Source: an uncultured Spartobacteria bacterium
GTDB taxonomy: Bacteria; Verrucomicrobiota; Verrucomicrobiia; Chthoniobacterales; Chthoniobacteraceae
Reading direction: 5' to 3'
Assembly (NCBI GenBank): GCA_903929475.1
Contig: CAIYUV010000052.1
Location: forward strand, 1-64,000
DNA length: 64,000 bases
The position numbers were made by a program, and so were the translations under genes. Below the pieces are notes generated by a model. It was not told where the DNA came from and did no database searches. It saw nothing but the letters and a program-made list of their open reading frames with translations. Below, in pieces: positions 1-64,000 of this stretch. How positions within the stretch are numbered: position 1 is the stretch's first letter; every line of letters begins with the position of its first letter.

Positions 1-1
1 G

Positions 2-2293
2 ATTTACCAGGGGGACAACTGGCCCGCCGAATACCGGGGAAAACTTTTCACGCTCAATCTCCACGGACGCCGGATGAATTGCGAACGCCTCGAACGCAAA
101 GGCAGCACTTACGTGGCGAAGCACGAGCCGGATTTCGCGCTCTTCGGCGACCCGTGGTTCCGAGGCATAGATCTCACGACCGGCCCCGACGGCGGCGTGT
201 ATGTCCTCGACTGGAGCGACGACGGCGAATGTCACGAAGAAGACGGCGTCCACCGCGAAAGCGGCCGCATTTACAAGATCACGTATGGGGAGGTGAAGAA
301 ACCGGACTTTGGGAGAAAGGGAGATCTCGCGGCGATGACGGACGAACAGATCACGACTCTCGCAATCGAAGGGAGCGTGTGGCACTCGCGCGTCGCTCTC
401 AGGCTACTCGCCGAGCGCACCGCAGACGCGAACATCGCGGCAGGAAGCCCGGAGGGCTTGGGGAAATTAGCCGGTGGTGAAACCACCGGATCAGCGAACA
501 AAACACAAAGCGCTCCGGCAGGTGCGCCGGAACGGGATGCCGATGCGAAAAAATCCAGCGCCCCATCCGGGGCGCGACCCGATGCGGGCGGCGATCCGGT
601 GGTTTCACCACCGGCTAATTTCCATCAGCCCTCCGGGCTGCTCGCACGGGTGCGCGAAGCAGTCGTGAACGCAACGGATACCCCAAAACGTTTACGCGCG
701 ATGTGGACGCTATACGCGATGGGAGGCTTCGATCACCATGCCTTTAAGCTCGCTAGAAGAGACCCAAATGAACACACGCAAGCATGGGGCATTCGGCTTT
801 ATGCAGACGTTCCACACCTATTTCCTAAGGAGCTTTTTAATGGCGGCCCCATCCCCTATCTTACGCCCTTCATGTTGCGTGCATTCGCAGGGGCGGCGCA
901 GAGTAAGACTTCGCTTACACTGGGCAATTCTAACAAAGAAGACTACAAGGTTCCGCATAGTTGGCTGGAATCCACTGCCGAAGACGAAATGTCCATAGTC
1001 ATTTATGACGTTCCAGCTGACGCTGATGAAGCTCTCGCGCTTGTGGTGTGGAGTGGCATGACCGCCGTGGAAAAAAACAAGCCCGGCTTTATCGCAAGAG
1101 ATGGCAAGCAAGTGAGGTCGCCGATTCTTCTCCGCTGTGTGTCGCATTACCTCGCTACCGCACACACCGGCTCCAATGAGGAGAATCTGAAAGCGCTGGA
1201 GATGCTGATGGAGGAATCAGGCGACAAGGGTGCCGCCCTCGCAAAGAGTATCGTCTTGGGAGTCAGCGACGCTTTGCGTGGAGTAAGGAAGTCGCCCCGC
1301 CCCCGCGCATGGCCCGATTTTTCCACCAAGGCCGTCGCTGCCAATCCAGAACTCGCCGACAAGGTGCGCGAGCTGAACGTCATCTTCGGCGACGGGCGCG
1401 CGCTCGACGAAATCCGCGCGCTCGCCCTCGATGGCAAGGCCGACCTCGCCACGCGGCGGCAGGCGGTTGAGTCGCTCATTTCCAGCAGCGACAGCGGGCT
1501 GCGCAGCATTTGCGAAAAGCTCGTCGGCAACGGCGACCTCACGCCCGTCGCCATCCGCGGCCTCGCCACATTCGATGATCCCGCCGCCGCCAAACTCGCC
1601 GTGAGAAACTGGGAGCGCCTCCGCGCCGACGCGCGCCCCGGCGTCATCGGCTCGCTGTGCTCACGCCCCGTTTTCGCGCAAGCGCTGCTCACCGCCATCC
1701 GCGCCGGAAAAATCGCCCGTGAAAATCTCACCGCCTACCACGCCCGCCAGATCGCCGCGCTCGGCGACGCCGCAGTTTCCGCCCTCCTCGCGGAAGTCTG
1801 GGGCGAAATCCGCACCACGCCCGACGACAAAAAACGCCGCATCACCGCACTGAAAACCGCGCTCACCCCCGACGTTCTGGCAAAGGCCGATATCGCAAAA
1901 GGACGCGCGCTTTTCACCCAGACTTGCGCCGCCTGCCACACGCTCTTCGACCTCGGCCAGTCCGGCGCGAACCTCGGCCCGAACCTCACCGGCAGCGGTC
2001 GCGCGAACCTCGATTACCTGCTGGAAAACATCGTGGACCCGAGCGCCGTCGTCCCCGCCGATTACAAGCTCAGCACCCTCACGCTCAAGGACGGGCGCGT
2101 GCTCAGCGGGTTCATCAGTGCGAAAAACGAACAGACCCTCACGCTCCGCACGATGACCGAAAACCAAACCCTCCCCACCGCCGACGTGACCAAGATCGAA
2201 GGCAGCCCACTTTCCCTCATGCCCGACGGCCTCCTCGACGCGCTCACCCAGGAACAAGTGCGCGACCTCTTCGGTTTTTTGATGACGAAGTGA
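2..2293 (+). CDS. PVC-type membrane-bound dehydrogenase / HEAT / haem c protein (5' partial)
   Basis: The frame is open from base 2, so the start lies outside the window; an internal ATG at 74 is not the true start. The visible part resembles the large Pirellula/Verrucomicrobium-type proteins (TIGR02604 dehydrogenase-like N-terminus, HEAT repeats, TIGR02603 haem domain). The first ~90 residues contain the end of a beta-propeller (GGVYVLDWSDDGE). Helical repeat sequence follows to about residue 625. The C-terminal domain has one c-type haem motif, CAACH (around base 1925), and a PDGLL..LT..QVRDLF-type end. Proteins of this family are periplasmic and thought to oxidise sugars or sugar derivatives, but the substrate cannot be read from the sequence. 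Residues encoded by bases 443-642 are a low-complexity Pro/Ala/Gly linker that interrupts a HEAT repeat and coincides with a palindromic element (separate entry). Confidence 0.85.
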   Translation: MYQGDNWPAEYRGKLFTLNLHGRRMNCERLERKGSTYVAKHEPDFALFGDPWFRGIDLTTGPDGGVYVLDWSDDGECHEEDGVHRESGRIYKITYGEVKKPDFGRKGDLAAMTDEQITTLAIEGSVWHSRVALRLLAERTADANIAAGSPEGLGKLAGGETTGSANKTQSAPAGAPERDADAKKSSAPSGARPDAGGDPVVSPPANFHQPSGLLARVREAVVNATDTPKRLRAMWTLYAMGGFDHHAFKLARRDPNEHTQAWGIRLYADVPHLFPKELFNGGPIPYLTPFMLRAFAGAAQSKTSLTLGNSNKEDYKVPHSWLESTAEDEMSIVIYDVPADADEALALVVWSGMTAVEKNKPGFIARDGKQVRSPILLRCVSHYLATAHTGSNEENLKALEMLMEESGDKGAALAKSIVLGVSDALRGVRKSPRPRAWPDFSTKAVAANPELADKVRELNVIFGDGRALDEIRALALDGKADLATRRQAVESLISSSDSGLRSICEKLVGNGDLTPVAIRGLATFDDPAAAKLAVRNWERLRADARPGVIGSLCSRPVFAQALLTAIRAGKIARENLTAYHARQIAALGDAAVSALLAEVWGEIRTTPDDKKRRITALKTALTPDVLAKADIAKGRALFTQTCAACHTLFDLGQSGANLGPNLTGSGRANLDYLLENIVDPSAVVPADYKLSTLTLKDGRVLSGFISAKNEQTLTLRTMTENQTLPTADVTKIEGSPLSLMPDGLLDALTQEQVRDLFGFLMTK
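443..642. repeat. 200-bp palindromic element inserted in frame in a coding gene
   Basis: Bases 443-492 and 593-642 are inverted repeats of 50 bp matching at 45 positions. Each arm holds two perfect hairpins with 3-nt loops: AAGCCC-GGA-GGGCTT (445-459) and CCGGTGGT-GAA-ACCACCGG (471-489) on the left; CCGGTGGT-TTC-ACCACCGG (596-614) and CAGCCC-TCC-GGGCTG (626-640) on the right. Between them are TCCGGC/GCCGGA (514-519, 526-531) and GCGCCCC-ATCC-GGGGCGC (558-575). The gene's reading frame stays open through the element. No target-site duplication is evident. The architecture resembles REP/BIME or MITE-like elements; no transposase is nearby. Confidence 0.85.
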
Positions 2294-2363
2294 CCCGCGC
2301 CGAGCAACAGCCCGCGCCGTCCATAGAGAGCCACCATGAACTCCAAGGACACTGCTGCTGCTG

Positions 2364-2577
2364 TGGGCCAAAGGCCCAACCCATACCAGCCTAGGCCAGA
2401 GCGAGGAACGAGCGTCGGCCTAGGTTTGAAAAGAAAAACGGCAAGAGGGCTGAAGGCCCGATCCAACTTTATTTCCAAACGCTCTCAGAATGGTGCCGGG
2501 CTTTCAGCCCTTTGTCCGTGTGGGAACGCATTCCTTGGGCGTTGCCCAAGGCTGGTATGAATCCGGGCCGTTGGCCC
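2364..2577. repeat. REP-like cluster of short hairpins in the intergenic region before recN
   Basis: The stretch 2294-2746 has no gene. It contains a run of perfect short palindromes: TGGGCC-AAA-GGCCCA (2364-2378), CCTAGGCC...GGCCTAGG (2390-2424), an AGGGCTGAA / TTCAGCCCT pair (2446-2454 and about 2502-2511), CCTTGGGC-GTT-GCCCAAGG (2533-2551) and GGGCC-GTT-GGCCC (2565-2577). The 3-nt loops and GGGCTGAAGGCCC-style wording match the element inside the upstream gene. Further on, at about 2646-2682, is a small direct repeat of 'caatcacca'. The cluster could also stop or slow transcription leaving the upstream gene. Confidence 0.75.
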
Positions 2578-2746
2578 TCAAGCGCGACCTCGTATAAAGA
2601 ATGAGAGGCAGAGGCAGCGTCGCATTTCTTTGAATGTGAACACCGGAAACCAATCACCAATCACCAGTCACCAATCACAACTTCCTCCCGCAGCAAATCT
2701 CGCACACAAGCTTGCCTCTCCCCCCACACTCCGGCATTTCGCGCAG

Positions 2747-4402
2747 ATGCTCGTCTCACTTCGCATCCGCAATCTCGCCCTCGTCGAGGAGTTGGAATGG
2801 CATATTGGCCCCGGCTTCATCGCGATCACGGGCGAGACGGGATCCGGCAAAAGCATCATCGTCGGCGCGCTCAAACTCGTGCTCGGCGAGCGCGCGGATA
2901 AATCGCTCATCCGCTCCGGCGCCGATGGCTGCACGGTCGAGGCGCTCTTTCACATCAAGGACTCCGCGAAACTGAACGCGTGGCTCGATGAACAGGGCGT
3001 CGAGCGTTGCGAAGACGGTCAGCTCATCGTGAAGCGCGTCTTTTCCACAGCGGGCACGAACCGGCAGTTCATCAACGGCAGCCCCACCACGCTCGCCGTG
3101 CTCGCGCAGCTCGGCGACGGTCTCGTGGATTTGCACGGCCCGCACGATCACCAGTCGCTCCTTTCCAACGAACGCCAGCTCGATTTGCTGGATTCCTTCG
3201 CCGCCGCCGATGCGCTGCGCGCAAAATACGGTGAGCAATACCGCGAACTCAACCGCCTCACCAACGAGCGCGACGCACTCGCCGGAAGCGAAGCCGCGCT
3301 CGAACGCGAACTCGATTTGCTCCGTCATCAAGTCGGCGAAATCACCGACGCGCAAATCCAGCCCGGCGAAGAGGAGGAACTGCTCGCCCGCTACACCGTC
3401 GCCTCGAACGCGCGCAAGCTGCTGGAGCTTTCCGCCGCCGCGCTTGGACGGCTCGTGGAGTCCGACGACGCAGCGCTCACGCGGCTCGGCGAAGTCGGTA
3501 AACTCCTGCGCGATCTCGAACGCGTGGACCACGGCGCGAGTCGTTTTTCCGACGCGCTCACACGCGGCCTCGCCGAAATCGAAGACCTCGCCAGCGGCCT
3601 CCAGCGTTACGCCGAGGAACTCGACATCGAGCCCGGCGCACTCGCCGAGATGGAGGAGCGCGTGACGCTCTTTGAGACGCTCAAGCGCAAATACGGCGGC
3701 ACCATCGCGGACGTGGTCGCTTTCGGCGAAGCCGCCGCCGCCCGCCTGCAAAAGATCGAAAGCCGAGGCGAGGAAATCGAGCGCCTCACCCGCGAGATCG
3801 AAAAGCAGCGCGCCGCCATGCTCGCCACCGCAGCGAAGCTCACCGAAAAACGCAAAGCCGCCGCGCCGAAGCTCGCCAAGAGCGTCACCGCCCACCTGCG
3901 CGATCTCGGTTTCAAAAAGAGCGACTTCACCGTTGCGCTCAACGCCCTCGCCGAGCCCGGCCCGCATGGATTGGAGAGCATCGAATTCGTCTTCGCGCCA
4001 AACCCCGGCGAGCCCGCCAAACCGCTCAAGGCCATCGCATCGAGCGGCGAAATTTCTCGCGTCATGCTCGCTGTGAAATCCTCACTCGCCGCGCAGGACA
4101 CCATCGCGCTGCTCGTATTCGACGAGATTGACGCCAACGTCGGCGGCGAAATCGCCCACGCCGTCGGTGCAAAAATGCGCGCCATCGGCGAAGAGCGCCA
4201 GGTGCTCGCCATCACCCACCTCCCGCAAGTCGCCGCGCAGGCGCAGTCACAGTTCTTCGTCGCCAAGGACTTCGCATCCGGCCGCACCATCTCCACGCTC
4301 ACCGAGGTAAAAGGCAAAGCCCGCATCGAAGAAATCGCCCGGATGCTCGGCGGCAAAGGCGACTCCGCCCTCGCCCACGCAAAGACACTGTTGCAGGTGT
4401 AG
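2747..4402 (+). CDS. recN: DNA repair ATPase RecN
   Basis: A 551-residue SMC-like ATPase that binds DNA ends and helps recombinational double-strand break repair in the cytoplasm. The ATG at 2747 is chosen because the protein then begins MLVSLRIRNLALVEE, the usual RecN N-terminus; an in-frame start 117 bases upstream would add an unconserved tail made from repeat sequence. Walker A GETGSGKS lies at residues 29-36, followed by the RecN-type LGERADKSLIRSG. The central part (about 160-400) is a heptad-rich coiled coil. The C-terminal lobe carries the ABC signature SSGEISRVMLA and Walker B LLVFDEID, then the ITHLPQVAAQA segment. The length matches family members. It follows the REP-like cluster and is probably transcribed alone. 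Confidence 0.96.
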   Translation: MLVSLRIRNLALVEELEWHIGPGFIAITGETGSGKSIIVGALKLVLGERADKSLIRSGADGCTVEALFHIKDSAKLNAWLDEQGVERCEDGQLIVKRVFSTAGTNRQFINGSPTTLAVLAQLGDGLVDLHGPHDHQSLLSNERQLDLLDSFAAADALRAKYGEQYRELNRLTNERDALAGSEAALERELDLLRHQVGEITDAQIQPGEEEELLARYTVASNARKLLELSAAALGRLVESDDAALTRLGEVGKLLRDLERVDHGASRFSDALTRGLAEIEDLASGLQRYAEELDIEPGALAEMEERVTLFETLKRKYGGTIADVVAFGEAAAARLQKIESRGEEIERLTREIEKQRAAMLATAAKLTEKRKAAAPKLAKSVTAHLRDLGFKKSDFTVALNALAEPGPHGLESIEFVFAPNPGEPAKPLKAIASSGEISRVMLAVKSSLAAQDTIALLVFDEIDANVGGEIAHAVGAKMRAIGEERQVLAITHLPQVAAQAQSQFFVAKDFASGRTISTLTEVKGKARIEEIARMLGGKGDSALAHAKTLLQV

Positions 4403-4457
4403 CTCGTTTGGTTGTCACTTTTTTGAAAGAAGTGCCCGCGCGCTGCGTATTGTCCGA

Positions 4458-6206
4458 ATGAAAATTGATGATCGTAGTTTTCCAAAGGACGAGCCGACAA
4501 GGTGGCAGGCGCTCGTATTCTCTGGAAAAGTTTGGGCGCATCGAATGCGTCGCGCGCTGCGCCGTTCAAACAATGAGCCGCACGCACTCGATCCGCTGCC
4601 AGTTGCAAAGGATGCGCCGGTCATCGCGCAGTCAGTCAGTCCGCTTTACTCCACGAGCACCGACGCGGAGTTCGCATTGCAGGCGGGAAAAATACAAAAC
4701 TTGCGACGGGTCGCCGCGAGCTTGAATGGTTTGCTTCTCCTGGCCGGCGAGGTTTTCAGCTTTTGGAAAAATGTCCCACGTCCAACGGCTCGCCGTGGTT
4801 TTGCGCCGGGTCGGGAACTCCGCGAAGGGTGCATCGTTCCGAGCATCGGCGGCGGCTTGTGCCAATTGACGAACTCCCTTTACGACGCGGCGCTGACGGC
4901 GGGATTCGAGATCGTTGAGAGGCACGCACATTCTCGAAAGCTTCCGGGATCGATGGCGGAACTCGGACGCGATGCGACGGTCTTTTGGAACTACGTGGAT
5001 TTGCGATTCCGTGCGCCGGTGGACATCCAGATCGAGGTGCGACTCTCCCGCTGGACGCTTACTGTGGCCTTCCGCCGGATCGGCGAAGCACGTGCACACA
5101 ACGCACCGGCTCCACGCATTGTCACGGATGCGATGCCCGACGGCCACGAGGCGGAAAGCTGCGAGACGTGCGGGGTGACGAATTGCTTTCGCAATCCCAG
5201 CGCGACTTCACTTCCGAAAAAAGCGACGACCGCATGGCTCGTGGATGCCTTCTGGCCGGAGCACGACCGCTACATGGCGTCGATAAAATCACCAAGCGAC
5301 ACACTGCTCCTGCCTCTGCGCAGCAAGCAACTCGGCATTGGCCCGTATCGCTGGAGCGCGGAGGGCTTCGCGCGAGTGAAGCAGTTTCCCCTTTTAACTT
5401 TGATGCGTTCATTCGCATCGCGAAAACTCGCCGCACAAGGCCCCGCAAGGCAGCGCGCCTTGCTGGAGATGGATGAGCGTCTCGCCGCGCTCTACGAAAA
5501 ACACGTTCCATATACGGCGCTGCACATTGTGGTGAGTCAGAATTTACTCCCGTTCTTGTGGCGGCGCGGCGTGCTCGCAGGACGGAGTTTTGATGTGCTC
5601 ATGACTCGCCTGCCGCTCGCGCACATCGAATCGCAACTCGAGAAAGCGGCAGCCGTGTGGCCGGAGGCGCGGATGCTGAGGGATTTTCGGGCCGATGCCG
5701 AACTCGTCGTCGCAGAAACGGAGGCTCTTGTCGCCGCCGGGAAATGGATCACGCCGCACACCGCAGTTGCCGCGCTCGCGCAGGACAAGGCGCAACTTTT
5801 GCCATGGGAAATGCCGCCAGCGCGATCTCGTCCGCGCGGCACGAGTGTCGTCTTCCCCGCATCCACACTCGCGCGGAAAGGCGCGTGGGAACTCCGGGAT
5901 GCTGCGAGGAAAATGGGAATCCCGATCGCGCTTGGCGGGCCTGTTGTCGAGGGCGATGGCTTTTGGAATGGATGCAACATCCGCCATGCCGGGCGGGACA
6001 ACTGGATCGAGGACGCATCGCTCGTTGTTCTTCCGGCGTGGGTGGAAAATCAGCCGCGCAGGTTGTTGTCCGCCATCGCGGCGGGGATTCCGGTCATCGC
6101 GACCGAGGCTTGCGGAGTCACGGGACTTCCTGGTGTCAGCATTGTTCCGGCAGGATCAACATCCCGCCTCGCCGGAGATATCGAGGCGAAGCTCTTATCT
6201 TCGTAA
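4458..6206 (+). CDS. VanW-like domain fused to a GT4-type glycosyltransferase
   Basis: The protein has 582 residues. Residues about 60-190 form a VanW-like domain: the core SIGGGLCQLTNSLYDAAL and the following ERHAHS are diagnostic. A cysteine pair segment (CETCGVTNCFRN) closes this half. Residues about 270-580 resemble a family-4 glycosyltransferase with a Rossmann-like C-terminal half: VVFPASTLARKGAWELRDAA, then a donor-site region with EDASLVVLPAWVENQPRRLLSAIAAGIPVIATEACG. No signal peptide is seen, so it probably works in the cytoplasm. VanW proteins are linked to cell-wall and glycopeptide phenotypes without a known reaction; the fusion suggests a glycan or envelope role, which is inference. 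The start codon follows recN by 55 bases. Confidence 0.8.
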   Translation: MKIDDRSFPKDEPTRWQALVFSGKVWAHRMRRALRRSNNEPHALDPLPVAKDAPVIAQSVSPLYSTSTDAEFALQAGKIQNLRRVAASLNGLLLLAGEVFSFWKNVPRPTARRGFAPGRELREGCIVPSIGGGLCQLTNSLYDAALTAGFEIVERHAHSRKLPGSMAELGRDATVFWNYVDLRFRAPVDIQIEVRLSRWTLTVAFRRIGEARAHNAPAPRIVTDAMPDGHEAESCETCGVTNCFRNPSATSLPKKATTAWLVDAFWPEHDRYMASIKSPSDTLLLPLRSKQLGIGPYRWSAEGFARVKQFPLLTLMRSFASRKLAAQGPARQRALLEMDERLAALYEKHVPYTALHIVVSQNLLPFLWRRGVLAGRSFDVLMTRLPLAHIESQLEKAAAVWPEARMLRDFRADAELVVAETEALVAAGKWITPHTAVAALAQDKAQLLPWEMPPARSRPRGTSVVFPASTLARKGAWELRDAARKMGIPIALGGPVVEGDGFWNGCNIRHAGRDNWIEDASLVVLPAWVENQPRRLLSAIAAGIPVIATEACGVTGLPGVSIVPAGSTSRLAGDIEAKLLSS

Positions 6207-6251
6207 GACAACGTTGCACGAGTGCCTGCATCGCGGATACTCGGTGCGCCA

Positions 6252-9200
6252 ATGCACACCCGCCGCACGATTGCGATTCTCCTGCTTGCCGCCGCTTTTG
6301 CGCAGGCGGAACCGGCGAATCCAAAAATCGTCGAGCGTTACAAACAGATGCTCGCGGCGAACCCGGTCGAGGGTGTGGCACTGGATCGCTTGTGGAAGAT
6401 CGCGCTCGATGAAGGAACGACCGAGCGGCTGATCGCGGAGTATCAAATGGCGGACGGATTCGCGTCGCGCATGGTGCTCGGGCATTTGCTGCGCAAAGCG
6501 GGGCGCGACGACGATGGGGGCGATGCTTTCTCCCGCGCTGCGAAACTAGACGCGCAAAGCCCGCTGCCCTTGCTCGCGCTGGCGCGTTTGGAAAATGAGC
6601 GCGGTCATCCACGCGATGCTGCGGAGTGGCTGGAAAAGGCAGCGGCGCTTTTGCCGAAGGACGACGTGCGGCTCGCGGACACTCTGATGCAACTCGGCGC
6701 GGCGTGGCTGGCGGCGGGCGATGTGAAAAAAGCGGCGGCTGCGTGGGAGCGGACTGTTGCGCTCGATGCGAACAATCTCGATCTGCGTCGGCGGCTTGCG
6801 GGCGCGTATGCGGACAACCATTTGCCGGAGCCAGCGATTCGGCATCTCGAATTTATCATCGAGCACGCGCAACCGGCAGAGCGTGCAGCGGCGCTCCAGC
6901 AAATCGCTAAGCTGCACAGCGCAGCCGGTCGTCCCGGCGAAGCTATGGAGGCTTTGCAGCGCGCAGTCGCTTTCACCGCGCCGGGGAACTGGCTGCGCTC
7001 GGAATTGCTCGGGCAGATTATCCGTCTCGCACAACGTCAGCACGTGGAGGCGGAGTTGGAGGAAAAGTGGAGGAAGCAGGTGGAGCAGTCGCCACGCGAC
7101 CTCGGCGGCTACTTGCAGCTCGTCGAATTTTACGAACGCACTGGCAAACTGGACGAACAGCGTGTGTGGCTGGAAAAGACGACGGCGCTTGTTCCAAAAA
7201 ATGCGGAACTGCGACTGAAGCTCGCGCGGTTGCTCGTGCAGATTGACCGTCTCGACGATGCGGCTGCGCACTATGATGCGCTGCTCGTCGAGCAGCCGGG
7301 AAATGTGGATCTCGTTTTCGAGCGGGCACGGCTGGACATCCAGCGCGACGACAACGCCGCCGCGCGCTCACGCATTGCCGCGCTGCTTGCGACGAAGAAG
7401 GATGACGAACTGCTGCGAGCGAAGGCGCTGGAGTTTTACCAGGAGCACAGGTTGCTCGATCTCGTGGAGGAGCATTTGAAAGCAGAGGCGGCGGGCGGCG
7501 CGGAGGAAGGGGTGTTTGCGCTGGCGACGTTCTATTTTACCCAGCATCGCGATACGGATGGACTCACCGAACTCAAGCGGCTCAACCACTCCGGCGATGT
7601 GCCGGAGAAACAGGCGGCGCTGAACTTTCGCGTGGCGCAGTTGCTGAAGGCGCAGGGGGAACCCGATGCGGCGGTTGCTGCAGTGGAGGCGGCGAACACT
7701 GCAAAGAGCGATGTGCGTGACCAGCACATTTTGCTTGGCGAATTGCAGACTGCGCGTGCGGATCTTCCTGCTGCGAGGGCGGCGTTTGAACGGGCCTATG
7801 CGTTGTGCCGGAATGAAGCGGAGCGGCAGGAGGTGGATGCGAAGTTGTTCGAGACGTTCCGCGCAGAGGCGCCTGTTTTTGATACGGACGCCGGGCTGGC
7901 GCGGCGCGCGACGAATCCGGCGGCGGCGATTGTGGAGGGGCACATCCGCGAGTTGATGTCCGCGGCCACGGCGCAGAAAAATGCGGCGAACTGGCTGCGT
8001 GTCGCGCGGTGGAAGGCGTGGAACGGCGACAAGGCGAGCGCGGTTACGTTTGCGGTGAAGGCGGCGGAACTCGAACCGAAGAATGTCGCGCCGCGCGAGT
8101 TTCTCGCCCGGCAGGCGGCGAACAGCGGCGATGCGGCGTTTGCGCTCGTTCATCTTCGTGAGTTGATCGAGCTGAATCCCGAGGGACGCGACGGCTATCT
8201 GCGCGAAACCGGTCAACTCGAACAGCAGCGCGGCAACGCGCGCGAGGCGCTGAAGATTTTTGAACAACTCGTGCGGGCAAATCCCGGCAACGCCGACGCG
8301 CTGACTGACCTCGCCATGGCGCAGGAGCGTGCTGGTCGTGATGAGGATGCCGCCGCGACATGGCGCAAGGCGCTTTCCAACGCACTGGCCCCGCGCAGGC
8401 GCGAGGTTGCGTCGTCACTGCTGCGCGTGTTGCAAAAGTTGAATCGGAACGAAGAGGCCGCTGCGCTTTTGCTGCGCGCGGTGGATGAGACTCCGAATGA
8501 GCGCGAGCGTCTGGCGCGCTTTGATGAGTTGCTGCTCCATGCGCGGCAGCACGGTCAACTCGGCTGGCTACGGACGAAGTTTGAAGACCGTCGCAAATTG
8601 GGCGCGGATGATTATTTCACCGAGGTCGCGCTGGCGCGTGTGCTGAAATTGCTCGGCGAAAAGGAGGCGGCGTTCGAGTTGTTTGCCGACGCTGTCTTTT
8701 CCGCGCCGAATCAGGCCGAGGCGCTGCCTGATCTCGTGCGCGAAGCGGAGGATTTGCAGCGGCTCGACACTGCGGTGCGATTGCAGGAGCAGCTCACGCG
8801 TGTCGGCTCGCAAGAGCGGCCCGACGGGTTTATGAAACTCGCGGCGCTCTACGAAAAGACGGGCGATCTCGAAGGCACGGAGCGCACATGGGCGCGGGCG
8901 ACGAGCAAGTTTCCGCGCGACACGGAGGTGGTGCGCAACGCGGCGGAGTTTCATCAGCAATGGGGCGACCGCGCGCGCGCAGCGGCGTTGTTGCGGAAAC
9001 TTTTCGCGCTCGATCCTGCGAACGTCCGCACTGCGGCGGAGCTGGGGGAGATGGAATTTGCAGCCGGGCGGATGGCGGAGGCACGCGAGGTTTTCGAGGC
9101 GGTGGTGAAATTGACGAAGCCAGTGACGCAGCGCTTTTTTCCAAGCGAGCGCGGTGTGTTTTCCGGCTTTGAAACGGAGAGGGCCGGGACGCGCCTGAGC

Positions 9201-12200
9201 ACGTTTTCCACTTCGGCGGGACGGCGGGGTGAGAAACCGTCGCTCGATCAAGCGCAGCGTCTCACTGCGATCCGCAGACCGGGTGAAATCGCGCGCAAGC
9301 AGGGAGGCGCGGCACTTCAGACGTGGCTGGAAACGTTGGCGAATAAGGATGCGACGCTGACGACCGAACTGCTGTGGGCGCTCTATTTCGCAGGTTCGCA
9401 CGACCGCGTGGTGGATCTCGTGGAGTCGTTGATCAAAAAGGAGCCGCAGGTTTTGATGAACAGACAGGCGTTTGTCTGGCTCGCGCTGGAGTGCAGTCAG
9501 TATGCGCGGCTCGGTGCATGGCTGAATGCGCCGGGGCGTTCGGCGGAGGAACTGGATTTGTTCAGCCGAGCCTTTGCGGAAATTGTGAAGGTGCATCCCG
9601 AAAACATCGGCCCGGCGATGATGAATGGATTGTTCCCGCCCGGTGCGAAGACACGGCTCTGGCCGTCGGCGATGGAACTGGCGCGCAACCGGCATTTTTC
9701 CGAGGCCATCGCGCTCGGGAGGCGGCTGTTTGATTTGATCGGCGAACAACAACCGAGCGTGGGGCGCGAGCTGGCGCGATGGCATCTCGCCCTCGGCGAT
9801 GTGGACGGTGCGCGGCGCGTGCTCGCCGCGTCGTTGAAATGGGAGGGGGACACTTTCGAGTCGCCGGTGTTTGGAGTGATGCGCGACGGCTATTTTCTCA
9901 CGCCGGAAAATGAGCGTGCCGCTTTTGTAAAAGGTATCCTGCGTGCGACGGATGAGCGGTCGCTACACGGCCTCATCACGCGGGTGCTGTTGTTTTCGCT
10001 CAGTGGCGAAGAGCGAAAGGCGTCGGCTGCGCTCGATGCGATTTTGGACCTTCGCCCGCTCGGAATGCGCGGAGTGGATCAGACCAACTCATCGTGTCGT
10101 GAGTGGCTCTTTGTGATCGGGGCCGGCGGGCAGCTCATCGAATGGAATCTTTCATCGCTCGCAGGGCATTTGTGGGAGCGCGTGTTTTCCGATGCGGGGC
10201 TGCGTTCGCTTCAGCACGGGCAGTTGGTGCGCGAGCTTGTGGAGTCGGCGGAGCCGCGGGCGGGGGACTTGTGGACGCAGCGTCCGGCGGTGCTGGAGAT
10301 GGAGAAGCGCGGGCGCGACCAGTGGGATGTTCTGCGCTATTTGCACGGCGGGCGCGTGGAGCGTGATGAGATCTTTCGCGAGCGCGAGCGCGTGCCCGAG
10401 GGAATGACTCGGCTGGGCGAGACGCTGATCGCGTTCAAGGGTCACGCGGCTGCGGCGGAGGTGTATCATCGGTTTTGGAAAAAAAATCCCGCAGACCCGA
10501 CGGCGCTTCGCCGACTGATGGATGTTTGCTCCGCGGCGGACGACGAGCCGACCGCCGAGGCGGTTCGCCGTCGCGTGCTGGACGAGCAGTTGAATCCCGG
10601 CAATGACACGACGCCACGGCAGTTCGCGCTGGAGCTTGCCGAGGTGTTGGAATGGCGCGGCGAGATTGACGGGGCGGAGCGTGTCGTTTCCAGCGCGGCT
10701 GCGAAGGCACCGGGCGAATTCGCGCTCTTGCAGAAACGCGCGCAACTTCTCCAGCGCGCTGGCCGCACGCAGGAGGCGGAGACCGCGTGGCGAAAACTCA
10801 CGCGGATGGAAGGGGCGAATGTCGGCGCGCAAAATGCGCTGGCGCTCATGCTGGAGCAGCAGGGAAAAATTGCGGAGGCCATCGCAGTGCGGACGCGCAG
10901 CGGAGGAAATGGCGACCCTCTGCTGGCGGTGCTTTTTTACAAGGACGGACGCACCGACGATGCTCTCACCGCCCTTGCAAAACTCTCGGCCAACAATGCC
11001 GTGTATGCCGCCATGACACTCGCCGAGGCGATGGGTTTGAATGGCGACGGGAAGCTCGCGCGCAGCGTGCTGGTGACGACGATGAAGCGCGCGGGCGAAC
11101 TGCGCGGGCGGATGCAGCTTTACTCGAAGTTGCTCACGATTCCCGGCTCCGCGCCATCGGTGGAATTCGCCGGGAGGATGCAGGCGCGCATGCGCGATCT
11201 CACGAAAGAGAATCCCGATCTTGCGGATGCATATTTTAATTTCTTTGCCCGCTATGCGGAAAGACTCGGCATCGGACGGGAGTGGGACGAAGAAGTCTCC
11301 CGCACCTGGGATGACGGTCGCGGGCCGCTGCCTGCGGGCGTCGTCGCGCTGCGCCGCACGCTTGCGCTGAATGATGCCGCCGCAGCGCGCCGGATTTGCG
11401 AACGGCTGCTCGTGCGCGCCGATATTTCCGGCCACATGCTGGAGAAGTTGGATTCACTGCTTGTGGAGCAGCCGGAGTTGCGCCTGCTGGTGGCGGAGGT
11501 GAATGCGAAACGAGGATGGCCGTATGCGCAGGCGACGTTGAACTGGATGCGGCGGCTGGATGCGAACGGCCAGCGCGAGCAGGCGCGCGTGCTGCTGGAA
11601 AAATTCTCGTGGCTGGCCGCAGTGGCGGGCGGCGCGGAACTGGCCGGCAATGAATGGCTGCGCCTCGGCGATGCGGAGAAAGCGCGCGTTTTTTTGCAGC
11701 AGGCGATGCGTGAAAATGATCCGGTGCCTTCGCTGCCGGTGCTTGCCGCGATGGCGCGCGTTCATGTTGCTGCGAAAAATTTTCGCGCGGCGAAGCTGCT
11801 TTTGCAGCAGGCGTTTTCCGAGCCGTCCTGCCGCGAGTATGCGGCCCTCGCCGAGTATCTCGATGCGGGCGGGGATATTTCAAAATGGCGTGAGAGCGTG
11901 AAGGACTTCGCGCTCTCGGCGGCAGCCATGCACGGGACCAAGTGTGCGTTGTTCGAGCGTTTTGAAAAACAGGGTCGCACCGGCGACGCCCTGACACTCG
12001 TGATTGCGTCGCCGGAAATCATCGAACCCGTCGGTGGTGCGGGCGCGTCGTGCGCGCGTTTGCGTGCGCTCGCGCGTAAGACGGGCGCATTTTCCGAGAC
12101 GGCGGAGGTGCTCGCCAAGCTGGTGGAATTGCGTGCGCCCGATGCGGAGGCGGAATCGGCAGCGCTGGATGCAGACTGGGCGGAGGCCGGTGGAAAATCC

Positions 12201-12407
12201 GCCCGCTCGCATCTCGAACGAGCGGTGACTCTCGGTCCGCTGCGATGGGAGTTTGCGAGGCGGCTTGCGGAGATTCACCTCGCTGCGAAGGAGCCATCCA
12301 AGGCTCGCGCGGTGTTGAAAAATTTCCTGTGGATTTTCAATGCGCCGTCTGAGCGCGAGGCGGCGCTGGAACTGTGGGAGAAGGCTCGCGGGAGTGAAAC
12401 GATGTAG
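6252..12407 (+). CDS. Very large secreted TPR-repeat protein
   Basis: A 2,051-residue protein. The ATG at 6252 is preferred over an upstream in-frame GTG (6222) because it gives a clean signal peptide (MHTRRTIAILLLAAAFAQA, cleavage near the AQA). Almost all of the rest is built from degenerate TPR-type helix pairs: W..A...A.L...P.N....R.L repeats, with examples near residues 150-190, 300-360, 590-660 and 690-760. There is no catalytic motif, transmembrane helix or C-terminal sorting tail. A Ser/Thr/Arg-rich break occurs around residues 960-1010, possibly a linker between two superhelices. Such proteins are generally periplasmic or outer-membrane scaffolds; the partner is unknown. The gene starts 45 bases after the VanW-glycosyltransferase gene and may be co-transcribed with it. 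Confidence 0.85.
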   Translation: MHTRRTIAILLLAAAFAQAEPANPKIVERYKQMLAANPVEGVALDRLWKIALDEGTTERLIAEYQMADGFASRMVLGHLLRKAGRDDDGGDAFSRAAKLDAQSPLPLLALARLENERGHPRDAAEWLEKAAALLPKDDVRLADTLMQLGAAWLAAGDVKKAAAAWERTVALDANNLDLRRRLAGAYADNHLPEPAIRHLEFIIEHAQPAERAAALQQIAKLHSAAGRPGEAMEALQRAVAFTAPGNWLRSELLGQIIRLAQRQHVEAELEEKWRKQVEQSPRDLGGYLQLVEFYERTGKLDEQRVWLEKTTALVPKNAELRLKLARLLVQIDRLDDAAAHYDALLVEQPGNVDLVFERARLDIQRDDNAAARSRIAALLATKKDDELLRAKALEFYQEHRLLDLVEEHLKAEAAGGAEEGVFALATFYFTQHRDTDGLTELKRLNHSGDVPEKQAALNFRVAQLLKAQGEPDAAVAAVEAANTAKSDVRDQHILLGELQTARADLPAARAAFERAYALCRNEAERQEVDAKLFETFRAEAPVFDTDAGLARRATNPAAAIVEGHIRELMSAATAQKNAANWLRVARWKAWNGDKASAVTFAVKAAELEPKNVAPREFLARQAANSGDAAFALVHLRELIELNPEGRDGYLRETGQLEQQRGNAREALKIFEQLVRANPGNADALTDLAMAQERAGRDEDAAATWRKALSNALAPRRREVASSLLRVLQKLNRNEEAAALLLRAVDETPNERERLARFDELLLHARQHGQLGWLRTKFEDRRKLGADDYFTEVALARVLKLLGEKEAAFELFADAVFSAPNQAEALPDLVREAEDLQRLDTAVRLQEQLTRVGSQERPDGFMKLAALYEKTGDLEGTERTWARATSKFPRDTEVVRNAAEFHQQWGDRARAAALLRKLFALDPANVRTAAELGEMEFAAGRMAEAREVFEAVVKLTKPVTQRFFPSERGVFSGFETERAGTRLSTFSTSAGRRGEKPSLDQAQRLTAIRRPGEIARKQGGAALQTWLETLANKDATLTTELLWALYFAGSHDRVVDLVESLIKKEPQVLMNRQAFVWLALECSQYARLGAWLNAPGRSAEELDLFSRAFAEIVKVHPENIGPAMMNGLFPPGAKTRLWPSAMELARNRHFSEAIALGRRLFDLIGEQQPSVGRELARWHLALGDVDGARRVLAASLKWEGDTFESPVFGVMRDGYFLTPENERAAFVKGILRATDERSLHGLITRVLLFSLSGEERKASAALDAILDLRPLGMRGVDQTNSSCREWLFVIGAGGQLIEWNLSSLAGHLWERVFSDAGLRSLQHGQLVRELVESAEPRAGDLWTQRPAVLEMEKRGRDQWDVLRYLHGGRVERDEIFRERERVPEGMTRLGETLIAFKGHAAAAEVYHRFWKKNPADPTALRRLMDVCSAADDEPTAEAVRRRVLDEQLNPGNDTTPRQFALELAEVLEWRGEIDGAERVVSSAAAKAPGEFALLQKRAQLLQRAGRTQEAETAWRKLTRMEGANVGAQNALALMLEQQGKIAEAIAVRTRSGGNGDPLLAVLFYKDGRTDDALTALAKLSANNAVYAAMTLAEAMGLNGDGKLARSVLVTTMKRAGELRGRMQLYSKLLTIPGSAPSVEFAGRMQARMRDLTKENPDLADAYFNFFARYAERLGIGREWDEEVSRTWDDGRGPLPAGVVALRRTLALNDAAAARRICERLLVRADISGHMLEKLDSLLVEQPELRLLVAEVNAKRGWPYAQATLNWMRRLDANGQREQARVLLEKFSWLAAVAGGAELAGNEWLRLGDAEKARVFLQQAMRENDPVPSLPVLAAMARVHVAAKNFRAAKLLLQQAFSEPSCREYAALAEYLDAGGDISKWRESVKDFALSAAAMHGTKCALFERFEKQGRTGDALTLVIASPEIIEPVGGAGASCARLRALARKTGAFSETAEVLAKLVELRAPDAEAESAALDADWAEAGGKSARSHLERAVTLGPLRWEFARRLAEIHLAAKEPSKARAVLKNFLWIFNAPSEREAALELWEKARGSETM

Positions 12408-12415
12408 GTGGGAAC

Positions 12416-12545
12416 CACGAAGACACCAAGAACACGAAGGGAGGAAAAGCCTACACATCAATCCAGTGAATCCACTGAATCCTGATAATCCTGTCTCTCT
12501 TTTTTGGACAGGATTCACAGAATGGTTTGGATTTACGGGATTTCC
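12416..12545. repeat. Intergenic dispersed-repeat-like sequence
   Basis: The sequence begins with cacgaagacaccaagaac and continues with a module in which gaatccactgaatcctgat is followed about 30 bases later by an inverted counterpart (ggacaggattcacagaat). Both phrases recur between genes in many verrucomicrobial and other environmental genomes, from general knowledge; only one copy of each is in this window. No coding signal is present. The function is unknown. Confidence 0.4.
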
Positions 12546-12598
12546 CGTGGTTCGGCTCGGGCCTTGCCAGTGGGCGGGGACAGTGGCAACGGTAGCTC

Positions 12599-13222
12599 AT
12601 GCGCTTGCTGCCGCTTATCGCTTTGCTGCTCGCCGGGTGCGCTTCCCACAAAAATACGGAGGCGCTGAAACCTGCGACTGCGAACACGCGCGCCGTGGAG
12701 CAGATGCGGATGAATGAGGTCGAGAGCGGAGAGTCGCATCGCGGAGCGGAGATCATGATGCCGAATCAGAACAAGACGTTCGACACCCGCGCGGCGAATT
12801 TTGGCACTGCATCGGAAATCGGATCGCGGCAGACACGGACGGGCGAATTTCACTTCGAGGCTCGCGTGCGCACGAAATCGTTTTGGACGCGAGATTTTTC
12901 GACGAAGGACGCGGCGATGGCGGATAAGAATTACGAGACGAAGGCCGCGCCGGTGAAGGAATCGTGGTTTTCCCGCCTCACGGCGCGGACGAAAACATAT
13001 GAAACCCGCGAGGCGCAGGGTGTCGGCCAGACGGTGGAGACGCGCGCGCTGCCGGGAGGTGACAAGGCGTATTTTGCGAAGGGGAGAAAGCAGGGGATCT
13101 ACGATTCAAAGGGCGCGGCAGCGATGGCGCAGGGCGGGGATCGATCTGACGGACAGAGCTGGTCCGGGGACTTAAAGCCGCTGACCATCGAGGACGTGAA
13201 GAAGCTGCTGAACAAGAACTGA
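12599..13222 (+). CDS. Predicted lipoprotein of unknown function
   Basis: The protein has 207 residues. It starts MRLLPLIALLLAGCASHKN, a type II signal peptide with lipobox LAGC and Cys at position 14, so it should be lipid-anchored to the inner or outer membrane. The mature part is charged, rich in Thr, Lys and Arg, and has the periodic phrases FDTRAANF, TRTGEFHFEARVRTKSFWTRDFSTKDA, YETKAAPVKE and KTYETREAQG (a T-x-E/T-R-x-A style repeat). The tail (LKPLTIEDVKKLLNKN) is a short amphipathic helix. I recognise no domain. Serine is present at the +2 side (CAS), which would suit outer-membrane sorting under the E. coli rule, though that rule may not apply here. Confidence 0.75.
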   Translation: MRLLPLIALLLAGCASHKNTEALKPATANTRAVEQMRMNEVESGESHRGAEIMMPNQNKTFDTRAANFGTASEIGSRQTRTGEFHFEARVRTKSFWTRDFSTKDAAMADKNYETKAAPVKESWFSRLTARTKTYETREAQGVGQTVETRALPGGDKAYFAKGRKQGIYDSKGAAAMAQGGDRSDGQSWSGDLKPLTIEDVKKLLNKN

Positions 13223-13236
13223 CGGCACGGCAAAGC

Positions 13237-13264
13237 TTGCACGCAGGCGCAGCACGACTATCTA
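13237..13264 (+). promoter_or_regulatory. Candidate sigma-70 promoter for tyrS
   Basis: TTGCAC at 13237-13242 and TATCTA at 13259-13264 are separated by 16 bases and lie 19 bases before the tyrS ATG, which would leave only a short leader. Each hexamer matches consensus at four or five positions. This is a visual match only. Confidence 0.35.
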
Positions 13265-13282
13265 AGCGCCCTCTTTTTTCAC

Positions 13283-14458
13283 ATGCCTACGCCTGAAGAA
13301 CAGCTCGCCATCCTCAAGCGCGGGACCGACCGCATTATTTCCGAGCAGGAATTGCTCGCGAAGTTGAAGCTCGGTCGCCCGCTGAATGTGAAACTCGGCG
13401 TGGATCCGACGGCGCCGGATATTCATCTCGGATTCACCGTGGGACTTTCGAAGCTGCGGCAGTTTCAAGATCTCGGTCATCAGGCGATTCTCATCATCGG
13501 CGATTTCACTGCGATGATCGGCGATCCATCGGGCCGCTCGAAGACGCGCCGCCAGCTCACGCACGATGAGGTGATGGCGAACGCGACGACTTTCAAACAG
13601 CAGGCGTTCAAGATTCTCGATCCGGCGAAGACGCGCGTTGTTTTCAACGGCGAGTGGTTTGAGATGATGACGTTTGACGCGGTGATGAAACTGAACGCGC
13701 GCGTGACGATGCAGCAGATGCTTCAGCGCGAGGATTTCAAAAAGCGAATCGCCGACGGCGAGCCGGTGCATCTTCACGAAATCCAATACCCGATCATGCA
13801 GGGCTGGGATTCGGTGATGATACGCGCGGATGTGGAACTCGGCGGGACGGATCAACTTTTCAACTGTCTCGTCGGTCGCGATCTTCAGCGCGAGGAGGGG
13901 CAGGCGGAGCAGGTGGTGCTTTTGCTGCCGCTTCTCGAAGGGCTCGATGGCGTGAACAAGATGTCGAAGAGCCTCGGTAATTACGTCGGTGTCGCCGAAG
14001 CGCCGGAGACGATGTTTGGGAAATTGATGAGCATCACGGACACGCTCATGGCGCGTTACTACAACCTGCTGTTGTGCGAACAGGTGCCTGCGGACATGCA
14101 CCCGATGGAGGCGAAGAAGCAACTCGCCGCGCGCATCGTGGCGCGATTTCACGGCGAGGAGGCGGGCAATGCGGCGCGCGCGGATTTCGAGCTGCGCTTT
14201 AGCAAAAAGGATCTCGCGAGCGCGGAACTTCCGTCGCTCCCGCTGGCCGGGCTCGGTGCGGATATCGTGAGCGTGGTGGTGGCTGCGTTCGAGCAGTGCT
14301 TTCAGATCACCAAGTCGCGCGGCGATGCGCGGCGGCTAGTGGAGCAGGGGAGCATCCAGTTGCGCGGCGAAAAGGTGAGCGACCCGAAGGCGACCCCAGC
14401 TTTCGCCGCAGGCGATGTGCTGAAGCTCGACAAGACGCGGGCTGTGCGGCTCGCGTAG
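13283..14458 (+). CDS. tyrS: Tyrosyl-tRNA synthetase
   Basis: The 391-residue cytoplasmic enzyme charges tRNA-Tyr with tyrosine. The class I signatures are both present: the HIGH-type motif is HLGF (residues 48-51, within DPTAPDIHLGF) and the KMSKS loop is intact at 226-230. Between them is the tyrosine pocket segment VELGGTDQLFN. The C-terminal region (about 325-391) is an S4-like RNA-binding domain (RRLVEQGSIQLRGEKVSD). The HLGF signature and size fit the TyrRZ-type subgroup with a Lys/Met-type anticodon domain rather than the short E. coli form, but that subdivision is an inference. It ends directly against the decayed tail of an opposing PHP-domain gene. Confidence 0.96.
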   Translation: MPTPEEQLAILKRGTDRIISEQELLAKLKLGRPLNVKLGVDPTAPDIHLGFTVGLSKLRQFQDLGHQAILIIGDFTAMIGDPSGRSKTRRQLTHDEVMANATTFKQQAFKILDPAKTRVVFNGEWFEMMTFDAVMKLNARVTMQQMLQREDFKKRIADGEPVHLHEIQYPIMQGWDSVMIRADVELGGTDQLFNCLVGRDLQREEGQAEQVVLLLPLLEGLDGVNKMSKSLGNYVGVAEAPETMFGKLMSITDTLMARYYNLLLCEQVPADMHPMEAKKQLAARIVARFHGEEAGNAARADFELRFSKKDLASAELPSLPLAGLGADIVSVVVAAFEQCFQITKSRGDARRLVEQGSIQLRGEKVSDPKATPAFAAGDVLKLDKTRAVRLA

Positions 14459-14690
14459 TTACGACTTCGGCGTGTAGGTGCGCTTGCTGCGGAGGCGGAA
14501 CCAGTTGTTCATGGCGGGGCGCGCCTTTTACGATGGCGGCGAGGATTCCGGCGACGGTGAAGTCGTCGGTGTCGAAAGTCATGTAGCTCGTGCCGATGGA
14601 GGCTTCGTGGTGGGCGTCGCTAGCGGCGATCATCGGGAGCGAACGGCACTTGCGCGTCGCCGTGCACTGTGGGCGTGAATGGTATTCAGT
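14459..14690 (-). pseudogene. Decayed 3' end of a PHP-domain (phosphoesterase) gene
   Basis: On the minus strand one frame reads SLPMIAASDAHHEASIGTSY and continues MTFDTDDFTVAGILAAIVKGA. This is the typical end of PHP-domain metallophosphoesterases, in which S-D-A-H supplies metal ligands and G-T-S-Y follows. Near base 14520 the similarity moves to another frame, which ends RPAMNNWFRLRSKRTYTPKS and stops at 14459-14461. A stop codon lies about 30 codons upstream of SDAH, with no N-terminal PHP motifs before it. So only about 75 codons of a once longer gene remain, with one frameshift. The rest of 14691-14855 shows no gene. Confidence 0.7.
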
Positions 14691-14855
14691 TTGGCATCTG
14701 AAAAAGCGCCGAGGGTCACAGTTTCTGCCTCACACAAAGACACGATGGGACTGGGTGGCATTGCAAAAGGGAGCCGCCTATTTCGTGGGGACACTGCGGG
14801 CTTGGAAAACTTTGCGCGCCCGGCAATCTCTGCTCGCGCTGTGATTGGCGCACTT

Positions 14856-16142
14856 ATGCCCAAACGCTTACTGACACTCATGGCGCTGTTCGCGCTCGCG
14901 CTGCCGACTTTCGCGCAGGAGGACACGCCACCGCCGCCGCCAAAGAAGGACGGCGTTCAGATCACATTTCTCCCGCCGCCGCTGGAAGGAACTGTGAGCC
15001 TCGGTATCTACGATGGCGCGGGGAAGCTGGTGCGCACGCTGCATCGCGAGGCGACGCAAAAGGATTTTGTCGTCGGGCTGAATGGATTCATCACGCGATG
15101 GGATGGGCGTGATGATGCGGGCCAGTTGCTTCCGCCGGGGAAATACTCGGCGCGCGGCTGGATGGTGGGCGACCTCGCAATCGAAGGCGTCGCCTTTCAC
15201 TGCAACGACTGGATGAAGGGCGACGATTCGCCGCGCATCGCGCGGGTGCTCGCTGTGAAAAACGACGGGCGCGACAATATCAACATCACTCTTCGTGGCG
15301 CCGACGAGAAGGAGCAGACGCTCGGCTGGAATCTCGCGAAGGAGGGCGCCGAGCCGCCGAAGATCGAAGTCGCTGCATCGGTCGCGGACAGCAAACTTTT
15401 CGTAGGCAAAGGGGAGGCGATGCACGTTGTTGCGTTGGGCGAAGGGGAGCGTGCGGTTGCCGCGAGTGTCGGACGCGGCGGGAATGTTTGGGCGATTGTG
15501 GAAAGCCCCGCCGGGCGCGAGGTGCGTGCGTATTCGGAGGAGGGGGAATTTGTGCGGCGTCTCGCTTACGCGAAAGGCGAACCAGCGCCCAAACAGATTG
15601 CGGCATCGCATTGGAGCGATACGATTTTTTTGCTGGATGAAAACGAACACGAGCAGCGTCTGCGTTCGCTGGTGCTTGTTGCGGCAAAGGATGCCGCACC
15701 GTCTGTCGTGGAGGGCGCGACGAAGGAGCCTGTCTCGACGTGGAAGACGGTGTATCAAAAACGCATCGTCGGCAGCGACACATTCGCCGCAGTCACCGCC
15801 GAACTCGGTCGCAAGGAGCCGGTGCAGCCTGCGCCGGAGGTGAAAGTGCAGACGAAGGCCAACACGCTGCTGCAAAACGCAAAGACTGAGGCGCGGCTGC
15901 AAGCTGGCACGGATGAAAAGGGTGCGCTTTTGAAGACGACGGACGGACTTCCGCTGATACATCTTAGCGAGACGCCGCAGTTGAAATGGGCTGCGCTGTT
16001 GCGCGAAGGCGATGCGCTCGTGCTTTTCCAAAGTGACGGCGTAGTGGTCGAGGAGTTCAAGCTCGGCAAGCCAGCGAACATGATGGCGTTCGACGCGGGC
16101 GAATACACGCTGCGCGCGCCCGCCGAGGCGAAGAAACAGTGA
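14856..16142 (+). CDS. Secreted protein with FlgD-like Ig fold
   Basis: The 428-residue protein is read from the ATG at 14856, which yields a signal peptide (MPKRLLTLMALFALALPTFA-Q); longer in-frame starts would precede it with remnant sequence. After a short proline stretch (PPPPPKK), residues about 35-110 match the FlgD Ig-like pattern seen in exported bacterial proteins: VSLGIYDGAGKLVRTL, then WDGRDDAGQLLPPGKYSARG. The following ~250 residues contain beta-propeller-like strands (GGNVWAIVESPAGREVRAYS, TIFLLDENEHEQRLRSLVL) without a recognised family. It is probably periplasmic. The function is unknown. Confidence 0.75.
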   Translation: MPKRLLTLMALFALALPTFAQEDTPPPPPKKDGVQITFLPPPLEGTVSLGIYDGAGKLVRTLHREATQKDFVVGLNGFITRWDGRDDAGQLLPPGKYSARGWMVGDLAIEGVAFHCNDWMKGDDSPRIARVLAVKNDGRDNINITLRGADEKEQTLGWNLAKEGAEPPKIEVAASVADSKLFVGKGEAMHVVALGEGERAVAASVGRGGNVWAIVESPAGREVRAYSEEGEFVRRLAYAKGEPAPKQIAASHWSDTIFLLDENEHEQRLRSLVLVAAKDAAPSVVEGATKEPVSTWKTVYQKRIVGSDTFAAVTAELGRKEPVQPAPEVKVQTKANTLLQNAKTEARLQAGTDEKGALLKTTDGLPLIHLSETPQLKWAALLREGDALVLFQSDGVVVEEFKLGKPANMMAFDAGEYTLRAPAEAKKQ

Positions 16143-16202
16143 GCGCGAAAAACGTGCATTGAAAGATGGACGTTTGGCGCGGGACGTTGAACTTTATAGG
16201 CC

Positions 16203-16979
16203 ATGCACGAAGAACCATTCCGCTGGGTCGAGGCTATCGCCAATCGTCGTGAGTATATCGAGGATCAACTCGCGCCGGGCAGTCCCATTGTCGCGTTGAG
16301 CTGTCGTGAGGGGGCGCTGCTTTTCACGCTCAGTCGCGAGCGGCAAAAGGTGTTCGAGATTTATGATCGCATCGCGCTCGGCGGCATCGGGCATCCGGGC
16401 GACATCGAACGTCTGCGGCTTGCGGCTATCGAGGTCGCGAGCACCGAGGGGTTCGCGCGTTCGGCGGATGATGTGGCGCTGCGGCGTCTCGCCAACTTTT
16501 CGCTCTCGCCAGCGCTGAAGGCGGCATTCGAGCAAATCTACGGGCCGCCATTTCTTGCGCGGCTGCTCTTCGCGGAGCTGGGTCGGCGGGGTGCGCCGAA
16601 TCTTTTTCTGCGCCTTGATTACGATGGATCGATCCGCACGAACGGCGGGTCGTTCGGCAAGACGTTCGAGGATTTTGGAGTCATTGCTGGAAAGGCGCGC
16701 GCCACACAGCAGATGGAAACTTTTCTTGCAGGAAAGGAGCCTGCGTCCCTCGCGCTGGGCGCTGCACTGAAGCTCGCGGCGGACGCGTGGGCCGTCGGTC
16801 ATCTCGCGCTGTCCGGCGACGGGCGCGAGGAACTGCCGTCGGCGGAGAAAATCGCTGCGCATCGTGCGGAGCAACTTGCCACGGCAAGCATCGAGGCGGC
16901 GTTGCTCGAACACAAGGCTCCGGTGCCCGCGAGCTATCGAGTGATCGCGGAGCCAGAGGCGAGGGCGCTGTTCGCGTAG
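16203..16979 (+). CDS. Proteasome alpha-subunit-like protein
   Basis: The 258-residue protein resembles bacterial 20S proteasome alpha subunits (PrcA). The clearest stretches are SPIVALSCREGALLFTL, KVFEIYDRIALGGIG, DIERLRLAAIEVAS, DVALRRLANFSLSP and FLRLDYDGSIR, which line up in order with actinobacterial PrcA (for example, the ISELYDRV..A..GK..EFD.LRR.G segment). Alpha subunits form the gated outer rings and are not catalytic; no N-terminal catalytic Thr is expected or seen. The N-terminus MHEEPFRWVEAIANRREYIED fits the H0 helix. No beta subunit, ATPase or Pup-like gene is next to it. It could belong to a proteasome encoded elsewhere in the genome or be a derived Ntn-fold protein. Confidence 0.65.
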   Translation: MHEEPFRWVEAIANRREYIEDQLAPGSPIVALSCREGALLFTLSRERQKVFEIYDRIALGGIGHPGDIERLRLAAIEVASTEGFARSADDVALRRLANFSLSPALKAAFEQIYGPPFLARLLFAELGRRGAPNLFLRLDYDGSIRTNGGSFGKTFEDFGVIAGKARATQQMETFLAGKEPASLALGAALKLAADAWAVGHLALSGDGREELPSAEKIAAHRAEQLATASIEAALLEHKAPVPASYRVIAEPEARALFA

Positions 16980-17007
16980 TGCGTGTTTGCGTGGATAATG
17001 CAGTCGC

Positions 17008-17904
17008 TTGAAATCCAAACCGCCAGCACCAAAGAGAAGCTCTGAGGCGTCCGATCTCGCCGACCTGCCTCTCTTCGCGCCGAAGCCGGCTGCGCCTGCG
17101 GCACCTGCCTCGCCCGAGCCGAAACCGGCGGGGCCTTCGCGCTGGCGTAAACTGGCGACGTGGCTTCCGTTGTTCGGGCTTGTTTTACTTCTCGCGGGCG
17201 TGGCGCTGCTCGTTCCGACCGGCTTGGATGAGCAGGGAATTTTTCTGCCGCCCAATCGAACGCTGCCCACGGTAGTCGTGGATGCCGGGCATGGCGGACA
17301 CGACAGCGGCGCATTACGAAATGGGCTGCGCGAAAAGGACCTCGCCCTCGACACGGCGCTGCGGCTGGAGCGACAGCTCCGTGCGCGCGGTTTTCCTGTG
17401 GTGCTTACGCGGAGGGACGACACGTTTGTGGAGTTGTTCGAGCGTGCGCAGGTGGCGAATGCGATTCCGCGGGCGCTGTTTGTGAGCATCCATTTCAACG
17501 ACAACACAGCTGCCGCCGGCGATGGAGTGGAGACTTTTTACGCGACGGATAAAATCGTGCCGAACAATGAGGGGTGGAGTATTACGGGAATGTTCGAGCG
17601 GAGACACGAGCCGCCGCCTGCGGACAATGGTTTTGCGTTTGCGCAGTGCGTGCAGGGTGCGGTGGTCGTCGGACTGGACATCACGGATCGCGGGGTGAAA
17701 GCGCGCGACCTCGCAGTCGTTCGCTACGCACGATGCGCCGCCGTGCTTGTGGAGGGCGGATTTTTGAATAACCCGCGTGAGGCTAAGAAACTTGCACAGC
17801 CCGCATATCGCGAGCGGCTAGCCACAGCGATTGCCGAGGGAGTGGCAGCCTACGAGCGGGAGCGCATGGATTCAGCGCGCCCAGGAAAAATTGCGGGCTC
17901 GTAG
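17008..17904 (+). CDS. N-acetylmuramoyl-L-alanine amidase (Amidase_3), membrane-anchored
   Basis: The 298-residue enzyme is predicted to cut the amide bond between MurNAc and the stem peptide. A TTG at 17008 is used because no ATG or GTG lies in frame before the conserved region. The N-terminal ~45 residues are Pro/Ala-rich; a single membrane helix follows (WLPLFGLVLLLAGVALLVP), placing the catalytic domain in the periplasm. Zinc-site residues are visible: His in VVDAGHGGHD, Glu in REKDLALD and His in SIHFND; the general-base Glu is in VEGGFLNN. The gene starts 28 bases after the proteasome-like gene. It may act with the NagZ and MurQ proteins of this window in wall turnover. Confidence 0.9.
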   Translation: MKSKPPAPKRSSEASDLADLPLFAPKPAAPAAPASPEPKPAGPSRWRKLATWLPLFGLVLLLAGVALLVPTGLDEQGIFLPPNRTLPTVVVDAGHGGHDSGALRNGLREKDLALDTALRLERQLRARGFPVVLTRRDDTFVELFERAQVANAIPRALFVSIHFNDNTAAAGDGVETFYATDKIVPNNEGWSITGMFERRHEPPPADNGFAFAQCVQGAVVVGLDITDRGVKARDLAVVRYARCAAVLVEGGFLNNPREAKKLAQPAYRERLATAIAEGVAAYERERMDSARPGKIAGS

Positions 17905-18129
17905 TTTTCGCCGACTAAGGATGGGGGATGTGCGGAGTATTCGGTGGATTTTCGGGATTGATGCTCGCACTGGCCAAAGAACCTGGGCGCGAACGAGCAT
18001 CGGCACTCATGCGCCGAGCGGGCACAATCAGCAGATGACGGCGAACGTAGAAATGCCGACTTCCGCCAGTTGACGCGCCTGCTTTCAGACAAAAGCCGTT
18101 CAGTGTCTGGCCCCTGAAATTCGCAAGAC

Positions 18130-18158
18130 TTGACTGTGCGTGCATTTAGCCCTTATTC
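18130..18158 (+). promoter_or_regulatory. Candidate sigma-70 promoter for the L,D-transpeptidase-rhodanese pair
   Basis: TTGACT (18130-18135) and TTATTC (18153-18158) are spaced by 17 bases, 18 bases before the ATG at 18177. The stretch 17905-18129 has no gene that I can support. The match is visual only. Confidence 0.35.
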
Positions 18159-18176
18159 CGCGCGCCCCGAAACAGG

Positions 18177-18776
18177 ATGAAAAACCACGGATTCACGCTA
18201 GCTCTGACTGCACTGCTCTTTGCCGGCTGCGCCAACGACGCCCGGTATGGGAGCGAAACCATTTATCTCGGCGGCAAACACTCGCCTTCCAACAACTCCA
18301 AGCGGATGAATTTCGACAATGTCTCGCATTGGGATGGCGATCATGTGACCGGCGCCCCACGGGTGCGAATCAACATCACGGAGCAAAAGGCGTTTTTTTA
18401 CAAGGGCGACCAACTCGTCGGCGTCTCGCTCATTTCCACGGGGCGCGAAGGTTTCGGCACGCCGAACGGCAACTTTAAAATCCAGCAAAAGGACAAGGAT
18501 CATGTATCTTCGCGCTTCGGCGACTACGTGGATGCGCAGACTGGCGCGGTGGTGAAAAAGGACATTGATCGCGACAAGGACCCGATGCCGAAGGGGGCAA
18601 AATACGATGGTGCGAGGATGCCTTTCTTCATGCGCATCAACGGCGGCGTAGGGATGCACGAGGGCTTCCTGCCCGGCTATCCTGCATCGCACGGCTGCAT
18701 CCGGATGCCGGGTTTCATGGCGGAGGCGTTTTTCCGCAATGTGGAAGTGGGCACGCCTGTGACCATCGAACGCTGA
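18177..18776 (+). CDS. L,D-transpeptidase (YkuD) lipoprotein
   Basis: The 199-residue protein has a type II signal peptide (lipobox FAGC, Cys at 18). The mature part is a YkuD domain: VRINITEQKAFFYKGDQLVG opens the fold, and the catalytic signature is SHGCIRMPGFMAEAFF, with the His and Cys needed for the thioacyl intermediate. An upstream His lies in MRINGGVGMHEGFLPG. Enzymes of this family form 3-3 peptidoglycan cross-links or attach proteins to the wall, and some cleave wall-protein links. Lipid anchoring places it at the membrane facing the wall. Its stop overlaps the start of the rhodanese gene (ATGA). Confidence 0.88.
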   Translation: MKNHGFTLALTALLFAGCANDARYGSETIYLGGKHSPSNNSKRMNFDNVSHWDGDHVTGAPRVRINITEQKAFFYKGDQLVGVSLISTGREGFGTPNGNFKIQQKDKDHVSSRFGDYVDAQTGAVVKKDIDRDKDPMPKGAKYDGARMPFFMRINGGVGMHEGFLPGYPASHGCIRMPGFMAEAFFRNVEVGTPVTIER

Positions 18777-19114
18777 TGCCCGCGCAAGTCCCGGCGGTCT
18801 GCATCACAGAAACGAAACGCCTGCTCGATGGCGCGAATCCACCGAGGCTCATTGACGTTCGTGAGAAGGAGGAATGGGAGCATTGCAAAATCCCCGGCGC
18901 GGAACTTCTCCCGCTCTCGCAGTGGCCCGCGCTCGCGCAGGAAAAGCTGGCCGACAAATCGCAGACACTGCTCATCCACTGCCACCACGGTGGACGCTCC
19001 GCCCGCGCTGTCGCGTGGCTTTTACAGCAAGGCTACACGGACGTGCGTAACGTGACCGGCGGCATTGATGCGTGGTCGCTGGAGATCGATCCGAGTGTCC
19101 CGCGCTACGAATAA
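18776..19114 (+). CDS. Single-domain rhodanese-like sulfurtransferase
   Basis: The 112-residue cytoplasmic protein is one rhodanese domain. It has the PPRLIDVREKEEWE opening (Asp-Val-Arg), EHCKIPGAELLPL in the middle, and the active-site loop CHHGGRSA with catalytic Cys69. The end VTGGIDAWSLEIDPSVPRY is typical of GlpE/ThiF-associated rhodaneses. It would transfer sulfane sulfur to a thiol acceptor; the physiological acceptor is unknown. It is translationally coupled to the L,D-transpeptidase by a 4-base overlap, although no functional link is known. Confidence 0.88.
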   Translation: MPAQVPAVCITETKRLLDGANPPRLIDVREKEEWEHCKIPGAELLPLSQWPALAQEKLADKSQTLLIHCHHGGRSARAVAWLLQQGYTDVRNVTGGIDAWSLEIDPSVPRYE

Positions 19115-19215
19115 CCAGCGTGTGTGTCATGCCAGTGACACTCCGGGCGCGCGCAATCGTCACCAAATCTAACCTTCACACCCGTGTAGCAAACGCGTAG
19201 TTTATTGATGATCGC

Positions 19216-19965
19216 ATGATGAGCCTCAAAGCGCCCAAAGCAGTGAAAGCACCCGCCTATCGCCTGCGCATGGCCACGAGCGCGGAGGATGTCCGTGCCG
19301 CCCAGCATCTGCGATTTGAGGTGTTCAATGTTGAGATGCACGAGGGCCTCAAGGAAAGCTGGAAGACCGAGCTGGACGCCGACCGATTCGACGAAAGCTG
19401 CGACCATCTGCTCGTCGAGCAAACGTCCACGGGGGCGGTCGTCGGCACCTACCGTTTACAGACCGGTGCGATGGCCGCCGGGCGCCACGGCTACTACAGC
19501 GCTCAGGAATTCGACTTCACTCCCTACGAACCTTTCCGCTCCGAAATCGTCGAGCTTGGCCGCGCATGTGTCCACATTGACCATCGCAAAATGAATGTCC
19601 TGAATATGCTCTGGCGCGGCATTGCTGAATACGCGAAGGAGCGCAATGCACGCCTCCTCATCGGATGTAGCTCCATCACCTCGCAAGATCCCGCGCTCGG
19701 CCTCGCCATGTATCAAAAACTCGCCGCCGGGAACCTCGCACCTGAGCAGTTCCGCACCGTGCCGCTTCCCGCCTTCGCGATGCCGCCCGTCGAGCCGCTC
19801 GCAGAATGCCCCGAGCCCCCACGCCTTCTCCAATCCTACATGAATGTGGGCGCGAAAATCTGCGGCCCGCCTGCGCTGGACCGCGAATTCGGCAGCATAG
19901 ACTTCCTCACCCTCATTGACTTCGCGGACATCCCCGAGGCCGCTCAAAATCGTTTTCGTTTTTAA
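19216..19965 (+). CDS. olsB: GNAT acyltransferase, OlsB-like (ornithine N-acyltransferase type)
   Basis: The 249-residue protein has the hemolysin/OlsB-type N-acyltransferase pattern: YRLRMATSAEDVRAAQHLRF at the start, the acyl-carrier-protein side motif VGTYRLQ, then EIVELGRACVHIDHRK and LIGCSSITSQDPALGLAMYQKL. OlsB makes lyso-ornithine lipid by N-acylating ornithine with a 3-hydroxy fatty acid from ACP. The next gene starts one base after its stop codon and encodes a PlsC-type acyltransferase, the expected partner OlsA. The acceptor amino acid cannot be fixed from the sequence, so glycine or another amine is also possible. Two adjacent ATG codons are possible starts (19216, 19219). Confidence 0.78.
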   Translation: MMSLKAPKAVKAPAYRLRMATSAEDVRAAQHLRFEVFNVEMHEGLKESWKTELDADRFDESCDHLLVEQTSTGAVVGTYRLQTGAMAAGRHGYYSAQEFDFTPYEPFRSEIVELGRACVHIDHRKMNVLNMLWRGIAEYAKERNARLLIGCSSITSQDPALGLAMYQKLAAGNLAPEQFRTVPLPAFAMPPVEPLAECPEPPRLLQSYMNVGAKICGPPALDREFGSIDFLTLIDFADIPEAAQNRFRF

Positions 19966-20706
19966 ATGAGCGGATTTGCAGGAGCCGCACGCGCAGCGCT
20001 TCGCGCAATGATTTACCCCCCGCTCGCAGCCACCTGCTTTGCGGACTACGCATTTTCGCACGCCCGCAACAGCATCCGCCAGCGCGTTCACTGGCTTCGC
20101 CGCGCATCTACATTGCACGCGAAGTGGCTCGGTTTTCGCGTCCGCGTCCACGGCGAAATCCCGCGCAACGGCCTCATCGTTTCCAACCACGTCAGCTACC
20201 TCGACATCCTCGCGCTGAGCACCGCCGCGACGACCGCGTTTGTTTCCAAAAATGAAGTCGCCGGCTGGCCGCTCTTCGGCGCGCTGGCGAAAATGGGCGC
20301 GACGATTTTCGTGGATCGCGAACGGCGAGGCGCTGTCACGGATGTCGCCAAGGAAATGCACGAACACCTCGATGCCGGAGTGCCGCTTGTTCTTTTTCCC
20401 GAAGGCACGAGCACCGACGGCTCGCATGTTCTTCCTTTTCGCAGCTCACTCTTCGAGCCTGTGGTAAAACTCGCCTGCCCGCTCACCGCCTGCGGTCTGC
20501 GCTACTCGCTCGAGGGCGGCAGCGTGCCCGATGAAGTCGCGTATTGGGGCGACATGAGCCTCGCGCCGCACATGGGAAATCTTCTCCGCAAAACCGGCCT
20601 CACCGTGGACATTCACTTCGGTCCGTCGCACGTCCGCACATCGGATCGCAAGACGCTCGCCCGCGATCTCCACGCTGAAGTGCGCGCACTCGCCGGTCTC
20701 GCATAG
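19966..20706 (+). CDS. olsA: 1-acyl-sn-glycerol-3-phosphate acyltransferase family (PlsC/OlsA-like)
   Basis: The 246-residue membrane-associated acyltransferase has motif I NHVSYLD (His75, Asp80, the HX4D pair) and motif III FPEGTS (144-149). VSKNEVAGWPLFG and IFVDRERRG supply the intermediate motifs. It directly abuts the OlsB-like gene (TAA|ATG), which suggests that it O-acylates the lyso-aminolipid to complete an ornithine-type lipid. Phosphatidate synthesis (true PlsC) is the alternative, since the fold is shared. A short hydrophobic N-terminus (residues 9-25) may mediate membrane contact. Confidence 0.82.
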   Translation: MSGFAGAARAALRAMIYPPLAATCFADYAFSHARNSIRQRVHWLRRASTLHAKWLGFRVRVHGEIPRNGLIVSNHVSYLDILALSTAATTAFVSKNEVAGWPLFGALAKMGATIFVDRERRGAVTDVAKEMHEHLDAGVPLVLFPEGTSTDGSHVLPFRSSLFEPVVKLACPLTACGLRYSLEGGSVPDEVAYWGDMSLAPHMGNLLRKTGLTVDIHFGPSHVRTSDRKTLARDLHAEVRALAGLA

Positions 20707-20733
20707 GCCAAATTTTCCGAATAAAAACACACC

Positions 20734-21843
20734 ATGTCCACACTCGGCCAACTCCTCATGACCGGCGTCCCCGGTCTCGAACTCGACGCAGCAACCGCCG
20801 CCACGTTCCGCCGCCTCCAGCCCGGCGCGTTCATCCTTTTCGGGCGAAACATCCAGTCGCCCGCGCAGCTTCGCAAACTCTGCGACGACCTGCGCGACCT
20901 TTCGGACACGCCGCCGATCATCACGATTGATCAAGAGGGCGGGCGCGTCTCGCGGCTGAAATTAATCGGCAACGAACCACCGAACGCCAACCAGCTCCGC
21001 GACCGCGACGACCTCTCGCTCATCACCGCGCATGGTCGCATCACCGGGCGCTTGCTGCGGATGTTCGGTTTCAATTTAGACCTCTGCCCCGTGCTCGATA
21101 TTTCCTTCGACGACGAAGCCGACAACAGTCTGCGTGGCCGCTGCTACGGCAACAACGTCGCGCAGGTCGTGCGCAATGCCGGCGCATTCAACGACGCGCT
21201 GCAAGCGGCGGGCGTGCTTTCGTGCGGCAAGCATTTTCCCGGCTATTCGCGATGCCCGGCGGACGCTCATCACGAACTGCCCACTGTTCCATTCACACGC
21301 GCTGAACTCGACGCGAACGAACTCGCCGTCTTCCGCGCATTTTCCCAGCGCGTGGATTCGATGATGATCGGCCACGCCTTTTATCCCGCGCTCGACGACA
21401 GCGGCGTGCCCACCTCGCTCTCGCCGCGCATCATCACCGACCTGCTTCGTGGCGAGCACGGTTTTCGCGGACTCGTGATGACCGACGATCTCGACATGGG
21501 CGCGATTTTGAATCCCTACGGCACGGGCGACGCCGGTCTCGCTGAAGTCATCCATCGTGCCATCGCCGCCGGCAACGACCTCGCGATGATCTGCCACCGC
21601 GGCGAGATGGTGGAAAAAGCCCACGCCGCGCTCAGCGACATCGCCCGCCCGGCGCTGGATCGGGCGCTCGCAAACGTGGCCGGTTTCAAAGCGAAAATGT
21701 CCCCGCCGGAACCGTGGGACGAAGCGGAATTTCGTCGCCGAGACGCTGAAGTGTTCGACCTCCGAGTGGCCACGCTCGGCTCCGAGCGCGCAGCGCAGCG
21801 CAGTCCCGAAGACGGCAACCGTTCGCCGGTCGAGCTGTATTAG
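20734..21843 (+). CDS. nagZ: Glycoside hydrolase family 3, NagZ-like beta-N-acetylhexosaminidase
   Basis: The 369-residue protein has the single-domain layout of NagZ, which removes GlcNAc from anhydroMurNAc-peptides in murein recycling. The GH3 landmarks are IITIDQEGGRVSRL, the KHFPGY segment, ADAHHELP (which carries the His of the NagZ Asp-His dyad) and the nucleophile region VMTDDLDMGAI. The usual KHFPGHG is here KHFPGYS, a His-to-Tyr change next to the catalytic loop. No signal peptide is seen, so it is probably cytoplasmic. It lies 27 bases after the PlsC-type gene on the same strand. It could supply substrate to the kinase-MurQ fusion at 59.1 kb. Confidence 0.88.
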   Translation: MSTLGQLLMTGVPGLELDAATAATFRRLQPGAFILFGRNIQSPAQLRKLCDDLRDLSDTPPIITIDQEGGRVSRLKLIGNEPPNANQLRDRDDLSLITAHGRITGRLLRMFGFNLDLCPVLDISFDDEADNSLRGRCYGNNVAQVVRNAGAFNDALQAAGVLSCGKHFPGYSRCPADAHHELPTVPFTRAELDANELAVFRAFSQRVDSMMIGHAFYPALDDSGVPTSLSPRIITDLLRGEHGFRGLVMTDDLDMGAILNPYGTGDAGLAEVIHRAIAAGNDLAMICHRGEMVEKAHAALSDIARPALDRALANVAGFKAKMSPPEPWDEAEFRRRDAEVFDLRVATLGSERAAQRSPEDGNRSPVELY

Positions 21844-21846
21844 CGT

Positions 21847-22374
21847 TCAGCGATTCCAGGGAGCCTTCGCCAAAAGCAGACCCATGCCGCACCAGTCGGT
21901 GATGCCTGCAAAAGTAAGCCCCGCGCCGACAAATGCGGACAGTCCGAAAAACCCCGGATGCACCCACAGTCCTAAAACAACGCCTGCCAGAACCAGCAGC
22001 CCGGCGGCGGTCCGCACCTGTCGTTCGATCGAAATGGATTTCTTTCCGCGATTTGCTGGCAGCCCTGCTTCCGCCCAGGCGAGCATTCCACCATCGAGGA
22101 CACGCAGGTTTTTCATTCCGGCAGCAGTGAGCTTTTCGGCGGCATTGCAGGCACGTTTTCCACTGCGGCAGATGACCACGCAGGCTGGCGCATTTCCGTG
22201 CTGACGCGCGATGGCGGCAGGATCGAGTTCATCCAGCGGCGAAAGCTGCGCACCCTCGACATGAATTTCCCGGAACTCCATCGGCGTCCGCACATCGAGC
22301 AGCACCGGCGCTTCGCCAGACTGTAGTGAGGCGGCGAGTTCTTTTGGCGAGAGCAGAGAAGCGGCGGTATTCAT
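21847..22374 (-). CDS. YgaP-like membrane rhodanese
   Basis: The 175-residue protein starts with a rhodanese domain (LLDVRTPMEFREIHVEGA; active-site loop CRSGKRA with Cys69; VLDGGMLAWAEAGLP) and ends with a DUF2892-type region of two membrane helices (RTAAGLLVLAGVVLGLWV and FFGLSAFVGAGLTFAGI). This is the layout of E. coli YgaP, an inner-membrane sulfurtransferase whose catalytic domain faces the cytoplasm. The tail DWCGMGLLLAKAPWN is also family-typical. It is convergent with nagZ, with only three bases between the stop codons. Confidence 0.88.
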   Translation of the reverse strand: MNTAASLLSPKELAASLQSGEAPVLLDVRTPMEFREIHVEGAQLSPLDELDPAAIARQHGNAPACVVICRSGKRACNAAEKLTAAGMKNLRVLDGGMLAWAEAGLPANRGKKSISIERQVRTAAGLLVLAGVVLGLWVHPGFFGLSAFVGAGLTFAGITDWCGMGLLLAKAPWNR

Positions 22375-22492
22375 GGCGATTTGTCTTTAATGTATCCAAC
22401 CGCCCAAGAGCGCAAAAGATAGCCTCTTTTGGATCGAGATTGTCCGTTGACGCCCGCGCCCGCCTCCGCTAATTCTGCGCGCCCTCGATTAC

Positions 22493-22564
22493 GGCGGGAT
22501 AGCCAAGTGGGAAGGCCGGGGTCTGCAAAACCTCTACGAGCGGGTTCGACTCCCGCTCCCGCCT
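22493..22564 (+). tRNA. tRNA-Cys (GCA)
   Basis: The cloverleaf can be folded by eye. Acceptor arm: GGCGGGA (22493-22499) with TCCCGCC (22557-22563). Anticodon arm: GGGGT-CTGCAAA-ACCTC with anticodon GCA at 22525-22527. T arm: GCGGG-TTCGACT-CCCGC (22540-22556). The discriminator is T. CCA is not encoded. It stands alone between the YgaP-like gene and transaldolase. Confidence 0.95.
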
Positions 22565-22641
22565 CTCCCCTCGCACTCGGAGTTAAAGTTTGCTCCACGC
22601 GACGACGGCTTTAGCCTGCCGCTCCATTTTTCTAAAAAGCC

Positions 22642-23601
22642 ATGACCACTCAACTCGACCAACTCAAGCAACTCACCAAGGTCGTCGCAGACACCGGCGA
22701 CTTCGAGTCCATGAAGGCCTACAAGCCGCAGGACGCGACCACGAATCCCTCGTTAATCCTTGCCGCCGCTTCGAAGCCCGAATACGCGCACCTCGTGGAC
22801 AAGGCCGTCGCTGACCGCAAAAACAGCGGCCTCACCGGCGCGAAACGCGTGGACGATGTGATGGATCACATCCTCGTGAACTTCGGTCTCGAAATTTTGA
22901 AAATTGTCCCCGGTCGCGTGAGCACAGAGACTGATGCGCGCCTTTCTTTTGATACCGCTGGCACCGTCGCGAAGTCCCGCCAGCTCATCGCGCTTTACGA
23001 AAAAGCAGGCATCAGCCGCGACCGCGTGCTCATCAAAATCGCGAGCACATGGGAGGGTATCAAGGCCGCCGAGATCGTCGCGAAGGAAGGCATCCACTGC
23101 AACCTGACGCTCCTGTTCTCGCTCGCGCAGGCCGTCGCATGCGCCGAGGGCGGCATACAACTCATCTCGCCCTTCGTCGGTCGTATTCTCGACTGGTTCA
23201 AGGCCAGCACGAAGAAGGACTACGCACCAACGGAAGATCCCGGCGTCGTCTCCGTCACGCAGATTTACAACTACTACAAAAAGTTCGGCTACAACACGGA
23301 AGTCATGGGCGCATCCTTCCGCAACAAAGGAGAGATCACCGAATTGGCCGGCTGCGACCTGCTCACTATCAGCCCGCCGCTTCTCGCCGAGTTGGCCGCT
23401 TCGACCGACCCGCTCGTCAAGAAACTCGACGCAGCCGCAGCGCAGGGCATGAACATCGCCAAGCGCACCTACGACGAAAAAACCTTCCGCTACGAAATGA
23501 ACGACGACGCCATGGCGACGGAAAAAACCGCTGAAGGGATCCGCAAATTCGCGGTGGATATCGTGAAACTCGAAAGCCTCGTTTCCTCGAAGCTCGGGTA
23601 A
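22642..23601 (+). CDS. tal: Transaldolase
   Basis: The 319-residue cytoplasmic enzyme of the non-oxidative pentose phosphate pathway moves a dihydroxyacetone unit between sedoheptulose-7-P and glyceraldehyde-3-P. The signatures are [20 protein letters not shown] near the N-terminus (Asp20) and the Schiff-base lysine region [13 protein letters not shown] (Lys132). The length and these motifs place it in the classical TalB-type subfamily. It follows tRNA-Cys by 77 bases and is closed by a strong terminator. Confidence 0.96.
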
Positions 23602-23616
23602 AGTTTCACCACCACG

Positions 23617-23648
23617 AAAAAGCGTCCGGGAAACCGGACGCTTTTTTT
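23617..23648. terminator. Bidirectional rho-independent terminator
   Basis: A perfect 13-bp stem (23617-23629 with 23634-23646) closes a GAAA tetraloop and carries A-rich and T-rich flanks, so it can stop transcription from both the transaldolase gene and the opposing EpsI gene. Confidence 0.9.
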
Positions 23649-23654
23649 GCGCGA

Positions 23655-24374
23655 TTACTGGTAGTGCAGCGTGCCTTTGTGCAGCAGTGGCGCGAAGTCT
23701 TTGATGAATTTGCGCGCCGTCATATCCACCCAGCGTTTTGCTTCCGCCTGCTCCTCCGGCTTTTCGCGAATGGGTATGGCCGCAGTCACCATAATGAATG
23801 CCCAACGCTGGTTGACGCCGCGCAGCAGGCGGTCGCGGTTATCCTGAAAAAAACGCTCCCAATGGCTTCCGGTGATCTCATTTTCCCCGACGAACCAATA
23901 GAAAGTGAACGCTTCCTGAGTCGCTGTGGTTCCGGTCTTCAATTGAACGGAACGACGAGTGTGCAGCCGTGTCGTGGGGAATGTTCCGCGTCCCTCGAGA
24001 TGCACAGCCACTTCTTCACTTTCCAGAATGGACCATCCTTGCGCATCGAGACAGCGCTCCGGACGATGGATGCTGTTGCTCATATCGTGCCCGGAAAGCA
24101 CGACAGAGACGAGTAATTCGTAGCCGCTGCGCGCCACAGGATGGCTGTAAATCATCCGGCCAAACTTGGTGCCTTTGCCGAGAGTATCGCGCTCTTTCTG
24201 AGTGATCTCGCCGCTGCGTCCGAACCAGCCGGAAACGTCCTCCGGCATCGCCACTTCTTCTTCTCCTGTGAGTTGAAGCCCGGTCGGCTGCGCAGCGGAT
24301 TTTGGCAGCAGGAAAACGGTGCTCAATCCGAGCCCAACAATCGCAAGCAGGATGGCAAGGCGCTTAGTAGTCAT
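23655..24374 (-). CDS. Exosortase-associated EpsI-family protein
   Basis: The 239-residue protein is read from the ATG at 24374; an upstream GTG would extend it into the exosortase gene. It starts with a membrane helix (AILLAIVGLGLSTVFLLP) that anchors a periplasmic domain. The middle contains the EpsI-type signature SIHRPERCLDAQGW, in which the RPE-CL-QGW pattern is diagnostic, and TFYWFVGENEITGSHW. EpsI proteins accompany exosortases in systems that sort PEP-CTERM proteins and export exopolysaccharide; the exact role is unsettled. The start overlaps the end of the exosortase gene by 11 bases, so the pair is surely co-transcribed. Confidence 0.88.
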   Translation of the reverse strand: MTTKRLAILLAIVGLGLSTVFLLPKSAAQPTGLQLTGEEEVAMPEDVSGWFGRSGEITQKERDTLGKGTKFGRMIYSHPVARSGYELLVSVVLSGHDMSNSIHRPERCLDAQGWSILESEEVAVHLEGRGTFPTTRLHTRRSVQLKTGTTATQEAFTFYWFVGENEITGSHWERFFQDNRDRLLRGVNQRWAFIMVTAAIPIREKPEEQAEAKRWVDMTARKFIKDFAPLLHKGTLHYQ

Positions 24375-25470
24375 AAGAACCGGATGGTTTTTCGGGTTTT
24401 GGCGGTTCACTCGAAGGAAGCGAAGCAGGCGAATCCGTTGGTGCTTTTTGAACAGGCGTCGCTTCTGCTGTGGCCGCTGCTGCTGCGCGCTTCCACCAGT
24501 TGCTCCAATCGCGGTTGATTACATTTCCCGCACCAATCATCGCTAGCACGGCGACCGGGAAGAAGACGAATCCTGAATAATCGTGGTAAAGCCCCGTCGC
24601 GATTTTCGGATCCAAGAACCGCGCGAAAACCACCACGGAAAACACGCGCGCGAAATTGCCGAGAATCGCAAACAGCAGCGAACACCCAAACAGCACCATC
24701 CCGCGCAGCGGCGTGCGCATCGCAAAGTATGCGTAGAGCGCGGCCAGCGTGAGCATCGCCATCAGCGAACGGATTCCCGAGCAACCGCCCGCGACCTCCA
24801 GCGGTTCGAAGCGTCCGTCGAGTGAGATGATTTTGGCTCCTTCCGCGTGGATGCGGATGCCGCAGATCGAGGACAGTGTTTCAATGACGGCGGCAGTTTT
24901 TGACTGAAGCCCCGCCGTGCCCTGCACCACGCCGCCGATGGGAGTCATGAATAACAAAAACACACACGGAAAAAGCACGATGCGCGCGACCTTTTTGCCG
25001 TAGAGAAACATCACTCCGCCGTAGATCAGCGGTGGCAGTGCAAAAATCGTATATCGCCCCTCAATGCAGCGGACTCCCACCACAAAAAGCAGCACTCCCG
25101 CAGCCACCCACCATATCCCTGTATTCGACGGCTCCTTTGGCGCTGCGCGAAAATCCCGCCAACGCAGCAAGACGAGCAATAACGCCACGGGGATAATCCC
25201 TACGCAATGCTCTTGGTCGTTCTCCTCATTCCAACTCGCTGCAATCCACTGCGCCGAAGTCTGCGAAAGACTCTGAAACGCCTTCACCCCGAAATAAAAA
25301 TACCCCAGCACTGCCAGCAGGCACACACCCAGCGCACAAGCCCTCGGATTCGCCTTTGCCCACGTTAAAAAATTACGCCCCATCGCCCCGAAATCCGGGA
25401 AATCAAACATGCCACGATCCACGGAATCGCGGGAGTCTGCATCATTCTGGGGCTTGGTCTCATCAGCCAT
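24364..25470 (-). CDS. Exosortase (XrtA-family cysteine transpeptidase)
   Basis: The 368-residue integral membrane protein has about eight hydrophobic helices. It has the exosortase catalytic triad in order: Cys230 in VAGGCSGIRSL, Arg275 in GNFARVFSV and His296 in LYHDYSGFVFF. Exosortases are thought to cleave PEP-CTERM tails and join the protein to another molecule at the cell surface. The ATG at 25470 is preferred to a TTG 36 bases upstream. The N-terminal ~35 residues are acidic and the C-terminal ~40 are Pro/Ala/Lys-rich and probably cytoplasmic. A likely substrate is the PEP-CTERM protein at 42.0-42.7 kb. Confidence 0.9.
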   Translation of the reverse strand: MADETKPQNDADSRDSVDRGMFDFPDFGAMGRNFLTWAKANPRACALGVCLLAVLGYFYFGVKAFQSLSQTSAQWIAASWNEENDQEHCVGIIPVALLLVLLRWRDFRAAPKEPSNTGIWWVAAGVLLFVVGVRCIEGRYTIFALPPLIYGGVMFLYGKKVARIVLFPCVFLLFMTPIGGVVQGTAGLQSKTAAVIETLSSICGIRIHAEGAKIISLDGRFEPLEVAGGCSGIRSLMAMLTLAALYAYFAMRTPLRGMVLFGCSLLFAILGNFARVFSVVVFARFLDPKIATGLYHDYSGFVFFPVAVLAMIGAGNVINRDWSNWWKRAAAAATAEATPVQKAPTDSPASLPSSEPPKPEKPSGSYDY

Positions 25471-25541
25471 GCGGAGTGAGAATACGCGCAAGCGCTCCGC
25501 GTTCAATGTTCATCTCGGAATGAAAGTGAACCTCAGTAGTG

Positions 25542-26378
25542 TCAGGGTGGCACCGCTAGTAGTGGGCATTCAGCCTCATGCAGAACGCGTTCCGTCGTGC
25601 TTCCTCGTAATGCATCGAGAAAGCCATGATGTCCCGCGGTGCTCATTACGATCAAATCGGCGTTCAAAGCGGAAGTTGCTTCGTGAATGGTTTCATTCAC
25701 TGCGCCGGGGCGGACGAGACGACTCCACGTCCATCCCTCCTGCTGTGGCAGATAAAGGGCGGGAATTGTTTTTTCATCGCCTACATGCAGCAGATGAAAC
25801 TGCACACTTTTGAGCCCGAGCACGTTTGCAAGTTGGGCTGCTGCATCCACGGCGGACATTGGGTTTGGTTCTGCGGACACTGGAATAAGCACATTTTGCA
25901 GATTTACCGAGCCGTCTTCGTAATTGATGAAGCCAACCACATTGTCCGGTATGAACAACGTCGGCGAATGTGAGCCCCGTGCGATTGGCTCGGCACGCGA
26001 ATGATGCAGCCACTTCATCCGTCCCTCATGAGTATGCGTGGCGAGGACGATCAGATCGGCGGGATGCCGGTTCAGATAATGCAGGACAGATCCCACCGGA
26101 TTCGTTCCATGGCTCATGACTTTCTCCACCCCAATTCCAAGTTCCATTACCGCATGACGGTCACTGCCTTTTGAAAGCAGCTTCCATCGCTCAAGCGTCT
26201 CACGTATCCCGGAAAAATCATGCCAGTGCTCATGGTGGTCGCTGGTGGCGTGTTGCAAAGTCAGGTTTGCCTGCGATGCAAGCGCGAGTTTCAACGCATG
26301 GCAAAAGGCGACGTGACTCGCGTCAGTGAAATCCGAGGGGTGGAAAATAGATTCGTAAGGCGGAATGGTTGCAGACAT
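25542..26378 (-). CDS. Tandem universal stress protein (UspA family)
   Basis: The 278-residue protein consists of two Usp domains. The first (1-145) begins YESIFHPSDFTDAS and includes ADLIVLATHTHEGRMKWLHHSRAEPIA; its glycine loop is degenerate. The second (about 155-278) starts LQNVLIPVSAEPNP and has an intact nucleotide-binding loop, GHHGFLDALRGSTTERVLHEAECPLLAV (G-2x-G-9x-G-S/T pattern). One active and one degenerate loop is common in tandem Usp proteins. It is cytoplasmic and probably stress-induced; no binding site for a regulator was recognised. It is a separate transcription unit from the exosortase pair, 72 bases away. Confidence 0.9.
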   Translation of the reverse strand: MSATIPPYESIFHPSDFTDASHVAFCHALKLALASQANLTLQHATSDHHEHWHDFSGIRETLERWKLLSKGSDRHAVMELGIGVEKVMSHGTNPVGSVLHYLNRHPADLIVLATHTHEGRMKWLHHSRAEPIARGSHSPTLFIPDNVVGFINYEDGSVNLQNVLIPVSAEPNPMSAVDAAAQLANVLGLKSVQFHLLHVGDEKTIPALYLPQQEGWTWSRLVRPGAVNETIHEATSALNADLIVMSTAGHHGFLDALRGSTTERVLHEAECPLLAVPP

Positions 26379-26490
26379 ACGCCGAAAATAAGAAATTCAT
26401 TTCCGACTTGCGCCGCTTTACTTGGCCAATCCCCGTCTAATTTTGCCTAAGCTCTGTCAATTTGCCTTGCGGTTGGTAATGCTACTAAAC

Positions 26491-29400
26491 TCACGCTGCA
26501 GGTATTTTGAAAACGCCGTTCTCCAGTTTGATCCTCGCTTCACTTGTGAGCTTTTGAAGTTGTTCCGTGATGCGCTGCTTCAGTGTCGCTCCCGTGGTTT
26601 TGAACCCGAATGCACGGGCCGCAGCGGAGACCAGTTCGCGGTCACCGACGGCGTGGTGTTCTTCGACGATTTGGAGAAGAGCGGCACGGATTTCTTGCGG
26701 CGGAAGCATTTCGGGTTTTCGTAAGCTGGTAGAACGAGCGTTCTCCCGATTGCGAACCATAACGGAATTGCCGTTCTTCAGAACGCATTCCTCTTCCCGG
26801 ACGAATGTGTCTCGGTGGAGCAGAGCGGCGATGCCACGCTGGACGCTCTCTTGAATCCGCGCACCAGCACGGCCAAGTCCCCACAAGTCGCGCACGCGGG
26901 CGACAAGTTCATCCTCGTGAATCGGCGATTCGATCTCGACGATGCGTGAAAGGATGTCGGCCATCTGTGTAGCGGATACCTCGTGCGGTGCCATCGCGGT
27001 GCCTGGCGCAAAGTCGGCCTCGACGTATGGAAATTCGATTTTTCCATCATCCAAATCTTTAGCGCCGCCGCCCCTCTCACGTTCGATGACGGGAGTGGCT
27101 GCCACTCTCGCGCTGGCTGGCGTTTCCTCCGCCCATCGGACTTTCGCCACCTCCAGCGCGGCAGCCACTTTGCGAAGCTGCTCTGTGGGCCGCTGAAACC
27201 AATCCGTGCTCCAAATGCGATGGATGTGCCAGCCGTGGTCTTCGAGCACCGCTTGCCGGAGCCGGTCGCGGTCGCGTGCGGAGCGGGACGAGTGATAGGC
27301 AGCGCCATCGCACTCGATCCCGATGAGATACCGTCCTGGTTGCCCGGGATCCACCACGCCGAGGTCTATGAAGAAGCCCGCGATTCCGACTTGCGGATGC
27401 ACTTCGTAGCCGAGCGACTGAACCGCGCGACGCACCGCTTCCTCGAACGGCGACTGCTCCTCGCCAGCGCTCCGTTCCGCAACGGCGAGACGTCCGGTTT
27501 CTGCGAATTGGAGGAACGCTTTGAGCGAACGCACACCCGCCCCACCCGCGCGTTCGAGGTCTATCGCGTCGGCGGTGAAGGACGCGAACACCTCGCAGCG
27601 GCGCTTGGCCCGTGAAATGAGGACATTCAGTCGGCGTTCGCCTCCTTCGCTACTGAGCGGGCCGAAGCGCATCGCCATGTAGCCGCTGGCGTTCGGCCCA
27701 TAGCCGACCGAGATGAAAATCACATCGCGCTCGTCACCCTGCACGTTTTCGAGATTCTTGACAAAGAACGGTTCGTGCGGGTGCGCGTGAAAAAAATCTT
27801 CCGTGTCGGGATTCGCGCGCCGGAGCAATTCGAGTTCGTCCTGTATGGCCTGCTGCTGCCGCACGGAAAACGCGGCGACACCAAGGCTGAGTTGCGGATG
27901 CTGCCGCGCGTGCGCGAGAACCGCCGCGCACACGGCGCGAGCTTCGACGCGGTTGGTGCCGGTGCCGCCCGTATCGAATATGCCGCCTGCGACCTTGGTG
28001 AACCGCAGTCCAAGGCTGTCACTGATCAAATGCGGACTGGGGATGATGAACAGCTTGCTGTCGTAGAATTCGCGGTTTGACACCGCGATGAGCGATTGGT
28101 GCCGACTGCGATAGTGCCAACGAAGCATCGTCTCCCGCAGCCCCCGTGCGCAGCAGAGGCCGAGGATGCTTTCCACTTCCTTCGCCTGCGCGACATCAAG
28201 CTGCTCATCGCCGCTTTCAGGATCAGGTTCATCGCTGGTGAGACGCGCGAAGAACCGCGTCGGCGGAAGTTGGCGACTGTCGCCGACGACCACAATTTGC
28301 TTCGCACGCGCCATCGCGCCGAGGGCGTCCACGGGCTGGACCTGACTGGCCTCGTCCACGACGAGCAAATCAAACTCCACCGCACCCGGCGCAAGAAATT
28401 GGGCGACGGAAAGCGGGCTCATCATGAATACCGGTTTCACCGCTTGGACGACAGTGCCCGCATCCGCAATGAGACGGCGCACCGGGCGGTGGTTGCGCTT
28501 CTTTTCCATCTCGCCGAGCACGATTCCCGTTGCACCAATGCCGCTGCTGCGGGCGGGCAGCGTTTTGTGGTGTGCAGCGAGAACGCGATAGCGGGCGAGG
28601 ATGAGCCGCTCTCGGTCGAGCTTGCGGAAATGCTCAACGGCTTGGTTGTGACGCACTCCGTCAAATCGGGCGAGTTCAGGGCGCAGGCGAACAGCTTCTC
28701 GTAACAACTGACTGAGATGCGTGCGGGTAAAGACGTTGCGCAGGGAGTCCTTGGCAATTTCACCGCTCTCCAGCGCGCCGATGAGTGGAGCCAATGCAAG
28801 CTCGCGGGCACGCGCGGCACAGGCTTCATAAGCGCACCAGCGCGAAAGTTCCTCCAGCCCGCCGAGCCACGCATCCAGCCGTAAGCGCAAAGCGGTGAGC
28901 GGAACTGTTTCGCGCGTCGCGCCGTCGAACGCAGCGGCGACATCGAGTGCAAGTTCATTGATGACCTCGCCCACGTTCTTCCACGCACCGTTGAGCGATT
29001 CCGCGAGTTTGGCTGCAATCGGAGCGAGCTTTTCAGGCGACGATATGCGCGCACGGATTTCACGCAGCTCGGCACCAAGCCCAAGCTCCGCTTCGGCACT
29101 CACCCATACAACAATCGCGGACAAATGCGGCCAGTCGGAATTCTCCCCGCGCCACATCACGCCGAAGGCACGCCTTCCGATATCGTCGCCTGTGGCGATC
29201 ACCTTGCGAGCACGCTGCCCGGCGAGAATCTCATCGAGTAGGGCGATGCGATCACTGTGCGCCTTTGGCAATTCGCCAGTAAGGATACCGGCGAGAGTTC
29301 GCAGGGCCTTCCTGTAATCGGAGGCCATCACCATCCAATCGGGCAGAAATGAGAAGGCGGACTTCGATTGTTCTGCGATGGCAGTTCGCACTCCGATCAA

Positions 29401-31242
29401 CTCGGTGTCCCACACAATTTCGTTCACTCGTCCTGCGAGCGCGGACTTTGCGTCCGCGAACGCTTTGCCGGCCTCGACGATTTCCGCGATGCCCGTAAGA
29501 CTGGTTTGCCACACGCGGCTCGTCTGCGCCTCCGCATCAAGCGGTGGAGATACGGCGAGGTGTTCTCCAGTTCGACGCAACAATTCCGAATGGGAAAAAT
29601 CCGCTGGTTCCGGGAGTGACAAGACCCCCGCAAACGAGGCATTCGCTTCGCGCAGCGATTCGAGATATGCGCGACAGCTTCGCAAACTTTTTTCGATGCG
29701 CGGCAAATCAATCGCCAACACAGCTTGCCTTCTCACTCCACGCCACGAGTGCCTGGCTGGTTCCCCAGTTTCCGCAAGACGTGAAGTGAGTTCCGCCACC
29801 AGCCGTTCGCGGCGCCCTCGTTCATCGGGCGTCCATGTCTCACCGCCCTCGAAGTAAAATTCCGCGGCCTCTTTTCCCCGCTCGCCAAGCTCCCCGATTT
29901 GGCCCATGACCGCAAACATCGAAAGGCCGCTCGGCCCGATCGAAGTGTGCAGCGCCTCCGCGTGTTCATTGAGCCGGGCGCGCGCTTCGGCAAGCTGCGG
30001 CACAATGCCCTCCAGTGTTTCACCGCGCGGGCAGCCAAGTTCCCAAGTGCGACCGATTTCCTCCAGCACCGCCCGCTTGTGCGCCTTACCGCTGTGCAGT
30101 TCGAGGCAGAGGTCGCCCAGAGCGATGGCTTCGAGTCTGCGTTTTACGACTTCGAGCGCGGCGAGTTTCTCCGCGACAAAAAGCACTTTTTTCCCGTCGA
30201 GCACAGCAGTCGCGATGATGTTGGCAATGGACTGGCTTTTCCCCGTGCCAGGCGGTCCTTGGATTACGAGGTTCTCGCCCGCGCGAATGCGCTCGATGGC
30301 AACAGTCTGCGAACTGTCCGCGTCCACCACGTGATCCAGCCGCGCTGCCGGGATGATTTCGTCGAGTTGCCCGTCGGCGGAAAACGGGCTGTCTGCCGCA
30401 GGAAACCCATCGCGAAGCAACGCGCCGATGAATGGGTTTTCCAGCAGCTTTTCCCGCGTCGGCCAGTTGTCCGGGTCAAGGTCGCGATACATCAGGAACT
30501 TGGCGAACGAATAGAACCCGAGCGTCATGCCGTCGGTCTCCACGATCCAGTTTTGGTTCTGTGACACCACGCGACGGACCGCGTCCGCGTAAACAGACGG
30601 GATAAGATTTTCCTCATCAGGAAACCGCGGCAGTTCGATACCGAAGTCGCGTCGGAGCATTTCAGCAAGGGAGAGGTTTTCCTGAACGTCCTCCTCACGC
30701 CAGCGCAGGGTGAAACGGTCACTTACAGATCCGCGCCGAAGCTCCACGGGCACGAGAATCAGCGGCGCGTAACGCGGAATGTCGGATTTCTTATCCTCGA
30801 ACCACTTCAACCGCCCAAGTGCGAGATAGAGAATGTTCACGCCCTGCTCCTCCTCGATGGAACGCGCATCGCGGTAGAGCGATAGTAGTCGACTCTGCAG
30901 CCCCTCCGGCGTCAGCGCGGTCTGGAGTTTGGAATCCACATGGCGTGCCGCCAATCCACCCGCGCCGGGCTCGTCATCATCCGGCGGCGGCAATTCGATT
31001 TCATCGTCGCCACTCGCCGTTGATCCCGTCTTCGGCTTCCGCACGCTCTGCTGGCCCGCGACAAATGTGAGCGTTTTCTTTTCCGTGACGATAAGCCGGA
31101 AAATCTCATCGCTGCGCTCATCCCGGACATGCACCACACGCGCCGACTTCGATTCCACGGGCATCGAGAGCAGCCGGTTGCGCGTCGAGAGGTCGAGTAA
31201 CTCGCGGCGATTTTCCTCCAATAGGTTTTCCAGCGACGGCAT
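26491..31242 (-). CDS. Giant DUF4011-helicase-Vsr/DUF559 nuclease protein (Hhe-like, candidate anti-phage)
   Basis: A protein of about 1,583 residues. The ATG at 31242 is preferred; a GTG 18 bases upstream is possible. The N-terminus (NLLEENRRELLDLSTRNRLL) is typical of DUF4011. A superfamily 1 helicase follows: Walker A QGPPGTGKSQSIANI (around residue 330), the DEAS-type Walker B LLVVDEASQVQPVDA (about 965) and the motif V/VI area DVIFISVGYGPN...LNVLISRAKRRCEVF. Around 1300 is a Vsr/DUF559-like PD-D/ExK nuclease (FFIDLGVVDP...YLIGIECDGAAYHSS). A DUF3320-like helical domain follows at about 1415-1495. This order matches a single-gene defence protein (Hhe) described in screens of defence islands. 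Anti-phage activity here is inferred from architecture only. Confidence 0.8.
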   Translation of the reverse strand: MPSLENLLEENRRELLDLSTRNRLLSMPVESKSARVVHVRDERSDEIFRLIVTEKKTLTFVAGQQSVRKPKTGSTASGDDEIELPPPDDDEPGAGGLAARHVDSKLQTALTPEGLQSRLLSLYRDARSIEEEQGVNILYLALGRLKWFEDKKSDIPRYAPLILVPVELRRGSVSDRFTLRWREEDVQENLSLAEMLRRDFGIELPRFPDEENLIPSVYADAVRRVVSQNQNWIVETDGMTLGFYSFAKFLMYRDLDPDNWPTREKLLENPFIGALLRDGFPAADSPFSADGQLDEIIPAARLDHVVDADSSQTVAIERIRAGENLVIQGPPGTGKSQSIANIIATAVLDGKKVLFVAEKLAALEVVKRRLEAIALGDLCLELHSGKAHKRAVLEEIGRTWELGCPRGETLEGIVPQLAEARARLNEHAEALHTSIGPSGLSMFAVMGQIGELGERGKEAAEFYFEGGETWTPDERGRRERLVAELTSRLAETGEPARHSWRGVRRQAVLAIDLPRIEKSLRSCRAYLESLREANASFAGVLSLPEPADFSHSELLRRTGEHLAVSPPLDAEAQTSRVWQTSLTGIAEIVEAGKAFADAKSALAGRVNEIVWDTELIGVRTAIAEQSKSAFSFLPDWMVMASDYRKALRTLAGILTGELPKAHSDRIALLDEILAGQRARKVIATGDDIGRRAFGVMWRGENSDWPHLSAIVVWVSAEAELGLGAELREIRARISSPEKLAPIAAKLAESLNGAWKNVGEVINELALDVAAAFDGATRETVPLTALRLRLDAWLGGLEELSRWCAYEACAARARELALAPLIGALESGEIAKDSLRNVFTRTHLSQLLREAVRLRPELARFDGVRHNQAVEHFRKLDRERLILARYRVLAAHHKTLPARSSGIGATGIVLGEMEKKRNHRPVRRLIADAGTVVQAVKPVFMMSPLSVAQFLAPGAVEFDLLVVDEASQVQPVDALGAMARAKQIVVVGDSRQLPPTRFFARLTSDEPDPESGDEQLDVAQAKEVESILGLCCARGLRETMLRWHYRSRHQSLIAVSNREFYDSKLFIIPSPHLISDSLGLRFTKVAGGIFDTGGTGTNRVEARAVCAAVLAHARQHPQLSLGVAAFSVRQQQAIQDELELLRRANPDTEDFFHAHPHEPFFVKNLENVQGDERDVIFISVGYGPNASGYMAMRFGPLSSEGGERRLNVLISRAKRRCEVFASFTADAIDLERAGGAGVRSLKAFLQFAETGRLAVAERSAGEEQSPFEEAVRRAVQSLGYEVHPQVGIAGFFIDLGVVDPGQPGRYLIGIECDGAAYHSSRSARDRDRLRQAVLEDHGWHIHRIWSTDWFQRPTEQLRKVAAALEVAKVRWAEETPASARVAATPVIERERGGGAKDLDDGKIEFPYVEADFAPGTAMAPHEVSATQMADILSRIVEIESPIHEDELVARVRDLWGLGRAGARIQESVQRGIAALLHRDTFVREEECVLKNGNSVMVRNRENARSTSLRKPEMLPPQEIRAALLQIVEEHHAVGDRELVSAAARAFGFKTTGATLKQRITEQLQKLTSEARIKLENGVFKIPAA

Positions 31243-31331
31243 GGCCAAAATGATGCCCACTATACGGGCTCTTTGGCAAAGCCTGTCTTTGACCTTAAAC
31301 TCACAGGTAGCCGTTTTCTTGAATCAGACTA

Positions 31332-31883
31332 CTACAGCACCTCGCGGTAGACGTCGGGGTGGGGGCGGGAGATGACTACGGCGTTCACGAGCACGCCGGC
31401 TTCGGCGATGACGGCGCGGCCTGCGGCGACTGCGGCTTGGACGGATGAGACGTCGCCGGTGAGGGTGCAGAATGCTTTTCCACCGAGGGCCATCGCGAGG
31501 CGGACTTCGAGGAGTTGGACGTCGGCGGCTTTCGCTGCGGCGTCGGCGGCTTTGATGAGCGTGGCGACATTGAATGACTCGAAGATTCCGAGCGCGCCTT
31601 TCGGTTCGACGGGGCTTGTGCGGCCAATCGCTGTGAGCACGTCGGGGTGCAGATTTGAGATGACGATGTTATCAATCAGGCAACCGCCGGCGGTCTCGGT
31701 GCCGGTGGCGATGGCTGCTTCGACGCTCGCGGTGTCGCCTGCGAGTAGGATCATGTATTTTCCGGAGCAAATGGAGCGTGAGAGCATGAGCTTCACGTTG
31801 CCTGCCTTGAGTGCGGAGTCGGCGACTGAGAATCCAGCGGCGATGCTGGAGAGTTCGATGAGGCCTACGGATTTTTCGTTCAT
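31332..31883 (-). CDS. BMC-T shell protein, PduT-like with Fe-S cysteine
   Basis: The 183-residue protein is made of two BMC domains (1-90 and about 95-180) that would form a trimeric pseudohexameric shell tile. It aligns along its length with PduT: GLIELSSIAAGFSVADSALK, then RSICSGKYMILLAGD, GIFESFNVA and VVISRPHPDV. Cys39 in SRSICSGKY is the counterpart of the PduT cysteine that binds a [4Fe-4S] cluster at the three-fold pore. This supports electron transfer through the shell, probably with the PduS-like protein whose gene abuts it (the stop codon and the ATG are immediately adjacent). It is the last gene of the BMC operon. Confidence 0.92.
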   Translation of the reverse strand: MNEKSVGLIELSSIAAGFSVADSALKAGNVKLMLSRSICSGKYMILLAGDTASVEAAIATGTETAGGCLIDNIVISNLHPDVLTAIGRTSPVEPKGALGIFESFNVATLIKAADAAAKAADVQLLEVRLAMALGGKAFCTLTGDVSSVQAAVAAGRAVIAEAGVLVNAVVISRPHPDVYREVL

Positions 31884-33197
31884 TTACTTGGTCAAGGTGA
31901 TGCGGTCGTTCGCGATGGCGGTGACTTTCGCGGCGAATGGTGCGTGGATGATTGCGCCGAGTGCGTTCGGTGCGGGTTCGGAAATTGGCTGCCCTGCTTT
32001 CACGGTGTCGCCGACTTTTACGAGGGGGATGGTCGGTGCTCCGGCGCTTTGTTTCAGCGGAAGGACGAGCAGGTTGGTCTCGACGATGCCGGGGCGCAGA
32101 GGCGCGGGGCTGTCGTATTGCTCGACGTGCATTTTTTTCATGAGCGACTTGATCGGCACGTGGCGGCCATCGCGCATGGGGTGGACTTTGATGTCGGTCT
32201 TGCCGGTCCACTTGAAATTTTGCTTCCGCAGCACGGCCTTGGAGTCGTCGCAGGCTTCCTTCGGATAGAGTTCCTCGGGGCAGGCGTAGAGGGTGCAAAG
32301 TCCGCACGAGCAGCAGAGCGCGGCCCATTCGTTGAAGCGCTCGGCACCGGTGCCTGTGAAGGCGAGCGTGCGCATGACTTGGTGCGGCTCCACTTGGTAG
32401 CCGAGCAGAAAGCGCGGGCAGAATTCGGTGCAGTATCGGCATTGGTCGCACGCGGATTTGCCGATGGAGGCCTGCAACTTAGCAGGCTTGAACTTCTTCT
32501 GCATGACGTGGTGATCACGCGAGAGAATGATCGCACCGGTGCTGGTTTTTACAACGGTGCGGTCGAGGTCATCGGTTGTCTCGCCCATCATGAGTCCGCC
32601 GATGGCGAGAACGGGATCATCGCACGTCGCGCCACCCGCTGCGGCGATGCACTCGCGGTAGCTGATGCCAATCGGAACGGTGAGCGAAACGGGTTCGGCG
32701 ACTGCGCCGGCGATGGTGATGGTCTTGTGCGTGACCGGCTTTCCGCTCACGGACTGCGCGATGTTCACGAGTGTCTCGACGTTGTTGACGATAGCGCCGA
32801 CGTGAATCGGGAGGCCGCCGGGCGGGATGAGTTTTCCGGTGACGGTGTAGACGAGATCGTATTCGTCGCCCGCAGGATAAAAGTCGCCCAGCAACTGAAC
32901 CCGCACGTTGGTTCCCTTGCATGCAGCCTCGATGGCTTCGACTGCGCCTTTTTTCTTCGCCTTAATGCCGATGACGCCTTCCTTTGCTCCGGTTGCGACC
33001 ATGCTGAGTTCGACGCCGCGCACGACATCCGCCGCATAGTGCTCCATCACCGCCGCATCCTTGTGCAGCAGAGGCTCACACTCAGCGCCATTGGCGATGA
33101 TGATGTCGGCTTTCGAGCCGAGCTTCACGTGCGCGGGAAAGCCGCCGCCGCCTGCGCCGACGACCCCTGCCAGCCTGACCTGATCAATGAGCGACAT
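31884..33197 (-). CDS. PduS-like / RnfC-like Fe-S flavoprotein
   Basis: The 437-residue protein has the RnfC/PduS layout. A glycine-rich FMN/NAD site is at the N-terminus (GVVGAGGGGFPAHVKL, then NGAECEPLLHKD), followed by a SLBB-type domain and two [4Fe-4S] motifs of ferredoxin type, CDQCRYCTEFCP and CCSCGLCTLYACP. A lipoyl/biotin-like beta domain closes the protein (LVKVGDTVKAGQPISEPAPNALGA). In Pdu compartments PduS works with PduT in cofactor reduction; here no B12 enzyme is nearby, so NADH re-oxidation across the shell is the likelier use. The gene lies between the aldolase and BMC-T genes with spacings of 9 and 0 bases. Confidence 0.88.
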   Translation of the reverse strand: MSLIDQVRLAGVVGAGGGGFPAHVKLGSKADIIIANGAECEPLLHKDAAVMEHYAADVVRGVELSMVATGAKEGVIGIKAKKKGAVEAIEAACKGTNVRVQLLGDFYPAGDEYDLVYTVTGKLIPPGGLPIHVGAIVNNVETLVNIAQSVSGKPVTHKTITIAGAVAEPVSLTVPIGISYRECIAAAGGATCDDPVLAIGGLMMGETTDDLDRTVVKTSTGAIILSRDHHVMQKKFKPAKLQASIGKSACDQCRYCTEFCPRFLLGYQVEPHQVMRTLAFTGTGAERFNEWAALCCSCGLCTLYACPEELYPKEACDDSKAVLRKQNFKWTGKTDIKVHPMRDGRHVPIKSLMKKMHVEQYDSPAPLRPGIVETNLLVLPLKQSAGAPTIPLVKVGDTVKAGQPISEPAPNALGAIIHAPFAAKVTAIANDRITLTK

Positions 33198-33206
33198 GGG
33201 ATGCGA

Positions 33207-34283
33207 TTACTTTTGCAGATTCGCTACGATCTCGTTGGTGAGCTTTTGAACGATGGCCTCGATTTCGGCGTCGCTTGCGGTGTTGTCCTGCGTGACTGGA
33301 TTCCACGGAGTGACTGGCGACGAGCAGCCGTGTGAGCCGCACATCTGCTGCCAGGGGTCCACTTCGCAAAGTCCGGCGGGCTTGAGGTCGTAGCGGTCGT
33401 CGGGGAGGCCGAGGCTCTTCTTGATGTTGAGCAACTCGGGTAGCTTGTCGCACGGAATGGACGCGCCGCCGGGGATGGACTGCGCCAGAATCACGGTGCG
33501 GCAATACGCGTCGGTGATCTCCATTTTGAAATACGCATCCTCGACCGATTTGCCCCAGCAGATGACGCCGTGGTTGCCCATGAGGATGGACTGATGTTTT
33601 GGCGCGAGCGGGAAAATCTCCGCTGCGATCTCCGCGCTGCCGGGTGTTTTGTAAGGCGTGTAGGCGACGGTGCCGACGAATACTTCCAACTCGGGGATGA
33701 GCCGTGGTGGTGGCTGCATTCCTTTGATTGCAAAGGCACCCGCGTGGCACGGATGCGCGTGGCAGACGCTCACAGCTTCGGGTGTAGAGTGGAAGATGGC
33801 CATGTGCGTGGTGATTTCGCTGGAGCGTTTCCACGTGCCGCCGAGCTGCGTGCCCTTGCCGTCCACCATGCACATCATGTCGGGTTTCATGAAGCCTTTG
33901 CTCACGCCGGTCGGAGTGCAGATGAAACGATCCGGCCCGAGGCGCGCGGAGATGTTGCCTCCGTTGCCGTCGCAGTATTCACGAGCCCAGATGCGGCGAC
34001 CGATGTCGCAGATTTGCTCTTTGATTTCGTTGGCTTCCTTCGAGGCGAAAAGGCGCACGTCATCCGGCTTGTATGCGCCCGGCGATGCGACGGGCGCATA
34101 GCCTTTCGAGCTTGCAGTGCCTTCGCTGTCAGATGGTGCTTTGTTGTCGAAGACGATTTTGACTCCGGCTTCGGTGAGGATGTCTTTCGCGCCGGGCGTG
34201 ATCCGGATTTCGCTGTTTTGTCGAAACTCTTTTGCGCCTGTTTTGACGAATTCGGCGGCTTCTTTTTGTGCGATCAGTTGCAT
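33207..34283 (-). CDS. Class II aldolase (fuculose/rhamnulose-phosphate type) with N-terminal extension
   Basis: The 358-residue protein has an aldolase domain over residues about 80-310: GNISARLGPDRFICTPTGVSKG for phosphate binding, SSEITTHMAIF with the catalytic Glu, the HAH zinc ligands in VSVCHAHPCHAG, and the third His in GNHGVICWG. It would split L-fuculose-1-P or L-rhamnulose-1-P into dihydroxyacetone phosphate and lactaldehyde. The first ~55 residues form a small domain containing RITPGAKDILTEAGVKIVFD, a T-P-x-A-(K/R)-x-x-x-x-x-x-G-(V/I) motif shared with several microcompartment proteins. A Ser/Gly/Pro linker joins it to the catalytic part. The extension may direct the enzyme into the shell. 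Confidence 0.88.
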   Translation of the reverse strand: MQLIAQKEAAEFVKTGAKEFRQNSEIRITPGAKDILTEAGVKIVFDNKAPSDSEGTASSKGYAPVASPGAYKPDDVRLFASKEANEIKEQICDIGRRIWAREYCDGNGGNISARLGPDRFICTPTGVSKGFMKPDMMCMVDGKGTQLGGTWKRSSEITTHMAIFHSTPEAVSVCHAHPCHAGAFAIKGMQPPPRLIPELEVFVGTVAYTPYKTPGSAEIAAEIFPLAPKHQSILMGNHGVICWGKSVEDAYFKMEITDAYCRTVILAQSIPGGASIPCDKLPELLNIKKSLGLPDDRYDLKPAGLCEVDPWQQMCGSHGCSSPVTPWNPVTQDNTASDAEIEAIVQKLTNEIVANLQK

Positions 34284-34286
34284 AGT

Positions 34287-34565
34287 TTATTCCTTGTAAA
34301 AAATTTCATCTACGAGCGCGGCGCAGTAGGCGTCCACGGGTGTTGGCTTCGGAAATGGGCAGGCGGCTTCGCGGCCTTCGCTGATGGCGATGTTCTGGCC
34401 GACTCCTGCGCCGAGTTGGTCATAAACGACGATGGCAGGGTCATATTTTTCCACGCCGGAAAATGTGTCTGTTTTCCACGGCAAAGTGAGCAGCAGGCGC
34501 TCGCCGACGTATCTCTTGGAGCGCACGGAAAGTGTGACGCGACCGACAACGGTGCCCATTCTCAT
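34287..34565 (-). CDS. BMC-P shell vertex protein (EutN/CcmL family), copy 1
   Basis: The 92-residue protein has the pentamer fold that caps the shell's vertices: MGTVVGRVTLSVRSKRYVGE at the start, VVYDQLGAGVGQNIAISEGREA in the middle (the D-x-x-G-A-G-x-G-x signature), and ALVDEI near the end. An ATG at 34565 overlaps the stop of the preceding BMC-P gene by four bases; a second ATG at 34559 is also possible. The C-terminal extension after EAACPFPKPTP is longer than in the other two copies. It precedes the aldolase gene by three bases. Confidence 0.92.
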   Translation of the reverse strand: MRMGTVVGRVTLSVRSKRYVGERLLLTLPWKTDTFSGVEKYDPAIVVYDQLGAGVGQNIAISEGREAACPFPKPTPVDAYCAALVDEIFYKE

Positions 34566-34825
34566 ATCGCGAGACTCCTTTCCGGGTCTATGATACCCAG
34601 CACTGTCCAGCGCGCAGGGCTACGCTCGTCGCCGACGATTTTGCGCGCTTCGCTGCCATCGCTCGAAATCAACACCTTCTGCCCGATGCCTGCGCCGAGT
34701 GCGTCGAGCACGATTTGAGGCGCCAGATCGGGACTGTCCGGCATCGCGATGAGGAGCCGCCAGCCTTCGAGGCTTTTGTGCTTCATCGTCGAAGTGACGT
34801 GTCCTTTGATCGTGGCGAGGCGCAT
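34562..34825 (-). CDS. BMC-P shell vertex protein, copy 2
   Basis: The 87-residue EutN/CcmL-type pentamer begins MRLATIKGHVTSTMKHKSLE and has the signature LDALGAGIGQKVLISSDGSEAR and the closing VLGIIDPE. It lies directly after the aldehyde dehydrogenase stop codon and overlaps copy 1 by four bases. Three divergent vertex proteins in one operon are a feature of planctomycete-verrucomicrobial compartments and may form mixed or position-specific vertices. Confidence 0.93.
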   Translation of the reverse strand: MRLATIKGHVTSTMKHKSLEGWRLLIAMPDSPDLAPQIVLDALGAGIGQKVLISSDGSEARKIVGDERSPARWTVLGIIDPERSLAI

Positions 34826-36256
34826 TTAGAAAAGGTTCAGGTTTTCGACCATCACGCAGCGGCGTGAGCGGGTGAATGTCATCGGCGTGGTGACGCCTTC
34901 GCCGGTTGGTGTGGCGACGCTGAAGCTAAGGAAACCTTCGCCGCCGAGGCCGAGGCCGGTCATGCACGGGCCGTTCTTGATAAAGAGCGTGGTGTCCACG
35001 ACCTGCGCCATTTTGGTGAGGTTGCGGATGTTTTGCGAATGCATGATCGCGGTGTGTTTGTAGCCGTGCTCGGCTTTGATCGCTTCATCAATTGCAGCGT
35101 CCACATTGGGCACGCGCACGACGGGGATGAATGGCATCATCTGCTCTTCATCCACGAAAATGTGATCCGCTTTCGTCTCGCCGAACAAAAGCTGCGTGTT
35201 CGCTGGAACGCTGAGTCCGATGGCTTTCGCGAGCACTGCGGCGTCGCGGCCCACGAGGTCGCGGTTGACGACGGGATGCGGGCAGCCTGCGCCTTTTCCC
35301 TGCGGGAAAACGAACGCCTTCTCCGCGAGTGCCTCGATTTGCTTGGCGTCGAGCTGCACGGCTCCTGCGCGTTTGAGCGCGGCGATGAGTTTGTCGGCGA
35401 CGGATTCAACGACGAATACTTCTTTTTCGCCGATGCAGAGCAGGTTGTTGTCGTAGCTAGCGCCTTGAATGATGGACTTTGCCGCGACGTCGAGGTCGGC
35501 GGTTTCGTCCACGACCACGGGCGGATTACCTGGGCCTGCGCACACGGCACGCTTGCCGGTTTTCATCGCTGCGGCGACGACAGCCGGTCCGCCGGTGACG
35601 CAGAGCAGTCGCACTTTCGGGTGCTTACACATCACGTCGAAGGTATCGAGCGTCGGCTTCACCACGGTGGTGAGCAGGTCGCTGATTCCGATTTCCTGAA
35701 AGATTGTCTCGTTGTATGCGCGCACTGCGAGCGCGGCCACCTGACATGCGGCTGGGTGCGTGTTGAAGACAACGGCATTGCCGGAAGCGATCATGTTGAT
35801 CGCATTGCCGGTAAGTGTGGGAACGCTGTGCGTCGAGGGCGTCACCGCGCCGATGACTCCCCACGGTGCAAAATCAATGACTGTCAGACCGAAGTCGCCG
35901 CTGAAAGCCATGCGTTCGAGGAATTCGACACCGGGGACGAGGTCGCCGCAAATCTTGAGCTTTTCGATCTTGTGGTCGAGGCGGCCGATTTTCGTCTCGG
36001 CAAATTCAATCTCGCCCCACTCCTTCGCTTTCGCGACGACCATCTTGCGGATGACATTGATCGCTTTGCGACGCGCCGAGACGCCAAGGTCGCGGAGTTT
36101 TTCAAACGAACGATGCGCGGCCTCGCAGGCATCCTCCATTTTTTCGTAAACGCCGAAGCCGCTCTGCGCGGGGCCCGGGGCCTTGGTCTGCGTGCGCAGA
36201 CGGGCGAGCACTTCGCTCACCACTTTCGTTACCAATGTTTCGTCAATTGTAGCCAT
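34826..36256 (-). CDS. CoA-acylating aldehyde dehydrogenase (PduP/EutE type) with encapsulation helix
   Basis: The 476-residue enzyme oxidises an aldehyde (probably L-lactaldehyde) to an acyl-CoA using NAD+. It resembles PduP/EutE. The catalytic Cys274 lies in YDNNLLCIGEKEV. The NAD site region is FAPWGVIGAVTPSTHSVPT, and VCAGPGNPPVVVDETADLD is family-specific. The first ~20 residues (ATIDETLVTKVVSEVLARL) form an amphipathic helix followed by a Pro/Gly/Gln linker, which is the form of BMC encapsulation peptides. So the enzyme is probably located in the lumen. Its gene lies 12 bases after BMC-P copy 3 and directly before copy 2. Confidence 0.93.
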   Translation of the reverse strand: MATIDETLVTKVVSEVLARLRTQTKAPGPAQSGFGVYEKMEDACEAAHRSFEKLRDLGVSARRKAINVIRKMVVAKAKEWGEIEFAETKIGRLDHKIEKLKICGDLVPGVEFLERMAFSGDFGLTVIDFAPWGVIGAVTPSTHSVPTLTGNAINMIASGNAVVFNTHPAACQVAALAVRAYNETIFQEIGISDLLTTVVKPTLDTFDVMCKHPKVRLLCVTGGPAVVAAAMKTGKRAVCAGPGNPPVVVDETADLDVAAKSIIQGASYDNNLLCIGEKEVFVVESVADKLIAALKRAGAVQLDAKQIEALAEKAFVFPQGKGAGCPHPVVNRDLVGRDAAVLAKAIGLSVPANTQLLFGETKADHIFVDEEQMMPFIPVVRVPNVDAAIDEAIKAEHGYKHTAIMHSQNIRNLTKMAQVVDTTLFIKNGPCMTGLGLGGEGFLSFSVATPTGEGVTTPMTFTRSRRCVMVENLNLF

Positions 36257-36268
36257 TTAGCGGGATTC

Positions 36269-36577
36269 TTAGTGCGCTTTGTAGAGGATGTTTTTTGCGA
36301 GATCGACCGTGTCCACGATGCCGATTACGACGGCATCCACGGGCGAATCCTTGTCGTCAGCGGCGAGGCGCGCGGAGCTGCCTTGGACGACGAGGACGAT
36401 TTCACCTTCGCCCGCGCCGAGGCTGTCCACGGCGACGAGCGTCGTCTGGCCGGGCTTCCATTCTTTGGCCGTCGGCGAATCAATCACGAGCGGACGCACG
36501 AGGAGAAATTTGTTCCCCGTCATCTTCGTGTTCTTTTTCGTCGCGACGACGCTGCCTTCTACGCGGGCAAGGATCAT
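36269..36577 (-). CDS. BMC-P shell vertex protein, copy 3
   Basis: The 102-residue EutN/CcmL-type pentamer begins MILARVEGSVVATKKNTKM. It has the core LVAVDSLGAGEGEIVLVVQGSSAR and ends VIGIVDTVDLAKNILYKAH. It is the longest of the three vertex proteins, with an insertion before the signature (RPLVIDSPTAKEWKPGQTT). It lies 18 bases after a BMC-H gene. Confidence 0.93.
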   Translation of the reverse strand: MILARVEGSVVATKKNTKMTGNKFLLVRPLVIDSPTAKEWKPGQTTLVAVDSLGAGEGEIVLVVQGSSARLAADDKDSPVDAVVIGIVDTVDLAKNILYKAH

Positions 36578-36595
36578 GGTGTGAAAGCGTGACGC

Positions 36596-36877
36596 TTACT
36601 TCGCTTTGGGCAGCACTGCGGCGAGGTCGCTGTGCGGGCGTGCGATGACGCTGACGCTGACGATTTCGCCAAGCGACTGCGCTGCTGTGCGACCGGCTTC
36701 GGTGGCGGCCTTGACGGCGGCGACGTCGCCGGTGACGCAGACGGTCACCATTGCGTTGCCGACCTGTGTGATGGGGCCGACGAGTTCTACGTTTGCGGAT
36801 TTGAGCATCGCGTCCGTCGCTTCGACGAGTGCGACGAGGCCGCGGGTTTCGATCATTCCAATTGCTTGTTGTGACAT
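36596..36877 (-). CDS. BMC-H hexameric shell protein, copy 1
   Basis: The 93-residue protein is one BMC domain: AIGMIETRGLVALVEATDAM, then KSANVELVGPITQVGNAMVT and VIARPHSDLAAVLP. The ATG at 36877 fixes the start; a longer open frame reaches into the acetate kinase gene but has no conservation there. It would form the flat hexamers of the shell facets, with central pores for small metabolites. Confidence 0.94.
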   Translation of the reverse strand: MSQQAIGMIETRGLVALVEATDAMLKSANVELVGPITQVGNAMVTVCVTGDVAAVKAATEAGRTAAQSLGEIVSVSVIARPHSDLAAVLPKAK

Positions 36878-36893
36878 GTGTTTTGTTTGGTTC

Positions 36894-38078
36894 TTAGTTG
36901 AGTGACGAAAGTTTTGCCCACGCGTTGCGGGCGATGATGATTTCTTCGTTCGTGGGGATGACGCGCACTTCGATTTTCGAGCGCGGGGTGGAGATGACGG
37001 CTTCCTCGGCACGCACGCGGTTGTTTGCTTCGCGATCCAGTTCGAGGCCGCAGAAATCGAGGTTCGCGCAGATTTTCTCGCGGAGGATCGGGTTGTTCTC
37101 CGCGATGCCCGCGGTGAAGATGAGCACGTCGGCACCGTTCAATTCGACAAGGAACTGGCCGATGTATTTGCGGATGGCGGCAATGAATACATCGAGCGCG
37201 ATTTTTGCATCGGCGTTTCCCTTCGCCTCCGCATCGAGCAAGTCGCGCACATCGCCGGTCGCGAGGCCGGACATTCCTTTGAGGCCGGATTGCGAAGTGA
37301 GTGCTTTTTCCACGGCATCAATGCCAAGGCCGAGGTCGCGCGCGAGATAGATGAGAGCGAAAACATCGAAGTCACCCACGCGATTGTTCTGCGGCAGCCC
37401 GCTTTGCGGCGTCATGCCCCAGCTCGAATTGACGGCCTTGCCGTTGCGAACGGCGGCGATGGAACTGCTGCCGCCGAGATGGCAGGAGATGATGCGCAGC
37501 TTCTCCGTCCCGCGCAGTTCCGCGCATCGCTGCGACACAAAGCGATGGCTCGCGCCGTGGAATCCATAGCGGCGGATTCCGTATTTCGTCTCCCATTCGC
37601 GCGGCACCGGGTAGCGCACGTTTTCCACCGGCACGTCGTCGTAAAACGCAGTCTCAAACGTGCCGATGCACGGCAATTGCGGATGCGACTTGTGGAAGCT
37701 GCGGACGGCGGCGACGTAAGGCGGGTTGTGAGCGGGGAGGAGGGTATTGATTTCTTCCATCGCCCGCAGCACGGGTTCGTCGAGCACCTGCGTGCCCGAA
37801 ATGCCGCGCGCCATTACCGGCTTGAAGCCGACTGCGGCGAGGGCGCCGAAGCCGCCGAGTTGTTTTTCCACTAGCGCAATCGCCGCTCCGTGTTCGGGCA
37901 GGTTTGCTGTGCCTTTTTGCTCCGGTTCGTTGCCGATTTGCGCCTTCCACTGTGATTCCGCGCTGCCAATTCGCTCGACGCCACCCTTCGCAAGCACGCG
38001 CTCGGTCGGCATCTCGATCAAGCGGAACTTGAACGAGGTGCTCCCGATGTTTGCCACGAGGATTTTGTTGGCGGTCAT
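36894..38078 (-). CDS. ackA: Acetate kinase (acyl-phosphate kinase)
   Basis: The 394-residue ASKHA-fold enzyme converts an acyl phosphate plus ADP to the acid plus ATP. The signatures are ANIGSTSFKFRLIEM (the usual N-x-G-S-S-S is changed to N-I-G-S-T-S), GYRRYGFHGASHRFV-type sequence (here IRRYGFHGASH), the SCHLGGSSSIAAVRNG loop and FTAGIAENNPILREK near the end. In this operon the likely substrate is lactyl or propanoyl phosphate made by PduL, so it would recover ATP from the compartment pathway. No encapsulation peptide is visible, which suits a cytosolic position outside the shell. Confidence 0.93.
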   Translation of the reverse strand: MTANKILVANIGSTSFKFRLIEMPTERVLAKGGVERIGSAESQWKAQIGNEPEQKGTANLPEHGAAIALVEKQLGGFGALAAVGFKPVMARGISGTQVLDEPVLRAMEEINTLLPAHNPPYVAAVRSFHKSHPQLPCIGTFETAFYDDVPVENVRYPVPREWETKYGIRRYGFHGASHRFVSQRCAELRGTEKLRIISCHLGGSSSIAAVRNGKAVNSSWGMTPQSGLPQNNRVGDFDVFALIYLARDLGLGIDAVEKALTSQSGLKGMSGLATGDVRDLLDAEAKGNADAKIALDVFIAAIRKYIGQFLVELNGADVLIFTAGIAENNPILREKICANLDFCGLELDREANNRVRAEEAVISTPRSKIEVRVIPTNEEIIIARNAWAKLSSLN

Positions 38079-38101
38079 GGTTTCAGCGCGCGTAGTGCGG
38101 G

Positions 38102-38398
38102 CTACTTCGCGGCAGGCTTGCCGCCGAGAAATTTGCCGAGACCGTGCAGGTCGTCGTGCGGACGCGGGATAACGTGGACGGCGACGACTTCGCCGATCGC
38201 AGCGGCTGCTGTCGCGCCGGCTTCGACCGCGGCTTTCACCGCAGCGACATCGCCCCGCACGAAGACGGTGACGAAGCCCGAGCCAACTTTTTCCCAGCCG
38301 ATAAGTTCTACGTTTGCGGCCTTCGTCATTGCGTCAGTTGCTTCGAACTGTGCGACGAGACCTTTGGTTTCGATCATTCCTATTGCTTGTCCAGCCAT
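38102..38398 (-). CDS. BMC-H hexameric shell protein, copy 2
   Basis: The 98-residue BMC domain protein begins [20 protein letters not shown] and has [20 protein letters not shown] and a [16 protein letters not shown] end with a basic tail GGKPAAK. The pore loop differs from copies 1 and 3 (EKVGSGF instead of TQVGNAM or IPIGGAL), so the three hexamers may have different pores. It lies 23 bases before acetate kinase. Confidence 0.94.
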
Positions 38399-38418
38399 GA
38401 TGTTATGTCCTTTCGATG

Positions 38419-38688
38419 TTAAGAGGTGAAGAATTTCAACAGCTCCGGCGTAGGCCGGGCGATGACGTGGGACGCGACGAGATTGCCGACGCGTTTTGCC
38501 GCTTCCTTCCCGGCTTCGACTGCGGCTTTGACGCTGCCGACATCGCCTTTGACGATGGTGGTGATCAAGGCCCCGCCGATCGGGATGGATTTGACGAGGG
38601 TGACGTTCGCGGCCTTGACCATGGAGTCACTGGCTTCCACCAGGCCCACGTAGCCGCGAGTTTCGATTAGTCCGATTGCTTCGCTCAT
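38419..38688 (-). CDS. BMC-H hexameric shell protein, copy 3
   Basis: The 89-residue BMC domain protein has [37 protein letters not shown] and [15 protein letters not shown]. The IPIGGALIT pore segment is close to the PduA/PduJ type. It is the first shell gene of the operon, 23 bases after pduL. Confidence 0.94.
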
Positions 38689-38711
38689 GTGTTTGTTTGT
38701 TTGTTTTGGAG

Positions 38712-39386
38712 TTAAGATTTGAAGAGTTCGACTTTAGTGGCGCGCTCGAGGTCGCACGCATTGGCTTCGTCGGTGTCCATGTGAACTTCGAGTTTGAAGC
38801 TCGGATCCACGCGGACGATGAGGTCGTCGAAGCGGATGTTGCAGAATGGTGAGGTGACTTTCAGCGTGATGCGGTCGAGGTGCTTCACGTTGTAGAATTT
38901 TGCATCCGACGGCGACATGTGGACGTGCCGCGCTGCGCGGATGATGCCGTCCTTCATTTCGAGCATTCCTTTCGGTCCCATCACGTAGCCGCCGGGCGTG
39001 CCCTTGATGTCGCCCGACATGCGCACAGGGATGTCCATTCCGAGTTGCACTGCGTCGGTGAGCGCGAGCTCGATTTGCGTGAGATTCCTGCAAGGCCCCA
39101 GAATGCGCAGGCTCGGAATCACCCGGCGACGAGGGCCGATGAGAGTGACGGTTTGCTCCGAAGCAAACTGGCCTTCCTGATAAAGCATCTTGTGAACAGT
39201 GAGCTTTGCCCCTTTGCCGAAGAGCACTTCAAGATTCTCCGGCGAGATGTGCATGTGCCGGGCGGAACTGTTCACAACCAAATTGGGTGCCGACGCCTTG
39301 GCTGTATCCATTCCCAACTGGCGCAGTAACGACGAGCGGACGAGCGCTTCGACGGTAGAACGATTGGGAGTGATGGTAGCGCTCAT
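38712..39386 (-). CDS. pduL: PduL-type phosphate acyltransferase
   Basis: The 224-residue enzyme exchanges CoA for phosphate on an acyl group, feeding acetate kinase and recycling CoA inside the shell. It has two beta-barrel-type halves with the metal-binding motifs NSSARHMHISPENLE and AARHVHMSPSDAKFY, plus GPRRRVIPSLRILGPCRN. The N-terminal helix NRSTVEALVRSSLLRQLG, followed by a short linker, resembles an encapsulation peptide. It is the first structural gene after the regulator region, and the candidate promoter and operator lie within 60 bases of its ATG. Confidence 0.94.
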   Translation of the reverse strand: MSATITPNRSTVEALVRSSLLRQLGMDTAKASAPNLVVNSSARHMHISPENLEVLFGKGAKLTVHKMLYQEGQFASEQTVTLIGPRRRVIPSLRILGPCRNLTQIELALTDAVQLGMDIPVRMSGDIKGTPGGYVMGPKGMLEMKDGIIRAARHVHMSPSDAKFYNVKHLDRITLKVTSPFCNIRFDDLIVRVDPSFKLEVHMDTDEANACDLERATKVELFKS

Positions 39387-39403
39387 ATTTTCGGAGAAAT
39401 GCG

Positions 39404-39425
39404 ATATGATTGAATGTAGTCATAT
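39404..39425. promoter_or_regulatory. Candidate DeoR operator at the BMC promoter
   Basis: The perfect inverted repeat ATATGA-N10-TCATAT lies 18-39 bases upstream of pduL. The left half continues as GATATGATTGA (39403-39413), and exactly the same 11-mer occurs, inverted, upstream of the DeoR gene. The repeat covers the predicted -10 hexamer of the minus-strand promoter, a position that suits repression. Confidence 0.65.
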
Positions 39426-39446
39426 AAGTCTGCTGCGGAACGTCAA
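39419..39446 (-). promoter_or_regulatory. Candidate promoter of the BMC operon
   Basis: Read on the minus strand, TTGACG (39446-39441) and TATGAC (39424-39419) are separated by 16 bases, with the start of transcription expected near 39412 and the pduL ATG at 39386. The -35 matches consensus at five of six positions and the -10 at four. The remainder of 39447-39697 contains a second operator-like site and no gene. Confidence 0.5.
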
Positions 39447-39624
39447 TAACTATTTTCAAGTATCTAGGAATCGATCGCCGAGCTGCAATGTCTTTTTGAC
39501 CAAGGCGGATAGAGTGTTCTGCACAAAGGCTTAAACATTTTCCCCACTAAAGAGAGCGAGATAGGTCGTAGTTTTCGGTGAAATTAAAACAACGTGGAGG
39601 CAGGTAGTCTGATATGGCGATGAT

Positions 39625-39648
39625 TATATGAACGAATTCAATCGTATA
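39625..39648. promoter_or_regulatory. Second operator-like imperfect palindrome
   Basis: The sequence is TATATGAAC-GAATTC-AATCGTATA. The inner GAATTC is symmetric, and the outer arms match at six of nine positions. The right half TTCAATCGTAT differs from the proposed operator half-site TCAATCATAT by one base. It lies between the end of the DeoR gene and the BMC promoter, about 200 bases upstream of the latter, where a looping or auxiliary site would be placed. Confidence 0.4.
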
Positions 39649-39697
39649 ATATTGGCGCGGATTCCATAGGCACTCCGCACTGCTTGCAGCCACCGGT

Positions 39698-40531
39698 CTA
39701 TAGAATGTGGACAGGCATTTCGTCGCTTGGGCTGGATGATTCGGCTGGTCGTTCCTCAGATGGATCAGCCAGATCGAGATAGCGACTCGGATCGAGAGGG
39801 ATTCCTGCTGCGAACAGTTTCTTGAGAGGTAAATCGGTGATCAGAGATTCAACTTCGTCCCAGCCAATCAAAAAATGAGGTGCCTGTCGCTCAAGCTTCG
39901 ACCCATCGAGACAGAAAACATGGCGCGAACTCCGCCGCAGCACGACTTTTTGCTGTTCGACGATAGCGAGCTGGGAATTCCAAATTCCAGAAGTTGTCAT
40001 GGCTTCTGCAGAAAGAAATGCTCTATCGAAATGCCAAAATTCAAGGCTGCGCAGTGCCGTTTGACCAAGAAGAGTGGACTGCAAATGCAAGAGCTGACCG
40101 GCAAGTAGGAAAACCTCGACGCCGGGAAGCACCGCGAGCATTTCGCCGACGGGAAGATTGGAGGTTACTATTTTCACCGGAGTCACTGGCGCTTCGCAAA
40201 AAGCCTTGGCGATGGAATGAATCGTAGTGCCGGAGTCAAAAAAGTAGGTTTTCCCTTGTTCGATCAGCGAGAGCGCAGTTTGAGCGATACGCGCCTTTCC
40301 TCTGGAAAATTGGCTCTGCCGTTCTCTAAATGACGGGAAACGGTCATTAAACTCCTTGAGGGCCCCTCCAAAGGTTCGAGTGATCTTTTTCTCCTCCACC
40401 AGTGCGGCAAGATCTCGACGAGCCGTTGCCTCCGATATTTCCAACCGCTTACACAGCTCCTTAACAGGAAGGAAACGGTGCTGTTCGAGCAAAGCAGCAA
40501 GCTTGGCTCGGCGGGCATGGACAATATGCAT
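39698..40531 (-). CDS. DeoR-family transcriptional regulator of the BMC operon
   Basis: The protein has about 277 residues, read from the ATG at 40531 (MHIVHARRAKLAALLEQH); an upstream in-frame start at 40576 would overlap the putative operator. The N-terminal helix-turn-helix is PVKELCKRLEISEATARRDLAAL. The C-terminal sugar-phosphate sensor domain has FDSGTTIHSIAKAF, VKIVTSNLP and LLAGQLLHLQSTLLGQTAL, in the usual order of DeoR proteins. The likely inducer is a phosphorylated deoxysugar or its cleavage product. It has a hydrophilic tail of ~30 residues (SEERPAESSSPSDE). The same-strand arrangement directly upstream of the operon and the shared sites suggest local repression and self-control. 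Confidence 0.88.
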   Translation of the reverse strand: MHIVHARRAKLAALLEQHRFLPVKELCKRLEISEATARRDLAALVEEKKITRTFGGALKEFNDRFPSFRERQSQFSRGKARIAQTALSLIEQGKTYFFDSGTTIHSIAKAFCEAPVTPVKIVTSNLPVGEMLAVLPGVEVFLLAGQLLHLQSTLLGQTALRSLEFWHFDRAFLSAEAMTTSGIWNSQLAIVEQQKVVLRRSSRHVFCLDGSKLERQAPHFLIGWDEVESLITDLPLKKLFAAGIPLDPSRYLDLADPSEERPAESSSPSDEMPVHIL

Positions 40532-40572
40532 GGCCACTTTCACTCTGCTAGCATAGCAGCATAAGCTTGAAG

Positions 40573-40583
40573 TCAATCATATC
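40573..40583 (-). promoter_or_regulatory. Candidate DeoR half-site upstream of its own gene
   Basis: On the minus strand this reads GATATGATTGA, identical to the left half of the operator at the BMC promoter and located 42 bases before the chosen ATG. The remaining stretch to 40926 is AT-rich, has no supported gene and probably holds the promoter of the next + strand gene; a TTGACA occurs at 40746-40751 without a convincing -10. Confidence 0.45.
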
Positions 40584-40926
40584 TTTGAGCAGGCGCCTAC
40601 GCGGCTTTTTACAGTCATTGAACGTCGGTAATTTCAAAAAAGCGAATGAGCAAAATGTATGTCGTGGAAAATTGAGCGAGTTCGAATGCGAACGGTATAT
40701 TTCACGCCTGTGGTTTCCGGCTGAGTTGTCGAAGCGTCCGTAAAATTGACACGGTAATGTTGGCCTTCAAAAGGATATGGTGAATGCTAAAAAGCAAACG
40801 GCAGAACACCGCCTTTAAAAAATCAAAACAGGCGAAGATTACGAAAAAATTCCCATTCTTCATGTTGACTTCACAATGTTTCTGCCATTCTTTGCGCGCA
40901 ATCACTACCCATCCTCACCGAGCCCT

Positions 40927-41943
40927 ATGAAAAAACATTATCACTTTTTGACACTGGCCATCGCGCTATTCACCGCTGTCTCTGCAAAAGCGCAAACGCA
41001 AGCGACGAGTAATCCCGTCGGATACATCACAGTGACCGTCCCTGCGGGGTCTGTGGGTTCACCATCCTACACAACGTTGTCGATCCCTTTAAACAACGCT
41101 GCGGTTTTCAGCGGCACTGTTGCTTCGGTGGATAGCGCCACACAAGTGACACTCAATGGGGCTGCATGGACAGCAGGCGCATATAGCGCTACTCCTTTTT
41201 TGGCCAATGTTACTTCCGGCACGAATGTTGGCAGATTTTTTCTGATCACTGCCAATACAACCAATCAATTGACAGTTAGCCTTGCACAGACGCCAACAAT
41301 CACAACCCTTGTAGGCACAATCTCAGTTGGTGATTCGGTTTCGATTGTCCCAGCGAACACCATCGGAAGTATCTTCGGAACGACGTCTCCCGTTCTTGTT
41401 ACTGGTGCTAGTGCATCTCAGGCGGACAATCTCTATATTCTCAATGGGCCGGGGCTCGGATGGGGCACTTATTTTCATAATGGAACCAACTGGAAAAAGG
41501 CGGGTTCTGGTGCCAACCAGAACAACGCTGTTCTTTATCCGGATGAAGGAATCGTTGTGGTTCACATCGGAACGTCTCCGGTGTCACTCAAGTTTTCAGG
41601 AGGGGTTCCGAACACGAATCAAAAAACCGATCTCAGCGGAAACGGCAGCACCTTTGCTGCGATGCGTTTTCCAGTGGATACACAGCTTTCAGCGGTGGGA
41701 TTCGAAACAACAGCAGGCTGGCTGTCCGGCGGCTCTGCTGGATCTGCGGATAACGTGTGGGCATGGAGCACTTCGCTGAATCAATGGGAACAATTTTATT
41801 ACACTGGGAGCAATTGGAGAAAGGCTGGAAGCATTGCCAATCAAAACACGCGAGTTCTAACCGCAGGCTCTGCGGTAATAGTGATACGCAACGGGACGAC
41901 TACGACGACTACGCTTTCGCAAGTGCTGCCATACACTCCGTAA
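40927..41943 (+). CDS. Secreted protein of the TIGR02597-like verrucomicrobial family
   Basis: The 338-residue protein is read from the ATG at 40927, giving a signal peptide (MKKHYHFLTLAIALFTAVSAKA). The mature protein opens ATSNPVGYITVTVPAGS, the phrase that marks this group of verrucomicrobial exported proteins as I recall it. Next come beta-strand-rich Thr/Ser/Asn sequence and two related segments, GWGTYFHNGTNWKKAGSGAN and QFYYTGSNWRKAGSIANQ, each following a DN-(L/V)-(Y/W)-(I/A)-(L/W) step; these look like an internal repeat. There is no PEP-CTERM tail. The GC content is lower than in the neighbouring BMC operon. The function is unknown; the extracellular location is inferred. Confidence 0.7.
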   Translation: MKKHYHFLTLAIALFTAVSAKAQTQATSNPVGYITVTVPAGSVGSPSYTTLSIPLNNAAVFSGTVASVDSATQVTLNGAAWTAGAYSATPFLANVTSGTNVGRFFLITANTTNQLTVSLAQTPTITTLVGTISVGDSVSIVPANTIGSIFGTTSPVLVTGASASQADNLYILNGPGLGWGTYFHNGTNWKKAGSGANQNNAVLYPDEGIVVVHIGTSPVSLKFSGGVPNTNQKTDLSGNGSTFAAMRFPVDTQLSAVGFETTAGWLSGGSAGSADNVWAWSTSLNQWEQFYYTGSNWRKAGSIANQNTRVLTAGSAVIVIRNGTTTTTTLSQVLPYTP

Positions 41944-42029
41944 TTTTACTATATAACCCTGATACTATTCAAAATATCACTCTCTAAATCCCTATTATGT
42001 CCTCAAAAATCGAACGCAAAAAACACGCA

Positions 42030-42725
42030 ATGAAATGCTACATACTGGCATTGGTTGGCCTCATTCAGGTCTCTGCGAATGCTGGAAACCAAATTCAGAT
42101 CAATTTTGATAGCGGCTCGCAATTCGTATTCGATCAACTGGTCGGCAAACTCAATCCTGGGACTGCTGCCGATGGAGACGGCGCAGTCATCCAACTCGGT
42201 TTTTACGACAATGCGTCAACAGGGAATAACTTCCTCGGCACATGGCACGCGATGACTGGTAGCGGTAGCCTCAACACAGGAGGCAACACAGGCCTCGCTC
42301 ATTCCTATAATACAACATCCATTGGTGACTCCGGCGGCGGTGCGGCTCCTGGTGGGTCGGGTATTTTTGGCTTCAGCCTAGTTTTCGACGGCAGCATCAC
42401 GGGCACATTTAACGATCTCCCAAGTTCAACGATAATCCCGCTCGCGATCAAATTTTTTGACGGAACTACACTGAACAATTCCAATTTCTACAACGTTGTT
42501 TCCAATGATGCTTGGGTTTGGAAAACTCCCGCTGTCCCCGCTCCTATTCCTCCCACCATCAGCATGTCCCTGAGCGACTCAGGCCTTGAGTGGCAGAGCG
42601 TAGCACAAGGACAGTCTGCCTCGACGGCTTTCCACACTTCCATTGCCATTGTTCCAGAGCCGACAGTGGCTCTACTTGGCGGATTTGGTCTTGCTGCTCT
42701 CGCCGCTCGCCGTCGTCGCGCCTAG
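42030..42725 (+). CDS. PEP-CTERM sorted secreted protein
   Basis: The 231-residue protein is read from the ATG at 42030, which gives the signal peptide MKCYILALVGLIQVSANAG; an ATG at 41997 would place charged residues before it. The C-terminus is a textbook PEP-CTERM signal: VPEPTVALLGGF starts with the PEP motif, then a hydrophobic helix, then the Arg-rich end ARRRRA. The body is Gly/Ser/Thr/Asn-rich with predicted beta strands (FGFSLVFDGSITGTFNDLP). It should be exported, cut by the exosortase (24.4-25.5 kb) and attached at the cell surface or to exopolysaccharide. Its stop codon overlaps the remnant of an opposing histidine kinase gene. Confidence 0.85.
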   Translation: MKCYILALVGLIQVSANAGNQIQINFDSGSQFVFDQLVGKLNPGTAADGDGAVIQLGFYDNASTGNNFLGTWHAMTGSGSLNTGGNTGLAHSYNTTSIGDSGGGAAPGGSGIFGFSLVFDGSITGTFNDLPSSTIIPLAIKFFDGTTLNNSNFYNVVSNDAWVWKTPAVPAPIPPTISMSLSDSGLEWQSVAQGQSASTAFHTSIAIVPEPTVALLGGFGLAALAARRRRA

Positions 42726-42836
42726 TTTTCCTTGGCGGGGATTCGCAGCGTGAAAGTGCTGCCTTTTCCAATCTCACTCTCAACACTCAGCGTGCCTTGG
42801 CGATGTCTTGGCAGATGGCGATGGTCTGTGCCTTGT
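42722..42836 (-). pseudogene. Decayed 3' end of a histidine kinase gene
   Basis: On the minus strand, two adjacent frames give AQTIAICQDIAKA and then QGTLSVESEIGKGSTFTLRI, ending PAKEN-stop at 42724-42722. Joined, they are the G2 box end of a sensor kinase ATPase domain (LAICQDI.KAH.G.L.VESE.GKGSTF). A small deletion near 42795 shifts the frame, and nothing recognisable remains upstream. The fragment's stop codon overlaps the stop of the PEP-CTERM gene. Bases 42837-42962 hold an inverted repeat and presumably the promoter of the next gene. Confidence 0.7.
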
Positions 42837-42898
42837 GTTGATTGCGCGAGGCGTCGGTGTTTTTACCGTCCCTTTACAATTAACCCTTTTCTCCCAAT

Positions 42899-42921
42899 TA
42901 ACTCTTAACCTTTAGGAGTTA
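42899..42921. promoter_or_regulatory. Inverted repeat upstream of the multicopper oxidase gene
   Basis: TAACTC (42899-42904) and GAGTTA (42916-42921) are perfect inverted arms separated by 11 bases, 42 bases before the ATG at 42963, in an AT-rich stretch. The position fits a regulator-binding site. No copper regulator consensus that I know matches it convincingly. Confidence 0.35.
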
Positions 42922-42962
42922 GTGTCCTCGGAATTAAGAACCCTACGCACCCACTTTTCGCC

Positions 42963-45900
42963 ATGAAACGCCTCATACTGCTCTCACTCTTCATCGGTAT
43001 GGCCGTCGCAAAAGCCGACCCGCAGCTCACCTCGTGGTTCACCATGAACTCGGGAAAATATGCCCGCATCTACCAAAGCACCGCGAATGAAACGGCGGGC
43101 ACGACTTCGACGACGTGGACGCGCGGCAGCGGCACGCAGTCGAATCCCGCCTACGCGGATGTGAACGAGATCAACTACTCGGCATCGTGGATCTACATCC
43201 GCACGACGGGCCTCGCCTCGCACATCATGGGGCCATGGTATCTCGATGCGGCGAAGACGACGAACTTCCCGAACTTCCCCTCGAACACCGCGACGATCTA
43301 CCGCATCCCGCGCACGCCGGTGATCCCGGGCTCGAAGACGCTCACGGGCCTCGGCTCGACGGGGCGCATGGTGAATGGCGTCTCCATGTTCGATTCCCGC
43401 GACGCGTTCTCGTATAAAAATTCCAGCGCGACGGATGCAACGCCGACGAACGGGCTCACGGGCGACGGCATCTGGAACCGCGACGGATATTTCAATGAGG
43501 GCGTCACCTTTGATCCCGGCCTCGCGCACCAGGCGGGGAACAACTACCACTACCACGCGCACCCGATCGCGCTGCGCTATCAGCTCGGCGATCATGTGGA
43601 CTACAACGCGACGACGAACCGCTACACGGAGACCGCGGCGGCGGCGACGGTGCATTCGCCCATCGTCGCGTGGGCGGCGGACGGGCTGCCGGTGTATGGG
43701 CCCTACGGCTACTCGTCGCCGCTGAATGCGGCGAGTGGCGTGCGGCGCATGGTCTCGGGCTTCACGCTTCGCGACGGGACGAATGGCACGACGGCGATCA
43801 CCGTGCGGCAGGTGCTGCCGCTGTGGGCGCAGCGCATCCAGGGGCTGACGACGCTCACGTCCTCGCAATACGGCCCGGCGGTGAACACGACTTACGCGCT
43901 CGGGCATTACATCGAGGACTTCGACTACCGCGGCGATCTCTCCGGCCAGACGCTCGGCACCGACTTCGATCTCAACGAGCAGAACGTGCGCTTCTGCGTG
44001 ACGCCGGAATATCCCGCCGGGACGTGGGCCTACTTCACGCCTATCAATTCCGACGGCACGCCGCAGTATCCCTACACGACGGGCCGCGCGTATTACGGCG
44101 ACCCGACGGGCGGCGCGACGACAGCGGCTGTGATGACCGCGGACACGCCGCTCACACAGCATTTTATCGGCGGCGCAAACAAGCCGCTCACCATCGGCAC
44201 GCCGGGAGTCTCCGGCACGACGGTCACGCTTACATGGAGCGCAGTCGAAGGCGGGACGTATTCGGTGGATGCCTCGTCTGTTTCCAATTTCTCGTCTTTC
44301 ACAAGCAAAGCATCGGGCCTCGTCTCCACGGGCATCTCAAAAAACACGGGCTACACCGCGCTCGGCACCAGCGGCACGGAATACGGCCGCGTGAACCGCA
44401 CTGCACTGGCGACCTACGATTCCAATGGACAGTCCGCCGCGACTGTCTCGCAAATTACAACTACCAGCTATTCACTCACGCTAAATACGCCGCCGACGAT
44501 TGGCAGCATTGCGAATCAAACCGTCGCGATGAATACGCCGACCAGCGTAATCGCTGTTACGATTGGCGATGCGGAGACTGCGGTTGCGAGCCTCACGATG
44601 AGCGGGAGTTCGTCGAATACGACGCTTGTTCCGAACGCGAACATCACTTTTGGCGGAAGCGGTGCGAATCGCACTGTGACGGTCACGCCTGCACAAAGCC
44701 AGACGGGCACAGCTACGATTACAGTCGGCGTCAGCGATGGCAGCACCACGACAAACACGACGTTCACCCTCACTGTCACGGGCACAAACACCGCTCCGAC
44801 GATCACCAGCATCGCCGTGCAGAGCACGAATCAAAACACTGCCACATCCGCGATAGCATTCACTGTCGGCGATGCGGACACCGGCGCTGCGAGCCTCACA
44901 CTCAGCGGCAGTTCGGCAAACACGACGCTTGTTCCGAATGCGAATATCGTCTTTGGCGGCAGCGGTGCGAATCGCACAGTCACCATCACTCCCGCGAGCG
45001 GGCAGACAGGCAGCGCTGTCATTACAATTACCGTGAACGACGGTGCGGCCACGGCAAATAGCGCGTTCACTTTGACGGTCGTGCCGACTGCTCCGACAAT
45101 CTCGTCCATCACGATCTCGCCTTCGTCGCCGACAAATTCCGATACCGTCGTGGTGAAAGCAAATGTGACAGCGAGTTCCGATCGCACCATTACCGGTGTG
45201 CAATTGACATACAACACGGGCGTCGGCGGAACGACCACGGTGTTCAATGAAACGATGGCGGCGGCGGCGGTGTCGCCGTGGACGGGCACCAATGCAAACA
45301 ACGCGTGGACCGTCACAGCGCCGGTCGGCGGTGGCGGGCCCACGCCGCCGAATCCGTTCAGTCAGACCGCTGCTGCAAATCACACCGCCGTTGGATCTGG
45401 AAATCAGTTTGGCCTGGAAGTGACCGGCGGCCCACCACTGAACGCCATCGGTGATGGTTCGGTGGCGAACTCGACGAACATCAACTCAACCGGCACTTCA
45501 GGCTACGTGGAATTTTACCTCGCCGCTGTGAACCAGACCGCGACGACTGGATGGAATTTCCAGATTTCCGCAAACGGTGGCAGCACTTGGACGACACGCC
45601 TCAGCGAATCGAACACCAACCACACAACACACGCGCTCTTCCACTACGACCTCGCCGCCGGTGAGCGTGTCAGCACGATGAGAATGCGCTTCCAGTTTGC
45701 CGGTGGCGGCGCTGGTGGAACGGGCATCGTTCGTGTGGACGACATCAAAGTCGTCACGAGCAGCGCAAGCGTGCCGATCACGGTGAATTTGCTCGATAAC
45801 GGAGCGAACGGCGACGGGGCCGCAGGCGATGGTGTGTATGGATATAGCGCAATCCCCGCGCAGGCGACAGGCACGACGGTGACCTACACCATCGCAGCGA

Positions 45901-48458
45901 CGGACAGCGCATCTGTGACGACCACAAGCGCGAACAATTCCTACACGGTGGTAGCAGCCGCGCCGGTGCTCGCGGTTACGCCCGCCACGGGACTCACATC
46001 GAGCGGCACGGTGGGCGGATCGTTTTCTCCATCGAGCGCGACATACACGCTCTCGAACACCGGCAATGCCTCGATGAACTGGACAGCCGCGAAAACCGTG
46101 GCGTGGCTCACACTTTCCAGCGCGAGCGGCACGCTCGCAGCGGGGGCGAACACGACTGTGACGGCGACCATCAACGCCAGCGCGAGTTCGCTCGCCGTGG
46201 GAAGCTACAGCGACACGATCACGTTCACAAACAGCACGAACAACAGCGGCAACACCACGCGCGCAGTGAGTCTCGCTGTCGGCTCCAACACCGCTCCGTC
46301 CGCGCCGACGATTGCCGCGTTGCCGCAGTTCATTCAGGGCAGCGCAAAGACGATTTCGTGGCCCGCAGTTTCCGGCGCGACGAGCTACACGATCCAAATC
46401 GCGACCGACGCTGCGTTCACGAACCCCGTTTCGCAAACTGTCACGGGCACGAGCGCGTCATTCTCGAATCTCACGAGCGGCGTCACCTATTACTACCGCG
46501 TGCTTGCCACGAATGCGATCGGCTCGTCGTCCTACAGCGGCACGGTTTCCTCTACGCAGGACAACGTCGCGCCCGCAGTCGCCATCACATCGCCGGCGAG
46601 TGGAACTTCCACCGCGACGAACACGATCACCGTGAGCGGCACCAGCTCGGATGCACTTTCTGGAATCAGTAATGTCACAGTGAATGGCCAGACTGCGACG
46701 ACATCGAACGGTTTCGCGACATGGAGCGTCACCGTTCCGCTTGGCTTTGGCACGAACGGTATCACCGCCATCGCTTACGACGGCTCGGGCAATGTGACCA
46801 CGACATCGCCCGTGAACATCACGCTCACCACGGCGCAAACCTACAACCCGCTCATCATTCCCGAAGTCATCACGGGAACGACTTTCAACCTCAACCTGCA
46901 CACCACCACGAAGCAGTTCCTCAGCGGCGCAGCGACGAATACCTACGCATACAACAATATGCTTTTCTGGGGCCCCACGCTCATCATGAACAAGGGCGAC
47001 TGGGTGCAAATGAATGTCACCAACAACCTCCCGGACACCACGACCACGCACTGGCACGGCTTTCACATCCCCGCGATCATGGACGGCGGCCCGCATCAGA
47101 CAATTCCTGCGGGCACCACATGGTCGCCCAGTTTTTACGTGGCAAACAACGCGGGCACCTACTGGTATCACCCGCATCTGCACGAGTTCACGCAGCAACA
47201 ACTCACCTACGGCGGGGGCGGAATGATCATCATCCGTGACCCGATCGAGTCGGCTCTGAATCTGCCGCGCACCTACGGTGCGGACGACATCCCGCTCGCG
47301 CTCACGAGCCGTCGCTTTACGAACAACCAGTTCGTCACCACAGGTTCTGAATACGGAGATCAGATGGTGGTAAATGGCACGCTGAGTCCGCAGATCACGC
47401 TGCCCAAGCAATACGTGCGTCTCCGCATCCTCAATGCCGAGATGGAACGCAGCTACAACCTCGGCTTCAGCGATGGTCGCACTTTCTATCTCATCGGCAC
47501 TGACGGCGGCCTCGTGAATGCGCCAGTTGCGTTGACGCGAGTCGTGCTCGCCGTTGGTGAGCGCGCGGAAATCCTCGTGGATCTCAGTAACGATACCATT
47601 GGCTCTTCATTCAATCTACAGGCGTTCAATTCCGGACAGGCGAACGATTTTCCAGGCGGCGAACCGGCGACGACCGGGCAGTTCGGAAGCCTGCTGAACA
47701 ACACGACGTTCACCATACTGCACATCAATGTTGGTGCACAGACTGCAAGCCCGATCACCACTCGCCCGGCCACGCTCACGACGAATACATTCTACACCGC
47801 AGGGCAGGTTACGAATACACGCACAGTCACGATCACAAACGGTTTTCCGAACACCGGCCTGCCCTTCAGCTTCGACAACCTCGTCTATTCGCCGACCGTC
47901 ATTAACCAGACACTAAACCTCGACGCCATCGAGCAATGGAACATCACGAACACATCCGGCTTCAGTCATTCGTTCCACATTCACGACATCCAGTTTCACC
48001 TCATCGCGCGCACCGGCGGAAACAACACCGGAATTAAAACCTACGAGGAGGGATGGAAGGACACGCTCTTCATCGGACAAAATCAAACTGTCAGCTTCAT
48101 CGCGAAGTTCGACGGCTTCGCGAGCAACACCAATCCGTTCATGTATCACTGCCATTTTTCCAGCCACGAAGACGCCGGGTTGATGGGGCAGTTCATCGTC
48201 GTGAACAACGCAGTGGAAGACCTCGCCATCGCGAGCTTCACGCGCACAGGCGACAACAGCCTTATCACGCTGCAATTCAAAGCGACAGTCGGCACGACCT
48301 ACACTCTGCAATACTCGGCGGACATGACCACTGGAAGCTGGACGGACATCGGTTCGGTCACGAGCGATGGCACGTCCGCGACCTTCAACGAGACAGATGC
48401 AACGCGACTCGGACAAGCGAGGGGATTCTACCGCGTGGCAATTCCGACGATTCCATAA
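42963..48458 (+). CDS. YHYH-domain / Ig-repeat / multicopper oxidase mosaic, secreted
   Basis: The 1,831-residue protein has a signal peptide (MKRLILLSLFIGMAVAKA). Residues about 30-400 form a YHYH domain: NNYHYHAHPIALRY, then HSPIVAWAADGLPVYGPYGY. Then come two nearly identical ~101-residue Ig/cadherin-like repeats (about 511-712), a jelly-roll-like region, a BACON-type repeat (around 1000-1100) and an FN3-type domain. Residues about 1290-1760 are a multicopper oxidase with all four copper motifs: HWHGFH (~1362), YWYHPHLHE (~1400), HSFHIHDIQFH (~1668) and YHCHFSSHEDAGLM (~1728). The final ~80 residues are a beta domain ending in FYRV, common in this phylum. It probably oxidises Cu(I) or phenolics in the periplasm or outside the cell, consistent with the CusBA genes that follow. 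Confidence 0.87.
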   Translation: MKRLILLSLFIGMAVAKADPQLTSWFTMNSGKYARIYQSTANETAGTTSTTWTRGSGTQSNPAYADVNEINYSASWIYIRTTGLASHIMGPWYLDAAKTTNFPNFPSNTATIYRIPRTPVIPGSKTLTGLGSTGRMVNGVSMFDSRDAFSYKNSSATDATPTNGLTGDGIWNRDGYFNEGVTFDPGLAHQAGNNYHYHAHPIALRYQLGDHVDYNATTNRYTETAAAATVHSPIVAWAADGLPVYGPYGYSSPLNAASGVRRMVSGFTLRDGTNGTTAITVRQVLPLWAQRIQGLTTLTSSQYGPAVNTTYALGHYIEDFDYRGDLSGQTLGTDFDLNEQNVRFCVTPEYPAGTWAYFTPINSDGTPQYPYTTGRAYYGDPTGGATTAAVMTADTPLTQHFIGGANKPLTIGTPGVSGTTVTLTWSAVEGGTYSVDASSVSNFSSFTSKASGLVSTGISKNTGYTALGTSGTEYGRVNRTALATYDSNGQSAATVSQITTTSYSLTLNTPPTIGSIANQTVAMNTPTSVIAVTIGDAETAVASLTMSGSSSNTTLVPNANITFGGSGANRTVTVTPAQSQTGTATITVGVSDGSTTTNTTFTLTVTGTNTAPTITSIAVQSTNQNTATSAIAFTVGDADTGAASLTLSGSSANTTLVPNANIVFGGSGANRTVTITPASGQTGSAVITITVNDGAATANSAFTLTVVPTAPTISSITISPSSPTNSDTVVVKANVTASSDRTITGVQLTYNTGVGGTTTVFNETMAAAAVSPWTGTNANNAWTVTAPVGGGGPTPPNPFSQTAAANHTAVGSGNQFGLEVTGGPPLNAIGDGSVANSTNINSTGTSGYVEFYLAAVNQTATTGWNFQISANGGSTWTTRLSESNTNHTTHALFHYDLAAGERVSTMRMRFQFAGGGAGGTGIVRVDDIKVVTSSASVPITVNLLDNGANGDGAAGDGVYGYSAIPAQATGTTVTYTIAATDSASVTTTSANNSYTVVAAAPVLAVTPATGLTSSGTVGGSFSPSSATYTLSNTGNASMNWTAAKTVAWLTLSSASGTLAAGANTTVTATINASASSLAVGSYSDTITFTNSTNNSGNTTRAVSLAVGSNTAPSAPTIAALPQFIQGSAKTISWPAVSGATSYTIQIATDAAFTNPVSQTVTGTSASFSNLTSGVTYYYRVLATNAIGSSSYSGTVSSTQDNVAPAVAITSPASGTSTATNTITVSGTSSDALSGISNVTVNGQTATTSNGFATWSVTVPLGFGTNGITAIAYDGSGNVTTTSPVNITLTTAQTYNPLIIPEVITGTTFNLNLHTTTKQFLSGAATNTYAYNNMLFWGPTLIMNKGDWVQMNVTNNLPDTTTTHWHGFHIPAIMDGGPHQTIPAGTTWSPSFYVANNAGTYWYHPHLHEFTQQQLTYGGGGMIIIRDPIESALNLPRTYGADDIPLALTSRRFTNNQFVTTGSEYGDQMVVNGTLSPQITLPKQYVRLRILNAEMERSYNLGFSDGRTFYLIGTDGGLVNAPVALTRVVLAVGERAEILVDLSNDTIGSSFNLQAFNSGQANDFPGGEPATTGQFGSLLNNTTFTILHINVGAQTASPITTRPATLTTNTFYTAGQVTNTRTVTITNGFPNTGLPFSFDNLVYSPTVINQTLNLDAIEQWNITNTSGFSHSFHIHDIQFHLIARTGGNNTGIKTYEEGWKDTLFIGQNQTVSFIAKFDGFASNTNPFMYHCHFSSHEDAGLMGQFIVVNNAVEDLAIASFTRTGDNSLITLQFKATVGTTYTLQYSADMTTGSWTDIGSVTSDGTSATFNETDATRLGQARGFYRVAIPTIP
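44493..45095 (+). repeat. Two tandem ~101-codon Ig-like repeats inside the multicopper oxidase gene
   Basis: Units begin at 44493 and 44796 (303-base period). Their translations share phrases such as NTTLVPNANI, FGGSGANRTVT and TLTV, and the DNA is also closely similar (for example, acgacgcttgttccgaacgc and its near copy). This suggests a fairly recent in-frame duplication. Confidence 0.8.
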
Positions 48459-48519
48459 AACGAGGAAATGGCGTTGCGCGCCTTCGCACAAACTGTTGGA
48501 TGGCCGGAATCCCTGAATC

Positions 48520-49719
48520 ATGAAACTCGCCACACTGGTTGCCATTATTGTCGCAGGCGCGTGCGGCTGGTTTGGTGCGCTGGCATTCCGCTCAACACCG
48601 ATGGCGGCGGGAAAAAAAGTTTCGTATTACCAGAGCCCGATGCACCCGTGGGTGAAATCGGACAAGCCGGGGCAGTGCACGGTCTGCGGGATGGACTTGG
48701 TTCCGATTTACGAAGGCGGCGCGAATTTCGACAACGTCGTTCGCGACATTGTGATGCTACCGCAGGGCAGCCCGAACGTCGTGGGCGTGCAGACTGCGGA
48801 GGTGAAAAAGCAGCCGCTCGTCCGCACGCTGCGCGTGGCCGGGATGATCGGCGAAGATGAGTCGCGCCACGGCGTGATCACCGCACCGGCGGAGGGTCGC
48901 ATTGACGGCCTCGCGATGAATCACGAAGGCCAGCAAATCACAAAACGTCAGCCACTCGCCACCATGTTCAGCCGAACGCTGCTGACTACGGCGAACGAAT
49001 ACAAACTCGCGCTCGCGCAGAGCGAGCAGGCGGCGGAACCAATCAAACGGCGGCTGGAGCAATACGGACTCGTGTGGGAGCAAATTAAAAACATCCCGCA
49101 GCGCCAGCCGGACGATCTTTACTTTGGAATCCTCGCCTCAATGACGGGAACCATCGTGAAGAGCTACGTCGCCGAGGGACAGTATGTGAAGGAAGGCGAG
49201 AAGCTTTTTGAAATCGCCGACTTCACAACGATGTGGTTCATGTTTCCGGTCTATGAGCAGGACTTGCCGTTCATCCAAGTCGGGCAATTTGTGAACGTAA
49301 ATACGCCGAGCCTGCCCGGTGAAACGATGCGGGCGCGCATCGCGTCCATCAGTCCGAATCTCAACGAAATGATCCGCGCAGCCGATGTTCGCGTCGTGCT
49401 GGAAAATCCGCAGCATCGCATCAAAAACAAAACCTTCGCCGAGGGCACCGTGGAACTCGGCGCACCCGAAGTTCTCGCCATTCCGAGAAGCGCCGTGCTG
49501 TGGCCGGGAAAAACGCCGCGCGTATTTGTCGAGAAGACACGCGGCTCATATCAACAGCGTGAGGTAAAACTTGGCCGTGCAGGCGATGTGCTCTGGGAGG
49601 TGCTGGAGGGTTTGAAGGAAGGTGATCGCGTCGTGACGTCCGGCAATATGCTCATGGACAGTCAGGCCCAACTCGGTGCGATGGCAGAAGGCAACAGCGG
49701 AATGGAAGTGAAACCATGA
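48520..49719 (+). CDS. cusB: CusB-like RND efflux adaptor with heavy-metal-binding domain
   Basis: The 399-residue periplasmic adaptor has an N-terminal signal anchor (KLATLVAIIVAGACGWFGALAF). A heavy-metal-binding YHS-like domain follows directly: YYQSPMHPWVKSDKPGQCTVCGMDLVPIY, with Met, His and two Cys as likely ligands (C-x-x-C-G-M-D-L). The rest is a membrane fusion protein: barrel-sandwich parts at GVITAPAEGRIDGLAM and ASMTGTIVKSYVAEGQYVKEGEKLFEIAD, then an alpha hairpin and beta-barrel. The final VTSGNMLMDSQAQLGAMAEG is typical of CusB/CzcB. The stop overlaps the start of the transporter gene by four bases (ATGA). With CusA it should export Cu(I)/Ag(I). Confidence 0.9.
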   Translation: MKLATLVAIIVAGACGWFGALAFRSTPMAAGKKVSYYQSPMHPWVKSDKPGQCTVCGMDLVPIYEGGANFDNVVRDIVMLPQGSPNVVGVQTAEVKKQPLVRTLRVAGMIGEDESRHGVITAPAEGRIDGLAMNHEGQQITKRQPLATMFSRTLLTTANEYKLALAQSEQAAEPIKRRLEQYGLVWEQIKNIPQRQPDDLYFGILASMTGTIVKSYVAEGQYVKEGEKLFEIADFTTMWFMFPVYEQDLPFIQVGQFVNVNTPSLPGETMRARIASISPNLNEMIRAADVRVVLENPQHRIKNKTFAEGTVELGAPEVLAIPRSAVLWPGKTPRVFVEKTRGSYQQREVKLGRAGDVLWEVLEGLKEGDRVVTSGNMLMDSQAQLGAMAEGNSGMEVKP

Positions 49720-52700
49720 TCCGGGCGCTCATCGCAGCCGCGTCGAAAAACCGTTTTGTGGTGGTGTGCGCCGCGCTGTTTCTCATCGCATTTGGAGTGA
49801 AGGCGTTTCGGGAGATGCCCGTGGATGCGATTCCCGATCTGAGCGAAAATCAGGTTATCGTTTTCGCGGACTGGACGGGCCGCAGCCCGCAGGAGGTGGA
49901 GGATCAAATCACTTTTCCGCTGTCTTCAAACCTGCAAGGACTCGGCGGTGTCAAAGCGGTCCGCGCGACGAGTATGTTCGGCTTCTCGCTCATCACGGTC
50001 GTCTTCGACGATGGGGTGGAAAAGGCGACGGCCCGCCAGCGGATTCTCGAAAGGCTCGGCTCTCTTGATGGTGTTTTGCCTACGGGAGTCAGCGCAAAGC
50101 TCGGCCCCGATGCGACGGGCCTAGGCTGGGTTTTTCAATACTACCTCAAAGTGGATCCGAAAAAATTGCCGGAAGGTCGCGGCTATGATCTCGGTGAGCT
50201 TCGTGCTTTGCAGGACTGGCGCATCCGCTTTCAACTCGGCGCTGTGCCCGGAGTTGCCGAGGTCGCGAGTATCGGAGGTTTTGTCCGGCAGTATCAAGTT
50301 GAGGTGGATTCGCAAAAAATGCGAACGCTCGGCGTGACGCTCGAAATGATAATGAACGCCGTGGGTCGCTCGAATTTGAACGTCGGCGGAAAAACCATCG
50401 AGGAAAACGGCATGGAGTTCATTGTGCGCGGCGTGGGTTTGATCCACGGCGCGGAGGATCTCGAAAAAATCGTGATCATGGAAAAGGAAGGGAGTGCTGT
50501 TTGTCTGCGACAGATCGCGCGGGTGCAGTTGGGCGGGGATTTTCGTCGCGGCACGCTGGATGTTGGCGGCCACGAAGTCGTGGGCGGCACCGTGGTGATG
50601 CGAAACGGCGAGAACGCCCGCGACGTGATCGAAAAAGTGAAGGCGAAGATCGCCTCAATCGCGCCCACTCTCCCGCCCGGAGTTTCGATTCAGCCATTCT
50701 ACGACCGCAGCGAACTCATTGACCGCACGCTCGACACATTGAAGCGCGCTCTCGGCGAAGAGATCATTCTGGTGACGCTCGCGCACATCATCTTCCTGTT
50801 CCATTTCCGCAGCATCCTCATCGTCACGCTGCCTCTGCCGGCGAGCATTCTTATTTCGTTCATCCTCATGCGGCACTTCGGCATCACGTCGAACATCATG
50901 AGTCTATCCGGAATCGCGATTGCCATCGGTGTGCTCGTGGATGCCGCGATTGTCCTCACGGAAAATGTTATCCGTCATTGCGAGCGCGCGGAGGCCCGCA
51001 AAGGAACTGCGCTCAACGCCGCAGAGCGTCTGACTACAGTGCTAGAGGCCGCGAAGCAGGTGGGCCGCCCCATCTTTTTTGCGATGGCGATCATCATCCT
51101 CGCGTTTGTCCCAGTGTTTGCGCTGGGCGCGCAGGAGGGGAAAATGTTTCACCCGCTCGCCTTCGCAAAAACCTTCGCAATGGTTGCCTCGACGTTGCTT
51201 GCGATGACCTTCGTGCCGGTGCTTTGCACACTGCTCGTGCGCGGGCCGTTTTACGCGGAGGATCGGAATATCGTCATGCGCTTTTTTCTGCGCTTGTATG
51301 ACCCGGTGCTCGATTTCGCGCTTACACACCGCAAGATCGTGATTGGGGGAGCCGCGATCATTTTCGCCGTTGCGGTTATGCTCATCCCGCGCATGGGATC
51401 GGAATTCATGCCGCCGCTGAACGAGGGCAGCCTTCTCTTCATGCCAAGCCTCGTTCCGGCGACTTCGCTTTCCGAGGTGAAGCGCGTGATGGCGTGGCAG
51501 GATCGGGTCTTTGAAAGTTTCCCCGAGGTGCGATCCGCCGTGGGAAAACTCGGGCGCGCAGAGACGGCGACGGATCCTGCGCCCAACGAGATGATCGAGA
51601 CGACCATCATGCTGAAGCCCGATAGCGAATGGCGCGCGGGCATGACGAAGGACAGACTCATCGCCGACATGATGGAGGCGCAGCGGCAGGTGCCGGGATC
51701 GGTGCCCGGTTTTCTCCAGCCGATCCAAGGGCGAATTCTCATGATTTCCACCGGCATCCGCTCGCAGCTTGGGGTGAAAATTTTCGGCGATAATCCCGGT
51801 AAACTCCAGCAGGCGGCTGGCGATGTGCAGCGCATTGTCCAAGACGTGCGCGGATCAACGGGAGTTGCGTCCAGTCGGATTCAAGGGAAGCCGTATATCG
51901 AGATTCGCGTAGACCGCGATGCGCTGATTCGCAACAGAATGACAGCGCAGGATGTCCTCGATGTGGTCGAAGTCGGGCTGGGAGGAAAAAATATCACGAC
52001 CGCCATCGAAGGCCGCAACCGCGTTCCCGTTCAAGTGCGACTGGAGCGCAGCGAGCGCGAAGATTTGAGCCGGTTGCGAGATTTGCTCGTCAGTGTGAAA
52101 ACCGAGGGCGGTCCGGTGAGAACTATCCCGCTCGGCCAGCTTGCGGAAATTGATCGTGTCGAGGGTCCGAATGAAATTGCCAGCGAGAACGGACGACTAC
52201 GTGCGTTCGTGCAGGCGAATGTCGCCGGACGCGACCTCGGCGGCTTTGTCGAGGAAGTGAAAGCCCGCGTGCAGCACGACATCGCGCCGAAGCTGGAGGG
52301 GCAGGGAATGACCATCGAATACAGCGGCGAGTATGAAAATCAAATGCACGCCGCGCGGACCTTGATAATCGTCTGGCCGAGCGTGATTCTCATCATCTTT
52401 CTGCTGCTCCATCTGCTCTACGGAAAAATTTTGGATGCCGCGCACGTCATCCTCGCCGTGCCTTTCGCGTTAAGCGGGGGAGTCTTTTTGCAATACATGC
52501 TCGGCTGGAATTTTAGCGTAGCCGTAAAGGTCGGCTACATCGCGTTGTTCGGCACGGCGATTCAGACTGCGGTGGTGATGGTCGTTTATCTCGACGAGGC
52601 CGTGCAGCGGAAACGTCAGCAGTACGGCGCGACATTCAGCCGCGCTGACCTCGTCGCTGCGGTGAAAGAGGGAGCGCGTCTGCGACTGCGGCCCAAGGTA

Positions 52701-52901
52701 ATGACTGTCGCAACAATCGTCGCCAGCCTGCTGCCGATCATGTGGAGCCATGGCGTCGGCTCCGAGGTGATGAAGCCACTTGCGACGCCGGTCATCGGCG
52801 GAATGTTGAGCAGCCTCATCCACGTTCTTGTCGTTACGCCGGTGATATTCCTATGGCTGCGCCTTCGCGAAATCCCATCATCCCCCGCAGTATCGCGATG
52901 A
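49716..52901 (+). CDS. cusA: CusA/CzcA-family heavy-metal RND transporter
   Basis: The 1,061-residue inner-membrane proton antiporter has the RND plan of 12 membrane helices: the first (NRFVVVCAALFLIAFGVKAF) is followed by the porter domain PVDAIPDLSENQVIVFADWTGRSPQEVEDQ, characteristic of the heavy-metal (HAE1-related HME) subfamily. The helix 4 region has GIAIAIGVLVDAAIVLTEN with the acidic relay residues. A second half repeats the layout from ~520. The context (CusB-like adaptor with a copper-type metal domain, multicopper oxidase, MbnP-like protein) favours Cu(I)/Ag(I) over Zn/Co. No outer-membrane factor (CusC/TolC-like) lies next to it. It overlaps both neighbours by ATGA. Confidence 0.93.
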   Translation: MIRALIAAASKNRFVVVCAALFLIAFGVKAFREMPVDAIPDLSENQVIVFADWTGRSPQEVEDQITFPLSSNLQGLGGVKAVRATSMFGFSLITVVFDDGVEKATARQRILERLGSLDGVLPTGVSAKLGPDATGLGWVFQYYLKVDPKKLPEGRGYDLGELRALQDWRIRFQLGAVPGVAEVASIGGFVRQYQVEVDSQKMRTLGVTLEMIMNAVGRSNLNVGGKTIEENGMEFIVRGVGLIHGAEDLEKIVIMEKEGSAVCLRQIARVQLGGDFRRGTLDVGGHEVVGGTVVMRNGENARDVIEKVKAKIASIAPTLPPGVSIQPFYDRSELIDRTLDTLKRALGEEIILVTLAHIIFLFHFRSILIVTLPLPASILISFILMRHFGITSNIMSLSGIAIAIGVLVDAAIVLTENVIRHCERAEARKGTALNAAERLTTVLEAAKQVGRPIFFAMAIIILAFVPVFALGAQEGKMFHPLAFAKTFAMVASTLLAMTFVPVLCTLLVRGPFYAEDRNIVMRFFLRLYDPVLDFALTHRKIVIGGAAIIFAVAVMLIPRMGSEFMPPLNEGSLLFMPSLVPATSLSEVKRVMAWQDRVFESFPEVRSAVGKLGRAETATDPAPNEMIETTIMLKPDSEWRAGMTKDRLIADMMEAQRQVPGSVPGFLQPIQGRILMISTGIRSQLGVKIFGDNPGKLQQAAGDVQRIVQDVRGSTGVASSRIQGKPYIEIRVDRDALIRNRMTAQDVLDVVEVGLGGKNITTAIEGRNRVPVQVRLERSEREDLSRLRDLLVSVKTEGGPVRTIPLGQLAEIDRVEGPNEIASENGRLRAFVQANVAGRDLGGFVEEVKARVQHDIAPKLEGQGMTIEYSGEYENQMHAARTLIIVWPSVILIIFLLLHLLYGKILDAAHVILAVPFALSGGVFLQYMLGWNFSVAVKVGYIALFGTAIQTAVVMVVYLDEAVQRKRQQYGATFSRADLVAAVKEGARLRLRPKVMTVATIVASLLPIMWSHGVGSEVMKPLATPVIGGMLSSLIHVLVVTPVIFLWLRLREIPSSPAVSR

Positions 52902-54628
52902 AAGCAATTCGAACATTCGTGATGGCAGGCGTGCTTTGCCTGGCGGTTCTCGGCAACGCAGCAACGCTCGAAATTTCCATCCAGCACAAATTCGGCGGCG
53001 AGCTGCTGCTCCTCGATTCGCTGCGTTTTCAAAACTCCGCCGCCGAGACGCTGTCGTTCACGAGGGTGAGCTACCTTCTCAGCGGTTTTGCCGTGGAGCG
53101 CGAAGATGGTGTGTGGGTGGAGATCCCCGATCAATATGCGTGGATGGACGCGGAAAAACGCCGCCTGTCCGAGCGGCTCGAAGGCGTGCCGGAGGGAAAG
53201 TATCGTGCGCTTCGTTTTCACATCGGCCCGGATGCAACAGCAAACTCCGCGAACCCCGCTGGCCTCGCGCCGACCCATCCGCTGAACGCGAATCTCAATG
53301 GTCTGCATTGGACGTGGCAGAGCGGATACATCTTCCTCGCCTTGGAGGGACGCTATCGCGCGACGGCGGGAGCGGAGTTGTCTGGATATTCATATCACTT
53401 CGCGCGCACGCCAAACCGCACGCGCATCAGCCTCGCCGCTCCGCTCGATCTCACGCACGACGCCGGCGTGTTGCTCGATTTTGATCTGGCAGCGTTGCTC
53501 AATGCACCGCGCCCGCTTGCTTTCACACGGGATGGTGCCGCGACACATTCCCGCGAAGGCGATCCAGTCGCTGCTGCACTCGCAGCGAATTTGCCTGGCT
53601 CATTTCGTGTGCGACAGATCACATCGGCGATTCCCGCAATCAGCAAGCCCTCTCCTGTGAAGCCGCTCTACATGCCGGAAAAATTCACGCCCTATCGCTT
53701 CACGATGAGCGGCAGTTTTCCCATTCCCGATCTTCCGCGCGACAACCCTCTCATCGAGGAGCGCGTGACGCTCGGTAAAAAGTTGTTCAACGAAACCGCA
53801 CTATCGCGCGACGGCTCTCTTTCGTGCTCGTCGTGTCATGTCGCCAACTTCGCCCACACCGATCCGCGCCGCTTCAGCAAGGGCGTGGACGGACAGGCTG
53901 GGACGCGCAACTCGATGCCGCTCTTCAATCTCGCGTGGAAGACGAGTTTCTTTTGGGACGGACGCGCCCCATCGCTCCGCGCACAGGCATTGATGCCGAT
54001 TCAGGATCACACCGAGATGGATGAGAAACTCGACCGTGTGACAGCGAAGCTCGCAGCATACGCCGAGTATCCACCGTTGTTCCGCGCCGCTTTCGGAGCG
54101 CCGGAAATCACCACCGAAAAAATCGGGCTGGCGATCGAAAACTTTGTCCTGACTCTCACCGCATTCGACTCAAAATTCGACCGTGCGATGCTCGGTAAAG
54201 CCACACTCACTCCCGATGAGCAGCGCGGCTTCGAGTTGTTCATGACGGAATACGATCCACGCACGGGCCAGCAGGGGGCCGATTGCTTTCACTGCCACGG
54301 CGGCCCGCTCTTCAGCGATCATCAATTTCATAACAACGGCCTCGCCCCTAACCCCGCCGACACAGGTCGCTTCATTGTGACAAAGAACGAAGCGGATCGC
54401 GGAAAATTCGCCACGCCCAGCCTCCGCAACGTCGCCCGCACCGCGCCCTATATGCACGATGGTCGCTTTGCTACACTCGAAGAAGTCGTGGCCCACTACA
54501 CCACCGGCCTCCAGCGCACTCTCACGCTCGATCCCAACCTCGCCAAGCATCCCGACGGCGGTGTGCCGCTGAGTGAAAAGGATCGCCGAGCCCTCGTCGC
54601 ATTCCTTAAAACACTTAGCGACGAGTGA
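52898..54628 (+). CDS. Fusion of MbnP-like copper protein and MbnH/MauG-like dihaem peroxidase
   Basis: The 576-residue protein has a signal peptide (ending LGNAA, about residue 22). Residues about 24-245 resemble MbnP: IQHKFGGELLLLDSL with His30, SFTRVSYLLSGFAVEREDG, then LNGLHWTWQSGYIFLALEG with Trp138 and Trp140. Residues about 255-576 are a MauG/MbnH-type c-type dihaem protein with haem motifs CSSCH (310-314) and CFHCH (463-467), FFWDGRAPSLRAQALMP and PSLRNVARTAPYMHDGR. In methanotrophs, MbnH oxidises a tryptophan of MbnP to kynurenine and this creates a copper site. Here both are one chain, directly after CusA (ATGA overlap). Self-modification is inferred; which Trp would be used is unknown. 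Confidence 0.82.
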   Translation: MKAIRTFVMAGVLCLAVLGNAATLEISIQHKFGGELLLLDSLRFQNSAAETLSFTRVSYLLSGFAVEREDGVWVEIPDQYAWMDAEKRRLSERLEGVPEGKYRALRFHIGPDATANSANPAGLAPTHPLNANLNGLHWTWQSGYIFLALEGRYRATAGAELSGYSYHFARTPNRTRISLAAPLDLTHDAGVLLDFDLAALLNAPRPLAFTRDGAATHSREGDPVAAALAANLPGSFRVRQITSAIPAISKPSPVKPLYMPEKFTPYRFTMSGSFPIPDLPRDNPLIEERVTLGKKLFNETALSRDGSLSCSSCHVANFAHTDPRRFSKGVDGQAGTRNSMPLFNLAWKTSFFWDGRAPSLRAQALMPIQDHTEMDEKLDRVTAKLAAYAEYPPLFRAAFGAPEITTEKIGLAIENFVLTLTAFDSKFDRAMLGKATLTPDEQRGFELFMTEYDPRTGQQGADCFHCHGGPLFSDHQFHNNGLAPNPADTGRFIVTKNEADRGKFATPSLRNVARTAPYMHDGRFATLEEVVAHYTTGLQRTLTLDPNLAKHPDGGVPLSEKDRRALVAFLKTLSDE

Positions 54629-54693
54629 AGCATCTGTGCAGCGACGCAGTGAATCGTCTTGTCGTGTGCGTGGCGTCACGGAGACTCGGTGTG

Positions 54694-55608
54694 ATGAAAC
54701 GCAGCCTCCGCCTCGAAATGCTCCAGGTCGCCAGACTCGCGCCGAAGATGCTCGGCGACTCGGCGGAATTGGTGCGCGGTTTTTTAATGCGACAGTTCAC
54801 GAGCGAAGGCGGGGCGCGGGATCGGTCGGGGAGGGCGGATCTTTATTACACCATCTTCGCGCTCGCGGGGATGCAGGCGGTGGAGATGTCGAATGACGGA
54901 TTTGGGAATGACGAAAACTCTGCGCGGCGAAATGCGTTGGGGAAATTTGTGGCGGCGTTTGGGGAAGGGGAGGGGCTGGATTTTATCCACCTCGGTGCGC
55001 TGGCGCGATGCAGGGCTGCGAGTGGTGTTGATTCCGAATCGAAGCGATTGCTGGCGCACATCGAGGAATTTCGCACGGCGGATGGCGGCTATCACGAAAA
55101 GTGCGGTGCCGCGCACGGTCATGCGTATGGGTGTTTCATTGCGCTCGGCGCGTATCAGGATCTCGGGTGCGAAGTGCCGGATGCGATGCGGATGGTGCAG
55201 TGTTTGAAGTTTCTCGAAACGCCCGACGGCGCATGGGGAAATGTGCGCGGGATGCGACAGGGCACGGTGCCCGCGACCGCTGCGGCGGTGACTTTGCTCC
55301 ATCAGCTCGGCGTTCCGGTGAATGATGCCGTCGGTGACTGGTTACTCGCGCAGGCACACGCAGAGGGAGGCTGGCTTGCTGCGCCCGGTTCTCCGTTGCC
55401 GGATTTACTTTCCACGGCCACGGCGCTGCACGCGCTATCGTGTCTCGACCGCACTTTGCCGGAGGCAATTCGCGAGCGATGTCTCGATTTTGTGGACACG
55501 CTTTGGAGCGCGGAGGGTGGATTCCACGGACACTGGGCGGACGATGCGCTCGATGCGGAATACACGTTCTACGGCCTGCTCGCACTCGGCCATCTCGCCG
55601 TGCAGTGA
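54694..55608 (+). CDS. Prenyltransferase/squalene-cyclase repeat protein
   Basis: The protein has 304 residues from the ATG at 54694 (MKRSLRLEMLQVARLAPKML); a GTG at 54625 would overlap the MbnP-MbnH stop and add 23 unconserved residues. It is an alpha-barrel of helical QW-type repeats as in protein prenyltransferase beta subunits: FTSEGGARDRSGRADLYYTIF, FRTADGGYHEKCGAAHGHAYG, ETPDGAWGN, AHAEGGWLAAPGSPLPDL and WSAEGGFHGHWADDALDAEYTF. The D-x-E/Y-x-F end (DAEYTFYGLLALGHL) is common to bacterial homologues. A metal-binding Asp/Cys/His set may exist (CGAAH, HWADD), but catalysis is not established. The role and the reason for its position after the copper genes are unknown. Confidence 0.75.
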   Translation: MKRSLRLEMLQVARLAPKMLGDSAELVRGFLMRQFTSEGGARDRSGRADLYYTIFALAGMQAVEMSNDGFGNDENSARRNALGKFVAAFGEGEGLDFIHLGALARCRAASGVDSESKRLLAHIEEFRTADGGYHEKCGAAHGHAYGCFIALGAYQDLGCEVPDAMRMVQCLKFLETPDGAWGNVRGMRQGTVPATAAAVTLLHQLGVPVNDAVGDWLLAQAHAEGGWLAAPGSPLPDLLSTATALHALSCLDRTLPEAIRERCLDFVDTLWSAEGGFHGHWADDALDAEYTFYGLLALGHLAVQ

Positions 55609-55611
55609 GCG

Positions 55612-56271
55612 CTAGACGCGTTCCTTGAAGGGCTCGAAGCCGATCTCGAAATAGTTTGCTGAATTCTCCATCACATTTGGCAGCGAGCCGATGAATGTGT
55701 CCCATTCCTGGAGGTTCACAAACTGGGTGTCCCACGAAATGAAGACGGCGTTCGGCACCATGTTCGATGGCTCGATGAGCACGCGGATTTCTTTTTCCCA
55801 ATCGGCGATTTTCACGTAGCCGAGCGCGGCGGCCTTGTCCACGAGGGCATTGTGGGAGAATTGCTTCAGCCATTCATCGCGGGCTTCGAGCGTTTCAAAT
55901 TTTGCGTGGGCGTGCGCCGAGAGATGCGAGAGCGACTTCTCGTCGAAATCCATCAGTGTGTAAAACCGTGTGAACGTCTGCTGGATCACATTCCAGTCGC
56001 CCTGTGTGCGAGCGTTGCGGATGCCGAGCTTGATGCGCTCCGCCGTGCGGTTGAGCGTGCCGTTTTCGCCGAAAAACACGGCCTTCAATTCGTAATCGAA
56101 CAACTCGTCGAAACGACGCAGCCGCAGATGTTCCGCACGTAGCGGCAGACCCTCCTTTGTGTCACAAATTTTCGCGCCGAACTCCTCCAGCTTCGCGGCC
56201 TGATAGCCGAGCGGTGCCGGGAACGCGACGTCAACGAGAATGCCAAAAACTTCAATTGGGACAATTTCCAT
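55612..56271 (-). CDS. Conserved protein of unknown function
   Basis: The 219-residue protein has no signal peptide, membrane helix or known motif. It begins MEIVPIEVFGILVDVAFPAP and contains LRRFDELFDYELKAVFFGEN (charged, amphipathic) and NARTQGDWNVIQQTFTRFY. The pattern looks like an alpha/beta cytoplasmic protein. It is convergent with the prenyltransferase-repeat gene (stop codons four bases apart) and 71 bases before the ligA end on the same strand. I recognise no family with certainty. Confidence 0.65.
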   Translation of the reverse strand: MEIVPIEVFGILVDVAFPAPLGYQAAKLEEFGAKICDTKEGLPLRAEHLRLRRFDELFDYELKAVFFGENGTLNRTAERIKLGIRNARTQGDWNVIQQTFTRFYTLMDFDEKSLSHLSAHAHAKFETLEARDEWLKQFSHNALVDKAAALGYVKIADWEKEIRVLIEPSNMVPNAVFISWDTQFVNLQEWDTFIGSLPNVMENSANYFEIGFEPFKERV

Positions 56272-56342
56272 GGGTGTGGACTGTAGCGAACTCAGCGCCC
56301 GCTTCCTACGGTTTTCTTACAGGAGCGATGGGCTATGTGAGG

Positions 56343-59034
<2,692 letters not shown>

Positions 59035-59119
59035 GTTTGAGTGGCTGTTGAGTTAGTAGGTTTGCCGCCATTGCCAAGCGCGCGTTATGCGGGCATTTTC
59101 CGGCAACTGATTTTCTCAC

Positions 59120-60871
59120 ATGGCAAATCACACCATTCTCGGCGTCGAAGGCGGTGGCACGAAAACCGACTGGGTGCTTCTCGATGACACGGGGCGCGTG
59201 CTCGGGGAAGGCCAGCTCGGCGCGGCGAATTTGAAGCTCTCGACGGACGAATACCTCGCTCAACTCTTTGCTGCTTTGCCGCGCGAGACGACGGAGGTGG
59301 GCGTGTTTCTCGCGGGGTGTTTGTCGGAAAATGATCACGCACGACTGAGGCGGCTGACTGCCGCAGCGTGGCCGTCGGCGCGCGTGAGTGTGGGGAGCGA
59401 TTGCGAATCTGGCTTTGCCGCGGCGCTGGGGGATGGCGACGGAATCGTGGTCATCAGCGGCACAGGTGCTGTCGTGCATGGAAGGAAGGGCGGACGCGTG
59501 GAAAAATCCGGCGGTTGGGGTCACATCCTCGGCGACCGTGGTGGCGGCTACGACATGTGCCGTCACGCATTGCGCAAAACGATTCTTCATTACGACATCG
59601 AGGGCACGCTTTCGCCGCTGGCATCGGCAATCCTCGCCGAGCTTTCGCTAAACGAACTGCCGCAGCTTGTGGACTGGGTGAACCAAGCCGACAAGATGCA
59701 GGTCGCACGGCTGGCACCGGTGATTTTTCGCGCAGCGGATGCGGGCGATGTGGAAATGAGGGAGCTGATCGAGCACCGGGCGCGCGACCTTGCGCAGTTC
59801 ACGGTCAGTGTCGCGCAACGTCTCGGGATGGAGCGCGTGGAGGTGCGTCTGCTCGGCGGGCTGCTCACGAAGGAGCCAGGCTATGCTGCGCATTACCGGA
59901 GACTGCTCGCGGAGAAATTGCCGGGTGCAAATGTTGAACTATGCACGCGGAGCGGTGCGTTCGGGGCGGCGGCGCTCGCAAGTGCAGAGACGGTTTCAGT
60001 AAAAAACGCAGGCGGTGTTTTAACCGGGCTAGAAACCACGAAGGAACTAGCCGGAGCGACGACCGAGCAGGTGCATCCGTGCGCGGGGAAGCTGGAAAAA
60101 ATGACGACTGGCGAACTCGTGGCGCTGTTTGTCGAAGAAGAGGATCGAGTGCGTGCAGCGTTGGCGGCTTGCAAGGACAGGCTTGCGGAAGCGGTGGAAT
60201 TGATCGCAACCGCGCTGTCGAATGGCGGACGGCTTTTTTACGCGGGCGCGGGAACGAGCGGACGTCTCGGCGTGCTGGATGCGAGCGAGATGCCGCCGAC
60301 TTTTGGCACGCCGTCCGATCTGGTGCAGGGGGTGATCGCGGGCGGCGTGGCGGCGCTCACGCAGTCGGTGGAGACTGCGGAGGATTCGCGCGAGGCGGGC
60401 GCGCTCGCGATGGCAGGGCGCGGCGTGCGAGCGGGCGATGTGGTGTGTGGGATCGCTGCCAGCGGGCGGACGCCGTTCGTGCTTGGCGCACTGGCGCGTG
60501 CGCGGGAACTCGGCGCGCGGACGATTTTTCTCACCTGCAATCCGTCACGGAACGCATCGCCGCAGCCGTGGGATGTGGAGATCGATCTGCCGACGGGAGC
60601 GGAGATCGTCACCGGCTCCACGCGCTTGAAAGCGGGCACCGCCACGAAAGTCGCACTGAACATCCTCTCGACCTGCGCGATGATCCGCCTCGGCAAAGTG
60701 CGCGGCGGCGCGATGGTAAATCTGCGCGCGACGAACGTGAAACTGCGCGACCGTGCGACACGCATGGTCGCCGTGGCGCTCGGTCTGGACACCAACGCCG
60801 CACACGAGTTGCTCGTTGCGAATCATTGGGACGTCGTCGCGGCACTCTGCCACCGCCCGCCCGGTAAATAA
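59120..60871 (+). CDS. Fusion of BadF-type sugar kinase and MurNAc-6-phosphate etherase (MurQ)
   Basis: The 583-residue cytoplasmic protein combines two steps. Residues 1-295 are an ASKHA kinase of the BadF/GlcNAc kinase group: ILGVEGGGTKTDWVLLDDTG, VVISGTGAVVHGRKG and GGWGHILGDRGGGYDM. Residues about 305-583 are a complete MurQ domain: FYAGAGTSGRLGVLDASEMPP (Glu390), TAEDSRE (Glu421), VVCGIAASGRTPFVLGAL and LKAGTATKVALNILST. The pair would phosphorylate MurNAc (as MurK does) and then remove lactate to give GlcNAc-6-P, so one protein would do both. It begins 85 bases after the opposing vanZ-like gene, separate from nagZ. Confidence 0.9.
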   Translation: MANHTILGVEGGGTKTDWVLLDDTGRVLGEGQLGAANLKLSTDEYLAQLFAALPRETTEVGVFLAGCLSENDHARLRRLTAAAWPSARVSVGSDCESGFAAALGDGDGIVVISGTGAVVHGRKGGRVEKSGGWGHILGDRGGGYDMCRHALRKTILHYDIEGTLSPLASAILAELSLNELPQLVDWVNQADKMQVARLAPVIFRAADAGDVEMRELIEHRARDLAQFTVSVAQRLGMERVEVRLLGGLLTKEPGYAAHYRRLLAEKLPGANVELCTRSGAFGAAALASAETVSVKNAGGVLTGLETTKELAGATTEQVHPCAGKLEKMTTGELVALFVEEEDRVRAALAACKDRLAEAVELIATALSNGGRLFYAGAGTSGRLGVLDASEMPPTFGTPSDLVQGVIAGGVAALTQSVETAEDSREAGALAMAGRGVRAGDVVCGIAASGRTPFVLGALARARELGARTIFLTCNPSRNASPQPWDVEIDLPTGAEIVTGSTRLKAGTATKVALNILSTCAMIRLGKVRGGAMVNLRATNVKLRDRATRMVAVALGLDTNAAHELLVANHWDVVAALCHRPPGK

Positions 60872-60961
60872 CTTTTCACGGATTCTAAGCTGGCAATACC
60901 CCTGCGGGTCATACTCCCTTGCCGGTGCATCCGGTCCATTCCCAATAAACCAAACAACCAC

Positions 60962-62353
60962 ATGATCCACATTCCACAGACATCCCGTCGTTCATTCCTC
61001 AAGGGCATCGGTGCCATCACGGCATCGGGCATGTTTCCAAATCTCCTGCGTGCACAAGACGCGAACAAGAAACTGGCGCTCGCGTGCATCGGCGTCGGCG
61101 GCAAGGGCGACAGCGACACATCGGGCGTCTCCGCCAACAACGAAATCGTCGCCATTTGCGACGTGGACGCAAACACCCTTGCTGGTGCGCAAAGAAAATA
61201 TCCGAACGCAAAAGCCTTCTCCGATTTCCGCAAGATGCTCGACGAGATCAAAGGCATTGATGCCGTGACCATCAGCACGCCCGATCACATGCACTACCCC
61301 GCAGCGATGCACGCCATCGGGCTTGGTAAGCATGTGTTCATTCAGAAACCACTCACCAACACACTGTGGGAAAACCGCCAGCTCCATCTCGCTGCGCGCA
61401 AAAAAGGTGTCATCACACAGATGGGAAATCAGGGTCACACTTACGAAGGCAATCGCGTCACCACCGAGTGGGTGAAGGCAGGCGTCATCGGCAAAGTAAA
61501 GGAAGTCCACGTGTGGACGAACCGCCCGATTTGGCCACAGGGCAAAAGCGCCATCCTCAACAAAACCGGCAAAGCGCCCGCGAATCTCGACTGGACGCAG
61601 TGGCTCGGTGCAACACCCGATGAGCCGTATTCGGACAACGTGCATTCCTTCAAATGGCGCGGTTTCCTCGAATGGGGTGCCGGTGCATTCGGCGATATGG
61701 GCTGCCATTTGATGGACGCTCCGTTCGTCGCACTCGGCCTCACCACGGCGAGTGCTGTGACCGCATCGCAGGTGGATGATTTGACCGACATCGCTTGGCC
61801 GACCGGCAGCATCGTGAAGCTCGAATTTACCAACGTCCCCGGCCACGGCGACGTTCCGTTCACGTGGTATGAAGGCAAGAAGCCCGACGGCAAACCCTAC
61901 CTGCCGGAATTCCCTGCAATCGTTGATATGAACGAGGCATTCGGCGGCAGAGGTGTCTCCGCAGGCGGCTGGATGATCATCGGCACCGACGGTCTCATTT
62001 TGAACAAGAGCGACCAAGCTCAGGGGATGCAAATTTGGCCGAAATCACGCCGCGATGAATTTCCTGCGGACAAAATTGCAAAGACCGAGCCGCGCAGCAT
62101 CCGGCAGGGAAACCCGCAGCAGGAATGGACCGAGTCCATCAAGAACGGCAAGGAGTTCCCGTGGGCCGGCCACTTCGACTACTCGTGCCCGCTCACCGAG
62201 GCCACGCTCATCGGCGGTCTCGCCATGCGCTTCCCCGGCAAGCGCCTCAAGTGGGATTCGAAGGCGCTCAAGTTCGACAACGACGACGCCAACAAATTCA
62301 TCAAGCGCGCCTCGTATCGAAAAGGCTGGGAATACTCCGCCGACAAAATCTAA
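60962..62353 (+). CDS. Tat-exported Gfo/Idh/MocA-family oxidoreductase
   Basis: The 463-residue protein has a Tat signal (SRRSFLKGIGAITASG) at residues 8-23, so it is predicted to be folded with its NAD(P) in the cytoplasm and exported. The Rossmann domain has IGVGGKGDSDTSG, AICDVDANTLA and VTISTPDHMHYPAAMHAI; the conserved EKP motif is here QKP (HVFIQKPLT). The C-terminal domain includes GAFGDMGCHLMDAPFVALG and DLTDIAWPTGSIVKLEF. Such exported members are abundant in planctomycetes and verrucomicrobia and act on sugars or sugar alcohols. The substrate is unknown. Confidence 0.88.
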   Translation: MIHIPQTSRRSFLKGIGAITASGMFPNLLRAQDANKKLALACIGVGGKGDSDTSGVSANNEIVAICDVDANTLAGAQRKYPNAKAFSDFRKMLDEIKGIDAVTISTPDHMHYPAAMHAIGLGKHVFIQKPLTNTLWENRQLHLAARKKGVITQMGNQGHTYEGNRVTTEWVKAGVIGKVKEVHVWTNRPIWPQGKSAILNKTGKAPANLDWTQWLGATPDEPYSDNVHSFKWRGFLEWGAGAFGDMGCHLMDAPFVALGLTTASAVTASQVDDLTDIAWPTGSIVKLEFTNVPGHGDVPFTWYEGKKPDGKPYLPEFPAIVDMNEAFGGRGVSAGGWMIIGTDGLILNKSDQAQGMQIWPKSRRDEFPADKIAKTEPRSIRQGNPQQEWTESIKNGKEFPWAGHFDYSCPLTEATLIGGLAMRFPGKRLKWDSKALKFDNDDANKFIKRASYRKGWEYSADKI

Positions 62354-62372
62354 GCGCACTATACACGTTCAC

Positions 62373-62406
62373 AAAAAGCCGGAGTCGAAAGGCTTCGGCT
62401 TTTTTA
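62373..62406. terminator. Bidirectional rho-independent terminator
   Basis: The stem AAAAAGCCGGAG (62373-62384) pairs with CTTCGGCTTTTT (62393-62404) with one G-T pair, around an 8-base loop, and is followed by more T. It lies between the convergent oxidoreductase and DUF4912 genes, overlapping the last codon of the latter. Confidence 0.8.
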
Positions 62407-63051
62407 TTTTGTGCCGTTTGCTCGCAGCGTTCTCTTCGCTTCTTCGGCGAGTAATTTCTCGAGCATCTGCTCCTGCTCAGGCGTCCATCGCACGGCGCGC
62501 CGGGCGGAGTCCTGCACGCGCGCGGCGGTCTGTGCGGTGGTCTCGCCGGAGTGTGACTGGCCCTCCATCAGAGCGCGTATTTCGGCGAGGCTGAGTCGTG
62601 CGGGGATTTTCGATGGCGGCGGGGTGAAGGCTTCATCGGCATCCACGGGTGGGGTGCGGGTTTCGCCGGAGCGTGCGAGAAATGCCCACGTGCCCATCGT
62701 AAAAAAACCAAGCTCGGCCGTGTAACCGCAGTCGGCGCTGCGCACGGGCACATACCAGTTTCCTGCGCCGGGCTGGATTTCCACGGTCGCCTCGACCGTG
62801 CCGTCCTCGCGCTGGACGCGCAGGAGAAAATGAGCGGCTCCATCTTCGCCGCGCGCTTCGGGATGCTCGTCAGGATTGAATTCCCAATAGGCGAATAGCC
62901 AGTGCGGATCACGCGCGACGAGCCACAGACGCACCTCGCCGTATTCGGGCTGAAGCTCACGCCGCGCTTCGTCGAATTCCTTTTGCAATGACTCGTGCCT
63001 CGGGGCGATGACTTCTTTTGCAGGCTCGGAAGGTTTCTGCATGGCGCTCAT
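62404..63051 (-). CDS. DUF4912 protein
   Basis: The 215-residue protein is read from the ATG at 63051; an open frame continues upstream but has no conserved sequence. The core is DUF4912: RLWLVARDPHWLFAYWEFN, VTVEIQPGAGNWYVPVRSADCGYTAEL-type strands and ELGFFTMGTWAFLARSGETRTP. A Pro/Ala linker leads to a helical C-terminus (SARRAVRWTPEQEQMLEKLLAEEAK). The family is cytoplasmic, of unknown function, and may be a ligand- or glycogen-related beta-sandwich; that is a guess from the fold alone. Confidence 0.8.
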   Translation of the reverse strand: MSAMQKPSEPAKEVIAPRHESLQKEFDEARRELQPEYGEVRLWLVARDPHWLFAYWEFNPDEHPEARGEDGAAHFLLRVQREDGTVEATVEIQPGAGNWYVPVRSADCGYTAELGFFTMGTWAFLARSGETRTPPVDADEAFTPPPSKIPARLSLAEIRALMEGQSHSGETTAQTAARVQDSARRAVRWTPEQEQMLEKLLAEEAKRTLRANGTK

Positions 63052-63169
63052 GGGTGCGCGAATGAAGCACACTCCGCGTATAAATTGAATCGGAGATTGC
63101 TGGCATACAGGACTGTCACATTCCGCCGGAGTTGCGCCCAAGCGCGTGGCCCGCTAAATCGCCGCCCTC

Positions 63170-63943
63170 ATGTTCACAAAACGCGTCATTCCGTGCCTCG
63201 ATGTCCACGATGGAAAAGTCACGCGCGGCGTGCAGTTCGGGCGCGCCGAGGATGGCGGACTGCGCAACGTCGGCGACCCCGTGGAGCTTGCGCGCCGTTA
63301 CAACGATCAAGGCGCGGACGAGATGGTTTTTTTCGACATCACCGCCAGCGCGCACGGTCGTGCGACAATGGTGGATGTGATCGAGCGCACCGCCGCTTGC
63401 TGCTTTATGCCGCTCACCGTCGGCGGCGGCATCCGCGCGGTGGACGATATGAGCGCGATGCTCAAGGCCGGTGCGGACAAAGTGAGCATCAACAGCTCCG
63501 CCATCGCCACGCCGGAATTCATCAGCGCCGGTGCGGATAAATTCGGCAGCCAGTGCATCGTCGTCAGCATTGATTGCAAAAAAACCGCACCCGATCGCTG
63601 GGAGGTTTTCATCCACGGCGGACGCAAGCCCGCGGGAAAGGATGCAGTCGCATGGGCGGAGGAAGCCGTCGCGCGCGGAGCGGGGGAGATCGTGCTGAAC
63701 TCGATTGACGCCGACGGCACCAAGGCCGGCTACGACCTCGTCATCACGCGCCGCGTGAGCGAGGCCGTGGGCGTCCCCGTCGTCGCCAGCGGTGGCGCAG
63801 GAAACCTAGCTCACATGGCCGATGTTCTCAGCGAGGGCCGAGCTGACGCCGTTCTCGCCGCGAGCATCTTTCACTTCGGCGAATACACCGTGGCGGACGT
63901 GAAAAAATATCTGGCCGAACACGGAGTCTCCGTGCGGCTGTAG
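63170..63943 (+). CDS. hisF: Imidazole glycerol phosphate synthase cyclase subunit
   Basis: The 257-residue TIM barrel of histidine biosynthesis takes PRFAR and ammonia from HisH to give IGP and AICAR. The catalytic pair is Asp11 (PCLDVHDG) and Asp135 (VVSIDCKK). The phosphate-binding segments [22 protein letters not shown] and [13 protein letters not shown] are intact, as is [15 protein letters not shown]. It diverges from the DUF4912 gene across 118 bases. No hisH or hisA lies in the window. Confidence 0.96.
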
Positions 63944-63949
63944 GCGACG

Positions 63950-64000
63950 TTATTCGACAACCGAAATCATCCGTGCTGCCTGTGCGGCGGCGCGCACGTT
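63950..64000 (-). CDS. C-terminal end of an unidentified gene (5' truncated by window edge)
   Basis: On the minus strand an open frame runs from the window edge for 16 codons (NVRAAAQAARMISVVE) to a TAA at 63952-63950. It would be convergent with hisF and fits a compact gene arrangement. It is too short for recognition. Confidence 0.3.
   Translation of the reverse strand, partial: NVRAAAQAARMISVVE

Follow-up and report, generated by a model that had tools for sequence, protein, structure and literature searches.

The window (the whole analysed stretch of 64,000 nucleotides, from an uncultured lake bacterium) begins within a gene encoding a PVC-type haem-binding CxxCH protein (2..2293, + strand), the 5' part of which is missing, as the contig starts at base 1 of the window. 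The product is composed of a DUF7133 domain, a helical middle part, and a TIGR02603 cytochrome-c-like end (matches to TIGR02604/TIGR02603 and to cytochrome c); the gene belongs to an extensive set of paralogues and could be dispensable. Inside it lies an imperfect palindrome of 200 bases (443-642), and both these coordinates and the complementarity of its ends, 443-492 and 593-642, at 45 of 50 positions agree with the initial annotation. As also claimed there, the gene stays open through the element: the frame 2..2293 has 763 open codons and retains CxxCH, and the palindrome contributes an insert of 66 codons (443..640, + strand; residues 148-213 of the partial protein), GSPEGLGKLAGG...PPANFHQPSGL.

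The ungapped core arms of the palindrome (446..492 and 593..639, no strand assigned) comprise 47 bases each, are 94% complementary, and are separated by 100 bases. Each arm contains two perfect hairpins with loops of three bases, just as described initially. The left arm starts with the outer hairpin AGCCC-GGA-GGGCT (446-458), followed by the conserved block GAAATTAGCC (463-472) and the inner hairpin CCGGTGGT-GAA-ACCACCGG (471-489), and the right arm mirrors this arrangement, with the inner hairpin at 596-614, the conserved block GGCTAATTTC at 613-622, and the outer hairpin at 627-639. Two further hairpins had been reported between the arms; in the centre (493..592, also without strand) one of them is perfect (GCGCCCC..GGGGCGC at ~557-574, of the CGCCCC..GGGGCG type), the other one, at ~511-526, being degenerate. 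The inner hairpin has two perfect matches in the window and none elsewhere in the same genome, with 0.02 matches expected in the window by chance at up to two mismatches. Folded as single-stranded DNA, the 200 bases yield -80.8 kcal/mol, compared with -40.5 +/- 3.7 kcal/mol for shuffled sequences (z -10.9).

In the protein alignment that had been proposed as a check, none of the 15 homologues, which come from the genus and the family, has the 66-residue segment. The spacing between a conserved Arg and the LRALW motif, counted on the alignment, is 28 residues in homologues such as L046, and subtraction of the 66 residues leaves 28 in the window protein as well. Related copies of the element, aligned to a longer piece of the window, mostly match it from ~443-449 to ~637-642. 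Both coding flanks evolve under purifying selection (omega of 0.05 and 0.15 in comparison with G007). Since the frame is open and the flanks are under selection, the insert is likely translated as part of the haem protein. According to the structure prediction, whose confidence is moderate overall (mean pLDDT 67.8), residues 151-209 have pLDDT <50 and lie between helices 126-148 and 212-223, and the 66-residue insert would hence form a disordered loop between two helices. The initial annotation had placed it within a HEAT repeat; the paired helices are indeed predicted, while no Pfam HEAT model matches the protein.

At window positions 300-1320 (~330 residues), the protein is mostly 8-38% identical to its orthologues from G007 and G005, the ends being 95-100% identical, and the central segment of the gene has low GC3, 0.40-0.65 over much of its length, compared with 0.8-0.9. 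This centre of ~330 residues is a cassette-like hypervariable helical segment, and its hypervariability may account for the tolerance of the insert. Due to the same hypervariability, the window gene has no nucleotide-level empty site, and the junctions can be placed only to within a few bases.

A search of the genome and its relatives, suggested along with the alignment, revealed a dispersed multi-copy family, with about 14 diverged copies of the element in the genome of origin. Neither of the two conditions that the initial annotation had named as refuting its reading holds, as the homologues lack the insert and further genomic copies of the arms exist. The core motif GAAATTAGCCGG together with the inner hairpin is present in every one of the ten genomes from the genus (the own one and nine congeneric ones), with no matches for a reversed-pattern control, and the core motif is additionally found in five genomes of the class among 288 genomes sampled from the phylum. 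The fetched stretches contain 46 elements with paired left and right arms, that is, 40 short ones of 172-287 bp and six long ones of 636-731 bp. They share the order of parts: the outer hairpin, a gap of a few bases, GAAATTAGCCGG with the inner hairpin, a spacer, a G+C-rich hairpin, and then the mirror image. Almost every arm has TTAG (GAAATTAGCCGG) at the foot of the hairpin, and not a GTAG or CGTC tag. The stems of the outer hairpins differ among the copies yet remain paired (94%, compared with 60% for re-dealt halves and a maximum of 66% in 2000 shuffles), hence the hairpin is retained as a structure. Between the window copy and its closest full-length relatives, identity is no higher than 70-73%, which points to a diverse family with no recent burst.

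Conservation drops to the background level immediately outside the outer hairpin, and neither a target-site duplication nor a conserved target sequence was found in the flanks beyond it; HUH transposition is not known to make a target-site duplication. In G008, several near-identical 172-bp copies (L175, L176, L181, and L186) have a 14-base outer flank, GATGGCTGGCTGAG, in common, which reflects either a longer element at these loci or a duplication of segments.

In all six long elements, a Y1_Tnp gene, scoring above the Pfam cut-off in each case, is located between the arms, namely, between the positions equivalent to the two central hairpins. Its product of 148 aa starts with MPSTHLSLHYH and has the motifs DH[VI]H, WQEGYG and, typically, Y[IV]xxQ[ED]EHH. 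Four out of five transposases score above the cut-off of NF033573, the NCBIfam model for IS200/IS605; with at most 22.6 bits against the cut-off of 80 for the RAYT model NF047646, they fall outside the RAYT group. TnpA_Y1 of subclass 1.2 have been described as having a median length of 148 aa and the motifs DH[IV]H, WQ, and Y---Q--HH (PMC6006769); these motifs and a length of ~148 aa are all found here, and the transposase of the long elements resembles this subclass in both respects. In the genome of origin, there is one long copy, whose transposase loses the frame near the C terminus (L133:3054-3602, G000:C236), and a further intact transposase gene (L028, in contig C165) is flanked by arms of the same type.

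The short elements thus have no transposase gene and share their inverted repeats with a transposase-bearing long form, as do MITEs, although the target-site duplication usual for DDE-type MITEs is lacking, and the long elements, where a Y1 transposase is flanked by long terminal inverted repeats, have the structure of TIRtrons. The most plausible reading of the 200-bp unit is that of a MITE-like element without a transposase, derived from a small HUH (Y1, IS200-like) transposon, and, as the arms of the short and long elements are the same, the Y1 transposase probably mobilises the short ones in trans. Given these MITE and TIRtron features, save for the target duplication, and the absence of both the GTAG/CGTC tag and the RAYT signature, the family is a variant within known element types.

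Among the 40 short elements, five loci, the window copy included, have the element in frame deep within a long open reading frame. Two of them, G000:C210 (L131) and G007:C2 (L140), carry it at one and the same position in an Eco57I-type restriction-methylase gene, just before the DPACGSGSF motif. The corresponding gene of G004 has no element, its flanking protein segments being about 89% and 96% identical; it also lacks some further local sequence around the insert. In G004:C155, the element is in frame in a gene of the aldehyde-dehydrogenase family, the G003 homologue being empty. In G002:C205, a probable in-frame insertion lies beside a partial second element in an N6-methylase-like ORF. Thus, the family occurs in frame in unrelated genes, those of the haem protein, the Eco57I-type enzyme, and the aldehyde dehydrogenase, and probably also of the N6-methylase, which is a property of the Rickettsia RPEs as well. 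Where in frame, its members encode 63-77 aa. ORFs running through the elements of L137, L157, L158, L171, L177, and L179 were not counted, as they resemble chance frames or genes that begin or end there. For most of the remaining copies, a rough scan of codon usage in the flanks suggests positions just beyond gene ends.

The Eco57I-type inserts of G000 and G007 differ by indels with a net length change of 6 nt, and the frame is thereby preserved. For this pair, omega is 0.66 in the insert, a value inflated by a misaligned stretch of 14 codons, compared with 0.05-0.10 in the flanks, and at the protein level the insert appears relaxed relative to its flanks. Because of the same 14-codon stretch, this omega was rejected as a sign of positive selection. 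Separately, the portion of the enzyme after the methylase core differs between L131 and L140.

Taking the data on the locus and on the family together, we consider it highly probable that the palindrome is a non-autonomous derivative of an HUH transposon, inserted in frame and carried as a disordered loop in the haem protein. The autonomous form of 640-730 bp would consist of the outer hairpin, the GAAATTAGCC block, the inner hairpin, the G+C-rich hairpin, the gene for the 148-aa IS200-like transposase, and then the same series of hairpins mirrored. Loss of the transposase gene would leave the palindrome of ~200 bp, which could still be mobilised in trans, with its hairpins being recognised in single-stranded form, and which would have inserted across the genus, mostly between genes. 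An intragenic copy would survive only if the number of added bases is a multiple of three and readthrough is possible, and the window copy would have entered the haem-binding protein in its variable helical part. The conserved block of the arm has a stop in one of the three frames only, and 65 out of 240 element frames (27%) are fully open; with one third of insertions being in frame, about 9% of random genic insertions would be tolerated. Many intergenic and few in-frame genic copies, as observed, are to be expected if insertion is followed by purifying selection. The initial reading of the locus as an analogue of the RPEs is thus largely right as to the mechanism, as a multi-copy palindrome of the mobile type is in frame here and absent from the 15 homologues.

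Four other explanations were considered. The haem gene could be a dying pseudogene with a frame open by luck; it has many paralogues, and, by the above frame statistics, the same ~9% of random genic insertions would look alike. Nevertheless, the 763 open codons, the kept CxxCH, the omega of 0.05-0.15 on both sides in comparison with G007, and at least two further genes with the family in frame and with empty-site relatives make this unlikely.

Slightly less probable still is an adaptive role, in which a flexible linker rich in Pro, Ala, and Gly, provided by the element, is retained for an improvement or change that it brings to the host protein. It would agree with the in-frame insertion common to two species in the Eco57I-type gene, where the frame is kept despite indels, and with the use of one left-arm reading frame, PEGxxKLAGG, in three out of four host genes. 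However, any coding insert is expected to maintain the frame, the Eco57I-type insert has diverged faster than the gene around it, with an omega far above that of the flanks (even if inflated by misalignment), the window insert is disordered by prediction, the insertion sites lie in variable segments, and the majority of copies are outside genes. Hence the suggestion in the initial annotation that such repeats act as donors of protein linkers, in the sense of a useful function, is not borne out: the data indicate tolerance, not benefit, and the inserts are probably neutral. A broader proposal, that elements moved by an HUH transposase of subclass 1.2 repeatedly bring stop-free, disordered stretches into genes of this genus, with selection retaining some as useful linkers, seems to us equally doubtful.

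An assembly artefact, with the repeat joining unrelated contig ends or two paralogues, has to be kept in mind, as the data are MAGs, the host gene is at the contig end, and repeats are typical break points in metagenome assemblies. It is very improbable, as the two flanks give contiguous alignments with the same homologues, the spacing agrees after removal of the insert, both ends of the protein match one G007 orthologue at 95-100%, and the inner hairpins of the window copy are unique in the genome. Finally, splicing of the palindrome out of the mRNA or its bypass by the ribosome, conceivable for a hairpin so stable as a single strand, can be practically dismissed, as every deep genic case has an open frame, which would be needless if the segment were skipped.

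The preferred reading, an in-frame insertion of a transposon derivative, has several known counterparts. The RPEs of Rickettsia are ~150-bp palindromic repeats found in frame within unrelated protein genes (PMC10969869). The present elements are similar to them in size (~200 bp), in being dispersed and in frame in unrelated genes, and in forming a tolerated extra segment; at the same time, they come from a different phylum, have a transposase-bearing long form, and are intragenic only in a minority of cases, in contrast to nearly half of the RPEs of R. conorii. The likeness would concern the way of working, and common descent is unlikely given the different phylum.

Closer in taxonomy are the REPs of the verrucomicrobium Opitutus terrae, which has the most intragenic GTAG repeats, in-frame REPs being known in several species (Di Nocera et al., 2013; PMC3733652). 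Thus, the novelty for Verrucomicrobia implied in the initial annotation does not hold, as intragenic REPs of O. terrae were published in 2013. Both systems feature palindromes in frame within verrucomicrobial genes and tied to Y1 transposases, but the GTAG/CGTC REPs mostly encode 20-30 aa and have a GTAG or CGTC tag, whereas the present elements encode 63-77 aa, have the TTAG foot, and are composites of ~200 bp with mirrored double-hairpin arms. Similarly to TIRtrons/TIRYTs, a Y1 transposase gene lies between inverted repeats, and transposase-less copies occur in the genome; however, TIRYTs mostly belong to subclass 2.1 (~238 aa with an HTH tail), in contrast to the 148-aa transposase with the subclass-1.2 signature found here, and many TIRYT repeats have GGGGWSAS in common (PMC3733652). 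The IS605-derived PATEs of Haloquadratum are comparable as core-deleted, transposase-less HUH elements with near-terminal palindromes, yet they are archaeal and have other sequences, and the consulted part of their description reports no in-frame insertion (PMC3119063). We found no literature on Chthoniobacter with IS200 repeats.

According to its description, subclass 1.2 is near to IS200 yet lacks IS properties; it is mostly cyanobacterial and Bacteroidetes, of low copy number, and as a rule has no typical terminal structures (PMC6006769). In the present family, the transposase lies between hairpin arms and related short copies are dispersed. The family suggests that TnpA_Y1 of subclass 1.2 are able to head a mobile palindromic family. 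In-frame palindromic insertions are hereby extended to a second verrucomicrobial lineage, with the transposase-bearing parent in hand, so that the step from a selfish element to a protein segment becomes directly testable, and the Eco57I-type gene provides a comparative case, in which two species share the insertion site and the frame is kept through indels.

Two more repeat structures were noticed. In L016:1362-1510 (G000:C203 near 25100-25230), outer hairpins GAGTCCCGGAGGGACTG are present as short tandem units without the remaining element. Close downstream of the haem gene, at window 2364-2580, there is a second palindromic repeat family, GCCC[AT]AGGCTGGTATGA, with 20 copies in the genome, whose motifs flank two other Y1 transposase genes (L029 and L031).
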